Shown one piece after another: positions 1 through 46,206 of a DNA stretch of 46,206 bases; the stretch's first letter is position 1, and every line of letters starts with the position of its first letter. A program made the translations under genes and the position numbers. Location: positions 1 through 46,206 of the forward strand of contig SKIF01000112.1 in the NCBI GenBank assembly GCA_007116575.1, given 5' to 3'. The DNA comes from Paracoccaceae bacterium. Lineage in GTDB: Bacteria; Pseudomonadota; Alphaproteobacteria; Rhodobacterales; Rhodobacteraceae. Below the pieces are notes generated by a model. That model made no database searches, was not told where the DNA came from, and saw only the letters and a list, made by a program, of their open reading frames with translations.

Positions 1-2
1 CT

Positions 3-626
3 GCGGCCCCTGCGGCCCCTGCGCCCACTGCAGCCCCTGCGCGCGGTGCGCTGCCGCTTCGGGGCGACCCGCGCTTCAATGATGTGCGCCGCCTGAAAGA
101 GCAGGAGCAATTCGCCCGCTGCATCGCCGCCTCGCAGTCGCCTCGCTCGCTTGATGTGCTTTACGAGCGCTCCTGGTGCACCTATGGGCACGACCGCCCG
201 ACCGAGGCACTGACCGGGTTTCAGGCCGCCGCACAGGCCGGAGACGCGCTTGGACCGAATGTGCGCCGTGATGCGACATTCGGCATGGCGCTGGCCTATT
301 TGGGGCTGAACATGACCGAACAGGGGGCTGCCATCGCAGCGCAGGTCCGCCTGACCGAGACCCAGCATCGCGAGATCGAGACCATCGTGCTTGACCAGCG
401 CGGCGTGCGCGCTTTCCGGGCAGGGGATTTCCGGCAGGCGATCGGGTACTTCAACGCCTATGAGAACCTCAACGGTTCGTTGCGCCGCGACCTCGCCATC
501 CTGCGTGCCTATGCCTATCTGAACTCGGGCCAGCGCTCCACGGCGCGCAGCGAGTTCGAGCGGCTGCATTCGCAACTGGCGACGGCAGAAACCCGCCAGG
601 GGCTGAACGCGGCGCGTGGTCCGTAG
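3..626 (+). CDS. TPR-like protein, 5'-truncated by the window edge
   Basis: An open frame runs in from the window edge and ends at TAG 624-626. The first ~20 residues are an Ala/Pro-rich linker. After it comes an all-helical region rich in Ala, Leu, Tyr and Arg with TPR-like pairs, for example TEALTGFQAAAQAGDA and GDFRQAIGYFNAYENL. A GTG at 84 could be read as a start, but the frame is open and coding-like upstream (GDPRFNDVRR), so the real start lies outside the window. The Ala/Pro linker suggests a multi-domain exported or scaffold protein whose TPR part is C-terminal. I do not recognise the family. It precedes a curli cluster on the same strand, but 655 bases separate them, so a shared function is only a guess. 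Confidence 0.7.
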   Translation, partial: AAPAAPAPTAAPARGALPLRGDPRFNDVRRLKEQEQFARCIAASQSPRSLDVLYERSWCTYGHDRPTEALTGFQAAAQAGDALGPNVRRDATFGMALAYLGLNMTEQGAAIAAQVRLTETQHREIETIVLDQRGVRAFRAGDFRQAIGYFNAYENLNGSLRRDLAILRAYAYLNSGQRSTARSEFERLHSQLATAETRQGLNAARGP

Positions 627-747
627 TCGCCCGACAATCCCCGCTCGGAAAGCCGACTGAGCGACGGCACCGGTTTTGATACCATCTCCGGCTGACCCCT
701 TCGCTTGCGCGCAGGGCCATATCGCGCAACGCGTAGATTGCCCGTGC

Positions 748-781
748 AAAGCGCCCTCGAGTCGTGGGCTGAGGGCGCTTT
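748..781. repeat. Palindromic hairpin with GCGCCCTC arms, copy 1
   Basis: AAAGCGCCCTC at 748-758 pairs perfectly with GAGGGCGCTTT at 771-781 around a 12-base loop. A-rich and T-rich ends flank the stem on both sides, so it could stop transcription in either direction. The hairpin at 16202-16254 has the same stem start and continues with a similar GTCGTG loop segment, so the two look like members of one repeated element. Confidence 0.7.
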
Positions 782-826
782 GCGGGCACTGTGAAGCCTT
801 CATGCGTATACCGTATTCCACTGACG

Positions 827-851
827 GGGCGAGGGCGCTTGCGCCCTGCCC
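827..851. repeat. Compact GC hairpin related to the GCGCCCTC family
   Basis: GGGC-G-AGGGCGC at 827-838 pairs with GCGCCCT-GCCC at 841-851 around a two-base centre, with one bulged G. It shares the GAGGGCGCTT core with the hairpins at 748-781 and 16202-16254 but is shorter. It has no T-run, so it is not a canonical terminator. Confidence 0.5.
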
Positions 852-1281
852 TGCAGTTTCCGGATTGCCCGCCCGGCTGGCCGCTCGTGTCGATGGCAGC
901 AGGTTGGTGCTGCTTGCTCTGAGGGCAAAGGGGCCGCGCGGGACGGGTGGCGCGGGAGCGGCGCTGCCCTGTCTCCTCGCTGACTTACCGGGGCCGGATC
1001 TGTCCTCGGACGCTCTGGATGCGCAGTTGCAAAACAGAAGATCGCTGCCCTCTTTCGTCTGGCCACGGGCCGGTTTTCGGTCAGCCGCACCCAACCGGTC
1101 TGCCGGTCGGAGCAGGCCCTGCCCACGCGCCGCTGTTATCCGATAGCGCCGCCAACGTCATTGCATAACACCGCGCCGTTATTGCGCGGCATCTTCTGTC
1201 CGGGTCAGCGTCGGTCATACGGATGCCCCGGCTGCCAGACGGTGCCCGAGAGACATCCCGAACAGCAACAGGAGACAGACC

Positions 1282-1725
1282 ATGCGATTCCCCCTTTCTT
1301 CCCGTCTTGCCACTGCCGCCATGGCCCTGGCCATCGCGATGACCAGCCTTCCTGCCGATGCGGGCACCAATCGTGTCAGTGTCGATCAATGGGGCCGCGA
1401 CAATGGCGTGGCAGCCGCACAGACCGGCAGCCGCCAGCGTGTCACCCTGACCCAGCGCGGGCGCGGCAATCTTTCGTTGTCCACGCAGGACGGATCACGC
1501 AACCGCATCACGGTCGGCCAGACCGGCTGCAATAATGTCGCTGACACTGCCCAGAGCGGGCGGCGCAATATAGTCGGTGTGGCGCAGATGGGCTGCCGCA
1601 ATGATGCGACGGTGACCCAGAGTGGCCACCGCAATGCTGTCGGCGTCATCCAGACCGGCAGAGGCAATACCGCCAGCACCACCCAGACCGGCACCGGCAA
1701 TATCATCCTGATCATTCAGGACTGA
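1282..1725 (+). CDS. Curlin-repeat protein (CsgA-like amyloid subunit)
   Basis: 147 residues, exported and predicted to polymerise into extracellular curli-type amyloid fibres. A Sec signal peptide covers about residues 1-27 (cleavage near PADAG). From Q36 to the C-terminus there are ten uninterrupted 11-residue units beginning Q-x-G-x-x-N/Q (QWGRDN, QTGSRQ, QRGRGN ... QTGTGN), the signature of curlin repeats; two units make one 22-residue rung of the beta-solenoid. Units 5 and 7 carry a cysteine at the same place (C83, C105), which is unusual for a curlin. An AGGAG sits 5-9 bases before the ATG. It heads a cluster with csgH and a second curlin; the CsgG/E/F secretion genes are not in view. 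Whether it is the major subunit or the nucleator cannot be told from sequence. Confidence 0.85.
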   Translation: MRFPLSSRLATAAMALAIAMTSLPADAGTNRVSVDQWGRDNGVAAAQTGSRQRVTLTQRGRGNLSLSTQDGSRNRITVGQTGCNNVADTAQSGRRNIVGVAQMGCRNDATVTQSGHRNAVGVIQTGRGNTASTTQTGTGNIILIIQD

Positions 1726-1728
1726 CCC

Positions 1729-1752
1729 GATGCCCCGGATGCCGGGGGCATC
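1729..1752 (+). other. Intercistronic hairpin between curlin gene and csgH
   Basis: GATGCCCC at 1729-1736 pairs with GGGGCATC at 1745-1752. There is no T-run, and a strong AAAGGAGG ribosome site for csgH follows at about 1770. It therefore looks more like an mRNA-stabilising or attenuating element that favours expression of the upstream curlin than a full terminator. Confidence 0.5.
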
Positions 1753-1785
1753 CCGCCCCCGGCCCTGCCTGAAAGGAGGCTACCC

Positions 1786-2166
1786 ATGACTGCCATTTCC
1801 CATGTCATCGCGGTGTTTGTGCTCACCGGCGCGGCCTGCACGGCCGCCATCGTGCCGCTGAAGGCTGACCGTCCCATCGAGCCCCTGACCTGCGAATTGC
1901 ACCTGATCGAGAGCAGGGGGCAGGTCCATATCACCGCCGAGGCCAAGGCGCAGGTGGCGACAAAAGGCACCTATCGGCTCGAGATCGACCGGCGCAGCAG
2001 CGCAGGCCGTGCGTCCATCCATCAGGGTGGCGAATTCGAACTGCGCGCGGGCGAGCGGGCCATATTGGGCGAAACCAGCCTCTCGGGCCGCAAGCGTGAT
2101 CTCACGGCCAGCCTGAGCGTCAGCAGCGACGGCAAGACCCATCGCTGTGGGTCCGCGGCCCTTTGA
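1786..2166 (+). CDS. csgH: CsgH-like curli chaperone
   Basis: 126 residues. CsgH proteins are small periplasmic beta-sandwich proteins of alphaproteobacterial curli operons that hold curlin subunits unassembled. The N-terminus (about residues 1-27) is a hydrophobic signal sequence. The mature part starts with a CEL-type segment and continues with alternating beta-strands; the motifs GTYRLEIDR, HQGGEFELRAGE and LGETSLSG match the family pattern. A second cysteine near the C-terminus (HRCGSAAL) probably forms a disulfide with the first. The start is set by AAAGGAGG eight bases upstream. Its place between two curlin genes is typical. Identification rests on motif pattern and context, not on a search. 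Confidence 0.8.
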   Translation: MTAISHVIAVFVLTGAACTAAIVPLKADRPIEPLTCELHLIESRGQVHITAEAKAQVATKGTYRLEIDRRSSAGRASIHQGGEFELRAGERAILGETSLSGRKRDLTASLSVSSDGKTHRCGSAAL

Positions 2167-2294
2167 ACCATCCGAGCGAGGCGGCAACCTTCACGCGCTG
2201 ACGGCCTGTCGCCTCTGAAATCCGACCCTGCATGCAGGCATTCCGACCCGCGCTTTGCTCTGGTCGGCCTGCATCTTCATCGAAAGGAAAACCG

Positions 2295-2711
2295 ATGCTG
2301 CCACATCTTTCCCCCTTGTTCCGTCGCGCGCTCTCTGCCTGCGCTCTGGCCATCTGCGTCACTCTTCCGGCACAGACCGCGTTTGCATCGTCGCTGTCGC
2401 TGCATCTGCAACCGCGCAACGCGCAGGAGGCGCGCGCGCTCGGCGCTGCGATCACACTCTACGCGATCCACCGCGATATCAGCTCGGGCGCGGATCTGCG
2501 CCAGGCCGGGCGCAACCATGCCGCGCGCGTGCATCAATCGGGCGGCCGGAATTATGCGCTGATTCGCCAGCATGGCGCAAATCACAGTGCCAATCTGACC
2601 CAGACCGGCGGTCATAACAGTCAGGTGATCCTGCAATACGGCAATGGCGCGCATGCCAATGTGCATCAGACAGGTGGTCAGTCGGGCATCCTGATCCAGT
2701 TTGCGCCCTGA
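2295..2711 (+). CDS. Second curlin-repeat protein (possible CsgB-like nucleator)
   Basis: 138 residues. The ATG at 2295 follows AAAGGA and opens a clean signal peptide (about residues 1-31, cleavage after TAFA); an in-frame earlier ATG at 2232 would spoil it. Residues 32-69 are a non-repeat segment rich in Ala and Leu. Six 11-residue curlin units begin at Q70, Q81, Q92, Q103, Q114 and Q125 (QAGRNH, QSGGRN, QHGANH, QTGGHN, QYGNGA, QTGGQS), and the chain ends ILIQFAP. It is rich in His and has fewer repeats than the first curlin. Fewer, more variable repeats and a distinct terminal unit are features of minor or nucleating subunits, hence the CsgB suggestion, which is inference. It is the last gene before a terminator. 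Confidence 0.82.
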   Translation: MLPHLSPLFRRALSACALAICVTLPAQTAFASSLSLHLQPRNAQEARALGAAITLYAIHRDISSGADLRQAGRNHAARVHQSGGRNYALIRQHGANHSANLTQTGGHNSQVILQYGNGAHANVHQTGGQSGILIQFAP

Positions 2712-2759
2712 CGTGAGCCCCGTGCCACGGGCAGCCCCGTCTCCCCCGGCGCCCGGCTT

Positions 2760-2807
2760 GGACTGCGGTTTCCCCTTTGCCCGGCGAAGCCGCAGTCCTT
2801 CTATTCT
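2760..2807 (+). terminator. Rho-independent terminator after the curli genes
   Basis: GGACTGCGG at 2760-2768 pairs perfectly with CCGCAGTCC at 2790-2798, followed by TTCTATTCT. It lies 50 bases past the second curlin stop and probably ends the curli transcript. Confidence 0.6.
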
Positions 2808-3083
2808 GCAAGTTGAAGGCTTTGCGCATGTCTGATGACAAACCCTGCTTGCTATACCTCTTTTCGCGCATGCTGTGCCGTTCTGCCTGGCAGCCTGGGC
2901 AGTTTATGGCGTGACAGCACAACAGCGCGCGATTTCCGAGTTGTCTGAATTCCGGCCATGACGGGTTGCCTGTGCACCAAGTGCCGCGTATCGGAAGCGC
3001 ACAGTTTCACCCCATGCGCCATTCCGGGCATATTCAAAGCCAGACTTCCGTCTCGCGGTGAAAGCGGATATGCCCCGGCATGG
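2808..3083. other. Upstream region of the ABC exporter gene
   Basis: The exporter frame stays open back to 2958, so part of this stretch may be coding, but the predicted residues there (Cys-rich, no transporter character) do not resemble an MsbA N-terminus. I found no convincing promoter or ribosome binding site. Confidence 0.4.
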
Positions 3084-4922
3084 ATGCAACCAACCGATGG
3101 GGCCGTTTTGCCGCGTAAAAAGAACTCCGAGACCGGCAATCCATCATTGCGGGCCGCACAGTCGCGCAATGACCGCGTCATCGCGCGCTGGTTGTGGGAC
3201 AGTTTCGTCCGTCAGCGGGTCAAGTTTATCCTGCTGGCCTTGGCCCTAATGGTGGTCGAGGCGCTGACGCTGGGTGTGATCAGCTCTCTGGTGCGCCCTA
3301 TGTTCGACGATGTCCTGATTGCGAGTGAGCGGAGTGGCATTGTATTTATAGCGCTGGCAATGGCTGCGATGCTGATCGGGCGCGGGCTGGCACAGTTTAC
3401 CCACACGTCCCTGATGGCCTGGCAAGGGGAACGCGCAACTGCAGACCTGCAAGCGATGCTGCATGGACACCTGATCTCGCTCGATCAGGGGTTTTTCAAG
3501 CACCATCCGCCAGGCGTGCTGATCGAACGGGTGCGCGGCGACTCTGCTGCCCTGCGGCAGGTCTTCACGTCCCTGATCACGGGGGTCGGTCGCGACGGGG
3601 CGTCAGTGATCGTGCTCTTTGGTGTGGCGCTCTGGACCGACTGGCAATGGACCCTGGTGGCCCTTATCGGGCTTCCGCTGCTGGGCCTGCCGCTGCTGGC
3701 GCTGCAACGACTGATCCGCAGGCGGTCTTCCGAAGCGCGCCTCGCGGCAGCAGACAGCTCGAATCGCCTCGACGAGGGTTTTCACGGCATAGCCACTTTG
3801 CAACTGACTGGCAGCGAAGCGCGCGAGGTGCGTCGGTTTGCCAAGGTGGTCGACAATTTTGCGCGCAAGACGACCCGCGCCAAGATGGGCAAGGCCGCGG
3901 TGCCCGCGGTTATGGATGTGGGTGCGGCGATCGGATTCGGGCTGGTGCTGATCGTTGGCGGGATGCAGATCATTGAAGGGTCGCGCACGGTCGGACAGTT
4001 CATGTCCTTTTTTGCAGCGTTGGGCTTCATGTTCGACCCATTGCGCAAGCTGGTTTCGCTGACAGCACAATGGCAGCACATCCTCGCCTCGCTCGAACGC
4101 ACGCACGGGCTGCTACAGATACGCGCGCATGTCGAAAACCCGCCGCCACCGCATCTTGCACCGCCTGCGCGCGACAAGGCCAGTGTCGAGCTACGCAATG
4201 TGCAGTTTGCCTATGACAGCGAGCCGGTGCTGCAGGATCTGAGTTTCTTCGCTCCCGCCGGCAAGACCACAGCGATAGTGGGCCCGTCTGGCGCCGGGAA
4301 GACAACGGTTTTTGGTCTGCTTACGCGGCTTGTGGATGTCACCGGGGGCGCGGTGATGATTGGCGGGCAGGATGTGCGGCGCATGGATCTCGCCACTCTG
4401 CGCGGGCTCTTTGCCGTGGTCTCGCAGGATACTGCGCTATTTGACGAAACCATTCGCGACAACATCCTGCTGGGTGCGCCGGATGCAAGCGATGCGCAGC
4501 TTGCCGCTGCATTGCGCGATGCGCATGTCGACCAGTTCCTGCCGAACCTGCCCGATGGCGTCGACACATTGGCAGGCCCGCGCGGCTCGAGCCTGTCGGG
4601 CGGGCAGCGCCAGCGCGTGGCGATTGCCCGCGCGCTGTTGCGCAATGCCCCGATCCTGCTGCTGGACGAAGCCACGAGCGCACTTGATTCACGATCCGAA
4701 ACACTTGTTCAGGATGCGCTTGACCGACTGTCTGAAGGGCGCACGACACTGGTGATCGCGCACCGGCTCTCGACTGTACGCAACGCCGACCAGATTGTCG
4801 TGATGGATCGGGGGCGCGTGGTCGAACAGGGCGACCATGCCAGCCTTCTGGCAAAGGGGGGCGTCTATGCCCAACTCCATGCGCTGCAATTCGATGACCG
4901 AGAAGGAGAGCGCAAGGTCTGA
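3084..4922 (+). CDS. MsbA-type ABC exporter (fused permease and ATPase)
   Basis: About 612 residues from the ATG at 3084. A half-transporter of the MsbA/lipid or multidrug exporter class, which works as a homodimer in the inner membrane. Six membrane helices fall within about residues 45-340. The ATPase domain follows, with Walker A GPSGAGKTT, Q-loop (VVSQDTALFDETI), signature LSGGQRQR, Walker B ILLLDEATSALDS and the H-loop in VIAHRLST. The segment MVVEALTLGVISSLVRPMFD resembles alphaproteobacterial MsbA-like proteins. The frame is open upstream to an ATG at 2958, giving 654 residues, but the extra 42 are Cys-rich and uncharacteristic. Neither start has a good ribosome site, so the N-terminus is uncertain. 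The substrate is not shown by the sequence. Confidence 0.88.
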   Translation: MQPTDGAVLPRKKNSETGNPSLRAAQSRNDRVIARWLWDSFVRQRVKFILLALALMVVEALTLGVISSLVRPMFDDVLIASERSGIVFIALAMAAMLIGRGLAQFTHTSLMAWQGERATADLQAMLHGHLISLDQGFFKHHPPGVLIERVRGDSAALRQVFTSLITGVGRDGASVIVLFGVALWTDWQWTLVALIGLPLLGLPLLALQRLIRRRSSEARLAAADSSNRLDEGFHGIATLQLTGSEAREVRRFAKVVDNFARKTTRAKMGKAAVPAVMDVGAAIGFGLVLIVGGMQIIEGSRTVGQFMSFFAALGFMFDPLRKLVSLTAQWQHILASLERTHGLLQIRAHVENPPPPHLAPPARDKASVELRNVQFAYDSEPVLQDLSFFAPAGKTTAIVGPSGAGKTTVFGLLTRLVDVTGGAVMIGGQDVRRMDLATLRGLFAVVSQDTALFDETIRDNILLGAPDASDAQLAAALRDAHVDQFLPNLPDGVDTLAGPRGSSLSGGQRQRVAIARALLRNAPILLLDEATSALDSRSETLVQDALDRLSEGRTTLVIAHRLSTVRNADQIVVMDRGRVVEQGDHASLLAKGGVYAQLHALQFDDREGERKV

Positions 4923-5162
4923 GCGGCTTTGTGTGCATCTGTCTTGCTGGTGTGCGAGGGCGGCGGGCGCTGCGCGCAGCGCTTCTCTCGCTGGTCGCGA
5001 CGAGACGGCCCTGATCTTTGCCGGGGCGCGTCAACGGATCATGCCGGCTGGCTCTGAAGGGGCTCCTGGTCTTGGCCTCAAGGCGTACGTCCCGGGTTCA
5101 GGCACAGAGACGAAGCTCCCCTGCCGGTGCTCATCGTCCTGGACCCGGTCCCATCCGGTCGG
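4923..5162. other. Convergent intergenic gap, nothing identified
   Basis: 240 bases between the ABC exporter and imuB, whose coding regions converge. Neither a dnaE2 gene, the usual downstream partner of imuB, nor a clear terminator is present. Confidence 0.5.
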
Positions 5163-6632
5163 TCAGGCAAAGATACCCTGTACGCACCAACCGTCACGCT
5201 GTGGGGTGTGGAACAGCCACAACCGTGCGCCCTGGTCTGTCTGCACCCGCCAGTAATCGCGTAGCCCCGCGCGCCAGGCCGGATCGTCGAGCCACCATTC
5301 CGGGCTGATCCGTTCGGGACCCGCCGCCGCGACCACCCGCCATGACTGGCCGCGCCAGCGGAACCGCTGTGGCAGTCTGCGCCCCTGCCCGGTGATCGGC
5401 TCGGGCGGGAAGATCAGCAGCGGGCGCGGGGGCGCGGCAGGCCAGTCGGGGGCCGGGTCGCTATAGGCCGCAGCGGCGATGGTGAAGCCCTTTTCGGGAA
5501 TATGGCTGTCAGCGGGCAGATGGCGCTGGACATGTTCGAACCCGACGCGATTGCACAACCGCGTCAGCAGATCGGCCAGCGCATCCTGCCCTTCTGCGCC
5601 CTTGGTGGTGATTTGCTGCACTGGCAGCGGCTCGACCTGTTCCGCACTCAGCCGCATCCGGTCAATGCCGAACCCGGCATCCAGCCCCTCGAGCGCGCGC
5701 GCGAAAAGGGGCTGCATCGCCTCGGGGGTACGCATGGCGCGGGCAAGGCCGATCTCGAGATGCACGGTCGAGCCGTCCACGCGCGACAGATCCAGCAGCA
5801 GCCGCCGTGCCCCCTGTCCGGCGCGCTCCAGATGCGCACAGAGCCGCTCGAGCAGGCGGGTGAGCCCGGCATCGATATCGCCGCGCAGTCCGATGGGTTC
5901 GGGCAGCGACAGGCGCACCGCGAAACAGGGTGTCTCGGGGGCGGGCGAGACCGGCTCGGACAGCCGTCCCAGCGCCTGATCGAGCCGCATCATAGGCGCA
6001 GGCCCGAAGCGCCGGGCAAGGCTCGCGCGGGGGATCTGCACCAGATCGCGCACAAGCCGCAGCCCCAGCCGCTCCAGCCCCTCGACAGTTTCGGCTTCGA
6101 GCCGTAGCGCGGCCAGCGGCAGCGGCATCAGCGCGCGCTCGGACTCGCCACGCGGTACCACACCACCGCGCCCGACATGCGCCACGGCCCAGGCCGCGCC
6201 ACGCGTATCGGCAATCGCCGCGCGCGCCTCAAACCCCATCCGCGCCAGCCGGTCGGTCAGATCCACCAGCAATGCCTCTTCACCACCGACAAGATGCGCT
6301 GCCCCGGTGATGTCGAGCATCAGCCCGTCCGTGCCGTCCGCAGCGACCCAGGGGCAATAGCGCAGTGCCCAGCGGCCCAGCGCGGCCAGCGCCTGCGCCT
6401 GCGCGCGTGGATCCTCGGGCCGGGTCAGCAGATCGGGCACCAGCGCGCGGGCATCGGCGAGCCCCATGCCCACGGCCAGCCCCCGCGCCTCGGCCTCGCG
6501 GTTCAGCCCGGCCAGCCGGTCCGCCCCGCGCGCACGCGCGGCCAGTGCGAAAGGGCCTGTTGCGGGCGCGCGGCGCAGCGACAGGTCGGAGCCAAAGCGG
6601 GGCAACCAGAGCGAGAGGATACGGCGGGGCAT
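5163..6632 (-). CDS. imuB: ImuB, catalytically inactive Y-family polymerase-like protein
   Basis: 489 residues. ImuB is the clamp-binding adaptor of the ImuA-ImuB-DnaE2 mutasome for SOS-induced error-prone repair. The protein starts MPRRILSLWLPRFGSD, where the first catalytic acidic residue of true Y-family polymerases is replaced, as usual in ImuB. The fold continues with GLAVGMGLADARAL, MLDITGAAHLVGGEEALL and a helix-hairpin-helix segment near VEGLERLGLRLVRDL. The C-terminus (ERISPEWWLDDPAW, DYWRVQT, DGWCVQGIFA) is the conserved ImuB tail. The ATG at 6632 is chosen although the frame is open to 7925, because upstream residues are antisense to accA. A LexA-type box lies 15 bases before the start. 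imuA and dnaE2 are not adjacent, which is unusual. Confidence 0.9.
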   Translation of the reverse strand: MPRRILSLWLPRFGSDLSLRRAPATGPFALAARARGADRLAGLNREAEARGLAVGMGLADARALVPDLLTRPEDPRAQAQALAALGRWALRYCPWVAADGTDGLMLDITGAAHLVGGEEALLVDLTDRLARMGFEARAAIADTRGAAWAVAHVGRGGVVPRGESERALMPLPLAALRLEAETVEGLERLGLRLVRDLVQIPRASLARRFGPAPMMRLDQALGRLSEPVSPAPETPCFAVRLSLPEPIGLRGDIDAGLTRLLERLCAHLERAGQGARRLLLDLSRVDGSTVHLEIGLARAMRTPEAMQPLFARALEGLDAGFGIDRMRLSAEQVEPLPVQQITTKGAEGQDALADLLTRLCNRVGFEHVQRHLPADSHIPEKGFTIAAAAYSDPAPDWPAAPPRPLLIFPPEPITGQGRRLPQRFRWRGQSWRVVAAAGPERISPEWWLDDPAWRAGLRDYWRVQTDQGARLWLFHTPQRDGWCVQGIFA

Positions 6633-6647
6633 TGCAGCATCATAAAT

Positions 6648-6662
6648 GTTCTGTATACGTTC
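6648..6662 (-). promoter_or_regulatory. LexA (SOS) box of imuB
   Basis: The plus strand reads GTTCTGTATACGTTC, an exact GTTC-N7-GTTC direct repeat, the SOS box established for Rhodobacter and other Alphaproteobacteria. It begins 16 bases from the imuB start codon, so bound LexA would sit on or just below the promoter. On the coding strand it reads GAAC-N7-GAAC, the same orientation as the box before the helicase gene at 20015. Confidence 0.85.
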
Positions 6663-6730
6663 TTTTCTAGGGCGGTGTGATGGCGGAGTCGAGTCGCCTG
6701 TCTCACCATGCGCCTGGACGTGAGCGGGTA

Positions 6731-6790
6731 GGGGGCGCTGCCCCCGTCGCTTGCAGCGACTCCCCCGGGATATTTGCGCAAGGATGAAAG
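6731..6790. repeat. Rhodobacteraceae-type intergenic repeat with two hairpins
   Basis: Two adjacent small hairpins: GGGGGC-gct-GCCCCC at 6731-6745 and GTCGC-ttgca-GCGAC at 6746-6760. They are followed by TCCCCCGGGATATTTGCGC and AGGATGAAAG. From memory, this composite (GGGGGC..GCCCCC, then CCCCC..GGATATTT, then GATGAAAG) recurs in intergenic regions of Rhodobacteraceae genomes. No second copy exists in this window. It lies between the imuB promoter and accA; its function is unknown. Confidence 0.5.
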
Positions 6791-6944
6791 AGCGGGGCGT
6801 TGCGTTTCCTGCTTGTGGCGGACAGGGTCGCAGCATGGCCGTGCTGTGGGCATCCTGTGGCAGCGCCAGCCCGCCTCCTGCGCCAGCCGGATTGCAAATC
6901 GCGCGCGTCTCGCGCATAAGCCGCGAAAGTGCCGGGGAAACAGC

Positions 6945-7904
6945 ATGAACTATCTGGAATTCGAAAAACCGCTGGCCGAGATCGAGGGCAAAGCCGCTGA
7001 ATTGCGCGCCATGGCGGCGGCCAATCCCGATATGGATGTCTCGCGCGAGGCCACAGCACTTGACCAGAAGGCCGAGAAACTGCTGGTCGATCTCTACAAG
7101 GCGCTCACACCCTGGCGCAAATGCCAGGTCGCCCGCCATCCCGACCGCCCGCATTGTCAGGACTATATCGACGCGCTCGTTGACGAGTTCACGCCGCTGG
7201 CCGGGGATCGTGGCTTTGCCGAGGACGAGGCTGTGATTGGCGGAATGGGGCGGCTGCAGGGCCGGCCCGTGATGGTGATCGGACAGGAAAAGGGCAAGGA
7301 TACGCAATCGCGCCTCAAACGCAATTTCGGCATGGCCCGGCCCGAAGGCTACCGCAAGGCAATCCGGCTGATGGATCTGGCCGACCGTTTCGGCCTGCCG
7401 GTGATCACGCTGGTCGACACACCCGGGGCCTACCCGGGCAAGGGTGCTGAAGAACGCGGCCAATCCGAGGCAATTGCCCGCTGCACGCAGAAATGCCTCA
7501 GCCTCGGGGTGCCGCTCGTTTCGGTGATCATTGGCGAGGGCGGCTCGGGCGGGGCAGTGGCCTTTGCCTCGGCCAACCGCGTCGCGATGCTGGAGCATTC
7601 GGTCTATTCGGTGATCTCGCCCGAAGGCTGCGCCTCGATCCTGTGGAAGAATGCCGAGAAGATGCGTGAGGCGGCCGAGGCGCTGCGCCTGACCGCGCAG
7701 GATCTGCGCAAGCTCGAGGTGATCGACCGCATCATCCCCGAGCCGCTGGGCGGCGCGCAGCGCGACCCGGAGGTGATGATCAAGGCCGTGGGCGCGGCCC
7801 TGCGCGACATGCTGGGCGAGTTGGACGGCAAGGATGCCGACACACTGCGCCAGATGCGGCGCGAGAAATTCCTTGCAATGGGCGCGCGGGGGCTGGCGGC
7901 GTAG
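6945..7904 (+). CDS. accA: Acetyl-CoA carboxylase carboxyltransferase subunit alpha
   Basis: 319 residues, the usual AccA length. Together with AccD it transfers the carboxyl group from biotin-BCCP to acetyl-CoA, giving malonyl-CoA for fatty acid synthesis in the cytoplasm. The N-terminus [16 protein letters not shown] is typical. Carboxyltransferase motifs include [51 protein letters not shown] and [15 protein letters not shown]. The ATG at 6945 follows a GGGGAAA sequence; the frame is open farther upstream but those residues do not belong to the family. It is single and divergent from imuB. No other acc genes are in the window. Confidence 0.97.
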
Positions 7905-8091
7905 AGGCGTGACCGGGCGCGACATGCTGAGCCTGTTGCGCCCAGTGTCGTGACAGGAAAATCATGCGTCACGCGCTCATGTGGTCTAAGTGCGGGAAGG
8001 GTGCGTGCGCCGGGCAATGCGCGATATCCTGCTGTGCTGATTGCCTGCTTTGAACTCGGAGGGCACTGGTCGCATCAGCGCCGCGACGACT

Positions 8092-10404
8092 TCAAGGGTC
8101 TGCAATGTCACCACTGAGCAGCCCGCTCAACTCAGCGCGCAGGGACATGCTTTGGGCCAGGGTCTGCTGACCTCGAGCCAGAAGACCGGACATTTCAGGG
8201 TCTTGGCCGGGGTCGGATGTCAGATCGGCAGGCGCCGGGGCGGGAGTTGGCTCGATGGCATCTTCGGCGACCGGCACGTTCTCATTCTGGCGTGGCGTAT
8301 CTGAGTCCAACAGATCTGCATTACGCAGCATTTGCTGCGTGGCCCGCGCCCGCGCGAGCGCGCTCTGCGCGCGCTCCGCTGTCGGGTCGCCCCCGGTCAC
8401 AGAGTCGGGTTGCGATGTCGCCACCCCATCAGCCCCGTATATCGGCAATTCCACTCCCTCGGCGTCTTCGGACCTTGAGTGACTTCCCTGAAGCTCATCG
8501 GGTTCCGTGGTTGGGTCCGAGCCCGTCGCGGTACCGTTTTCTTCCTCCGTGGGATCGGGCTTTGGTGGCAAGTCGGCCGACAGGATCAGCTTCGCTTGCG
8601 CTTCGAACCCCAGACTGTCCATGCGCTCGGCCAGACTCGCGCGCAGGTCAGGTGCCAGACCTGGCTCGGCCCAGGGGGCTAGACCGAAGACCTGCTGCAC
8701 GAACACCAGGTCGTCGGCATGGGTGAGAATGCCGTGCAGAAGCTCGGCCAACATGTCGATAGCCCGTTCCCCGAGAAAGGGTCTTTCACGTTCGAACAGC
8801 CCGACTGCATCGGCAATGTCACCGTCACGCAATGCCGCGCGAAGCAGATATCCGGCCATTCGTCGGCCGCTGTCGCTCTTGCGCAGGGCCAGCAGCCGAT
8901 CCTCGGCATGGCTGCGTAGCTCGGGCTCGAGCGTTGCGGCCGCGCCGTCCCGCTGGCTCAGCAGAAACAGAAGCGCATCATCGGACCGCTGCGGTTGCAG
9001 CCGCCCCTCGAGCATTGCAGCGCGTTGCGGCGGGCTACCGGGCAGATCAAGCGCCACCCGGGCAAGCTCCAGCGCCGGGATGGTCTCAGGCGCGACCCGG
9101 TCGATCACAGCGCGGATGACCTGTGCGGTATCACGTTGATCCTGCTCAATAAGTCGCTGCAATATCTCGGGGCCCAGATGCACCCTGAGATGGGGCGGAA
9201 GCAGGCTTGTGGCTTCGATCAGATACTCGGTGCGCACCCCGGTGACCGGAGGAGTGGCTCGCCCTGCCGCCAGAAAGGCCCAGAAGTGTGCGAAAGCGCT
9301 GCAATCGGCAAGTTCTGCAAGCAGCGCCGCATCCTGCGCTTCTTGGAGATCCACCAGATACCCCAGCTGTGTCAGAAGGCGCACGGCGCTGTTGGGCGGA
9401 TCAGCCAACTGCCCGACAACGCGCGCCTCGGCCCCGAAACCGAGTTTCAGAAAGCTCTGCATGAGCGAGATCAATGTCGCAGCATCGATTCGGTCGAGCT
9501 CACCATAGAGCTGCGGGGGCATTGCGAAGTGCGGCACCGGGGTCTCGACAGCGGCCCAGCGCGACATATCCAGAACACCGGCAATGGCACAGGTTTCCTC
9601 ATGCGTGCGCGCGTCGGCCACTGAGCCCGGAGCCGATCTGGTGCCTGGAATACTGACATGCGCGGTCAGCGCTGCCCCGGACTCCGTCGGTGAGGCAGGT
9701 TCGGCTGTGTCGGACGGATCGAAACTCTCGGTGCCTTGTAATACGCCCTGCGCGACCGAGCCTGCGAGTGCACGTGCCAGTTCCTGCGTAATCGTCGCGC
9801 GTTCTGCCTGGGTTGCCGATGTGTCAGGGGCGAGTGTCGGCAGGGGGTATGCTGACATCGCAAAGAGCGTGTCGAGCGTAAGCGAGACCGGGACCTCCGG
9901 ATTCCCGGTGCCATGGCGCGCTGCGCGCGCCAGGTCGCGCCCGGCGCGGATGGAGGCAGGGGGCGCGGGCGGCTGCGGACGCGACAGGTCTTTGGGTCGC
10001 GGCGGCGGCCGCGGGGTGAAAGATTCGCGAGGGCGAGAGGTGACCGTGTCAAGAATGTCGATGACCAGAAACCCGGGAATATCCTCCGAGGCTCTGATCG
10101 TACAGTCGCAGGCGAGTTGCAGCTCCAGCTGGTCGGGCGCAGCGCGTGCCGCGCGCAGCCGCGAGCGCGGGATGCGGGCGAAGGTGCCGCTCAGGTCGAA
10201 ATGAAGTGGCGGGCCGGTAAACTGCAATCGAGCTGTCCGGTCGGCTGCGCTGATCTGCCAGTCATTGCTGTCTGGAAGCTCGATCACAAGGCGGGTAAAA
10301 TCGGCATGTTCGCCTGCCCGCACTGGCAGCGTCGTTATCTGCGCCTGTGCGGGCAGGCTTGACAGCCAGAACACCAGCGCAAGGAGCCATCCGCGCCAAC
10401 GCAT
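8092..10404 (-). CDS. Large exported protein of the flagellar locus, function unknown
   Basis: 770 residues. A signal peptide spans residues 1-22 (WLLALVFWLSS, cleavage at AQAQ). Residues ~24-125 form alternating beta-strands (FTRLVIELP, ARLQFTGPPLHFDLSG, LELQLACDC, GFLVIDILD) that resemble an AMIN-like domain. A Pro/Arg-rich linker follows, then a long helical region (about 180-620) rich in Leu, Ala and Glu with repeat-like character, and an acidic low-complexity tail (TEEENGTATGSDPTTEPDE). It begins three bases after the motA stop, so the two are almost certainly co-transcribed, and it is the last gene of the fliL-motA arm. A periplasmic role with the stator or rod is plausible but is inference. 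Confidence 0.75.
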   Translation of the reverse strand: MRWRGWLLALVFWLSSLPAQAQITTLPVRAGEHADFTRLVIELPDSNDWQISAADRTARLQFTGPPLHFDLSGTFARIPRSRLRAARAAPDQLELQLACDCTIRASEDIPGFLVIDILDTVTSRPRESFTPRPPPRPKDLSRPQPPAPPASIRAGRDLARAARHGTGNPEVPVSLTLDTLFAMSAYPLPTLAPDTSATQAERATITQELARALAGSVAQGVLQGTESFDPSDTAEPASPTESGAALTAHVSIPGTRSAPGSVADARTHEETCAIAGVLDMSRWAAVETPVPHFAMPPQLYGELDRIDAATLISLMQSFLKLGFGAEARVVGQLADPPNSAVRLLTQLGYLVDLQEAQDAALLAELADCSAFAHFWAFLAAGRATPPVTGVRTEYLIEATSLLPPHLRVHLGPEILQRLIEQDQRDTAQVIRAVIDRVAPETIPALELARVALDLPGSPPQRAAMLEGRLQPQRSDDALLFLLSQRDGAAATLEPELRSHAEDRLLALRKSDSGRRMAGYLLRAALRDGDIADAVGLFERERPFLGERAIDMLAELLHGILTHADDLVFVQQVFGLAPWAEPGLAPDLRASLAERMDSLGFEAQAKLILSADLPPKPDPTEEENGTATGSDPTTEPDELQGSHSRSEDAEGVELPIYGADGVATSQPDSVTGGDPTAERAQSALARARATQQMLRNADLLDSDTPRQNENVPVAEDAIEPTPAPAPADLTSDPGQDPEMSGLLARGQQTLAQSMSLRAELSGLLSGDIADP

Positions 10405-10407
10405 GGC

Positions 10408-11277
10408 TCAGGCCGTATTCTTCTTGAGGTCGCGCATCGCTTCCTCCAGATCACTGAAACCAGGGCGCTGGCTGTGGGGGGTGTTCTGGCGCCCGACCTC
10501 GATGCAGATATTGGCGGGATGGGCATGCAGATTGGCGATCAGCACCTCGCGGATAAGCTGGAAGAAATGGTCGTCTTCCTCGGCGATGGCCTGCATCCGC
10601 CCTGCCAGCGGACCGGCGAAACAATAGGCCAGAAACACCCCCAGAAACGTGCCGGTCAGCGCCCCGCCGATCATCTTGCCCAGAATGTCGGGCGGTTCGT
10701 CGATTGCGCCCATGGTCTTGATGATGCCCAGCACGGCCGCGACGATCCCGAGCGCAGGCAGCGCATCGGCGACCACTTGAACGGCGTGGCTGGGGTGGAG
10801 CGCGTGATGCTTGCGGGCATCAAGCCGCTTGTCGAGCACATCCTCCACCTGGTGGGGGTCGTCGTAATTCATCGAGGCGGCGCGCATCGTGTCGCAGATC
10901 AGTTCAACCACATCATGGTCGCTTTGTATCTTCGGGTAGCGGGCGAAAATTGCAGAGTTTTCGGGCGCTTCGACATGTTCTTCCACAGCGACCGGGTTCT
11001 GGCGCGACAGCCAGATCAGTTCGAACAGCAGGCACAGCAGGTCGCGGTAATCTGCAGGCAGCCATTTCGGACCGCGAAAGGCGCGCGCGATATCGCGCCC
11101 GGTGGCCTTGATAAGGCTCATGTCATTGGCGATGATGAAGGCTCCAAGGGCGGCCCCGCAGATCATGACCATCTCGAAAGGCAGGGCCTTGAGGATGATT
11201 CCCATTGTGCCCCCCGACCCGAGATACCCTCCAAAGACCATGACCAGCACAATCGCGGCACCTAAGGCTATGAACAC
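10408..11277 (-). CDS. motA: MotA, flagellar stator subunit
   Basis: 289 residues, inner-membrane component of the proton-driven MotA5MotB2 stator. Four membrane helices: two near the N-terminus (MFIALGAAIVLVMVFGGYLG and FEMVMICGAALGAFIIA) and two near residues 175-225 (LPALGIVAAVLGIIKTM and GALTGTFLGVFLAYCFAGP). Between them is the cytoplasmic domain that contacts FliG. The proline residues in LPALG and FAGPL match the conserved transport and torque prolines. The start is GTG at 11277. motB is absent from this arm and must lie elsewhere. A 97-base gap separates it from the motE-like gene. Confidence 0.93.
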   Translation of the reverse strand: MFIALGAAIVLVMVFGGYLGSGGTMGIILKALPFEMVMICGAALGAFIIANDMSLIKATGRDIARAFRGPKWLPADYRDLLCLLFELIWLSRQNPVAVEEHVEAPENSAIFARYPKIQSDHDVVELICDTMRAASMNYDDPHQVEDVLDKRLDARKHHALHPSHAVQVVADALPALGIVAAVLGIIKTMGAIDEPPDILGKMIGGALTGTFLGVFLAYCFAGPLAGRMQAIAEEDDHFFQLIREVLIANLHAHPANICIEVGRQNTPHSQRPGFSDLEEAMRDLKKNTA

Positions 11278-11374
11278 TGTTTCACCCCCTGATTCTCGTG
11301 TGGTACGGCACTCTCGCGCGGCTAGTGTCGCAAAGCGGAGTTAAAAAACCCTTCCGGTTCCGGGTGATGACCGC

Positions 11375-11953
11375 TTAGTCGCGCGGGGTGCGAGCGTGAC
11401 GACCGGCGATGACGGCGCTGATCGCATAAGCGAGAACCGGATCGAGTCCGGCCATGATCTCGCCCGCGAAATCGGGGCGCAGACGAGAGATGAACCCGGC
11501 AGCAAAGTCGGTATCCATCTGCGAGAAAAGCTCTGCGGCCTGCTGGGGCTTCATGTTCTCGAAGACAGAGGTCAGGCGTTGCAAATCCTCTTCGGCTGCG
11601 GTTTCCGTCAGGCTCAGCGTTGCGGCCAGCCGCGCTTCGGCGGCCTCCAGCTCGGTCATCTGGCGCATGATGGCCGCTTCGGCCGCACGCATCTGCTCTT
11701 CACGCGCGGCGAGGGCGGCCTCGGCGCGCGCGATCTTCTCTTCACGGGCAAGCAGTGTTGCCAGCAGGTCGCCGGGATCCGGAGTCTCGGTGCGCGTGTC
11801 GCGGTCACTCAGCTCGGGCGGAGTATCCGATTCGCCCGCAATTACCTCTGCGACGCCCAGGCCCAGCCGCGACATGCCAGCGGCGAGAAACAGCCCCGCC
11901 AACAGAATCAGCACTGGCGCGACCCCAATGCGTTCGGTCTTCGGCGGCCTCAT
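11375..11953 (-). CDS. MotE-like flagellar protein (MgtE-N-like domain)
   Basis: 192 residues. The N-terminus has one membrane anchor or signal (about residues 9-30, APVLILLAGLFLAAG). A strong coiled coil follows (about 65-125, LAREEKIARAEAALAAREEQ, AEAAIMRQMTELEAAEARLA). The C-terminal helical domain carries the motif VFENMKPQQAAELFSQMD, typical of MgtE-N/FliG-like repeats. MotE proteins are periplasmic chaperones of the MotC type in rhizobia; in roseobacters homologues sit in this same flagellar position. Its start overlaps the upstream gene's stop by four bases (ATGA), implying translational coupling. The exact function here is not demonstrated. Confidence 0.75.
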   Translation of the reverse strand: MRPPKTERIGVAPVLILLAGLFLAAGMSRLGLGVAEVIAGESDTPPELSDRDTRTETPDPGDLLATLLAREEKIARAEAALAAREEQMRAAEAAIMRQMTELEAAEARLAATLSLTETAAEEDLQRLTSVFENMKPQQAAELFSQMDTDFAAGFISRLRPDFAGEIMAGLDPVLAYAISAVIAGRHARTPRD

Positions 11954-12393
11954 CGCAGGGCCCCGGCAGGGTCGCGTTGCCGCAAAACACGTGGGCGCGA
12001 CGTAGCGGCCGCGCGCACGGTGGCGCGGCTGAAGGGCGCGAAGCCGTCAGCGTCGTCTGGTGGATCGGGCACAGGTGGCGCCGGGGTGGGGGAGGGATCG
12101 GCTGGCGCGCGGCCCGCCGGATGCCCGGCTGCCATCAGTAGTTCAAGCCTGCGCGCCGTGGCGTCAGCCTGCGCGATCTGTGCTGACAGTGCCGCGCCGG
12201 CTTGCCCACTCGCCCCTTCGGCCTCTTTCAGCACGCGGGTGAGCGTATCGACCTGCGCCGAGAGCACTGCGATGGCCTTGCCGACATCTCCATCCAACCG
12301 GGTCAGCGCCCTGAGCCTGCGCGACAGAACCATGCAATAAGCCGCCGCCAGTATGGCCCCCATGCCGATCATGATGTCGAGAATGACGAGCAT
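11950..12393 (-). CDS. DUF6468-type membrane protein of the flagellar cluster
   Basis: 147 residues. One N-terminal membrane helix (residues ~3-24, VILDIMIGMGAILAAAYCMVL), then a heptad-rich coiled coil (LDGDVGKAIAVLSAQVDTLT, LKEAEGASGQAGAALSAQ), then a Pro-rich low-complexity tail with a basic end. Domain layout and position between fliL and the motE-like gene match the DUF6468 family of alphaproteobacterial flagellar loci. The function of that family is unknown. Nine bases separate it from fliL, and its stop overlaps the next start. Confidence 0.75.
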   Translation of the reverse strand: MLVILDIMIGMGAILAAAYCMVLSRRLRALTRLDGDVGKAIAVLSAQVDTLTRVLKEAEGASGQAGAALSAQIAQADATARRLELLMAAGHPAGRAPADPSPTPAPPVPDPPDDADGFAPFSRATVRAAATSRPRVLRQRDPAGALR

Positions 12394-12402
12394 CGCGCCC
12401 TC

Positions 12403-12888
12403 CTAGTTTATGACGAATTCGGTGATCAGGAAATCGCGCACATGCCCGTCCCCGGCGATGACCTGCAGGCGTCGCAGGATCTGCGCGCGTAGCCGGATGA
12501 TGGCGGCAGGCTCGGTCAGGTCGCTGAGTTCGACCGCGCGCAGATATGTATTCATCATGTCCAGAAAGCGCGGCTGCAGGCGCTCCATCTCGGCCAGCGA
12601 GGATTGCGCCACCTCGACTTGCCCGGAGATACGCAGGAAGCGCGCGCCCGAGTTGGGGGCGAGCGAGATGCTGATATTCTCGAGCGGGATATGGGCGAAA
12701 TCGGTGGCGACCGGGGCCGGGCGCGCAGATGGGTCGGCGGGCGCGAGAATCAGTCCTGAATGCACCGCATAGAACATGCCGCCCCCGGCAATGGCTGCGC
12801 CTGCCAGCCCCAGCAGAACAGGCAGCAACCTGCCTTTGCGCGGGGTTTCGGCGTCTGCATCTGCGTCGGTCTGGGGTGCTTGTGCCAT
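12403..12888 (-). CDS. fliL: FliL, stator-associated flagellar protein
   Basis: 161 residues from the ATG at 12888, chosen because AGGAC lies just upstream and the protein then begins with a short polar tail before the membrane helix. A GTG at 12927 would add 13 residues. The single membrane segment is LLPVLLGLAGAAIAGGGMFY (about residues 22-41), followed by a Pro-rich linker and the periplasmic SPFH-like domain (ARFLRISGQVEVAQ, FLDMMNTYLRAVELSDL, RLRAQILRRLQVIAGDG), ending FLITEFVIN as FliL proteins do. FliL rings surround MotAB and support stator activity. It leads the minus arm of the flagellar block and is divergent from fliF. Confidence 0.93.
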   Translation of the reverse strand: MAQAPQTDADADAETPRKGRLLPVLLGLAGAAIAGGGMFYAVHSGLILAPADPSARPAPVATDFAHIPLENISISLAPNSGARFLRISGQVEVAQSSLAEMERLQPRFLDMMNTYLRAVELSDLTEPAAIIRLRAQILRRLQVIAGDGHVRDFLITEFVIN

Positions 12889-12934
12889 GGCGTCCTGCCC
12901 GAATTCCTGTGACTCTCGTTTTCGCACAAGGTCA

Positions 12935-12949
12935 CTAACCGAATGTTAA
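12935..12949. promoter_or_regulatory. Candidate CtrA box between fliL and fliF
   Basis: The minus strand reads TTAACATTCGGTTAG, which is TTAA-N7-TTAG against the CtrA consensus TTAA-N7-TTAA. It is central in the 116-base divergent promoter of the two flagellar arms. CtrA activates flagellar genes in Rhodobacteraceae, so the location fits; one base differs from consensus. Confidence 0.5.
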
Positions 12950-13004
12950 GCGATCACCGCCAAGACTGCATTTCAGGCAGAAGCCCGCAGCAAGGAGATT
13001 CGCA

Positions 13005-14573
13005 GTGCAGCAGCTACAGTCGGTTTGGGCCGCGCTGGACAGCAGGCGTCGCGCCATGGTGGCAGGTGCGACCGTGATTGCCTTCGCCACAGTGCTGTTG
13101 CTCGCGAAACTGGCCAGCACGCCGGGTATGGCCCTGCTCTATGCCGGGCTCGAGGATGGGGCCGCGGGCGAGGTGATTCAGTCGCTTGAGGCGCGCGGTG
13201 TCAGCTATGACGTGCGCGGCGACGCGATCTTTGTTCCGGTGACCATGCGTGACGAAATCCGGCTGATGCTCGCGGCCAGTGGTCTGCCCAGCAATGCCCA
13301 TGCCGGATATGAACTGCTCGAATCATTGACCGGGTTCGGCACCACTTCGCAGATGTTCGATGCCGCCTATTGGCGCGCGAAGGAGGGGGAACTGGCGCGT
13401 ACCATCGTCGCCAGCCCTCATATCCGCGCGGCGCGCGTGCATATCGCACAGGGGGCCAACAGTCCGTTCCGGCGCGAAATCACGCCCACCGCTTCGGTCA
13501 CGGTAACGACAACCGGGGGAGCGCTGAGCGTGGCGCAGGCGCGCTCGCTGCGGTTTCTGGTCGCCTCTGCCGTGGCGGGTATGACGCCCGAGGATGTGTC
13601 GGTGATCGACGGAGCCGGGGGATTGGTCTACGGGCCGGAAGGCGATGCGCCTCTCCCCGGTCAGTCGGGTGACCGGGCGCAGGAATTGCGCCGCAATGTC
13701 GAGCGGTTGCTTGAGGCGCATGTCGGACATGGCCGTGCTGTGGTCGAGTTGAGCATCGACACTGTGACCGAGCGCGAGGTTATCCATGAACGCCGCGTTG
13801 ATCCAGATTCACGCGTGGCGATCAGCAGTGAGGTTGAAGAAAACAGCACCAACAGCACTGACACGCGCAGCCAGGGGGTGAGTGTGGCCAGCAACCTGCC
13901 CGATGGCGATGCCGCGGCGGACGCGGGAAATGCCACCTCGCGCGAAACCCAGAACCGTCAGCGCACCAATTTCGAGGTCTCCGAGACGCGGCGCGAGCTT
14001 GAGCGTCAGCCGGGCGCTATTCGGCGCATGACCGTGGCTGTCCTGATTGACGGGCTAAACGAGCCGGATGCCACGGGCACCCTGCAGTGGCGCCCGCGCA
14101 ATGCCGAGGAACTTGATGCACTGCGCGAGCTTGTCGCTTCTGCTGTGGGGTTTGATGAAGCGCGCGGTGATGTGATCACCATCCGCTCGCTGCCCTTCGA
14201 GCCGGTTGCCGCAGTCGGGGCTGAGGCCAGCTCCGGGCTGTTCGCGAGTACCCGGCTCGACGTGATGACCCTTATAAACTGGGCGCTGGCATTGGTGGCG
14301 GTCCTGATTGTCGCGATCTTCGTGCTGCGCCCGGTGCTTGCAGCCATCACCCGCCGCAACGCGCAGCCGGTGCTGGACGGCCCGGCCGGGCGCGCGACGC
14401 CCGCCATGTTGACCGGCACCGGAGAGCCTGCCCAGCCCGATGGCGATGTCGCCCGCATGGATGAGGCACCCGAGGACCCGGTCGAGCGACTGCGTCATCT
14501 GATCGAGGCGCGCGGCGAGGAGTCGGTCCAGGTGCTGAGGCACTGGATGGATGAGCGCAAGGAGACATCATGA
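13005..14573 (+). CDS. fliF: FliF, flagellar MS-ring protein
   Basis: 522 residues; forms the membrane MS ring that holds the rotor and export gate. First membrane helix at about residues 18-38 (MVAGATVIAFATVLLLAKLA), then the ring-building motifs (LLYAGLEDGAAGEVIQSLEA, LLESLTGFGTTSQMFDAAYW, ARVHIAQGANSPFRRE, TASVTVTTTGG). A variable beta-collar insert follows (ENSTNSTDTRSQG), then the second helix (about 428-448, WALALVAVLIVAIFVLRPVL) and a short cytoplasmic tail for FliG. The start is GTG, with AAGGAG seven bases before it. The tail (RLRHLIEARGEESVQVLRHW) looks like a normal FliG-binding end. Its stop overlaps fliH (ATGA). Confidence 0.95.
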   Translation: MQQLQSVWAALDSRRRAMVAGATVIAFATVLLLAKLASTPGMALLYAGLEDGAAGEVIQSLEARGVSYDVRGDAIFVPVTMRDEIRLMLAASGLPSNAHAGYELLESLTGFGTTSQMFDAAYWRAKEGELARTIVASPHIRAARVHIAQGANSPFRREITPTASVTVTTTGGALSVAQARSLRFLVASAVAGMTPEDVSVIDGAGGLVYGPEGDAPLPGQSGDRAQELRRNVERLLEAHVGHGRAVVELSIDTVTEREVIHERRVDPDSRVAISSEVEENSTNSTDTRSQGVSVASNLPDGDAAADAGNATSRETQNRQRTNFEVSETRRELERQPGAIRRMTVAVLIDGLNEPDATGTLQWRPRNAEELDALRELVASAVGFDEARGDVITIRSLPFEPVAAVGAEASSGLFASTRLDVMTLINWALALVAVLIVAIFVLRPVLAAITRRNAQPVLDGPAGRATPAMLTGTGEPAQPDGDVARMDEAPEDPVERLRHLIEARGEESVQVLRHWMDERKETS

Positions 14574-15172
14574 CCCGCGCCCTTCTCAAGCTCGAGGTCT
14601 TTGAGACCGCGCCGTTGGAGGATGCAACCACGCTGCTCGATGCGCATCAGGCAACCAAGCTGCGCGAAACGGCCTATGACTCGGGCTATGCCGCTGGCTG
14701 GCAGGATGCGCTTGAGCAGATGCGCAACGAGGATGCCCTGCGCCGGATCGCGGCGGAGGAGGCGTTGCAGGCGGTCGGCTTCAGCTATGCCGAGGCGCAT
14801 CAGGCGCTTTCGGGCCTGTTCCTGCGGCTGACCGAGGAAATCCTCGCCCAGATCCTGCCCGATACGCTGCGTCAGGCGCTGCCCGCGCATCTTGCGCAGG
14901 AGCTTGATGCCTTGGTGGCCCGTAACACGCAATGCGCGGTGCAGATCGCTTGCGCGCCCAATGTCGTCGATGCGCTTGCCCCGCTGGCCGAGGCCTGCCC
15001 GCAACTGCAGATCGAGATGGTGGCCGAGCCAAGCTTCTCCGAGGCGCAGGTGGCGTTGCGGGTCCAGGCGCAGGAACGCGTGATCGACCTTGATGCGCTG
15101 CGCGCGGCATTGCGCGCCGTATTTGACGGACAGAAACACAAGCAGCAAGAGCAGGAGAGAGTCCATGGATGA
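14570..15172 (+). CDS. fliH: FliH-like flagellar export regulator
   Basis: 200 residues. FliH is the stator-like partner of the export ATPase FliI. The protein is mostly helical: TYDSGYAAGWQDALEQM-like Gly/Ala-spaced helix at residues ~38-55, EILAQILPDTLRQALPAHLA in the middle, and a C-terminal part with IEMVAEPSFSEAQVALRVQA, matching the V-type E-subunit-like end of FliH. The N-terminus (RALLKLEVFETAP) is typical of roseobacter homologues. Sequence conservation in this family is low, so the call also uses its position between fliF and fliN. ATGA overlap with fliF and 8-base overlap with fliN show tight coupling. Confidence 0.8.
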   Translation: MTRALLKLEVFETAPLEDATTLLDAHQATKLRETAYDSGYAAGWQDALEQMRNEDALRRIAAEEALQAVGFSYAEAHQALSGLFLRLTEEILAQILPDTLRQALPAHLAQELDALVARNTQCAVQIACAPNVVDALAPLAEACPQLQIEMVAEPSFSEAQVALRVQAQERVIDLDALRAALRAVFDGQKHKQQEQERVHG

Positions 15173-15437
15173 CAGCGAGTTGAGCGCCGGGATCCTCAAC
15201 CAGGTGCCCATCGAAATCGCGATCTCGGTGGGCCGCGCGCGTCCGCTGGTGCGTGATATGCTAAAACTGCGCCGCGACTCGGTGCTCACGCTCGACCGCC
15301 GGGTGGATGACCCGGTGGAACTCTTCATCGGCGAGCGGCTGGTCGCGCGGGGTGAATTGCAGGAACTCGACGGCGAGCAGGCGGGCTATCTGGGCGTGCG
15401 CCTGACCGAGATCATCGACTTGCGCGAGGCACTCTGA
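15165..15437 (+). CDS. fliN: FliN, flagellar C-ring switch protein
   Basis: 90 residues, close to the minimal SpoA domain: VPIEIAISVGRARPLVRDML, LRRDSVLTLDRRVDDPVELF, IGERLVARGELQELDG, LGVRLTEIID. FliN lines the bottom of the C ring, sets rotation direction and docks FliH. The ATG at 15165 has AGGAGAG upstream, and an earlier in-frame start would lie inside fliH. It has almost no N-terminal extension, so it is among the shorter FliN proteins. Four bases separate it from fliP. Confidence 0.93.
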   Translation: MDDSELSAGILNQVPIEIAISVGRARPLVRDMLKLRRDSVLTLDRRVDDPVELFIGERLVARGELQELDGEQAGYLGVRLTEIIDLREAL

Positions 15438-15441
15438 GCCG

Positions 15442-16167
15442 ATGGCGCGGTTTGCCGCCCTCCTGTTTCTGGGCCTGCTGGCAGGCACCTGCGGCGCGCA
15501 GGCGCAGGAGATCAGCGTCACCTTCGACAGCGATGGCCAGCTGGCCACGCGCACGGTGCAGCTTCTGGTGCTGCTGACGCTCCTTAGCCTCGTGCCCGGC
15601 ATACTCGTGATGGTGACCTGCTTTCCCTTCATCATCACGGTCCTGGCGATCCTGCGGCAGGCGCTGGGGCTGATGCAATCGCCGCCGAACATGCTGATCG
15701 TTTCGCTGGCCCTGTTCCTGACATGGTTCGTCATGGAGCCGGTCTTTCTGGCGGCCTGGATGAATGGTGTGGTGCCGCTCAATGACGGCGCGCTGGAGCT
15801 GGACGAGGCGGCTGTCGCAGTGGTGGACCCGTTTCGCCATTTCATGGCCGCGCGGGTGGATCCGGCGACCTTTGACAGCCTCGCGGGGCTGCGTCCAGAG
15901 GCTGCGCCCGCGCTCTCGGCCGATGCGCCGCTCTCGCTGCTGGTACCCTCTTTCATGCTCTCCGAGATCACCCGCGCCTTCCAGATCGGGTTTCTTGTCT
16001 TCCTGCCCTTCCTGATCATCGATCTGGTGGTGGCGGCGGTGCTGATGTCGATGGGCATGATGATGGTGCCGCCCGCCATCGTCTCGCTGCCCTTCAAGCT
16101 CTCGTTCTTCGTCATTGCCGATGGCTGGCGGCTCTTGTCCGAGGCGCTCGTGCGCAGCTACATCTGA
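15442..16167 (+). CDS. fliP: FliP, flagellar export gate protein
   Basis: 241 residues. FliP pentamers with FliQ and FliR form the export pore in the centre of the MS ring. A cleavable signal peptide (residues ~1-21, cleavage after AQAQ) is a known feature of FliP. Conserved segments include LLTLLSLVPGILVMVTCFPF, MLIVSLALFLTWFVMEPVF, EITRAFQIGFLVFLPFLIID and LMSMGMMMVPPAIVSLPFKL. It is the last gene of the plus arm; fliQ, fliR, flhA and flhB do not follow, so the rest of the export apparatus is encoded elsewhere. Confidence 0.96.
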   Translation: MARFAALLFLGLLAGTCGAQAQEISVTFDSDGQLATRTVQLLVLLTLLSLVPGILVMVTCFPFIITVLAILRQALGLMQSPPNMLIVSLALFLTWFVMEPVFLAAWMNGVVPLNDGALELDEAAVAVVDPFRHFMAARVDPATFDSLAGLRPEAAPALSADAPLSLLVPSFMLSEITRAFQIGFLVFLPFLIIDLVVAAVLMSMGMMMVPPAIVSLPFKLSFFVIADGWRLLSEALVRSYI

Positions 16168-16201
16168 TTGTCTGTCCGTCTCGGGGCGTTGCAGTGAGGC
16201 A

Positions 16202-16254
16202 AAAGCGCCCTCGGGTCGTGCCCACCCTCCCACCCCACGGCCCGAGGGCGCTTT
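16202..16254. repeat. Palindromic hairpin with GCGCCCTC arms, copy 2; likely bidirectional terminator
   Basis: AAAGCGCCCTCGGG at 16202-16215 pairs perfectly over 14 bases with CCCGAGGGCGCTTT at 16241-16254. A- and T-rich ends flank it on both sides. It sits between the convergent fliP and pyc genes, so it can end both transcripts. The stem start and the following GTCGTG match the hairpin at 748-781. Confidence 0.7.
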
Positions 16255-16319
16255 CGGGTGACGCGCAAGGGCCCTCCCAAGGCCCGATTGGTCGGGCCCG
16301 AGCAGGGTGCCGCGGCAGC

Positions 16320-16354
16320 GCCATGGCAGGGGGTTCGATGCCCCCTGCCATGGC
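16320..16354 (-). terminator. Strong hairpin after pyc
   Basis: GCCATGGCAGGGGG at 16320-16333 pairs perfectly with CCCCCTGCCATGGC at 16341-16354 around a seven-base loop, nine bases past the pyc stop. No T-run follows on the minus strand, so it may protect the mRNA end, with the hairpin at 16202-16254 finishing termination. Confidence 0.5.
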
Positions 16355-16363
16355 CCCCCCGTC

Positions 16364-19300
16364 TCAGGTCTCGAACTCGACCAGCAGATCCTTCGCCTCG
16401 ATCTGCGCACCCGCGGTGACATGGACGGCCTTGACCACGGCTTCGCGGTCTGCGTGCAGGCCTGTCTCCATTTTCATCGCCTCGATGGTCATAAGCAGAT
16501 CGCCCGGTTTCACCTGCGCCCCAGCGCTGACCGTGACCGAGGCAACCGAGCCCGGCATCGGTGCGCCGACATGCGCGGCATTGGCCGGGTCGGCCTTGAG
16601 CCGCTGCGCGGTCTTGGCCTTGACCTCGCGATTGGCCACGCGAATGGTGCGGGGCTGGCCGTTGAGCTCGAAGAACACTTTCACATCGCCATCATCGGCT
16701 GTCTCGCCCACAGTGATCAGCCGGATCTCGAGTGTCTTGCCGGGGTCTATTTCGGCCGAGATCTCCTCGCCCGGTTCCATGCCGTAGAAGAAGGTGCGCG
16801 TGGGCAGCGTGCGTACCGGGCCATAGATGCGGTGGCGGCCCATATAGTCGAGATAGACCTTGGGATACATCAGATAGCCGTTGAGGTCCTCGTCATCGAC
16901 TTTGAAACCCTCCAGATCGGCACTGAGCTGCGTGCGCACCGCCTCCAGATCGACCGGTTCCAGATGCTTGCCGGGCCGGTCGGTGATCGGTGTCTCGTCC
17001 TTGAGCACCTTGCGCAGGATCGGTTCGGGCCACCCCCCCGGCGGCTGGCCGAGATTGCCGCGCAGCATGTCAATGACCGAATCCGGGAAGCTGACATCCT
17101 TCGCGGGGTCCTCGACATCGGCGCGGGTCAGCCCCTGGCTGATCATCATCAGCGCCATGTCGCCCACCACCTTGGACGAAGGCGTGACCTTGACGATATC
17201 GCCAAACATCATGTTCACATCGGCATAGGTGCGCGCGATTTCGGGCCAGCGCTCTTCCAGCCCAAGCGAGCGCGCCTGCGCCTTGAGGTTGGTGAACTGC
17301 CCGCCGGGCATTTCGTGCAGATAGACCTCTGACGAGGGTGCCTGCTGCGCCGACTCAAACGCCGCATATTGCGCGCGCACGGTCTCCCAGTAATCCGAGA
17401 TCTCGCGGATCGCGCGCATGTCGAGCCCCGTGTCGCGCTCAGTGTAGCGCAAGCCTTCGACAATCGAGCCCAGCGTGGGCTGCGAGGTATTGCCGGACAG
17501 CGCATCCATCGCGGCATCGGCTGCGTCCACGCCCGCCTCGGCGGCGGCCAGAATCGTCGCGCCGGCAATCCCGCCCGTGTCATGAGTGTGAAAATGAATG
17601 GGCAGGCCGACCTCTTCCTTCAGAGCCTTGATCAGCACCCGCGCGCTTGCGGGTTTCAGCAGCCCCGCCATATCTTTCAACCCCAGCACATGCGCGCCCG
17701 CGTCACGCAGCGCCTTGCCCATGGAGACATAGTATTTCAGGTCGTATTTCGCGCGGTCCGGGTTCAGGATATCGCCGGTATAGCAGATCGTCCCCTCGCA
17801 GAGCTTGTTGGCCTCGAGCACCGCATCCATGGCGACGCGCATATTCTCGACCCAGTTGAGACTGTCGAAGACGCGGAACACATCCACCCCGGTCTCGGCG
17901 GCCTGTTTCACGAAGAACTGCACGACATTGTCGGGATAATTCGTGTAGCCCACGCCGTTGGAGGCGCGCAGCAGCATCTGCGTCATCAGATTGGGCATGG
18001 CGCGGCGCAGGTCGCGCAGGCGTTGCCAGGGGCATTCCTGCAGGAAGCGATACGCCACGTCAAAAGTGGCCCCGCCCCAGCATTCGACCGAGAAAAGCTG
18101 CGGCAGCTTGTGGGCATAGGCGGGCGCTACCCGGATCATGTCGATCGAGCGCATCCGTGTCGCAAGCAGCGACTGATGCGCATCGCGCATGGTCGTGTCG
18201 GTCAGCAGGAGCTGCTTTTGCGCGGCCATCCAGTCGGCCACTGCCTGCGGCCCCTGTTCATCGAGGATCTGCTTGGCCCCGCGCGGCGGTGTTCCCGACA
18301 CTTTCGGTGCCACGGGCGTTCGCAGACCCGCCGCTGGCAAGGGGCGGCCCGCGGTCTCGGGGTGCCCGTTGACGGTGATATCGGCGATATAGGTCAGGAT
18401 CTTGGTCGCGCGGTCGCGCCGCTTGCGGAAGTTGAACAGATCCTCGGTCGTGTCGATGAAGGTCGTGGTATAGCTGTTGTCGAGAAAGGTCGGGTGTTTG
18501 AGCAGGTTTTCGACAAAGGCGATATTGGTGCTCACGCCGCGGATGCGGAATTCGCGCAGCGCCCGGTCCATCCGCGCGATGGCTTCCTCGGGCGTCGGGG
18601 CCCAGGCGGTGACCTTGACCAGCAGCGAATCGTAATAGCGCGTGATCACCCCGCCGGCATAGGCGGTGCCGCCATCAAGCCGGATCCCCATCCCCGTGGC
18701 CGAGCGATAGGCCGTCAACCGTCCGTAATCGGGGATGAAATTGTTGAGCGGGTCTTCGGTTGTCACGCGGCATTGCAGCGCGTGGCCTGACAGCGTCACA
18801 TCGCCCTGACTGGGTGTGCCGGTCGCCTCTGACAGCGTGGCTCCTTCGGCAATGCGGATCTGCGCCTTGACGATGTCGATGCCGGTCACTTCCTCGGTGA
18901 CCGTATGCTCGACCTGGATGCGCGGATTCACCTCGATGAAATAGAAGGCACCCGTGTCCATATCCATCAGGAACTCGACGGTGCCCGCGTTCTGATAGCC
19001 CACCGCGCGCCCGATCTTGAGGCCCAGCTCGCAGATTTCGGCGCGCTGGTCGTCGCTCAGATAGGGGGCAGGGGCGCGTTCGACGACCTTCTGGTTGCGG
19101 CGCTGCACCGTGCAGTCGCGTTCATAGAGGTGATAGAGATTGCCATGCATATCGCCCAGAAGCTGCACCTCGACATGGCGCGCGCGGGTGATCATCTTCT
19201 CCAGATACCCCTCGCCATTGCCGAAGGCGGCTTCGGCCTCGCGGCGGCCCTCGCGCACTTTCGCCTCGACCTCATCGGCAGAGTAGATCGGACGCATACC

Positions 19301-19807
19301 GCGCCCGCCGCCGCCATGGCTGGCCTTGAGCATCAGCGGATAGCCGATCTCCCCGGCCATTTCGCGGATCGCTGCCATGTCATCGCCCAGCACCTCGGTC
19401 GCGGGGATGACCGGCACGCCCGCCTCGATGGCCACGCGCCGCGCACTGGCCTTGTCGCCCAGTGCGCGCATGGTTTCGGCCTTTGGCCCGATGAAGGTGA
19501 TGCCGTTCTCGGCGCAGGCATCGACCAGCGCGGGGTTTTCCGACAGCAACCCATAGCCCGGATGGATCGCATCGGCACCCGACGCCTTGGCCACGCGGAT
19601 GATTTCCTCAATCGAGAGATAGGCCGCCACCGGCCCCAGCCCCTCGCCGATCCGATAGGCTTCATCGGCCTTGAACCGGTGCAGGCCCAGCTTGTCCTCT
19701 TCGGCATAGACAGCGACCGTGCGCTTGCCCAGTTCATTGGCCGCGCGCATCACCCGGATCGCAATTTCACCGCGATTGGCGATGAGAATCTTCCTGAATT
19801 CGGCCAT
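16364..19807 (-). CDS. pyc: Pyruvate carboxylase
   Basis: 1147 residues, full-length single-chain enzyme. It carboxylates pyruvate to oxaloacetate with ATP and bicarbonate, an anaplerotic step. Domains in order: biotin carboxylase (about 1-460; FRKILIANRGEIAIRVMRAA, ATP-grasp loop SHGGGGRGMRP, FIEVNPRIQVEHTVTE); carboxyltransferase (about 540-810; TDTTMRDAHQSLLATRMR, FSVECWGGATFDVAYRFL, HFHTHDTGG); the tetramerisation and linker region; and the biotinyl domain (about 1075-1147) with the biotin site AMKM at K1112. It is monocistronic, between convergent fliP and divergent uvrD. A 7-base inverted repeat 32 bases before the start is a candidate operator. Confidence 0.97.
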   Translation of the reverse strand: MAEFRKILIANRGEIAIRVMRAANELGKRTVAVYAEEDKLGLHRFKADEAYRIGEGLGPVAAYLSIEEIIRVAKASGADAIHPGYGLLSENPALVDACAENGITFIGPKAETMRALGDKASARRVAIEAGVPVIPATEVLGDDMAAIREMAGEIGYPLMLKASHGGGGRGMRPIYSADEVEAKVREGRREAEAAFGNGEGYLEKMITRARHVEVQLLGDMHGNLYHLYERDCTVQRRNQKVVERAPAPYLSDDQRAEICELGLKIGRAVGYQNAGTVEFLMDMDTGAFYFIEVNPRIQVEHTVTEEVTGIDIVKAQIRIAEGATLSEATGTPSQGDVTLSGHALQCRVTTEDPLNNFIPDYGRLTAYRSATGMGIRLDGGTAYAGGVITRYYDSLLVKVTAWAPTPEEAIARMDRALREFRIRGVSTNIAFVENLLKHPTFLDNSYTTTFIDTTEDLFNFRKRRDRATKILTYIADITVNGHPETAGRPLPAAGLRTPVAPKVSGTPPRGAKQILDEQGPQAVADWMAAQKQLLLTDTTMRDAHQSLLATRMRSIDMIRVAPAYAHKLPQLFSVECWGGATFDVAYRFLQECPWQRLRDLRRAMPNLMTQMLLRASNGVGYTNYPDNVVQFFVKQAAETGVDVFRVFDSLNWVENMRVAMDAVLEANKLCEGTICYTGDILNPDRAKYDLKYYVSMGKALRDAGAHVLGLKDMAGLLKPASARVLIKALKEEVGLPIHFHTHDTGGIAGATILAAAEAGVDAADAAMDALSGNTSQPTLGSIVEGLRYTERDTGLDMRAIREISDYWETVRAQYAAFESAQQAPSSEVYLHEMPGGQFTNLKAQARSLGLEERWPEIARTYADVNMMFGDIVKVTPSSKVVGDMALMMISQGLTRADVEDPAKDVSFPDSVIDMLRGNLGQPPGGWPEPILRKVLKDETPITDRPGKHLEPVDLEAVRTQLSADLEGFKVDDEDLNGYLMYPKVYLDYMGRHRIYGPVRTLPTRTFFYGMEPGEEISAEIDPGKTLEIRLITVGETADDGDVKVFFELNGQPRTIRVANREVKAKTAQRLKADPANAAHVGAPMPGSVASVTVSAGAQVKPGDLLMTIEAMKMETGLHADREAVVKAVHVTAGAQIEAKDLLVEFET

Positions 19808-19838
19808 GGCTGTCCCTTTTCTCCTGCAAGGCGCATTG

Positions 19839-19861
19839 ATCGGTCAGATTAGTAGACCGAT
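19839..19861 (-). promoter_or_regulatory. Candidate operator palindrome in the pyc promoter
   Basis: ATCGGTC at 19839-19845 and GACCGAT at 19855-19861 form a perfect inverted repeat with a nine-base AT-rich centre. Arm spacing of about one and a half helical turns suits a dimeric regulator. The site is much closer to pyc (32 bases) than to uvrD (about 150 bases). The regulator is not identified. Confidence 0.5.
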
Positions 19862-19958
19862 TTCTGCACTGCCGTAAAGCGGCTACAAGGTTTCGTTACA
19901 TTTCGACCCGTCTGGCCCCTCGCAGAGCGCGGCACCACGAATCGTTGCCATTATTAAG

Positions 19959-19973
19959 GAACAATAAAGGAAC
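19959..19973 (+). promoter_or_regulatory. LexA (SOS) box upstream of the uvrD/pcrA helicase
   Basis: GAACAATAAAGGAAC is an exact GAAC-N7-GAAC repeat, the reverse complement of the alphaproteobacterial LexA site GTTC-N7-GTTC. It ends 41 bases before the helicase ATG, in an AT-richer patch. Orientation relative to the gene is the same as at imuB. Confidence 0.75.
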
Positions 19974-20014
19974 ACCGCTTCCCCTTTCCGACATGGCGCG
20001 CTAGACTCGCGACC

Positions 20015-22390
20015 ATGAGCGATTTCAACACTGATCTGCCCCTCTCCGCCCGCGCCATGGCCGCGCGCCCCGCGCCCTATCTGGACGGGCTGAACCCCGC
20101 GCAGCGACAGGCGGTCGAGGCGCTGGACGGGCCGGTGCTGATGCTGGCGGGCGCGGGCACTGGCAAGACCAAGGCGCTGACGGCACGAATCGCGCATCTG
20201 CTGAACACCGGGCGGGCCTGGCCGTCACAAATCCTGGCCGTGACCTTCACCAACAAGGCCGCGCGCGAGATGAAACTGCGCGTCGGCGGCTACCTGGGCG
20301 AGGTGGTGGAGGGGATGCCCTGGCTGGGCACGTTCCATTCAATCAGCGCGAAGCTGTTGCGCAATCATGCCGAGCTTGTCGGGCTGAAATCAAGCTTCAC
20401 GATTCTGGACAGTGACGACCAGTTGCGCCTGCTCAAGCAGTTGATTGCCGCGGCGAATATCGACGAAAAACGCTGGCCCGCGCGGCTGATGGCCTCGATC
20501 ATCGATCAGTGGAAGAACCGCGCCTGGACCCCCGAACAGGTGCCCTCATCCGAGGCATCGGCCTTCAACAATCGCGGCACCGAAATCTACGCGGCCTATC
20601 AGGAACGGCTGAAAACGCTCAATGCCTGCGATTTCGGCGATCTGCTCTTGCATTGCGTCACCATCTTTCAGGCCCACCCGGATGTGCTGGAAAGCTACCA
20701 GAAGAAATTCCGCTATATTCTGGTGGACGAGTATCAGGACACCAATGTCGCGCAATATCTATGGCTGCGGCTCTTGGCCTCGGCGCATCGCAATATCTGC
20801 TGCGTGGGCGATGACGATCAGTCGATCTATGGCTGGCGCGGGGCGGAAGTGGGAAATATCCTGCGGTTCGAGCGTGATTTCGAGGGCGCGCAGGTGGTGC
20901 GGCTGGAACAGAATTACCGCTCCACCCCGCATATCCTCGCCGCCGCCAGCCAGGTGATCGCGGGCAACGAAGGGCGGTTGGGCAAGACGCTCTGGACCGA
21001 GGCGCGCGCAGGCGAAAAAGTCCGGCTGATCGGCCATTGGGATGGCGAGGATGAAGCGCGCTGGATCGGCGAGCAGATCGAGGATTTGTCGCGTGGCACG
21101 CGCGGGCTGGAGCCGTTCAGCCTGAACCAGATGGCGGTGCTGGTGCGCGCCAGCCACCAGATGCGCGCCTTCGAGGACCGGTTTCTGACCATCGGCCTGC
21201 CGTATCGCGTCATCGGTGGCCCGCGTTTCTATGAACGCATGGAGATCCGTGACGCGATGGCCTATTTTCGCCTTGCGGTTTCGCCCGGCGACGATCTGGC
21301 TTTCGAGCGGATCGTGAACACCCCCAAGCGCGGCCTGGGCGACAAGGCGCAGCAGGTGATCCAGCGTTTTGCGCGGGCGAATGGCGTGCCACTGGTGCAA
21401 GGGGCCGCGCTGGCGATCGAGGCAGGCGAGATCAAGGGCAGGGGTGCGGGGCAGTTGCGCGCGCTGATCGAGGGGATTGCGCGCTGGCATGCGGCGGTGG
21501 GCAATACGGGGCCAATGGCCGAGGATGACCTGATCGAGACCTTGGCCCCTGCGTCCGCGCAATCGCATATCGAACTGGCCGAAACGATCTTGGAGGAATC
21601 GGGCTACACAGAGATGTGGCTCAACGACAAGACGCCCGAGGCTCCGGGGCGGCTGGAAAACCTCAAGGAACTGATCAAGGCGCTGGAAGAATTCGACAAT
21701 CTGCAGGGCTTTCTCGAACATATCGCGCTGATCATGGACAATGACAGTGACGCCGCCGAGGCCAAGGTCACGATCATGACGCTGCACGGTGCCAAGGGGC
21801 TGGAATATCCGGTGGTCTTTCTGCCGGGCTGGGAGGATGGGCTGTTCCCGTCGCAACGCTCGATGGACGAAGCCGGTCTCAAGGGGTTGGAGGAAGAGCG
21901 CCGCCTGGCCTATGTCGGGATCACCCGCGCCGAGCAGCTTTGCACGATCAGCTTTGCCGCCAACCGGCGCGTCTATGGCCAGTGGCAATCGCAGATGCCC
22001 TCGCGCTTTGTCGATGAATTGCCCGCCGAGCATGTCGAGGTGCTGACCCCGCCGGGGCTCTATGGTGGCGGCATGGCCGGGGCTGCCAGCAATATCGAGG
22101 ACCGCGCCACCCGCGCCGATGTCTACAATTCCCCCGGCTGGCGGCGGCTGCAGGCCGCGAATGCCCGTGGCACGGGCCAGCCGCGCGAGGCGCGCGAGAT
22201 GGTGATCGACGCCACCGCCAGCCCGGCTTTCGAGACCGGAGAGCGCGTGTTTCACCGTAAATTCGGCTATGGACGCGTGACGTCGGTCGAGGGTGACAAG
22301 CTCTTTATCGAGTTCGAGAAATCCGGCCCGCGCCATATCGTGGCGAAATTCGTCGTCCCCGCCGCCCAAGCGGATGACGTGCCGTTCTGA
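20015..22390 (+). CDS. UvrD/PcrA-type ATP-dependent DNA helicase
   Basis: 791 residues; superfamily 1A 3'-5' helicase used in excision repair, mismatch repair and clearing of RecA or stalled polymerase. All helicase motifs are present: Q-motif GLNPAQRQAVEAL, Walker A AGAGTGKT, motif Ia TFTNKAAREM, motif II VDEYQDTN, motif III VGDDDQSIYGWRGA, motif IV LEQNYRST, motif V TLHGAKGLEYPVVFLPG, motif VI AYVGITRAE. The last ~60 residues (FETGERVFHRKFGYGRVTS, LFIEFEKSGPRHI) form the Tudor-like tail of PcrA/UvrD that contacts RNA polymerase. Upstream is a consensus LexA box. It converges with the sRNA cluster that ends 16 bases after its stop. Confidence 0.95.
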   Translation: MSDFNTDLPLSARAMAARPAPYLDGLNPAQRQAVEALDGPVLMLAGAGTGKTKALTARIAHLLNTGRAWPSQILAVTFTNKAAREMKLRVGGYLGEVVEGMPWLGTFHSISAKLLRNHAELVGLKSSFTILDSDDQLRLLKQLIAAANIDEKRWPARLMASIIDQWKNRAWTPEQVPSSEASAFNNRGTEIYAAYQERLKTLNACDFGDLLLHCVTIFQAHPDVLESYQKKFRYILVDEYQDTNVAQYLWLRLLASAHRNICCVGDDDQSIYGWRGAEVGNILRFERDFEGAQVVRLEQNYRSTPHILAAASQVIAGNEGRLGKTLWTEARAGEKVRLIGHWDGEDEARWIGEQIEDLSRGTRGLEPFSLNQMAVLVRASHQMRAFEDRFLTIGLPYRVIGGPRFYERMEIRDAMAYFRLAVSPGDDLAFERIVNTPKRGLGDKAQQVIQRFARANGVPLVQGAALAIEAGEIKGRGAGQLRALIEGIARWHAAVGNTGPMAEDDLIETLAPASAQSHIELAETILEESGYTEMWLNDKTPEAPGRLENLKELIKALEEFDNLQGFLEHIALIMDNDSDAAEAKVTIMTLHGAKGLEYPVVFLPGWEDGLFPSQRSMDEAGLKGLEEERRLAYVGITRAEQLCTISFAANRRVYGQWQSQMPSRFVDELPAEHVEVLTPPGLYGGGMAGAASNIEDRATRADVYNSPGWRRLQAANARGTGQPREAREMVIDATASPAFETGERVFHRKFGYGRVTSVEGDKLFIEFEKSGPRHIVAKFVVPAAQADDVPF

Positions 22391-22405
22391 ACCCTGTCAG
22401 ACATG

Positions 22406-22446
22406 AAAAAGGCGACGACCCCAGGGAGGAGGAGGGGGTCGCCGCC
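22406..22446 (-). terminator. Intrinsic terminator closing the CcsR-like sRNA cluster
   Basis: On the minus strand, GGCGGCGACCCC (22446-22435) pairs with GGGGTCGTCGCC (22422-22411), one pair being G-U, and TTTTT follows at 22410-22406. The loop carries the CUCCUCCUCCCU motif, so the last sRNA hairpin is also the terminator. The convergent uvrD stop is only 15 bases away. Confidence 0.8.
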
Positions 22447-22487
22447 AAATTTGCAAGACCCCAGGGAGGAGGAGAGGGCCCTTGCAA
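22411..22487 (-). ncRNA. CcsR-like sRNA unit 3 (two stem-loops)
   Basis: Two hairpins: 22487-22451 (stem TTGCAAG/CTTGCAA with GC-rich top) and 22446-22411 (12-base stem). Each loop shows CUCCUCCUCCCU, at 22474-22463 and 22434-22423, which are 40 bases apart. R. sphaeroides CcsR RNAs carry the same CCUCCUCCC loop motif in tandem units behind a DUF1127 gene. The motif can pair with Shine-Dalgarno sequences. This unit ends in the terminator. Confidence 0.75.
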
Positions 22488-22515
22488 GATCTGGACCCGA
22501 AGGCCCGGTATTCGC

Positions 22516-22590
22516 GAAGCGCAATGGCCAGGGAGGAGGAGGGCCAAGGCGCTTCTTACGTCCACCCCAGGGAGGAGGAGGGGGCGGGCG
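22516..22590 (-). ncRNA. CcsR-like sRNA unit 2 (two stem-loops)
   Basis: Hairpins at 22590-22559 (G-U-containing stem CGCCCGCCCC with GGGGTGGACG) and 22555-22516 (lower stem GAAGCGC/GCGCTTC, upper stem TGGCC/GGCCA). Loop motifs CUCCUCCUCCCU lie at 22580-22569 and 22541-22530, which are 39 bases apart. Stem sequences differ from those of the other units while the loops are identical, which points to selection on the loop. Confidence 0.72.
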
Positions 22591-22637
22591 TTCTTGTGCC
22601 GGGTGTCGGCGCACACGCGCCTTGCCCGGAAGAGGTG

Positions 22638-22706
22638 ACGATGGCCTAGGGAGGAGGAGTGGCCATCGTCGCAGTCAAACCCCCAGGGAGGAGGAGGGGG
22701 GTCTGA
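22638..22706 (-). ncRNA. CcsR-like sRNA unit 1 (two stem-loops)
   Basis: Starts six bases after the DUF1127 stop codon, so it must be processed from the same transcript. Hairpins at 22706-22675 (TCAGACCCCC with GGGGGTTTGA) and 22669-22638 (perfect nine-base stem ACGATGGCC/GGCCATCGT). Loop motifs lie at 22696-22685 and 22659-22648, which are 37 bases apart. Confidence 0.75.
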
Positions 22707-22712
22707 AATCCG

Positions 22713-22925
22713 TTATTTGCCGTAGGCGGCCTCATGCGCCAGTCGCGAGATCATCGAGCGGCAGATGCCAAGATCGGTCAGTTCTCGTGTGCTAAGCTGA
22801 GCCAGCTCGGAATAGGTCTTGTTATACACGCGCCGACGCTCAAGCCGGTCCGTGAATTGCGCCATAAGCCCGCTGAAACGACCAACGTGGCGCTGGGTGC
22901 CCAATGTTTCGGCCAAGTGTGCCAT
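22713..22925 (-). CDS. Small DUF1127 protein, CcaF1-like
   Basis: 70 residues. The C-terminal half is a DUF1127 domain (RVYNKTYSELAQLSTREL, TDLGICRSMISRLAHEAA), a short Arg-rich helical hairpin. In R. sphaeroides the homologue CcaF1 (RSP_6037) is a 71-residue RNA-binding protein co-transcribed with the CcsR sRNAs and involved in their maturation. Here length, domain and the downstream CCUCCUCCC stem-loops all match. The ATG at 22925 is chosen because it gives the family length and follows a GAAGG; an in-frame start at 22958 would add 11 residues. The known homologue is induced by alternative sigma factors RpoHI/RpoHII; I could not confirm such a promoter here. Confidence 0.88.
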   Translation of the reverse strand: MAHLAETLGTQRHVGRFSGLMAQFTDRLERRRVYNKTYSELAQLSTRELTDLGICRSMISRLAHEAAYGK

Positions 22926-22979
22926 GGTTATGCTACCTTCGTCTCTGGGCGCGATCACCTGTTTCGCGCTGTCGAAATG

Positions 22980-23007
22980 AAGATAACAATTCGCTGCGGC
23001 TGCACAA
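22980..23007 (-). promoter_or_regulatory. Weak promoter candidate for the DUF1127-sRNA transcript
   Basis: The minus strand reads TTGTGC (23007-23002), a 16-base spacer, then TATCTT (22985-22980), 55 bases before the ATG. This is sigma-70-like; the R. sphaeroides homologue uses RpoH promoters, which I did not recognise here. The rest of 22926-23151 shows nothing else definite. Confidence 0.3.
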
Positions 23008-23151
23008 TGGAGAATGCTGCATTGCGGCTATGCGCTAGAAGCATGTTTACGCGGGGTAATCCTGAGATTGACCAGTTTATGCACCAAAGGCGCGAGATTT
23101 GCTCAAAACGGTTGCAGAACCGGGATTCATCCGGCTTTCGGGGCGACGATC

Positions 23152-23589
23152 CTACAGGGCCGCGCGCAGGCCGCTGGCGATCTCCTGCATTCTTTCCGGG
23201 GCAAGACGCGGTGGGGTGGCGTAAGAATCGGCCCCCTCGGTCATATAGACTTGCGAGGTCACGTCATGCACATGATACATGGGCACGACATGGGCATGTG
23301 CATGGGGCACATGGATGCCCGTGTAGAACATCGACACCCGCTCGACCGAATAAAGCCGCTTCATCGCCCGCGCGATCCGTTGCGCGACTGTGGTCACGCG
23401 TGTGGCCAGCGGCTCGGGCAGATCCTCGAACCAGATGACATGCTGCTTGGGAATGACCAGCGCGTGGCCCTCGCGGATCGGATGCAGATCGAGAAACGCC
23501 ATCACATGCGCGTCTTCATGCAGGATATGGGCGGGCACCTCTCCGGCAGCGATCTTGCAGAACAGGCAGTCTTGCACGGGCTCTTGCAT
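23152..23589 (-). CDS. HIT family hydrolase
   Basis: 145 residues. HIT proteins hydrolyse or transfer nucleotidyl groups from nucleoside phosphoramidates, dinucleoside polyphosphates and similar substrates. The active-site triad motif is HVPHAHAHVVP (H-x-H-x-H), about residues 94-104. The N-terminus has DCLFCKIAAGEVPAHILHED with the two cysteines of the zinc-binding HIT subgroup, and the middle REGHALVIPKQH. The 3' end is convergent-free: the next gene on that side is the DUF1127 gene on the same strand, 226 bases away. The true substrate is not deducible. Confidence 0.92.
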   Translation of the reverse strand: MQEPVQDCLFCKIAAGEVPAHILHEDAHVMAFLDLHPIREGHALVIPKQHVIWFEDLPEPLATRVTTVAQRIARAMKRLYSVERVSMFYTGIHVPHAHAHVVPMYHVHDVTSQVYMTEGADSYATPPRLAPERMQEIASGLRAAL

Positions 23590-23729
23590 GGGGGGCGTCT
23601 CTGGCTGGATGGGATGCGGGTGACATTTGCATGTGGTGCATGTGGGTGTAAACCCGATTGCGCAACTGCACCTCTTGTCGCGCGGGCAGAAATGCGCATG
23701 TTCTGGGCGACAGACAAAGGATGGCTGAC

Positions 23730-24800
23730 ATGACAGTAACCCGCGACACGGTGATGGAGGCGCTGCGCAGCGTCAAACTGCCCGGTGGGGGCGATCTGGT
23801 CGGCGCGGATCTGGTGCGCGCGCTGGTGGTCGAGGGCGGTGCGGTGCGTTTCGTGATCGAAACCGAAAGCCCCGAGCACGCGCGCACGCTGTCGGACGTG
23901 CGCACAAAGGCCGAGGCGACCGTGCAGGCGCTGGACGGTGTCAGCCGTGTCTCGGTCGCGCTGACAGCGCATGGTCCGGCGGCGAAGCCGAAACAGGCCG
24001 CACCAGCGCTGAAGCTGGGCCGCCACCCGACCGATACCCCTGACAAGCAGGCGGTTCCGGGGGTGCGGCATCTGATCGCCGTCGGCTCGGGCAAGGGCGG
24101 TGTGGGCAAATCGACGGTCTCGTCAAATCTGGCCGTGGCGCTGGCGCGGCAGGGGTTGCGCGTGGGGCTGCTTGATGCCGATCTCTACGGGCCAAGCCAG
24201 CCGCGCATGATGGGCGTGGACCGTCGCCCCGCCTCGCCCGATGGCAAAACCATCATTCCGCTTGTGGCGCATGGCGTGACCATGATCTCGATCGGGCTGA
24301 TGCTGAAGGAGGGTGACGCAGTGATCTGGCGCGGCCCGATGCTGATGGGCGCGCTACAACAATTGCTGACCCAGGTGGAATGGGGTGAACTGGACGTGCT
24401 GCTGGTCGACATGCCGCCGGGCACTGGCGACATCCAGTTGACGCTGTGCTCGAAATTCGATGTGCGCGGCGCGCTTCTCGTCTCGACCCCGCAGGATGTG
24501 GCCCTTCTGGACGCGCGCAAGGCGCTGCGCGCCTTCCAGACGCTCAAGACCCCGGTTCTGGGGCTGATCGAGAACATGTCCACCTTCATCTGCCCCAAAT
24601 GCGGCCATGAAGAGCATATCTTCGGCGAGGGCGGCGTGCAGCGCGAGGCCGCGAAACAGGGGCTGCCCTTCCTTGGCGAATTGCCGCTGAGCGTCGAGGT
24701 GCGGCTTGCCGGGGATGGCGGCGTGCCCGTGGCGGCAACCGACAGCCCGGTGGCACGGGCGTATGAGCGCATGGCCAGACGGCTGATCGAGGCGCTCTGA
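23730..24800 (+). CDS. apbC: Iron-sulfur cluster carrier ApbC/Mrp
   Basis: 356 residues. A MinD/ParA-type P-loop ATPase that delivers [4Fe-4S] clusters to apoproteins in the cytosol. An N-terminal MIP18/FeS-assembly-like domain (about residues 1-90, VMEALRSVKLP) precedes the deviant Walker A GSGKGGVGKST, then LLDADLYGPSQP, VDMPPGTGD and the cluster-binding C-x-x-C in FICPKCGHEEHIFGEGG. The start at 23730 is preferred because AAAGG sits about nine bases upstream; an ATG at 23721 would overlap that site. Single gene, divergent from the HIT gene. Confidence 0.94.
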   Translation: MTVTRDTVMEALRSVKLPGGGDLVGADLVRALVVEGGAVRFVIETESPEHARTLSDVRTKAEATVQALDGVSRVSVALTAHGPAAKPKQAAPALKLGRHPTDTPDKQAVPGVRHLIAVGSGKGGVGKSTVSSNLAVALARQGLRVGLLDADLYGPSQPRMMGVDRRPASPDGKTIIPLVAHGVTMISIGLMLKEGDAVIWRGPMLMGALQQLLTQVEWGELDVLLVDMPPGTGDIQLTLCSKFDVRGALLVSTPQDVALLDARKALRAFQTLKTPVLGLIENMSTFICPKCGHEEHIFGEGGVQREAAKQGLPFLGELPLSVEVRLAGDGGVPVAATDSPVARAYERMARRLIEAL

Positions 24801-25200
24801 TCTGCCCCCGGGGCAAATCTGGAATCAGATGGAATCGACACGAAACCGGCTCGCGGGGCGAATCACTCGACCGTGAACCTGCGTGATTCGCACTTCACAG
24901 CGCCGTTTTTCCATGTGATTCTTTTTGTGAGGCCGCTGTGCCGCGCGAAAACTGTGTCTGATTGGCCACATTTCGCCCTATGTTGGAAGTGCGTTGGAAT
25001 TTTATGGAACTCCGATCCAACTGCGATTATGGCCCCGTAGTCTACGCCTATTTCGTTTAGTTCTTTGTATGTTCTTACTACATTTTGTATTTTAGTGTTC
25101 TTTTCTACAGGATGCTGTGGATAACTATTGGAAAACTTAATGCCAGTCAGGCGCAATGAAGTGATCTTTTTTGTTGCTGACCACAAAGTTCCATGGCATT
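24801..25200. other. Non-coding stretch with AT-rich island upstream of the mraZ leader
   Basis: 400 bases without a convincing gene. From about 24890 to 25190 the DNA is clearly AT-richer than its surroundings, with T-rich runs. A hairpin GCGAATCAC (24858-24866) with GTGATTCGC (24883-24891) follows apbC and may end its transcript. A promoter-like TTGTAT-N17-TATTTT lies at 25065-25093 (plus), but such matches are cheap in AT-rich DNA. A 107-codon minus-strand frame (24863-25186) has no ribosome site and no recognisable sequence. Could be a remnant of foreign DNA or a regulatory region. Confidence 0.5.
25116..25124 (-). promoter_or_regulatory. Consensus DnaA box
   Basis: The plus strand reads TGTGGATAA, the exact reverse complement of TTATCCACA. 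It lies within the AT-rich island about 350 bases before mraZ. Only one such box was found here, so an origin is not claimed; DnaA acting as a transcription factor for the dcw cluster is possible. Confidence 0.55.
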
Positions 25201-25217
25201 CCAGTTAGCAAGATAAA
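25189..25217 (+). promoter_or_regulatory. Candidate dcw/UpsM promoter
   Basis: TTCCAT (25189-25194), 17-base spacer, GATAAA (25212-25217). Transcription from about 25223 would give a leader of roughly 245 bases before mraZ and a terminated RNA of about 196 bases, near the 206 bases reported for R. sphaeroides UpsM. The boxes are imperfect. Confidence 0.35.
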
Positions 25218-25222
25218 CGGGC

Positions 25223-25418
25223 AGCAAAGGGGCGACAAAGACCCCGCAGAGGCAACGGTTTCATACAGGCACCCGCTTATCTGGAAGAAGAAAAGAGATC
25301 CGGCGCGCTCGCGAGCAGCATCCCCTCCCCCCAAGGAGCGAGCGCCAACCGGGCACCCAGCGATGGGACAGTCGGCGGATCGGGCAGTGGCAGCAGCTCG
25401 ATCCGCCGTTTTCATTTT
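25223..25418 (+). ncRNA. upsM: UpsM-like sRNA, the terminated 5' leader of the dcw mRNA
   Basis: R. sphaeroides has an abundant ~206-nt sRNA, UpsM, made when the long leader of the mraZ operon ends at an intrinsic terminator. The same layout is present here: long untranslated stretch, hairpin GGCGCGCTCGC (25302-25312) with GCGAGCGCC (25338-25346) exposing a C-rich loop (CCCCTCCCCCC, 25322-25332), then a strong terminator (25373-25418), then mraZ 50 bases on. The 5' end is estimated from length and a weak promoter; it is not read from sequence. Homology is argued from synteny and architecture. Confidence 0.65.
25373..25418 (+). terminator. Intrinsic terminator inside the mraZ leader
   Basis: CGGCGGATCG (25373-25382) pairs perfectly with CGATCCGCCG (25399-25408) and is followed by TTTTCATTTT. 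It stands 50 bases before the mraZ GTG with no gene between, so it must act on leader transcripts; read-through would be needed for dcw expression. Confidence 0.85.
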
Positions 25419-25468
25419 GCGCCCCGGAGTTTTTGCGGCGCAGACGATGGCAAAGGAACCGACGACCC

Positions 25469-25993
25469 GTGTCGCGCAGGTTTGTCAATACCTACCACCA
25501 GAAGGTGGACGGCAAGGGCCGCGTGTCGGTGCCCTCGAGCTTCCGGCGGGTGCTGGAACTGGGCGACCCCGACTGGAAACCCGGTGATCGCGCGAATTTC
25601 TACATCAATCACGGTCTCGATTATCAGCGCAGGCTGGATTGCTACACAATGCGCGCGATGGAAGAGATTTACGACCGCATCGACCTGATGGAAGACGGGA
25701 CCGATGACCGGATCGAGATGGAAGCGACCTTCCATTCCAATTCGATGATTGCGGAAATCGACAAGGACGGGCGGATCATCATTCCTCTGGAATTGCGCGA
25801 GAAACTGGGGCTGGAGCCCGATGAAGTCGCGAAATTCGTCGGGCGCAACACGATCTTCCAGATCTGGAAGGAAGAGACCTATCAGCAAGCCATAGGTGCC
25901 CTGAATGACAGGCTGACAGCCGGCCGCTCGGCCAATTATGACCCGCGCGTCAAGCTGCCGAGCAAATCGCAGCCCGCACCGCCCGAGGACTGA
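25469..25993 (+). CDS. mraZ: MraZ, dcw cluster transcriptional regulator
   Basis: 174 residues with two AbrB/SpoVT-like MraZ domains. The first (about 3-75) holds [20 protein letters not shown], the second (about 85-145) [20 protein letters not shown] and [19 protein letters not shown]. MraZ forms rings, binds repeats ahead of its own operon and can repress it. The GTG at 25469 is chosen: AAAGGA lies 11 bases upstream and the protein then starts at the conserved [10 protein letters not shown]. The C-terminal tail ends KSQPAPPED. The stop overlaps rsmH by one base. I could not identify MraZ binding boxes confidently. Confidence 0.93.
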
Positions 25994-26982
25994 TGCTTGA
26001 CGTGACGGCTTCTCCGCATATCCCCGTTCTGATCGCCCCGATCCTCGCGCATCTTGCACCGATCCGGGGGGGCTGGCTGGACGGAACGCTGGGCGCTGGG
26101 GGCTATGCGCGCGCGCTTCTCGACGCTGGCGCGGACACGCTGATCGGGGTGGATCGTGACCCGCTGGCGCTGGAAATGGTGCGCGGCTGGGGCGCGGAAT
26201 ACGGCGCGCGGCTCCGTCTGGTGGCGGGCAATTTCGCGCAGCTGGACGCGCATGCCGGGGAGCCGCTCGATGGCGTGGTGCTGGATCTGGGCGTGTCCTC
26301 GATGCAGCTTGATCAGCCCGAACGCGGTTTTTCCTTCACGCGCGATGGCCCGCTCGACATGCGCATGGGCCAAAGCGGTCTTTCGGCGCGAGATCTGGTC
26401 AATGACGCGTCCGAGGCCGCGCTGGCCGATATCCTGTTCCACTATGGCGAGGAACGCGCCGCGCGCCGGATTGCGCGCGCCATCGCGCGCGCGCGCGCTG
26501 ATGCCCCCATCGAGACCACCTTGCAACTGGCCGCGATTGTCAGCGCCTGCCTGCCGCGCCCCAAACCCGGCCAGAGCCACCCGGCGACCCGCAGTTTCCA
26601 GGCCCTGCGCATCGCCGTGAATGCCGAGTTTGACGCGCTTGTGGACGGGCTGGAGGCCGCTGAGCGTGCGCTGAAGCCGGGGGGCAAGCTGGCGGTGGTC
26701 AGTTTCCATTCGCTTGAAGACCGGATCGTGAAGCGCTTTCTCGCGTTGCGTGCAGGGCAGGGGGGGCGCGCGAATCGTTACGCGCCCGAGACCCCGCAGG
26801 ATGCGCCGCGCTTTCGCCTGATCGAGAAGCGCGGCATCACGGCTGATGCGCAGGAACTGGCGGCCAATCCGCGCGCGCGCTCAGCCCGGCTGCGACTGGC
26901 CGAACGGCTGGATGCACCCGCCGGTCCGGTCGAGCGCGCCAGTCTCGGTCTGCCAGAAATCACACTGAATTCAACGGGGTAA
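25993..26982 (+). CDS. rsmH: 16S rRNA m4C1402 methyltransferase
   Basis: 329 residues. SAM-dependent enzyme that methylates N4 of C1402 in the ribosomal P-site. The SAM-binding [20 protein letters not shown] and [10 protein letters not shown] are near the N-terminus; [20 protein letters not shown] and DMRMGQSG are family signatures; [20 protein letters not shown] and the C-terminal [15 protein letters not shown] complete it. The first codon shares its A with the mraZ stop (TGATG). Part of the dcw operon. Confidence 0.96.
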
Positions 26983-26989
26983 ACACGCG

Positions 26990-27367
26990 ATGCGCAGTCT
27001 GCTCTATCTCTGCACCGCCCTTGCCGTGATCGGTCTTGCGGCCTGGGCCTATCGCGAAAACCACCAGACCCAGCAGGCGATGAACGAACAGCGCGCGCTC
27101 GAGCGCGAGATCGTCGCACTGAACGATTCCATCCGCATTCAGCGTACCGAATGGGCCTATCTCAACCGCCCCGACCGGCTGCGCGATCTGGTCGATGTGA
27201 ATTTTGAGCGGCTGAAACTTGTGCCGATCACCGCCGATCATTTCGGCGAGATCGGCCAGATCGCCTATCCCATGCCCGAACACCACTCTGATGTGGTCGA
27301 GTCGATCGAGGTGTTCGGGGCCATCGAGCATCTGAGCGCCGACAACAGCGAGGAGGACGCGCCATGA
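26990..27367 (+). CDS. ftsL: Cell division protein FtsL
   Basis: 125 residues. One N-terminal membrane helix (about 3-20, SLLYLCTALAVIGLAAWA) followed by a periplasmic coiled coil (NHQTQQAMNEQRALEREIVA, LNDSIRIQRTEWAYLNRPDR). The WAYLNRPDRL segment is the conserved alphaproteobacterial FtsL motif. FtsL with FtsB and FtsQ activates FtsWI. The acidic C-terminal tail is poorly conserved. Seven bases separate it from rsmH, and its end overlaps ftsI by four bases. Confidence 0.92.
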   Translation: MRSLLYLCTALAVIGLAAWAYRENHQTQQAMNEQRALEREIVALNDSIRIQRTEWAYLNRPDRLRDLVDVNFERLKLVPITADHFGEIGQIAYPMPEHHSDVVESIEVFGAIEHLSADNSEEDAP

Positions 27368-29145
27368 TCCGCACGCCCCTGCGCCCGCTGGCGCGCGTCC
27401 TCAAGGCGCGCGAGACCGGCGAAAACCCCGACCTGATCGAGCGCGAGAACCGGCGCCTGCGTCAGGAGGCCGAGCGCGACAGCGCTCGCACCCGTGCCGA
27501 AGGCCGGTTGCTGGCGCTGGCGCTGATATTCGTCTGCGCCGTTGGCGTGCTGGGCGCACGGATGGGGCTTCTGGCCGCGACCGAGCCTGTGGCAATCGCG
27601 CGCGGTCTGGCCGAGGACATCTCGAGTGCGCGCGCCGAAATCGTGGACCGGCAAGGTCGCGTGCTGGCCACCAATCTTCCCACCCACGCGCTCTATGCCG
27701 AGACCCGGCGGATGGTCGAACCGGGCCGTGCCGCGCAGGAACTGGCGCGCATCTTCCCCGATATCGACGCCGAGCGCATGGTCGCGCGCTTTACCGACCC
27801 CAACCGCCGCTTCATCTGGATCCGCACGCGGCTTTCGCCCGAACAGCAACAGGCCGTGCATGACATCGGCGAGCCGGGCCTGCTGTTCGGCCCGCGCGAG
27901 ATGCGCGTTTATCCCAACGGGCGCATGGCCGCACATGTGCTGGGGGGCGCGCGCTTCGGCCAGCAGGGCGTGCGCGCGGCAGAGGTGATCGGGATGGCCG
28001 GGGCTGAGCTGCATTTCGATGACCGGCTGCGCGACCCGGCCCAGCTTGATCAACCGCTCCAGCTTGCGCTCGATCTGACCGTGCAGGCCACGGTGACCGA
28101 AGTGCTCGAGGGCGGCAAACGGATGCTGAGCGCGCGCGGGGCGACGGCGGTGCTGATGGATGTGCATACGGGCGAGGTGATCAGCCTTGTCTCGCTGCCC
28201 GATTTCGACCCCAATGACCGCCCCGCCCCTCCGACCGAAGGAGAGCCCGCCGACAGCCCGCTCTTCAACCGGGCTGTGCAGGGCTATTACGAGCTTGGCT
28301 CGGTCATGAAGACCTTTGCCGTCGCGCAGGCGCTTGACGAAGGCCATGTCACTCCCGACACCATGATCGATACGCGTGGCCCTTTGAGTTGGGGGCGTTT
28401 CCGTATCCGTGATTTCCGCGATTACGGGCCGGAGCTTTCGGTCAAGGATGTGATGGTCAGATCCTCGAATATCGGGACCGCGCGCATCATGCAGGAGATC
28501 GGGGCCGAGGCGCAGCAGGATTTCCTGCGCAAGCTGGGTCTTCTGGAGTCGATGCCGCTGGAGCTGGCCGAGGCCGCGCGCGCCCGCCCGCTCTTGCCCG
28601 AGCGCTGGTCGGATCTGTCGGTGATGACCATCTCTTACGGGCATGGCATGTCCACCTCGCCGCTGGCGCTGGCCGCCACCTATGCCGCAATGGTCAATGG
28701 CGGGCGCAAGGTGACACCGACACTGGTGAAACAGAACCGTGTGCCGGGGGGCGAGCAGATCATCTCGGCCGAGACGTCCGCCCAGATCCGTCAGATGCTG
28801 CACCAGACCGTGCAGGAGGGCACCGCCTCTTTCGCGCGGATTCCGGGCTATCCGGTGGGCGGTAAGACCGGGTCCGCCGACAAGCCCAACCCTCAGGGAG
28901 GGGGCTATATAAAGGATGCCGTGCTGGCGACCTTTGCCTCGGTCTTTCCCTCGCATGACCCGCGCTATGTGCTGATCGTCACGCTTGACGAACCGGTCGA
29001 CACCACCGGCGCCGAGCCGCGCCGCACGGCAGGCTGGACCGCCGTGCCGGTCTCGGCCGAGATCACGCGCCGCGTGGCTCCGCTGCTGGGCCTGCGTCCG
29101 GTGCGAATGGACGAGGCCGAGAGTGCGCTTGCAGTGAGGCATTGA
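27364..29145 (+). CDS. ftsI: Peptidoglycan transpeptidase FtsI (PBP3)
   Basis: 593 residues, class B penicillin-binding protein for septal cross-linking. A basic cytoplasmic tail precedes one membrane helix (about 43-65, LLALALIFVCAVGVLGARMG). The dimerisation domain starts with RAEIVDRQGRVLATNLPTHA. Transpeptidase active-site motifs are S-x-x-K in GSVMKTFA (about residue 317), S-x-N in RSSNIGTAR and KTG in GGKTGSADKP. Overlaps ftsL by four bases (ATGA). Confidence 0.96.
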   Translation: MIRTPLRPLARVLKARETGENPDLIERENRRLRQEAERDSARTRAEGRLLALALIFVCAVGVLGARMGLLAATEPVAIARGLAEDISSARAEIVDRQGRVLATNLPTHALYAETRRMVEPGRAAQELARIFPDIDAERMVARFTDPNRRFIWIRTRLSPEQQQAVHDIGEPGLLFGPREMRVYPNGRMAAHVLGGARFGQQGVRAAEVIGMAGAELHFDDRLRDPAQLDQPLQLALDLTVQATVTEVLEGGKRMLSARGATAVLMDVHTGEVISLVSLPDFDPNDRPAPPTEGEPADSPLFNRAVQGYYELGSVMKTFAVAQALDEGHVTPDTMIDTRGPLSWGRFRIRDFRDYGPELSVKDVMVRSSNIGTARIMQEIGAEAQQDFLRKLGLLESMPLELAEAARARPLLPERWSDLSVMTISYGHGMSTSPLALAATYAAMVNGGRKVTPTLVKQNRVPGGEQIISAETSAQIRQMLHQTVQEGTASFARIPGYPVGGKTGSADKPNPQGGGYIKDAVLATFASVFPSHDPRYVLIVTLDEPVDTTGAEPRRTAGWTAVPVSAEITRRVAPLLGLRPVRMDEAESALAVRH

Positions 29146-29215
29146 ACCCGCGCCGTGAACTGGGGTAACAGGCGCGAACCTGACCCAGACCGGCCCCCTG
29201 AAGGAGCGCACATCC

Positions 29216-30700
29216 GTGACCGACCTGCCCCCCCGCCCGCTCTCGGCCCTCGGGCTGAGCCCCAGCCGGGGGGAGAATGCGACTGTGACGGGGCTCGCGA
29301 TTGACAGCCGCCAGGTGCGCGAGGGGTCTCTGTTCGCAGCACTTCCCGGCAGCCGGGTCCATGGGGCGGAATTCATCACCTATGCGCTGCGCATGGGAGC
29401 GGGGGCGATCCTGACCGACCGTGAAGGGGCGAGTCTGGCGCAGGAGGCGCTGGCCGGGTCCAGTGCGAGCCTTGTTCTGGCCGAAGACCCGCGTGCCGCA
29501 CTTGCCAGCGCCGCCGCGCTCTGGTTCGGCGCGCAGCCAGAGACGATGGTCGCGGTGACGGGCACGAATGGCAAGACCTCTGTCGCCAGTTTCACCCGCC
29601 AGATCTGGGCACATCTGGGCTGTGAAGCCGCCAATATCGGCACGACCGGCGTTGAAGGCTCGTTTTCCGCACCGCTGGCGCATACCACGCCCGACCCGAT
29701 CACCCTGCACCGCCTGCTGGCCGAAATGGCGCAGGCCGGCGTCACCCATGCCGCGATGGAAGCCTCCTCACACGGGCTTGACCAGCGGCGGCTGGACGGG
29801 GTGCGGCTGCGCGCGGCGGGCTTCACCAATCTCTCGCAGGATCACCTCGATTATCACGCCACGATGGAGGCGTATTTCGATGCCAAGGCGCAGCTTTTCG
29901 CGCGGCTGTTGCCCGAGGAAGGCGTGGCTGTGATCAACATGGATGACCCGCTCGGGGCCGAGATTCTGGCGCTCGCGGCAGAGATGGGGCAGGGCACGCT
30001 GACCATCGGGCGCGATGAGGATTGCGACATCCGCATCCTTGATCAGCGTTTTGACGCGGCAGGGCAGATCCTGCGCTTTTCCTATGCAGGACGTGTCTAT
30101 CAGGAGCATTTGCCCCTGATCGGCGGGTTTCAGGCAGAGAATGTGCTGGTTTCCGTGGGTCTCGTGCTGGCATGCGGGGCAGAAATGTCGGAAATCTGCA
30201 TGCGCCTGCCCCGGCTGGAGGGCGTGCGCGGGCGCATGCAGCTTGCCGGAACGCGCCGAAACGGGGCGCCGGTCTTTGTCGATTACGCGCATACGCCCGC
30301 TGCGGTGGAGGTCGCGCTCCGGGCGCTGCGTCCACATGTGATGGGGCGTCTGGTGGTGGTTCTGGGTGCAGGTGGCGATCGCGACCGCGCCAAGCGCCCG
30401 CTGATGGGCAAGGCGGCGGCTGAGAATGCGGATATCGTATATGTGACAGACGATAACCCGAGAACCGAGGATCCTGTCACTATCCGTGTTGAGATTCTGC
30501 AAGCCTGCCCCGAGGCACATGAGGTCGCGGACCGCGCCGAAGCGATCCTGCGGGCGGTGGATACACTGGGTCCGGGCGATGCGTTGTTGATCGCGGGCAA
30601 GGGGCATGAAACCGGCCAGATCGTGGGCGATACGGTTTATCCGTTCGACGATGTCGAACAGGCTTCTGTCGCCATCGCCGCACTGGAGGCCCGCGCATGA
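29216..30700 (+). CDS. murE: UDP-MurNAc-Ala-Glu:meso-diaminopimelate ligase
   Basis: 494 residues. Adds the third residue to the peptidoglycan stem in the cytoplasm. Uridine-binding part with GLAIDSRQVREGSLFAALPG, P-loop VTGTNGKTSVASF, GTTGVEG, the MEASSHGL motif, and DNPR (VTDDNPRTEDP), which specifies meso-diaminopimelate over lysine. The start is GTG at 29216 with GAAGGAG upstream. Seventy non-coding bases separate it from ftsI, the widest gap within the cluster. Overlaps murF by four bases. Confidence 0.96.
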   Translation: MTDLPPRPLSALGLSPSRGENATVTGLAIDSRQVREGSLFAALPGSRVHGAEFITYALRMGAGAILTDREGASLAQEALAGSSASLVLAEDPRAALASAAALWFGAQPETMVAVTGTNGKTSVASFTRQIWAHLGCEAANIGTTGVEGSFSAPLAHTTPDPITLHRLLAEMAQAGVTHAAMEASSHGLDQRRLDGVRLRAAGFTNLSQDHLDYHATMEAYFDAKAQLFARLLPEEGVAVINMDDPLGAEILALAAEMGQGTLTIGRDEDCDIRILDQRFDAAGQILRFSYAGRVYQEHLPLIGGFQAENVLVSVGLVLACGAEMSEICMRLPRLEGVRGRMQLAGTRRNGAPVFVDYAHTPAAVEVALRALRPHVMGRLVVVLGAGGDRDRAKRPLMGKAAAENADIVYVTDDNPRTEDPVTIRVEILQACPEAHEVADRAEAILRAVDTLGPGDALLIAGKGHETGQIVGDTVYPFDDVEQASVAIAALEARA

Positions 30701-32112
30701 GCCTCTGGACCGCCTCTGACGCTGCACGCGCCACCGGCGGGCGCGCGACGGCCGACTGGCAGGCAACCGGCCTGTCCATCGACACGCGCAGCCTGAGAGC
30801 GGGCGATCTGTTCGTGGCCCTTACCGCCGCGCGCGATGGGCATGAGTTCGTCGCGCAAGCCTTTGAAAAGGGGGCCTCCGCCGCGCTTGTCACCCATCGC
30901 CCCGAGGGCGTGCCCGAGGATGCGCCGCTCTTGATCGTGCCCGATGTGATGGATGCGCTGCGTGCGCTGGGCGCTGCCGGGCGCGCGCGTGCGCGGGCGA
31001 AAGTGATCGGTGTGACCGGCTCGGCCGGCAAAACCTCGACCAAGGAAATGCTGCGCGAGATGCTGTCGGATTTCGGGCAGGTCCATGCAGCAGAGGCCAG
31101 TTTCAACAATCACTGGGGCGTGCCCGTTACACTCGCGCGGCTCGACCCGAATGCGGATTTCGCTGTGATCGAGATCGGCATGAACTCCCCCGGCGAGATC
31201 GAGCCGCTGGCCCGCCTTGCCCGCCCCGATGTGGCGCTGATCACCACCATCGCCCCGGCGCATCTGGAAGCCTTCGACGGCATTGAAGGTATTGCGCATG
31301 AGAAGGCAAGCATTTTCAACGGGCTGACTCCCGAAGCTCATGCAATCTACCCGGGTGATCTCGCCACCACCCCGATCCTCGCCAAAGCCGCCGCGGACTC
31401 TGGTGCCCACGTGCTGCCCTTCGGCAAGGACGCGCCAGAGCTGCGGCTGCACGAGATCACCATCGGCGCAGAGGCGCTCGTCCTGCGCGCGCAGGTCGGG
31501 CGGATGCGGGTTGCTGTGCGCCTGCACAATGCCGGGGCACATTTCGCGATGAATGCGCTGGGCTGTCTGGGCGTGGCCCACGCGCTTGGGCTCGACCTTG
31601 CGCGCGCGGCGCTTGCGCTGGGGCGCTGGCAGCCCCCTGCGGGGCGGGGCTTGCGCCAGCAAATCGTGATTGACCCGGTCGAGGAGTTGCATTTCACGCT
31701 GATTGACGACGCGTTCAACGCCAACCCCGCCTCGCTTGCCGCCGCACTTGAGATGTTGGCCGTGATGACGCCGGGGGTAAGCCTGTCGGGGCGCTCCGGG
31801 CGGCGCATCGCAATTCTGGGTGACATGCTGGAGCTTGGCCCACAGGAACAGCAGATGCACGCCGCCGCCGCTGATCTGCCTGCCATGGCGGCGGTGGATC
31901 TGGTGCATTGCGTCGGCCCGCGCATGGCCGCGCTGCATGGCGCGCTGCCGCAACGCAAGCGGGGGCGGCATGTGGCGCAGGCCGAGGAGCTGGCGCATAT
32001 TGCCCATCGGCTTGTCGCGCCGGGGGATATCGTGCTTGTGAAAGGCTCGAAGGCGAGCCTGGTATCACGGGTTGTGGACGGGTTGCGCAGTCTCGACACG
32101 GGCGCAGGTTGA
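30697..32112 (+). CDS. murF: UDP-MurNAc-tripeptide:D-Ala-D-Ala ligase
   Basis: 471 residues. Completes the UDP-MurNAc-pentapeptide. Shows [19 protein letters not shown], the P-loop [43 protein letters not shown] and the C-terminal [18 protein letters not shown] and GDMLELG. Four-base overlap with murE and a 16-base gap to mraY. Confidence 0.96.
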
Positions 32113-32128
32113 ATCGGAAGGGACCGAC

Positions 32129-33214
32129 ATGCTTTACTGGCTGACCACATTCGCAGACACGTTGCCCGGGTTCAACCTGTTCCGCTTCATCACCTTCCGC
32201 GCGGGCGCGGCCTTTTTCACGGCACTTTTCTTCGGTTTCTATTTCGGCAAGCCGCTGATCAACCTGTTGCGCACCCGCCAGACCAACGGGCAGCCCATTC
32301 GCGAGGACGGACCCGAGAGCCATCTGTTGACCAAGACCGGCACGCCGACCATGGGTGGGCTGTTGATCCTGTCGGCGCTGACTGTCGCAACCCTGCTCTG
32401 GGCGCGGCTCGACAACCCCTATGTCTGGATCGTGCTGCTGGTCACGCTGGGTTTCGGGGCGATTGGCTTCGCCGATGATCTGGCCAAGGTCTCGCGCGGC
32501 AATGTCAAGGGCGTGCCGGGGCGCGTGCGGCTGGCCCTGGGGGTGTTGATCGGCATGGGGGCAAGCCTCGCGGCGATGCTGGTGCACCCGCCCAGCCTGC
32601 AGGGGCAGCTTGCCGTGCCGGTGTTCAAGGAAGTGCTCTTCAATATGGGTTGGTTCTTTGTGCCCTTCGGAGCCTTCGTCATTCTGGGCGCGGCCAATTC
32701 GGTCAATCTCACCGACGGGCTGGACGGGCTGGCCATCATGCCGGTGATGATCGCCGCGACCACGCTGGGCGTGATCGCCTATGCGGTCGGACGGGTCGAT
32801 TTCACGGCCTATCTGGATGTGCATTACGTGCCCGGTGTGGGCGAGTTGCTGATTGTCACGGCCGCCCTTGCAGGCGGAGGGCTGGGCTTTCTGTGGTATA
32901 ACGCGCCCCCTGCAGCGGTGTTCATGGGCGATACCGGCAGCCTCGCGCTTGGCGGGGCGCTGGGTGCGATTGCGGTTGCCACCAAGCACGAGATCGTGCT
33001 GGCCATCGTGGGCGGGATCTTCGTGGTCGAGACGCTCTCGGTGATCATCCAGGTCGTCTATTTCAAGGCCACCGGCAAGCGCGTCTTCCTGATGGCACCG
33101 ATCCACCACCATTTCGAAAAGAAGGGCTGGGCCGAGCCGCAGATCGTGATCCGCTTCTGGATCATCGCGCTCGTGCTGGCGCTGATCGGGCTGGCCACGC
33201 TGAAAGTGCGCTGA
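32129..33214 (+). CDS. mraY: Phospho-MurNAc-pentapeptide transferase MraY
   Basis: 361 residues, polytopic inner-membrane enzyme that makes lipid I from undecaprenyl phosphate. Contains [20 protein letters not shown], the aspartate motif [19 protein letters not shown], and [10 protein letters not shown] near the C-terminus; about ten hydrophobic helices. The ATG at 32129 follows GGAAGGGA. It is the last dcw gene in this cluster: the next gene is convergent, so murD, ftsW, murG and murC are not contiguous here. Confidence 0.97.
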
Positions 33215-33269
33215 GCGCAACCAGCCCCGTCATTTTCTTGCCAGAAATACTCAAATTGAGCGGTGCGAC

Positions 33270-35248
<1,979 letters not shown>

Positions 35249-35307
35249 CGCAATCTTTGCCTCTCGTTGCCATAGTAAGCCCGGACTTGGCTGAGAGGGA
35301 GTGCGTC

Positions 35308-35805
35308 GTGAGCATTCAGCAGGATTTCGGGGGCGCGCTCAAGGGCGAGTTCCTGGCCCGATATTTGGACAATCTCGCGCTGCTCGAGCGGTTGCACCGG
35401 CTGATGCTCGATGTGATCAAGGACGAATTCGAACGTCTGGGTGCCGCCGATATCAACCCGGTGCAGGCGCTTTTGCTGTTCAATATCGGTGATCACGAGG
35501 TCACAGCGGGCGAGTTGAAGACACGTGGCTATTATCAGGGCTCGAACGTGTCCTACAACCTGAAGAAACTGGTCGAACTGGGCTACATGTATCACAAACG
35601 CTGCGCGATCGACCGGCGATCCGCGCGCGTGCGCCTGACTCCGGAAGGGCATGAAATGCGTGCGCGCGTGGCCGACCTGTTCCGCCGCCACGCTGAAGAG
35701 ATGCAGCAAAAGGGCGTGGTGGAATTCGCCATGCTCGACACTGTGGCCCGCACGCTCCGGCGCATGGAGCATTTCTGGAGCGAACGGATCCGATATATCT
35801 ACTGA
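35308..35805 (+). CDS. MarR-type winged-helix regulator (LdtR-like)
   Basis: 165 residues from the GTG at 35308 (AGAGGGAG upstream). Helical N-terminus (YLDNLALLERLHRLMLDVIK), winged helix in the middle (NPVQALLLFNIGDHEVTAGE, GYYQGSNVSYNLKKLVELGY) with the wing RCAIDRRSARVRLTPEG, and a dimerisation helix at the end (RTLRRMEHFWSERIRYIY). The GSNVSYNLKKL recognition helix resembles the alphaproteobacterial LdtR group, whose members control cell-wall L,D-transpeptidases; assignment to that group is tentative. Separate from sdhE by 59 bases. Confidence 0.8.
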   Translation: MSIQQDFGGALKGEFLARYLDNLALLERLHRLMLDVIKDEFERLGAADINPVQALLLFNIGDHEVTAGELKTRGYYQGSNVSYNLKKLVELGYMYHKRCAIDRRSARVRLTPEGHEMRARVADLFRRHAEEMQQKGVVEFAMLDTVARTLRRMEHFWSERIRYIY

Positions 35806-35846
35806 ACGTGGTCTTGGCCCGGACGCTCCGGTGAAGCGCGCCCAAA

Positions 35847-35913
35847 GCCCCTGCCTCTGCCCACCACGACCGTCGCGCCCCGTGCGTCGCCCTTGCCGGG
35901 CAGAGGCAGGGGC
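35847..35913. terminator. Perfect 16-base inverted repeat, probable bidirectional terminator
   Basis: GCCCCTGCCTCTGCCC (35847-35862) pairs perfectly with GGGCAGAGGCAGGGGC (35898-35913) around 35 bases. It lies between the MarR gene (plus) and tRNA-Tyr (minus), which converge. On the minus strand CTTTGGGCGCG follows, so the T-run is weak. Confidence 0.5.
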
Positions 35914-35964
35914 GAAGACGAAGGGTCTACTGGCACTGTCGCTCGGATCGTGGTTTCGGGAAAA

Positions 35965-36048
35965 TGGTGGGCGACCCTGGAATCGAACCAGGCGTGGGTC
36001 TCCCCGGCGGAGTTACAGTCCGCTGCCGCACCTTGCAGCTCGTCGCCC
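35965..36048 (-). tRNA. tRNA-Tyr(GTA)
   Basis: 84 bases including encoded CCA. Acceptor stem GGGCGAC/GTCGCCC, anticodon stem GCGGA/TCCGC with loop CTGTAAC giving anticodon GUA, long class II variable arm (CGGGGAGACCCACG), T-arm CCTGG-TTCGATT-CCAGG, then A-CCA. The long arm with GUA identifies tyrosine in bacteria. Transcribed toward the MarR gene. Confidence 0.93.
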
Positions 36049-36058
36049 TCTGGCGGGT

Positions 36059-36087
36059 CGAATACCCAAGCGCCCCGAGGGCGTCAA
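36059..36087 (-). promoter_or_regulatory. Sigma-70 promoter of tRNA-Tyr
   Basis: On the minus strand: TTGACG (36087-36082), 17-base spacer, TATTCG (36064-36059). The -10 box ends 11 bases before the mature tRNA 5' end. Both the spacing and the near-consensus -35 box support it. Confidence 0.6.
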
Positions 36088-36230
36088 GGGCGGAAACGGG
36101 TCGGGCGGAGATATTCGCGCGGTGCAGCCGCGCGCACCGGTCAGCCGGTCACGCGTCCCGGTTTTGGCTTGCGCCGCTCTGGCAGGATGCGCATGTTGGC
36201 GGGCATGGGCCGCGAGCAGGGACAGCATTG

Positions 36231-37025
36231 ATGAAAAAGCCCGCCTGGGTGATCGAGAAGGAAAAGGCGCGCCGGGCCGAACGGTCCGAGACGCTGTGGC
36301 TGTTCGGGCTTCATGCCGTGCGCGATGCGCTGATGAACACCGCCCGCGACAAGCGCCGCCTCGTGGTGACGCGGAATGCTGCCGACCGGCTCGGTGACGC
36401 GATTGCTGCCTCGGGTCTTCCCCCCGAGATCGTCGATCCGCGCAAATTCGACGTGCCGCTCGACCCTGCTTCGGTGCATCAGGGCGCCGCATTGGAGGTG
36501 CGCCCGCTCGACTGGGGCGAGACCCGCGGGCTTTGTGCGCCAGAGGGTGGGGCGGGGCTGGTGGTGCTGCTCGACCGGGTGAGTGATCCGCATAACGTGG
36601 GCGCGATCCTGCGTTCGGCGGAGGTGTTCGGCGCGCGCGCGGTCATCGCCACCCAGCGCCATGCTGCGCCCGAGACCGGCGCGCTGGCCAAGACGGCCAG
36701 CGGCGCGCTGGAACGGCAGCCCTATCTGCGGGTGCGCAATCTGGCCGAGGAGATGGCGGTGCTGCAATCGCTGGGCTATCTGCTGATCGGGCTGGATGGG
36801 GCGGCCGAGCAGGGTCTCGATCAGGCGCTTGCCTCGGTGCCGCCGGGCCCGGTGGGGCTGGTGCTGGGCGCCGAGGGGCCCGGGCTGCGTGACAAGACGC
36901 GCGAGAGTTGTGACCTGCTGGCGCGGATTCCCGCTGCCGGGGCGTTCGGCTCGCTCAACGTCTCGAATGCCGCAGCTGTGGCGCTGTATGCTGCGCGGTG
37001 TGCGCAGCCCGTGACGGGGCAATGA
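36231..37025 (+). CDS. rlmB: TrmH/SpoU-family 23S rRNA ribose methyltransferase (RlmB-like)
   Basis: 264 residues. SPOUT-fold 2'-O-methyltransferase; RlmB methylates G2251 of 23S rRNA. N-terminal substrate-binding domain (TLWLFGLHAVRDALMNTARD), then motif 1 LLDRVSDPHNVGAILRSAEV with the catalytic asparagine and arginine, motif 2 GLVLGAEGPGLRDKTRESCD and motif 3 RIPAAGAFGSLNVSNAAAVA, forming the trefoil knot. ATG at 36231; the frame is open further upstream across the tRNA, so the longer start is rejected. Overlaps the next gene by four bases. Confidence 0.92.
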   Translation: MKKPAWVIEKEKARRAERSETLWLFGLHAVRDALMNTARDKRRLVVTRNAADRLGDAIAASGLPPEIVDPRKFDVPLDPASVHQGAALEVRPLDWGETRGLCAPEGGAGLVVLLDRVSDPHNVGAILRSAEVFGARAVIATQRHAAPETGALAKTASGALERQPYLRVRNLAEEMAVLQSLGYLLIGLDGAAEQGLDQALASVPPGPVGLVLGAEGPGLRDKTRESCDLLARIPAAGAFGSLNVSNAAAVALYAARCAQPVTGQ

Positions 37026-38008
37026 ACGGCGGTCAGGTCTCTGATTTCGGTCGGCTGCCCGATGGCGGCAAGGTCGCGCGGGTCACGCTGCGCTCGGACC
37101 GGTTATGCGTCAACGTGCTGAGCCTTGGTGCGATCCTGCAGGAGGTCCGTCTGGCGGATGGCCCCTCGCTGGTCACGGGCTTTCCCGACCTCGCGCCCTA
37201 TCTTGGTGACATGCGTTATTGCGGCGCGATTGTCGGGCCTGTTGCGGGACGGCTAAGCGGGGCCGAGGCGATGATCGGCGCGCAATTATGGCGGTTCAAA
37301 CCCAATGAGGGGCGGCACTTGCTGCATGGTGGCGCGGGCGGGCTGCATGCCCGGCTGTGGCAGATTGCGGATCTGGGGCCTGCACATGTCACCTTCCGGC
37401 TGAAGCTTGGCCATTGCGAGGGGGGCTTTCCGGGGGCACGCCTTTTCGAGGCGCGCTACAGTGTTGCGGAAAACCGGCTCGCGCTCGATCTGGTCAGCCG
37501 CTCTGATCGCCCGACCCTGGCCAACCTTGCCCCCCATGCCTTCTGGAACCTGCGCGGGCAGGGCGGGCTGCAGGGCCATGTGCTGCGCGTGGCCGCTGAC
37601 GAAATCCTGCCGCTTGGCCCGGATCGCTGCCCGCTGGGCGCGCCGGTGCCGGTTTCGGGGCCGTTCGACCTGCGCGCGGGCAGGGCGTTGGGGGAGGGGG
37701 CCGCCTATGACCATTGTTTCTGCGTGGCGCCTGCGCGCAGGGCGCTGCGGCCCGTGGCCCGGCTCAGCCTGCCGGGTGATCCGCGCGCCCCGAGCCTGGA
37801 AATGGCGACGACCGAGCCGGGCCTGCAGATCTACGATGCCGCGCGCCACCCTGAGAGGCCGTTCTTTGGTGTGGCGCTGGAAAGCCAGTGCTGGCCGGAT
37901 GCGCCGCGCCATGCAGGTTATCCCTCGATCCTGCTGGAGCCGGAAGAGGGCGCGCGGGTCCAGCGCACGGTCTGGACCCTGCATGAAGATGCGGAAGGAA
38001 GCCCATGA
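37022..38008 (+). CDS. Aldose 1-epimerase (GalM-like)
   Basis: 328 residues. Mutarotase fold that interconverts alpha and beta anomers of hexoses. Conserved residues are in FKPNEGRHLLHGG (substrate histidine), NLAPHAFWNLRGQG (catalytic histidine H-x-x-W-N), AYDHCF, and a late glutamate in ILLEPEEGARV. Translationally coupled by ATGA overlap to the rRNA methyltransferase before it and to the lipoprotein gene after it. Which sugar it serves is unclear, as no sugar operon is nearby. Confidence 0.9.
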   Translation: MNGGQVSDFGRLPDGGKVARVTLRSDRLCVNVLSLGAILQEVRLADGPSLVTGFPDLAPYLGDMRYCGAIVGPVAGRLSGAEAMIGAQLWRFKPNEGRHLLHGGAGGLHARLWQIADLGPAHVTFRLKLGHCEGGFPGARLFEARYSVAENRLALDLVSRSDRPTLANLAPHAFWNLRGQGGLQGHVLRVAADEILPLGPDRCPLGAPVPVSGPFDLRAGRALGEGAAYDHCFCVAPARRALRPVARLSLPGDPRAPSLEMATTEPGLQIYDAARHPERPFFGVALESQCWPDAPRHAGYPSILLEPEEGARVQRTVWTLHEDAEGSP

Positions 38009-38577
38009 GGGTTCTGGCACTTCTGGCGCTGGGCGCGCTGCTTGCGGGCTGTGCTTCGGTCTCGCGCGAGGAATGCCTTGCGGGCAACTGGGATGTGATC
38101 GGTCAGCGGGATGGCGCGCGCGGGCTGGTGGCAGAGACAGTTTTCGCGCGCCATCAGACCGCCTGCGCGCGGGTCGATGTGGCCCCGGACCGGGCGCTTT
38201 GGGAGCAGGGCTATGCGCAGGGGCTGCGGCAGTATTGCACGCCGCGCAGCGGGCTGGATGAGGGGCGCGCGGGGCGGGCCTATCGCGGGGTCTGCCCGGC
38301 GGCGCAGGAGGCGGGTTTCCTGCGCGGGCATGATCTGGGCCGCGCCGCGCATCGGCAGGAGCAACGGTTGCGCAAGATTGACAGCGAGATCCGTCGTATC
38401 GAGGCGCGCAATGCCGCGCTCGCGGCGGTGCCGCAAGATCCTCCCGATCCCGCTGCACCGGCCGAGCTTGCCGCCAACAGGTCCGAGCTCGCCTTCCTGC
38501 GGCTTGAACGGTTGCAGGCGCAGGCCGCACTTGCGCGGGTCGAGCGTGAGATACGGGCCTTCAGGGCAGGGTTATGA
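38005..38577 (+). CDS. DUF2799-type lipoprotein
   Basis: 190 residues. Lipoprotein signal LLALGALLAGCASVS with the lipobox LAGC, lipid-modified cysteine at residue 16. The mature part has several cysteines (REECLAGNWDVIGQRDGARG, TACARVDV, RQYCTPRSG, YRGVCPAAQEAGF) in a pattern typical of DUF2799, then a C-terminal coiled coil (QRLRKIDSEIRRIEARNAAL). The function of the family is unknown. Its last 17 bases overlap the end of purN, which runs the other way. Confidence 0.82.
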   Translation: MRVLALLALGALLAGCASVSREECLAGNWDVIGQRDGARGLVAETVFARHQTACARVDVAPDRALWEQGYAQGLRQYCTPRSGLDEGRAGRAYRGVCPAAQEAGFLRGHDLGRAAHRQEQRLRKIDSEIRRIEARNAALAAVPQDPPDPAAPAELAANRSELAFLRLERLQAQAALARVEREIRAFRAGL

Positions 38578-39157
38578 GCCCGCGTTCGCCCTCGGCCACA
38601 CGGCGCAGCACCAGCGGATAGAGCCTGTGCTCCATTGGCAGGACGCGCGCGGCGAGCGTCTCGGGCGTGTCACCCGACAGGATCGGCACCCGCGCTTGCC
38701 CGAGGATCGGGCCGTCATCAAGCTCGGGCGTGACCTCGTGGACTGTGCAGCCCGCCTCGGTATCGCCTGCGGCGATGGCGCGGGCATGGGTGTCGAGGCC
38801 GCGATAGTTGGGCAGGAGCGAAGGGTGAATATTGAGGATACGACCTGCATAGGCCGCCACGAACTCCGGCGTCAGGATACGCATGAAGCCCGCCAGCGCG
38901 ATCAGATCGGGGCGCGCGGCATCAAGTGCGTCGCGCAGAGCCGCCTCGAATCCGGCCCGGTCGCGGCCAAAGGGGCGGTGATCGACCATGGCTGTCGGGA
39001 TGCCCATGGCTGCGGCTTTGGCCAGCCCGCCTGCATCGGGGCGGTTCGAGAGCACAAGGCAAGTCCGCGCCGGGTGGTCGCCCTGCATCGATTCTGCCAG
39101 CGCGACCATGTTCGAGCCCGAGCCCGAAATCAGGATCGCGACGCGCTTGTGGCTCAT
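38561..39157 (-). CDS. purN: Phosphoribosylglycinamide formyltransferase PurN
   Basis: 198 residues. Uses 10-formyl-THF to formylate GAR in purine biosynthesis. Phosphate-binding [18 protein letters not shown], the catalytic aspartate and asparagine region [34 protein letters not shown] with the catalytic histidine, and [20 protein letters not shown]. The start overlaps the purM stop by four bases, so the two are coupled. Confidence 0.96.
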
Positions 39158-40200
39158 GCCAGCGTGCCCGTATAGCGGATGTCTGTGCCCTCGTGCACCG
39201 TGCCGATGACATGCACGTGCTCGCCAGCTTCTTGCAGCAACTCGCGCAGCGCGTCCGCTGCATCGGGTGCGACGACCAGCACCATCCCGATGCCCGAATT
39301 GAAGGTCTTGAGCATCTCGGGCGCGTCAAGCCCGCCTTCGCGCATTAGCCAGTCAAAAACCGGGGGCAGGGTCCAGGTGTCAAGGTCGATCTCGGCCCCC
39401 AGCCCCTCGGGAAGCACGCGCGGCAGGTTCTCGGTCAGCCCGCCGCCGGTGATATGGGCGGCGGCATGGACGCCGCCCGCGCGGATCGCGGCCAGCAGTG
39501 GGCGGACATAAAGCCGCGTGGGGGCCAGCAACTCGGCCCCGAGCGTTGCGCCGCCAAAGGGGGCGGGTGCGTCCCAGTCAAGCCCCGCGCGCTCGACCAC
39601 CTTGCGCACCAGCGAATAGCCGTTGGAATGCACCCCGTCCGAGGCCAGCCCCAGCAGCACATCGCCGGCCGCAACGCCTGCAGGCAGGGCCGCGCCGCGC
39701 TCCATCGCGCCTACGGCAAAGCCCGCAAGGTCGAAATCCTGTTCCGCATACATGCCCGGCATCTCGGCGGTCTCGCCACCGATCAGCGCGCAACCCGCGC
39801 CGCGACACCCCTCGGCAATGCCGGCGATGATGCGAGAGGCGGCTGCGACATCCAGCTTGCCAGTGGCGAAATAGTCCAGAAAGAATAGCGGTTCCGCCCC
39901 CTGACAGACCAGATCGTTGACGCACATCGCCACCAAATCGATGCCGATCGTGTCAAGCTGGCCGGTGTCGATGGCGATGCGCAGTTTGGTGCCCACCCCG
40001 TCGGTCGCGGCCACCAGAATCGGATCGGTGAAGCCTGCGGCCTTCAGATCGAACAGCGCGCCAAAGCCGCCCAGCCCGGCCATGACGCCGGATCGCGCCG
40101 TGGCCTTGGCGGCTGGCTTGATCGACTCGACCAGCGCATTGCCCGCGTCAATATCGACGCCTGCCTGCGCGTAGCTCAACGCCGTCTTGTCACTGGCCAT
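39154..40200 (-). CDS. purM: Phosphoribosylformylglycinamidine cyclo-ligase PurM
   Basis: 348 residues. Makes AIR from FGAM with ATP. Motifs: [20 protein letters not shown] near the N-terminus, [64 protein letters not shown] and [16 protein letters not shown] at 40200; a start nine bases farther upstream is possible but adds nothing. First gene of the purMN operon. Confidence 0.96.
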
Positions 40201-40282
40201 CGGCTGCACCCCCTGCCTGCCACCCTCTGCTCAGCGCGATAGCCCATTGCATCGCGGGGGGCAACCGGCAGGCAAGCACAGC

Positions 40283-40310
40283 TTGACCCGTGCGGCCAAT
40301 CTGCTAGCAG
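40283..40310 (+). promoter_or_regulatory. Probable promoter of tRNA(CAU)
   Basis: TTGACC (40283-40288), 16-base spacer, TAGCAG (40305-40310). The mature tRNA begins 11 bases after the -10 box, the same distance as at tRNA-Tyr. Confidence 0.5.
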
Positions 40311-40320
40311 AGGCTTCGGC

Positions 40321-40397
40321 GGGCCTGTAGCTCAATTGGTTAGAGCAGAGCGCTCATAACGCTTTGGTTGGGGGTTCGAGTCCCTCCGGGCCTACCA
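40321..40397 (+). tRNA. tRNA(CAU), elongator Met or Ile2
   Basis: 77 bases with encoded CCA. D-arm GTAGCTCAATTGGTTAGAGC, anticodon stem GAGCG/CGCTT with loop CTCATAA giving CAU, T-arm GGGGG-TTCGAGT-CCCTC, acceptor GGGCCTG with CGGGCCT. It is not an initiator (no run of three G-C pairs in the anticodon stem). The variable loop TTGGTTG recalls lysidine-modified tRNA-Ile2, so isoleucine for AUA codons is at least as likely as methionine. Confidence 0.9.
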
Positions 40398-40624
40398 CCC
40401 TGCCCAACGCGAGCAGCGGCATCTGTGGTCGCAACGCTGCCGTTTTGAGGGCATTGTGCACAAGAACCCGGCATTTCACCGCAATTTTCCATTTCCACGC
40501 TTGACCGGCGAAGGGAAATCGGCACAAATTTGCCGATGTGCTTGATATGGACTGTATCTGGCCATGAATCCCGGGGCATTCCGGGGCAGACCGCCGCGAA
40601 GGCGGCGACAACAGAGAGGTTGAA
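40398..40624 (+). other. Leader region of aapJ
   Basis: 227 bases. A short stem GCAGCG with CGCTGC followed by CGTTTT, just after the tRNA, may end it. The 5' untranslated part of aapJ has a tight hairpin CCGCC-gcgaa-GGCGG (40591-40605), then AGAGAGG before the ATG. No certain promoter was identified. Confidence 0.45.
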
Positions 40625-41641
40625 ATGAAAAAATCCGTATTCGTCGGCGCTTTTGCCGCCACTGCACTTGTTGCTGGCATGGCACAGGCGCAAATGCTGC
40701 AATCCATTCAGGATCGCGGCGAGCTGAACTGTGGTGTTTCCACTGGTCTCGCCGGGTTCTCGGCACCTGATGCCAATGGCGTCTGGCAAGGCTTCGACGT
40801 CGCTGTATGCCGCGCTGTCGCAGCCGCGATTCTGGACGACGCGATGGCTGTCAACTTCGTGCCCACGACAGGCCAGACCCGCTTCTCGGCGCTGGCCTCG
40901 GGCGAGGTAGACATGCTCGCGCGCAACACCACCTGGACTTTCACCCGCGACATCGACCTGCGTCTGACCTTTGTTGGCGTGAACTATTACGATGGTCAGG
41001 GCTTCATGGTGAGTCGCGATCTGGGTGTCAGCTCGGCCACCGAACTCGATGGCGCGACCGTCTGCATCCAGACCGGGACCACGACTGAACTCAACCTGGC
41101 TGACTATTTCCGCGCCAATGGCATGAACTACGAGCCGGTTCCGATCGAAACCAATGCGGAAGCGCAGCAGCAATATCTGGCTGGCGCGTGCGACGTCTAC
41201 ACGACCGACGTTTCGGGTCTGGCCGCGACGCGCGCCAGCTTCGAAAGCCCCGACGCGCATGTGATCCTGCCCGAGGTGATTTCGAAAGAACCGCTCGGGC
41301 CTGTCGTCCGTGACGGTGACAAGGAGTGGGAAGGCATTGTGCGCTGGACCTTGTTTGCACTGGTCGCAGCCGAAGAGCTTGGCATCACTTCGGCCAATGT
41401 CGCTGAACTGGCGCAGGGAACCGACAACCCCGAGGTCAACCGTCTGCTTGGCTCTGAAGGGGAGTTCGGCTCCATGCTGGGGCTCGAGTCCGACTGGGCC
41501 GTGCGTGCGATCTCGGCGGGTGGCAACTATGGCGAGATCTTCGCTGCCAATATCGGCGATCAGACCCCGATCGGTCTGGCCCGCGGGCTGAACGCGCTGT
41601 GGACCCAGGGTGGTCTGCAATACGCGATGCCCTTCCGGTGA
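40625..41641 (+). CDS. aapJ: General L-amino acid ABC transporter, substrate-binding protein
   Basis: 338 residues, periplasmic. Signal peptide 1-22 (VFVGAFAATALVAGMAQAQ). Solute-binding fold with IQDRGELNCGVSTGLAGFSA, WQGFDVAVCRAVAAAILDD, LASGEVDMLARNTTWTFTRD and TDVSGLAATRASFESPDAHV. This matches AapJ/BztA, which binds many L-amino acids such as glutamate, glutamine, aspartate and asparagine. First gene of aapJQMP; a hairpin after it should raise its expression over the permeases. Confidence 0.95.
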   Translation: MKKSVFVGAFAATALVAGMAQAQMLQSIQDRGELNCGVSTGLAGFSAPDANGVWQGFDVAVCRAVAAAILDDAMAVNFVPTTGQTRFSALASGEVDMLARNTTWTFTRDIDLRLTFVGVNYYDGQGFMVSRDLGVSSATELDGATVCIQTGTTTELNLADYFRANGMNYEPVPIETNAEAQQQYLAGACDVYTTDVSGLAATRASFESPDAHVILPEVISKEPLGPVVRDGDKEWEGIVRWTLFALVAAEELGITSANVAELAQGTDNPEVNRLLGSEGEFGSMLGLESDWAVRAISAGGNYGEIFAANIGDQTPIGLARGLNALWTQGGLQYAMPFR

Positions 41642-41652
41642 TCTGAACTGAG

Positions 41653-41678
41653 GGACGCGCGCCTGCGGGCGCGCGTCC
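41653..41678 (+). terminator. Hairpin between aapJ and aapQ
   Basis: GGACGCGCGCC (41653-41663) pairs perfectly with GGCGCGCGTCC (41668-41678) around the tetraloop TGCG, followed by TCTTCACCTTTT. A partial terminator or 3'-stabiliser that would keep binding protein in excess over permease. Confidence 0.65.
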
Positions 41679-41752
41679 TCTTCACCTTTTCCGATTTGAG
41701 ATCAGGCAAATCAGAGTGACACAGCCACAGGGCCCTGTGTCAGGAGGATGCC

Positions 41753-43024
41753 ATGTCCACGAGCACTGACCAGCGATACACCAAGGTTGAGCATAAGAAG
41801 AGCTTTCAGCTCAGTATGTTGCTCTATGATCAACGGTATCGCTCGATCACGATCCAGGTATTCTTCCTGTTCATGCTGATGCTGGGCGCTGCCTGGTTGA
41901 TCGACAATACCGTGAACAACCTGCGCGCCTTGGGCAAGGATTTCAGCTTCGCCTTTCTGAACAACCCGGCGGGGTATGACATCAACCAGAGACCCGTCGA
42001 ATACAACAGCCAGATGACGCATGGCCGCGCGGCGTTGGTGGGCTTTCTGAACACGATGATTCTGGCCGTCATGGCCTGTGTTCTGGCGACGGTTCTGGGC
42101 GTGGTTGCGGGTGTGCTGCGCCTGTCGAACAACTGGATCGTCGGGCGGTTGATGACCGTCTATGTCGAGGTTTTCCGCAATATCCCGACGCTTCTCTGGA
42201 TCCTGATCTTCGGCGCCATCATGACCGAGGCAATGCCTGCGCCTTCTGCCTTCCGGGGGGATACGCCTGCGGCCAGCATGATCTTCAACGAGTCGGTCGC
42301 GATCACGAATCGCGGTGTCTATATTCCCGCCATCATGTTCGCACGCGACCTTGGCAGCCTGCAGGTCGGCCCGGTAGCGCCCTCTATTTCCTGGCTTTTG
42401 GTCATCGTCATCATTGCGGCGGGGATCTGGGCCAACAAGCTGCTGATCGCACATGCGACCCGTGTGCAGAACGCGACCGGGGTGCGGCCCAAGACCTGGT
42501 GGAAGTCGATCCTGATCCTGTTCGGACCGATCATTCTGTTCTTCATCGCGCTGGGAGCGCATCTCGACTACCCGGAATTGCGCGGGTTCAATTTCGCGGG
42601 GGGCACACATCTGCGAAACTCGCTGATCGCCATGTGGCTGGGGCTCGGCATTTATACGGGTGCCTTCATTGCCGAGATCGTCCGCGCGGGCATTCTGGCC
42701 ATCAACAAGGGCCAGACCGAGGCCGCCTATGCGCTGGGCCTGCAACCGGGCAAGACAATGCGGCTGGTGATCCTGCCACAGGCGCTGCGGGTGATCATTC
42801 CGCCGCTGATCTCGAATTACCTCAACATCACCAAGAACACCTCGCTCGGGCTTGCCGTGGGCTATATGGACCTGCGCTCGACGCTCGGGGGCATTACCAT
42901 CAACCAGACCGGGCGCGAGCTCGAGGGGATGATGCTGATGATGCTCATCTATCTGGCGATCAGCCTGACCATCTCGGGGGTGCTCAATGTCTACAACTCC
43001 CGCGTCAAGCTGAAGGAGCGATAA
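41753..43024 (+). CDS. aapQ: General L-amino acid ABC transporter permease AapQ
   Basis: 423 residues. N-terminal cytoplasmic tail, then membrane helices including VFFLFMLMLGAAWLIDNTVN and TMILAVMACVLATVLGVVAG. The permease coupling (EAA) loop is GQTEAAYALGLQPGKTMRLV followed by ILPQALRVIIPPLISNYLN, which contacts the ATPase. AapQ and AapM form the heteromeric channel. The ATG at 41753 has AGGAGG upstream. One base separates its stop from aapM. Confidence 0.95.
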   Translation: MSTSTDQRYTKVEHKKSFQLSMLLYDQRYRSITIQVFFLFMLMLGAAWLIDNTVNNLRALGKDFSFAFLNNPAGYDINQRPVEYNSQMTHGRAALVGFLNTMILAVMACVLATVLGVVAGVLRLSNNWIVGRLMTVYVEVFRNIPTLLWILIFGAIMTEAMPAPSAFRGDTPAASMIFNESVAITNRGVYIPAIMFARDLGSLQVGPVAPSISWLLVIVIIAAGIWANKLLIAHATRVQNATGVRPKTWWKSILILFGPIILFFIALGAHLDYPELRGFNFAGGTHLRNSLIAMWLGLGIYTGAFIAEIVRAGILAINKGQTEAAYALGLQPGKTMRLVILPQALRVIIPPLISNYLNITKNTSLGLAVGYMDLRSTLGGITINQTGRELEGMMLMMLIYLAISLTISGVLNVYNSRVKLKER

Positions 43025-43025
43025 G

Positions 43026-44324
43026 ATGAGCAATATCGAATCGCAAACCATCGCCTTTGTGCGCGATACGATGATCCCGGAGCAGGCCCCGCCGCTCACC
43101 GAGGCGGGCGCGATCAAATGGCTGCGCGAAAACCTGTTCTCGGGCTGGTTCAACTCCACGCTGACGCTGCTGTCGCTGGCAATTATCTGGTGGTCGCTGG
43201 CGGCCATCGGTCCATGGCTGGTCAATACAGTCTGGAATGCCGGGTCGCTGAGCGAGTGCCGCCGCATCCTGGACGGCACCGGGGGTGCCTGTTTCGCGGT
43301 CATCAACGACCGCTGGCACCAGTTGCTGTTTGGCTTCTACCCGTCGCATCTCTACTGGCGTCCGGTGCTGGCACTGGTGCTGCTGTTCGTGGCGCTGGCC
43401 CCGATCCTGTTCACCGGGTTGCCGCGCAAGCTGCTGGTCTTTTCGGCGCTCTATCCGTTCATCGGGTATCACCTGCTTTGGGGCGGATCGATCTGGCTGC
43501 CGATTTCGGCGCTGCTGGGCTTTGTCGCAGGCGGGATCGCCTTCATTCTTGTGCGCAAGGTCAACGGACTCGCGGCAGTCTTTGCCGCTGTGCTGGCGCC
43601 GGTGTTCTGGTGGCTGTTCCTGGCCGGACCCTTTGACAGCGCCATGTCGTCGGTTTTGCCGCTGGGGCTGGATTTCGTCCGGTCCGACCGGTTCGGTGGC
43701 TTCCTGATCTCGCTCGTGATTGGGGTGACAGGAATCTCGCTCTCGTTGCCCCTGGGGATTCTGCTGGCGCTTGGGCGACAGTCAGACATGGTGTTCGTGA
43801 AATCGGTCTGCGTGATCTTCATCGAGTTCATCCGCGGCGTGCCGCTGATCACGCTGTTGTTCACGGCCTCGCTGCTTCTCAATTACTTCCTGCCACCGGG
43901 CACGAGCTTCGACCTGATTCTTCGCGTGATCATCATGGTGACGCTCTTTGCCGCGGCTTATATGGCCGAGGTGATCCGCGGCGGGCTCGCGGCGTTGCCC
44001 AAGGGGCAGTATGAGGCCGCCGACGCGCTGGGGCTCGATTACTGGAAGGCGCAGCGGCTGATCATCATGCCGCAGGCGCTGAAAATCTCGATCCCAGGTA
44101 TCGTCAACACATTTATCGGGCTGTTCAAGGACACGACGCTTGTGGTGTTCATCGGCCTGCTGGACCCGATCGGGCTGTCGAACGCGATCCGCGCCTCGAC
44201 CGACTGGCAGGGCATCTACTGGGAACTGTTCATCTTCATCGGTGCGCTGTTCTTTATCTTCTGCTTCGGCATTTCGCGCTATTCGATGTATCTTGAGCGC
44301 AAACTGAAGACAGATCACAAATAA
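43026..44324 (+). CDS. aapM: General L-amino acid ABC transporter permease AapM
   Basis: 432 residues. Multiple membrane segments (LTLLSLAIIWWSLAAIGPWL, VLALVLLFVALAPILFTGLP, IGVTGISLSLPLGILLALGR). Coupling loop AALPKGQYEAADALGLDYWK with IIMPQALKISIPGIVNTFIG, and the HisMQ-type FIEFIRGVPLITLLF. The N-terminal region has extra hydrophobic segments compared with basic HisM-type permeases, as is normal for AapM/BztC. AAGGAGCG precedes the start. Confidence 0.95.
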   Translation: MSNIESQTIAFVRDTMIPEQAPPLTEAGAIKWLRENLFSGWFNSTLTLLSLAIIWWSLAAIGPWLVNTVWNAGSLSECRRILDGTGGACFAVINDRWHQLLFGFYPSHLYWRPVLALVLLFVALAPILFTGLPRKLLVFSALYPFIGYHLLWGGSIWLPISALLGFVAGGIAFILVRKVNGLAAVFAAVLAPVFWWLFLAGPFDSAMSSVLPLGLDFVRSDRFGGFLISLVIGVTGISLSLPLGILLALGRQSDMVFVKSVCVIFIEFIRGVPLITLLFTASLLLNYFLPPGTSFDLILRVIIMVTLFAAAYMAEVIRGGLAALPKGQYEAADALGLDYWKAQRLIIMPQALKISIPGIVNTFIGLFKDTTLVVFIGLLDPIGLSNAIRASTDWQGIYWELFIFIGALFFIFCFGISRYSMYLERKLKTDHK

Positions 44325-44339
44325 GCCAAGGGGAAGGCC

Positions 44340-45143
44340 ATGACCGAACCTGTCGTTGATATACCGGTCGAGCGCACGATCGACACCAGCCAGATGAAAG
44401 TGAGCGACGAGGTCGCGATCCAGATCACCTCGATGAACAAGTGGTACGGCACCTTCCATGTGCTGCGCGACATCAACATGACGGTGAATCAGGGAGAGCG
44501 GATCGTGATCTGCGGGCCCTCGGGCTCGGGCAAATCGACACTGATCCGCTGTATCAACCGGTTGGAGGAGCATCAGTCGGGGCAGATCATCGTCGATGGA
44601 ACGGAACTGACCGGAGATCTGAAGAATATCGACAAGGTGCGCTCGGAAGTGGGGATGGTGTTCCAGCATTTCAACCTGTTCCCGCATCTGACGATTCTGG
44701 AGAATTGCACGCTGGCCCCGATCTGGGTGCGCAAGACGCCCAAGAAAGAAGCCGATGAAATCGCGATGCATTTCCTCGAGAAGGTCAAAATTCCCGAACA
44801 GGCGCTGAAATATCCCGGGCAATTGTCAGGCGGGCAACAGCAGCGGGTGGCGATTGCGCGCTCGCTGTGCATGAAGCCGCGCATCATGCTGTTCGACGAG
44901 CCCACCTCGGCGCTCGACCCCGAGATGATCAAGGAAGTGCTCGACACGATGATCCAGCTCGCGGAAGAGGGCATGACCATGCTCTGCGTGACCCATGAGA
45001 TGGGCTTCGCGCAGGCCGTGGCGAACCGGGTTATCTTTATGGATCAGGGCCAGATCGTCGAGCAGAACGAGCCGCGGGAGTTCTTCAACAACCCGAAATC
45101 CGAGCGCACCCAGCTGTTCCTGAGCCAGATTCTGGGACACTGA
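44340..45143 (+). CDS. aapP: General L-amino acid ABC transporter ATP-binding protein AapP
   Basis: 267 residues. Walker [14 protein letters not shown]-loop [15 protein letters not shown], signature LSGGQQQR, Walker [17 protein letters not shown]-loop [10 protein letters not shown]. The first ~28 residues are a variable tail before the ATPase fold. Drives uptake through AapQM. Last gene before a terminator; AAGGGGAAGG precedes the ATG. Confidence 0.97.
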
Positions 45144-45193
45144 GTAGAGGCGTGTTCCGAGGGCAACTGGAGAGATGAATCAGCATGACAAGA

Positions 45194-45224
45194 GGCGCGC
45201 GGTCTTCAGCCGCGCGCCCTTTTT
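45194..45224 (+). terminator. Intrinsic terminator of aapJQMP
   Basis: GGCGCGCGG (45194-45202) pairs perfectly with CCGCGCGCC (45210-45218), followed by CTTTTTC. It stands 50 bases after the aapP stop. Confidence 0.85.
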
Positions 45225-45241
45225 CATGCAGCAAACCCTGA

Positions 45242-46185
<944 letters not shown>

Positions 46186-46206
46186 AACGGGTTTGGCAAA
46201 TAAAAG

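Follow-up and report, generated by a model that had tools for sequence, protein, structure and literature searches.

A ccaF1-CcsR-type operon with six anti-Shine-Dalgarno loops in a member of the Rhodobacteraceae, with pyruvate dehydrogenase probably among its direct targets

In Rhodobacter (Cereibacter) sphaeroides, the gene of the DUF1127 protein CcaF1 is cotranscribed with the small RNAs CcsR1-4 from an RpoHI/RpoHII-dependent promoter, the transcript being processed with the participation of RNase E; the name CIN1 denotes DUF1127 genes associated with such CcsR-like RNAs, and CcaF1 itself binds RNA and alters the levels of CcsR (PMC10253847). The flhR gene is targeted by CcsR1-4, with effects on glutathione and on the pyruvate dehydrogenase (PDH) complex (PMC8307010). 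Loops with the same anti-Shine-Dalgarno motif, CCUCCUCCC, on diverged stems are found in NfeR1 (alpha-r14, Rfam RF02344) of Sinorhizobium, which is activated by LsrB and silences ntrBC through base pairs with the ntrB start (PMC10746234). Finally, in Rhizobiales, VtlR/LsrB control DUF1127 genes together with the AbcR small RNAs, and the VtlR motif reported in rhizobia is CAATGCAGCCATGCA (PMC12595884).

The window considered here, i.e. the whole analysed stretch of 46,206 nucleotides from a Paracoccaceae bacterium, contains a locus for which the data support orthology to the R. sphaeroides ccaF1-CcsR operon (CIN1, cuckoo RNA) in another genus of the Rhodobacteraceae. Loci of this kind are already in print, and the window is a further example. 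What appears to be new, as judged by comparison of sequences, is the match of the loops to the pdhA ribosome site, the probable exemption of ccaF1 from its own loops and a VtlR-like box before ccaF1. In a literature search that covered sources other than the primary papers (Billenkamp 2015, Gruetzner 2021, Reinkensmeier 2015), we noticed no paper on the pdhA site, the ccaF1 exemption or the shared box.

The plus strand of the window carries six exact copies of AGGGAGGAGGAG (at 22423, 22463, 22530, 22569, 22648 and 22685), i.e. the minus strand at 22406-22706 contains CUCCUCCUCCCU six times. These are the sole exact copies of the motif in the assembly (2,652,155 bases in 142 contigs, 87% complete; none in the backward-read control). 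When up to two mismatches are allowed, the window holds 7 matches against a mean of 3.95 in shuffled sequences, so what carries weight is that six of the copies are exact and lie within 275 nt. The minus strand of the array (320 nt) folds with -150.7 kcal/mol (z = -6.97, 0/100 shuffles equally stable), and its predicted fold comprises six hairpins, every loop of which contains the motif, so that all six hairpins of the first-pass annotation stand at their positions, with exact motifs placed in predicted loops. The DUF1127 gene that it had put upstream on the same strand is likewise present, as a PF06568 match at 22713-22925 of the minus strand, and its stop codon is separated from the first CCTCCTCCC by 18 nt. 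The gaps between the motifs (37, 79, 39, 67 and 40) arrange the hairpins into three two-hairpin units, which are separated by two motif-free hairpins. The features are as follows, with helices numbered as in the alignment of 16 arrays described below.

22713-22925, minus strand: ccaF1 orthologue encoding a DUF1127 protein of 70 aa (PF06568, 44.4 bits, cut-off 23.3; alignment with 9 members of the family; same gene order in Cereibacter johrii)
22675-22706, minus strand: unit 1, hairpin 1 (loop motif at 22685-22696; fold; helices 1-2)
22637-22670, minus strand: unit 1, hairpin 2 (loop motif at 22648-22659; fold; helix 3, both-sided change in 6 of 10 pairs)
22592-22633, minus strand: linker hairpin between units 1 and 2, without motif (fold; helices 4-5)
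22558-22591, minus strand: unit 2, hairpin 1 (loop motif at 22569-22580; fold; helix 6, no pairs with both-sided change)
22516-22555, minus strand: unit 2, hairpin 2 (loop motif at 22530-22541; fold; helix 7, both-sided change in 11 of 12 pairs)
22493-22506, minus strand: linker hairpin between units 2 and 3, without motif (fold; helix 8)
22451-22487, minus strand: unit 3, hairpin 1 (loop motif at 22463-22474; fold; helix 9)
22406-22446, minus strand: unit 3, hairpin 2, motif hairpin and terminator (loop motif at 22423-22434, then U5; fold; helix 10)

As to the intrinsic terminator that had been proposed to close the array, it does exist as a hairpin with a U-run (U5 at 22406-22410, directly after the motif hairpin at 22411-22446), but it is not a separate element: the sixth loop hairpin doubles as the terminator. 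Among 89 arrays, a run of T4 or longer follows 48 of the 89 last hairpins vs 27 of the 610 internal ones.

The alignment comprises 16 arrays of the same genus, namely the window and the 15 loci of L130-L145 that have at least five motifs. Changes on both sides of a pair occur in at least one species in 32 of 65 stem pairs, and 95.8% of the cells are paired; neither value was reached by any of 500 shuffles. While the stems vary, the motif columns are nearly invariant, the departures from CCUCCUCCC being confined to one loop in L132 and one in L142. Conservation of the loops in relatives, on which the first-pass annotation had staked its reading, is thus borne out, since they hardly vary across the 16 species. 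The linker hairpins (22592-22633 and 22493-22506) also show compensating changes within the genus and may be processing sites.

The same alignment bears on the question of the strand. In the minus-strand reading, the paired columns contain 888 Watson-Crick, 100 G-U, 13 A-C and 30 other cells, and the prevalence of G-U over A-C points to the minus strand as the functional RNA. One could suppose, alternatively, that the plus strand is functional, read-through from uvrD, whose end on this strand (22390) is 15 nt away from the array, producing hairpins with GGAGGA loops that could bind a CsrA-like protein. Three of the six window hairpins are indeed more stable on the plus strand and the other three on the sense strand; among 699 hairpins, the sense strand is the more stable one in 437 and the antisense strand in 257, so that in the window folding energy alone leaves the strand unfixed. 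Against the plus strand, however, speak the position of the U-run, behind the array as read on the minus strand, the DUF1127 gene upstream on that strand and the counts of G-U and A-C cells, by which we rule out the CsrA-like hairpins; we give this possibility hardly any credence.

The assignment of the minus-strand RNA to the CcsR/CcaF1 system, made initially from the letters alone, is strengthened by its layout. As in ccaF1-CcsR1-4 of R. sphaeroides (CIN1, RF02791), the DUF1127 gene comes first and is followed on the same strand by tandem two-hairpin RNAs with CCUCCUCCC loops and by a terminal terminator. The CIN1 gene order (uvrD, pyc, mrp, mraZ, rsmH) was compared via C. johrii (L088), the sister of R. 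sphaeroides, which shares with the window the order pyc, uvrD, array, ccaF1, mrp, mraZ, rsmH. In contrast to the three units and six loops of the window, C. johrii has eight loops, as expected for four two-loop RNAs. The covariance-model search suggested for checking the assignment gave a divided answer: the three units are matched by Rfam CcsR1 (RF02791) with 50.9, 37.8 and 22.7 bits (E = 2.3e-11, 1.7e-7 and 0.005), but even the best score misses the curated cut-off of 65.3, which is reached by one of the 30 genomes searched. The low scores are explained by the stems, which have diverged from those of RF02791; the window genome differs from it also by the additional pdhA site with 11 possible loop pairs. 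RF02344 scores similarly (48.9, 47.8 and 37.3 bits, cut-off 58.8 missed), but its layout, in which three hairpins form a single RNA with its own promoter and no DUF1127 gene in front, is not that of the window, where the hairpins are paired into three units behind a protein gene, although these may have a separate promoter as well.

Paired CCTCCTCCC motifs were found in 106 of 149 genomes, each genus of the family being represented by a single one; the backward-read control also matches in 23 of the 149, at least partly because CCCTCCTCC sits within the arrays. A DUF1127 gene accompanies 24 of the 30 loci fetched by the paired-motif pattern. Conversely, the set of 98 DUF1127 genes, made up of 80 named loci (from 513 confirmed by a protein alignment search), 17 loci of the same genus and the window, has at least two motifs downstream in 89 cases, with 2 to 14 motifs per array. 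Exactly six motifs with similar spacing are present in 14 of the 16 same-genus arrays, the other two being L140, which stops at a contig end, and L142 with five. In the neighbourhood of the 80 loci, many of them cut by contig ends, mrp was found 71 times, mraZ 56, uvrD 43 and pyc 39; the HIT gene present in the window was found at none of them. One locus of another genus (L024, G051:C4:691706-692456) consists of seven CcsR1-like units, five with an identical spacer between the two motifs, apparently due to a recent tandem duplication. L279, L280, L288 and others (G060, G058, G095) are DUF1127-linked arrays with shortened loops, e.g. UUCCUCCCU; in some of these genera the pdhA site is changed too, which may reflect a joint change of loop and target.

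The ribosome sites of the ccaF1 genes form a distinct case. For 97 ccaF1-like genes an ATG could be chosen (L111 lacks one), and the region from -21 to -4 was scored, which in the window is the following.

22928-22945, minus strand: ccaF1 ribosome-site region, without a loop-complementary stretch of at least 5 nt

A loop complement of at least 5 nt was found at none of the 89 ccaF1 sites with two or more motifs downstream, vs 124 of 885 in the background and 4 of 8 DUF1127 genes followed by at most one motif. The ccaF1 sites read GAAGG, AAAGG, TGAGG and similar. The paralogue control within the genus has the same direction but shows it weakly: such a complement stands at 0 of 12 genes with arrays vs 3 of 18 others, and among the latter one lacks a usable start. 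The genome of the window has another DUF1127 gene (L037, G000:C61:78623-78733), which is not followed by an array and, unlike ccaF1, contains GGAG in its ribosome site. The sequences suggest that the ccaF1 message is exempt from silencing by the loops of its own transcript; lacking loop pairing at its ribosome site, it would permit the CcaF1 protein and the RNAs to be made together. Such avoidance also speaks indirectly, on evolutionary grounds, for pairing between loops and ribosome sites in vivo.

As for the targets, GGAGGAGG followed by ATG within 3-12 nt occurs at 10 places in the genome of the window (backward control 0), one of which is the start of pdhA; its product, P0001, is the PDH E1 alpha subunit (TIGR03182 equivalog, 514.8 bits, cut-off 393.85). 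The other candidates include the genes of a response regulator, a TRAP solute-binding protein, sarcosine oxidase alpha (a 400-aa fragment with 507.8 bits to TIGR01372, below the cut-off of 1164) and a family-less 91-aa protein; the remaining places look like chance. The pdhA site, CAGGGAGGAGG, could form 11 unbroken pairs with CCUCCUCCCUG, and the predicted duplex energies are -24.9 kcal/mol for pdhA with the loop, -17.2 for pdhA with the 16S tail and -9.7 for ccaF1 with the loop. To follow this site among relatives, 44 pdhA loci were fetched, of which 40 were usable (L190, L215, L218 and L219 are without a start). A match of at least 6 nt to GGGAGGAGG is present in 37 of the 40, namely in 14/14 within the genus and in 23/26 in other array-bearing genera (kinship ignored). 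The control gene gltA, taken from the same 28 named genomes, gives 0/28 at this length and 4/28 at 5 nt; matches of at least 6 nt precede 39 of 871 other genes of the ccaF1 loci, 14 of 84 other genes of the pdhA loci (pdhB and pdhC included) and 9 of 42 genes in the highest-scoring one among 17 orthologue families. Of the pdhB/pdhC starts, 18 of 28 match within the genus and 14 of 46 elsewhere (one genome counted twice). The pairing of the loops with AGGAGG-type ribosome sites, which had been proposed for the window initially, thus gains comparative support from the counts at ccaF1, pdhA and gltA, and pyruvate dehydrogenase, the complex that makes acetyl-CoA from pyruvate, is, by its sequence, likely to be a direct target of the loops. 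The conservation of a loop-complementary pdhA ribosome site across genera would mean a direct route, which can be tested by one reporter assay.

One might object that the pdhA match is merely the strong Shine-Dalgarno sequence of a highly expressed gene, GGAGG being the ribosome's own target, and that PDH is affected via FlhR with no direct regulation. Billenkamp 2015 reportedly ascribes the effect on PDH in R. sphaeroides to FlhR. Both flhR as a CcsR target and an effect on PDH are published (PMC8307010). The objection is also favoured by a comparison group of 27 genomes that lack exact paired motifs; among the 24 that gave pdhA, 8 keep the 6-nt match. The difference from array-bearing genomes has p = 9e-7 against 37/40 and p = 1e-4 against the 23/26 of other genera (kinship ignored), but matching by GC content weakens it, since at 58% GC or above the match is present in 16/19 array genomes vs 8/15 without the canonical array (p = 0.07, kinship ignored). 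The 27 genomes are, however, not clean negatives, as 13 of them contain CcsR-like arrays with changed loops (RF02791; 16 matches, of which the three weak ones in G015, G017 and G130 were set aside by eye as chance). The arrays of G064 and G089 lie outside the inspected stretch. When the 24 genomes are divided by RF02791 at E <=0.01, a threshold also reached by 2 of 14 control genomes, the pdhA match is kept in 3 of the 12 with 'no array' and in 5 of the 12 with a 'degenerate array'. A strong Shine-Dalgarno sequence as such would hardly account for the absence of the match from gltA, which also belongs to central metabolism (0/28 in the same genomes), or for the lower best value of the 17 orthologue families (9/42). 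The sites of pdhA, moreover, read GGGAGG in 29 of 40 cases and AGGAGG in 11. The G before GGAGG merely wobbles with the 16S tail and pairs with the C of the loop; the ribosome would thus favour A, and the preference for GGGAGG counts for loop pairing. We therefore consider the Shine-Dalgarno explanation unlikely, though deserving some weight.

Another possibility is that the array serves as a sponge for an RNA-binding protein (CcaF1 or another one) or for 30S subunits, the loop being a protein-binding site without action on messages. Six to fourteen identical loops per transcript on diverged stems would suit a titrating device, and ccaF1 lies on the same transcript, its R. sphaeroides counterpart binding RNA and altering the CcsR levels (PMC10253847). 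A pure sponge, however, predicts neither the avoidance at the ccaF1 site (0/89) nor the retention at pdhA (37/40), and the related NfeR1 loops act via pairing with a message (PMC10746234). A sponge alone seems to us improbable; a decoy role may exist in addition to pairing.

With reasonable confidence, we thus regard the locus as an orthologous ccaF1-CcsR operon, whose loops would block GGAGG-rich ribosome sites, the PDH messages being likely direct targets. The model starts from the observed sequence, the structure with its compensating changes, the gene order and the complementarity, from which we infer expression, processing and silencing in the following way. A single minus-strand transcript would carry the message of the DUF1127 RNA-binding protein and then three two-hairpin RNAs, which an RNase, by analogy with R. 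sphaeroides, would cut apart. Each RNA would expose two CCUCCUCCC loops, able to pair with GGAGG-rich ribosome sites and so to block translation. The probable targets would be the pdhA messages and, in this genus, also those of pdhB/pdhC.

The control of the operon may be approached through two elements upstream of ccaF1.

22980-23007, minus strand: candidate promoter consisting of TTG (23005-23007), 17 nt and GTTATCTT (22980-22987); TTGTGCA is conserved upstream of ccaF1
23020-23033, minus strand: candidate LysR-type (VtlR/LsrB-like) box GCATAGCCGCAATG, the commonest form in the family being GCATNGCNGCATTG (motif wording after PMC12595884 and PMC7486931)

In RpoHI/RpoHII promoters, the part that is conserved is the TTG at -35 (PMC3441632), and many relatives have CCATGTT-like -10 boxes upstream of ccaF1. 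The core TTGTGCAnnYGCAG is present in 77 of 89 ccaF1 upstreams vs 0 of 487 other upstreams, the latter being a background from which regions were excluded by position only (55 dropped). Within three mismatches, the published VtlR motif, which the box before ccaF1 resembles, occurs in 80 of 89 ccaF1 upstreams vs 2 of 487 others and 8 of 2000 tiles; the window's own box is a weak match with 4/15 mismatches. A box of this kind (at most three mismatches) also precedes 7 of the 8 DUF1127 genes that have at most one motif downstream, and it thus goes with the gene and not with the array. PhaR (AniA) was considered as the regulator owing to TGC-n3-GCA palindromes (CTGCnnnGCAG is exact in 50/89 ccaF1 upstreams vs 13/487), but appears less likely, as its consensus TGCRNYGCASMA is exact in only 12/89 vs 9/487 and the VtlR motif fits better. 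In contrast to the VtlR/LsrB systems described, the host of the window belongs to a different order of bacteria, and the regulator gene here is only presumed. The shared LysR-type box would join the rhizobial VtlR/LsrB small-RNA network to that of Rhodobacter. Tentatively, and with somewhat more doubt than belief, we may suppose that in Rhodobacteraceae the ccaF1-cuckoo array works as a valve that directly controls the acetyl-CoA supply: a VtlR/LsrB-type regulator and an RpoH-type sigma factor would drive the operon, the loops would shut the PDH operon via GGGAGG sites kept for that purpose, and the ccaF1 site would have evolved to be unsilenceable.

Two more observations concern the neighbourhood of the operon. 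The uvrD gene on the plus strand and the array terminator on the minus strand converge at 22390-22446, and uvrD may share this terminator or lack one of its own. On the other side, a leader of about 600 nt precedes mraZ (PF02381) at 24841-25470 of the window; in R. sphaeroides, the small RNA UpsM is made from the long mraZ leader, which is said to be a feature of the family (PMC5089854).
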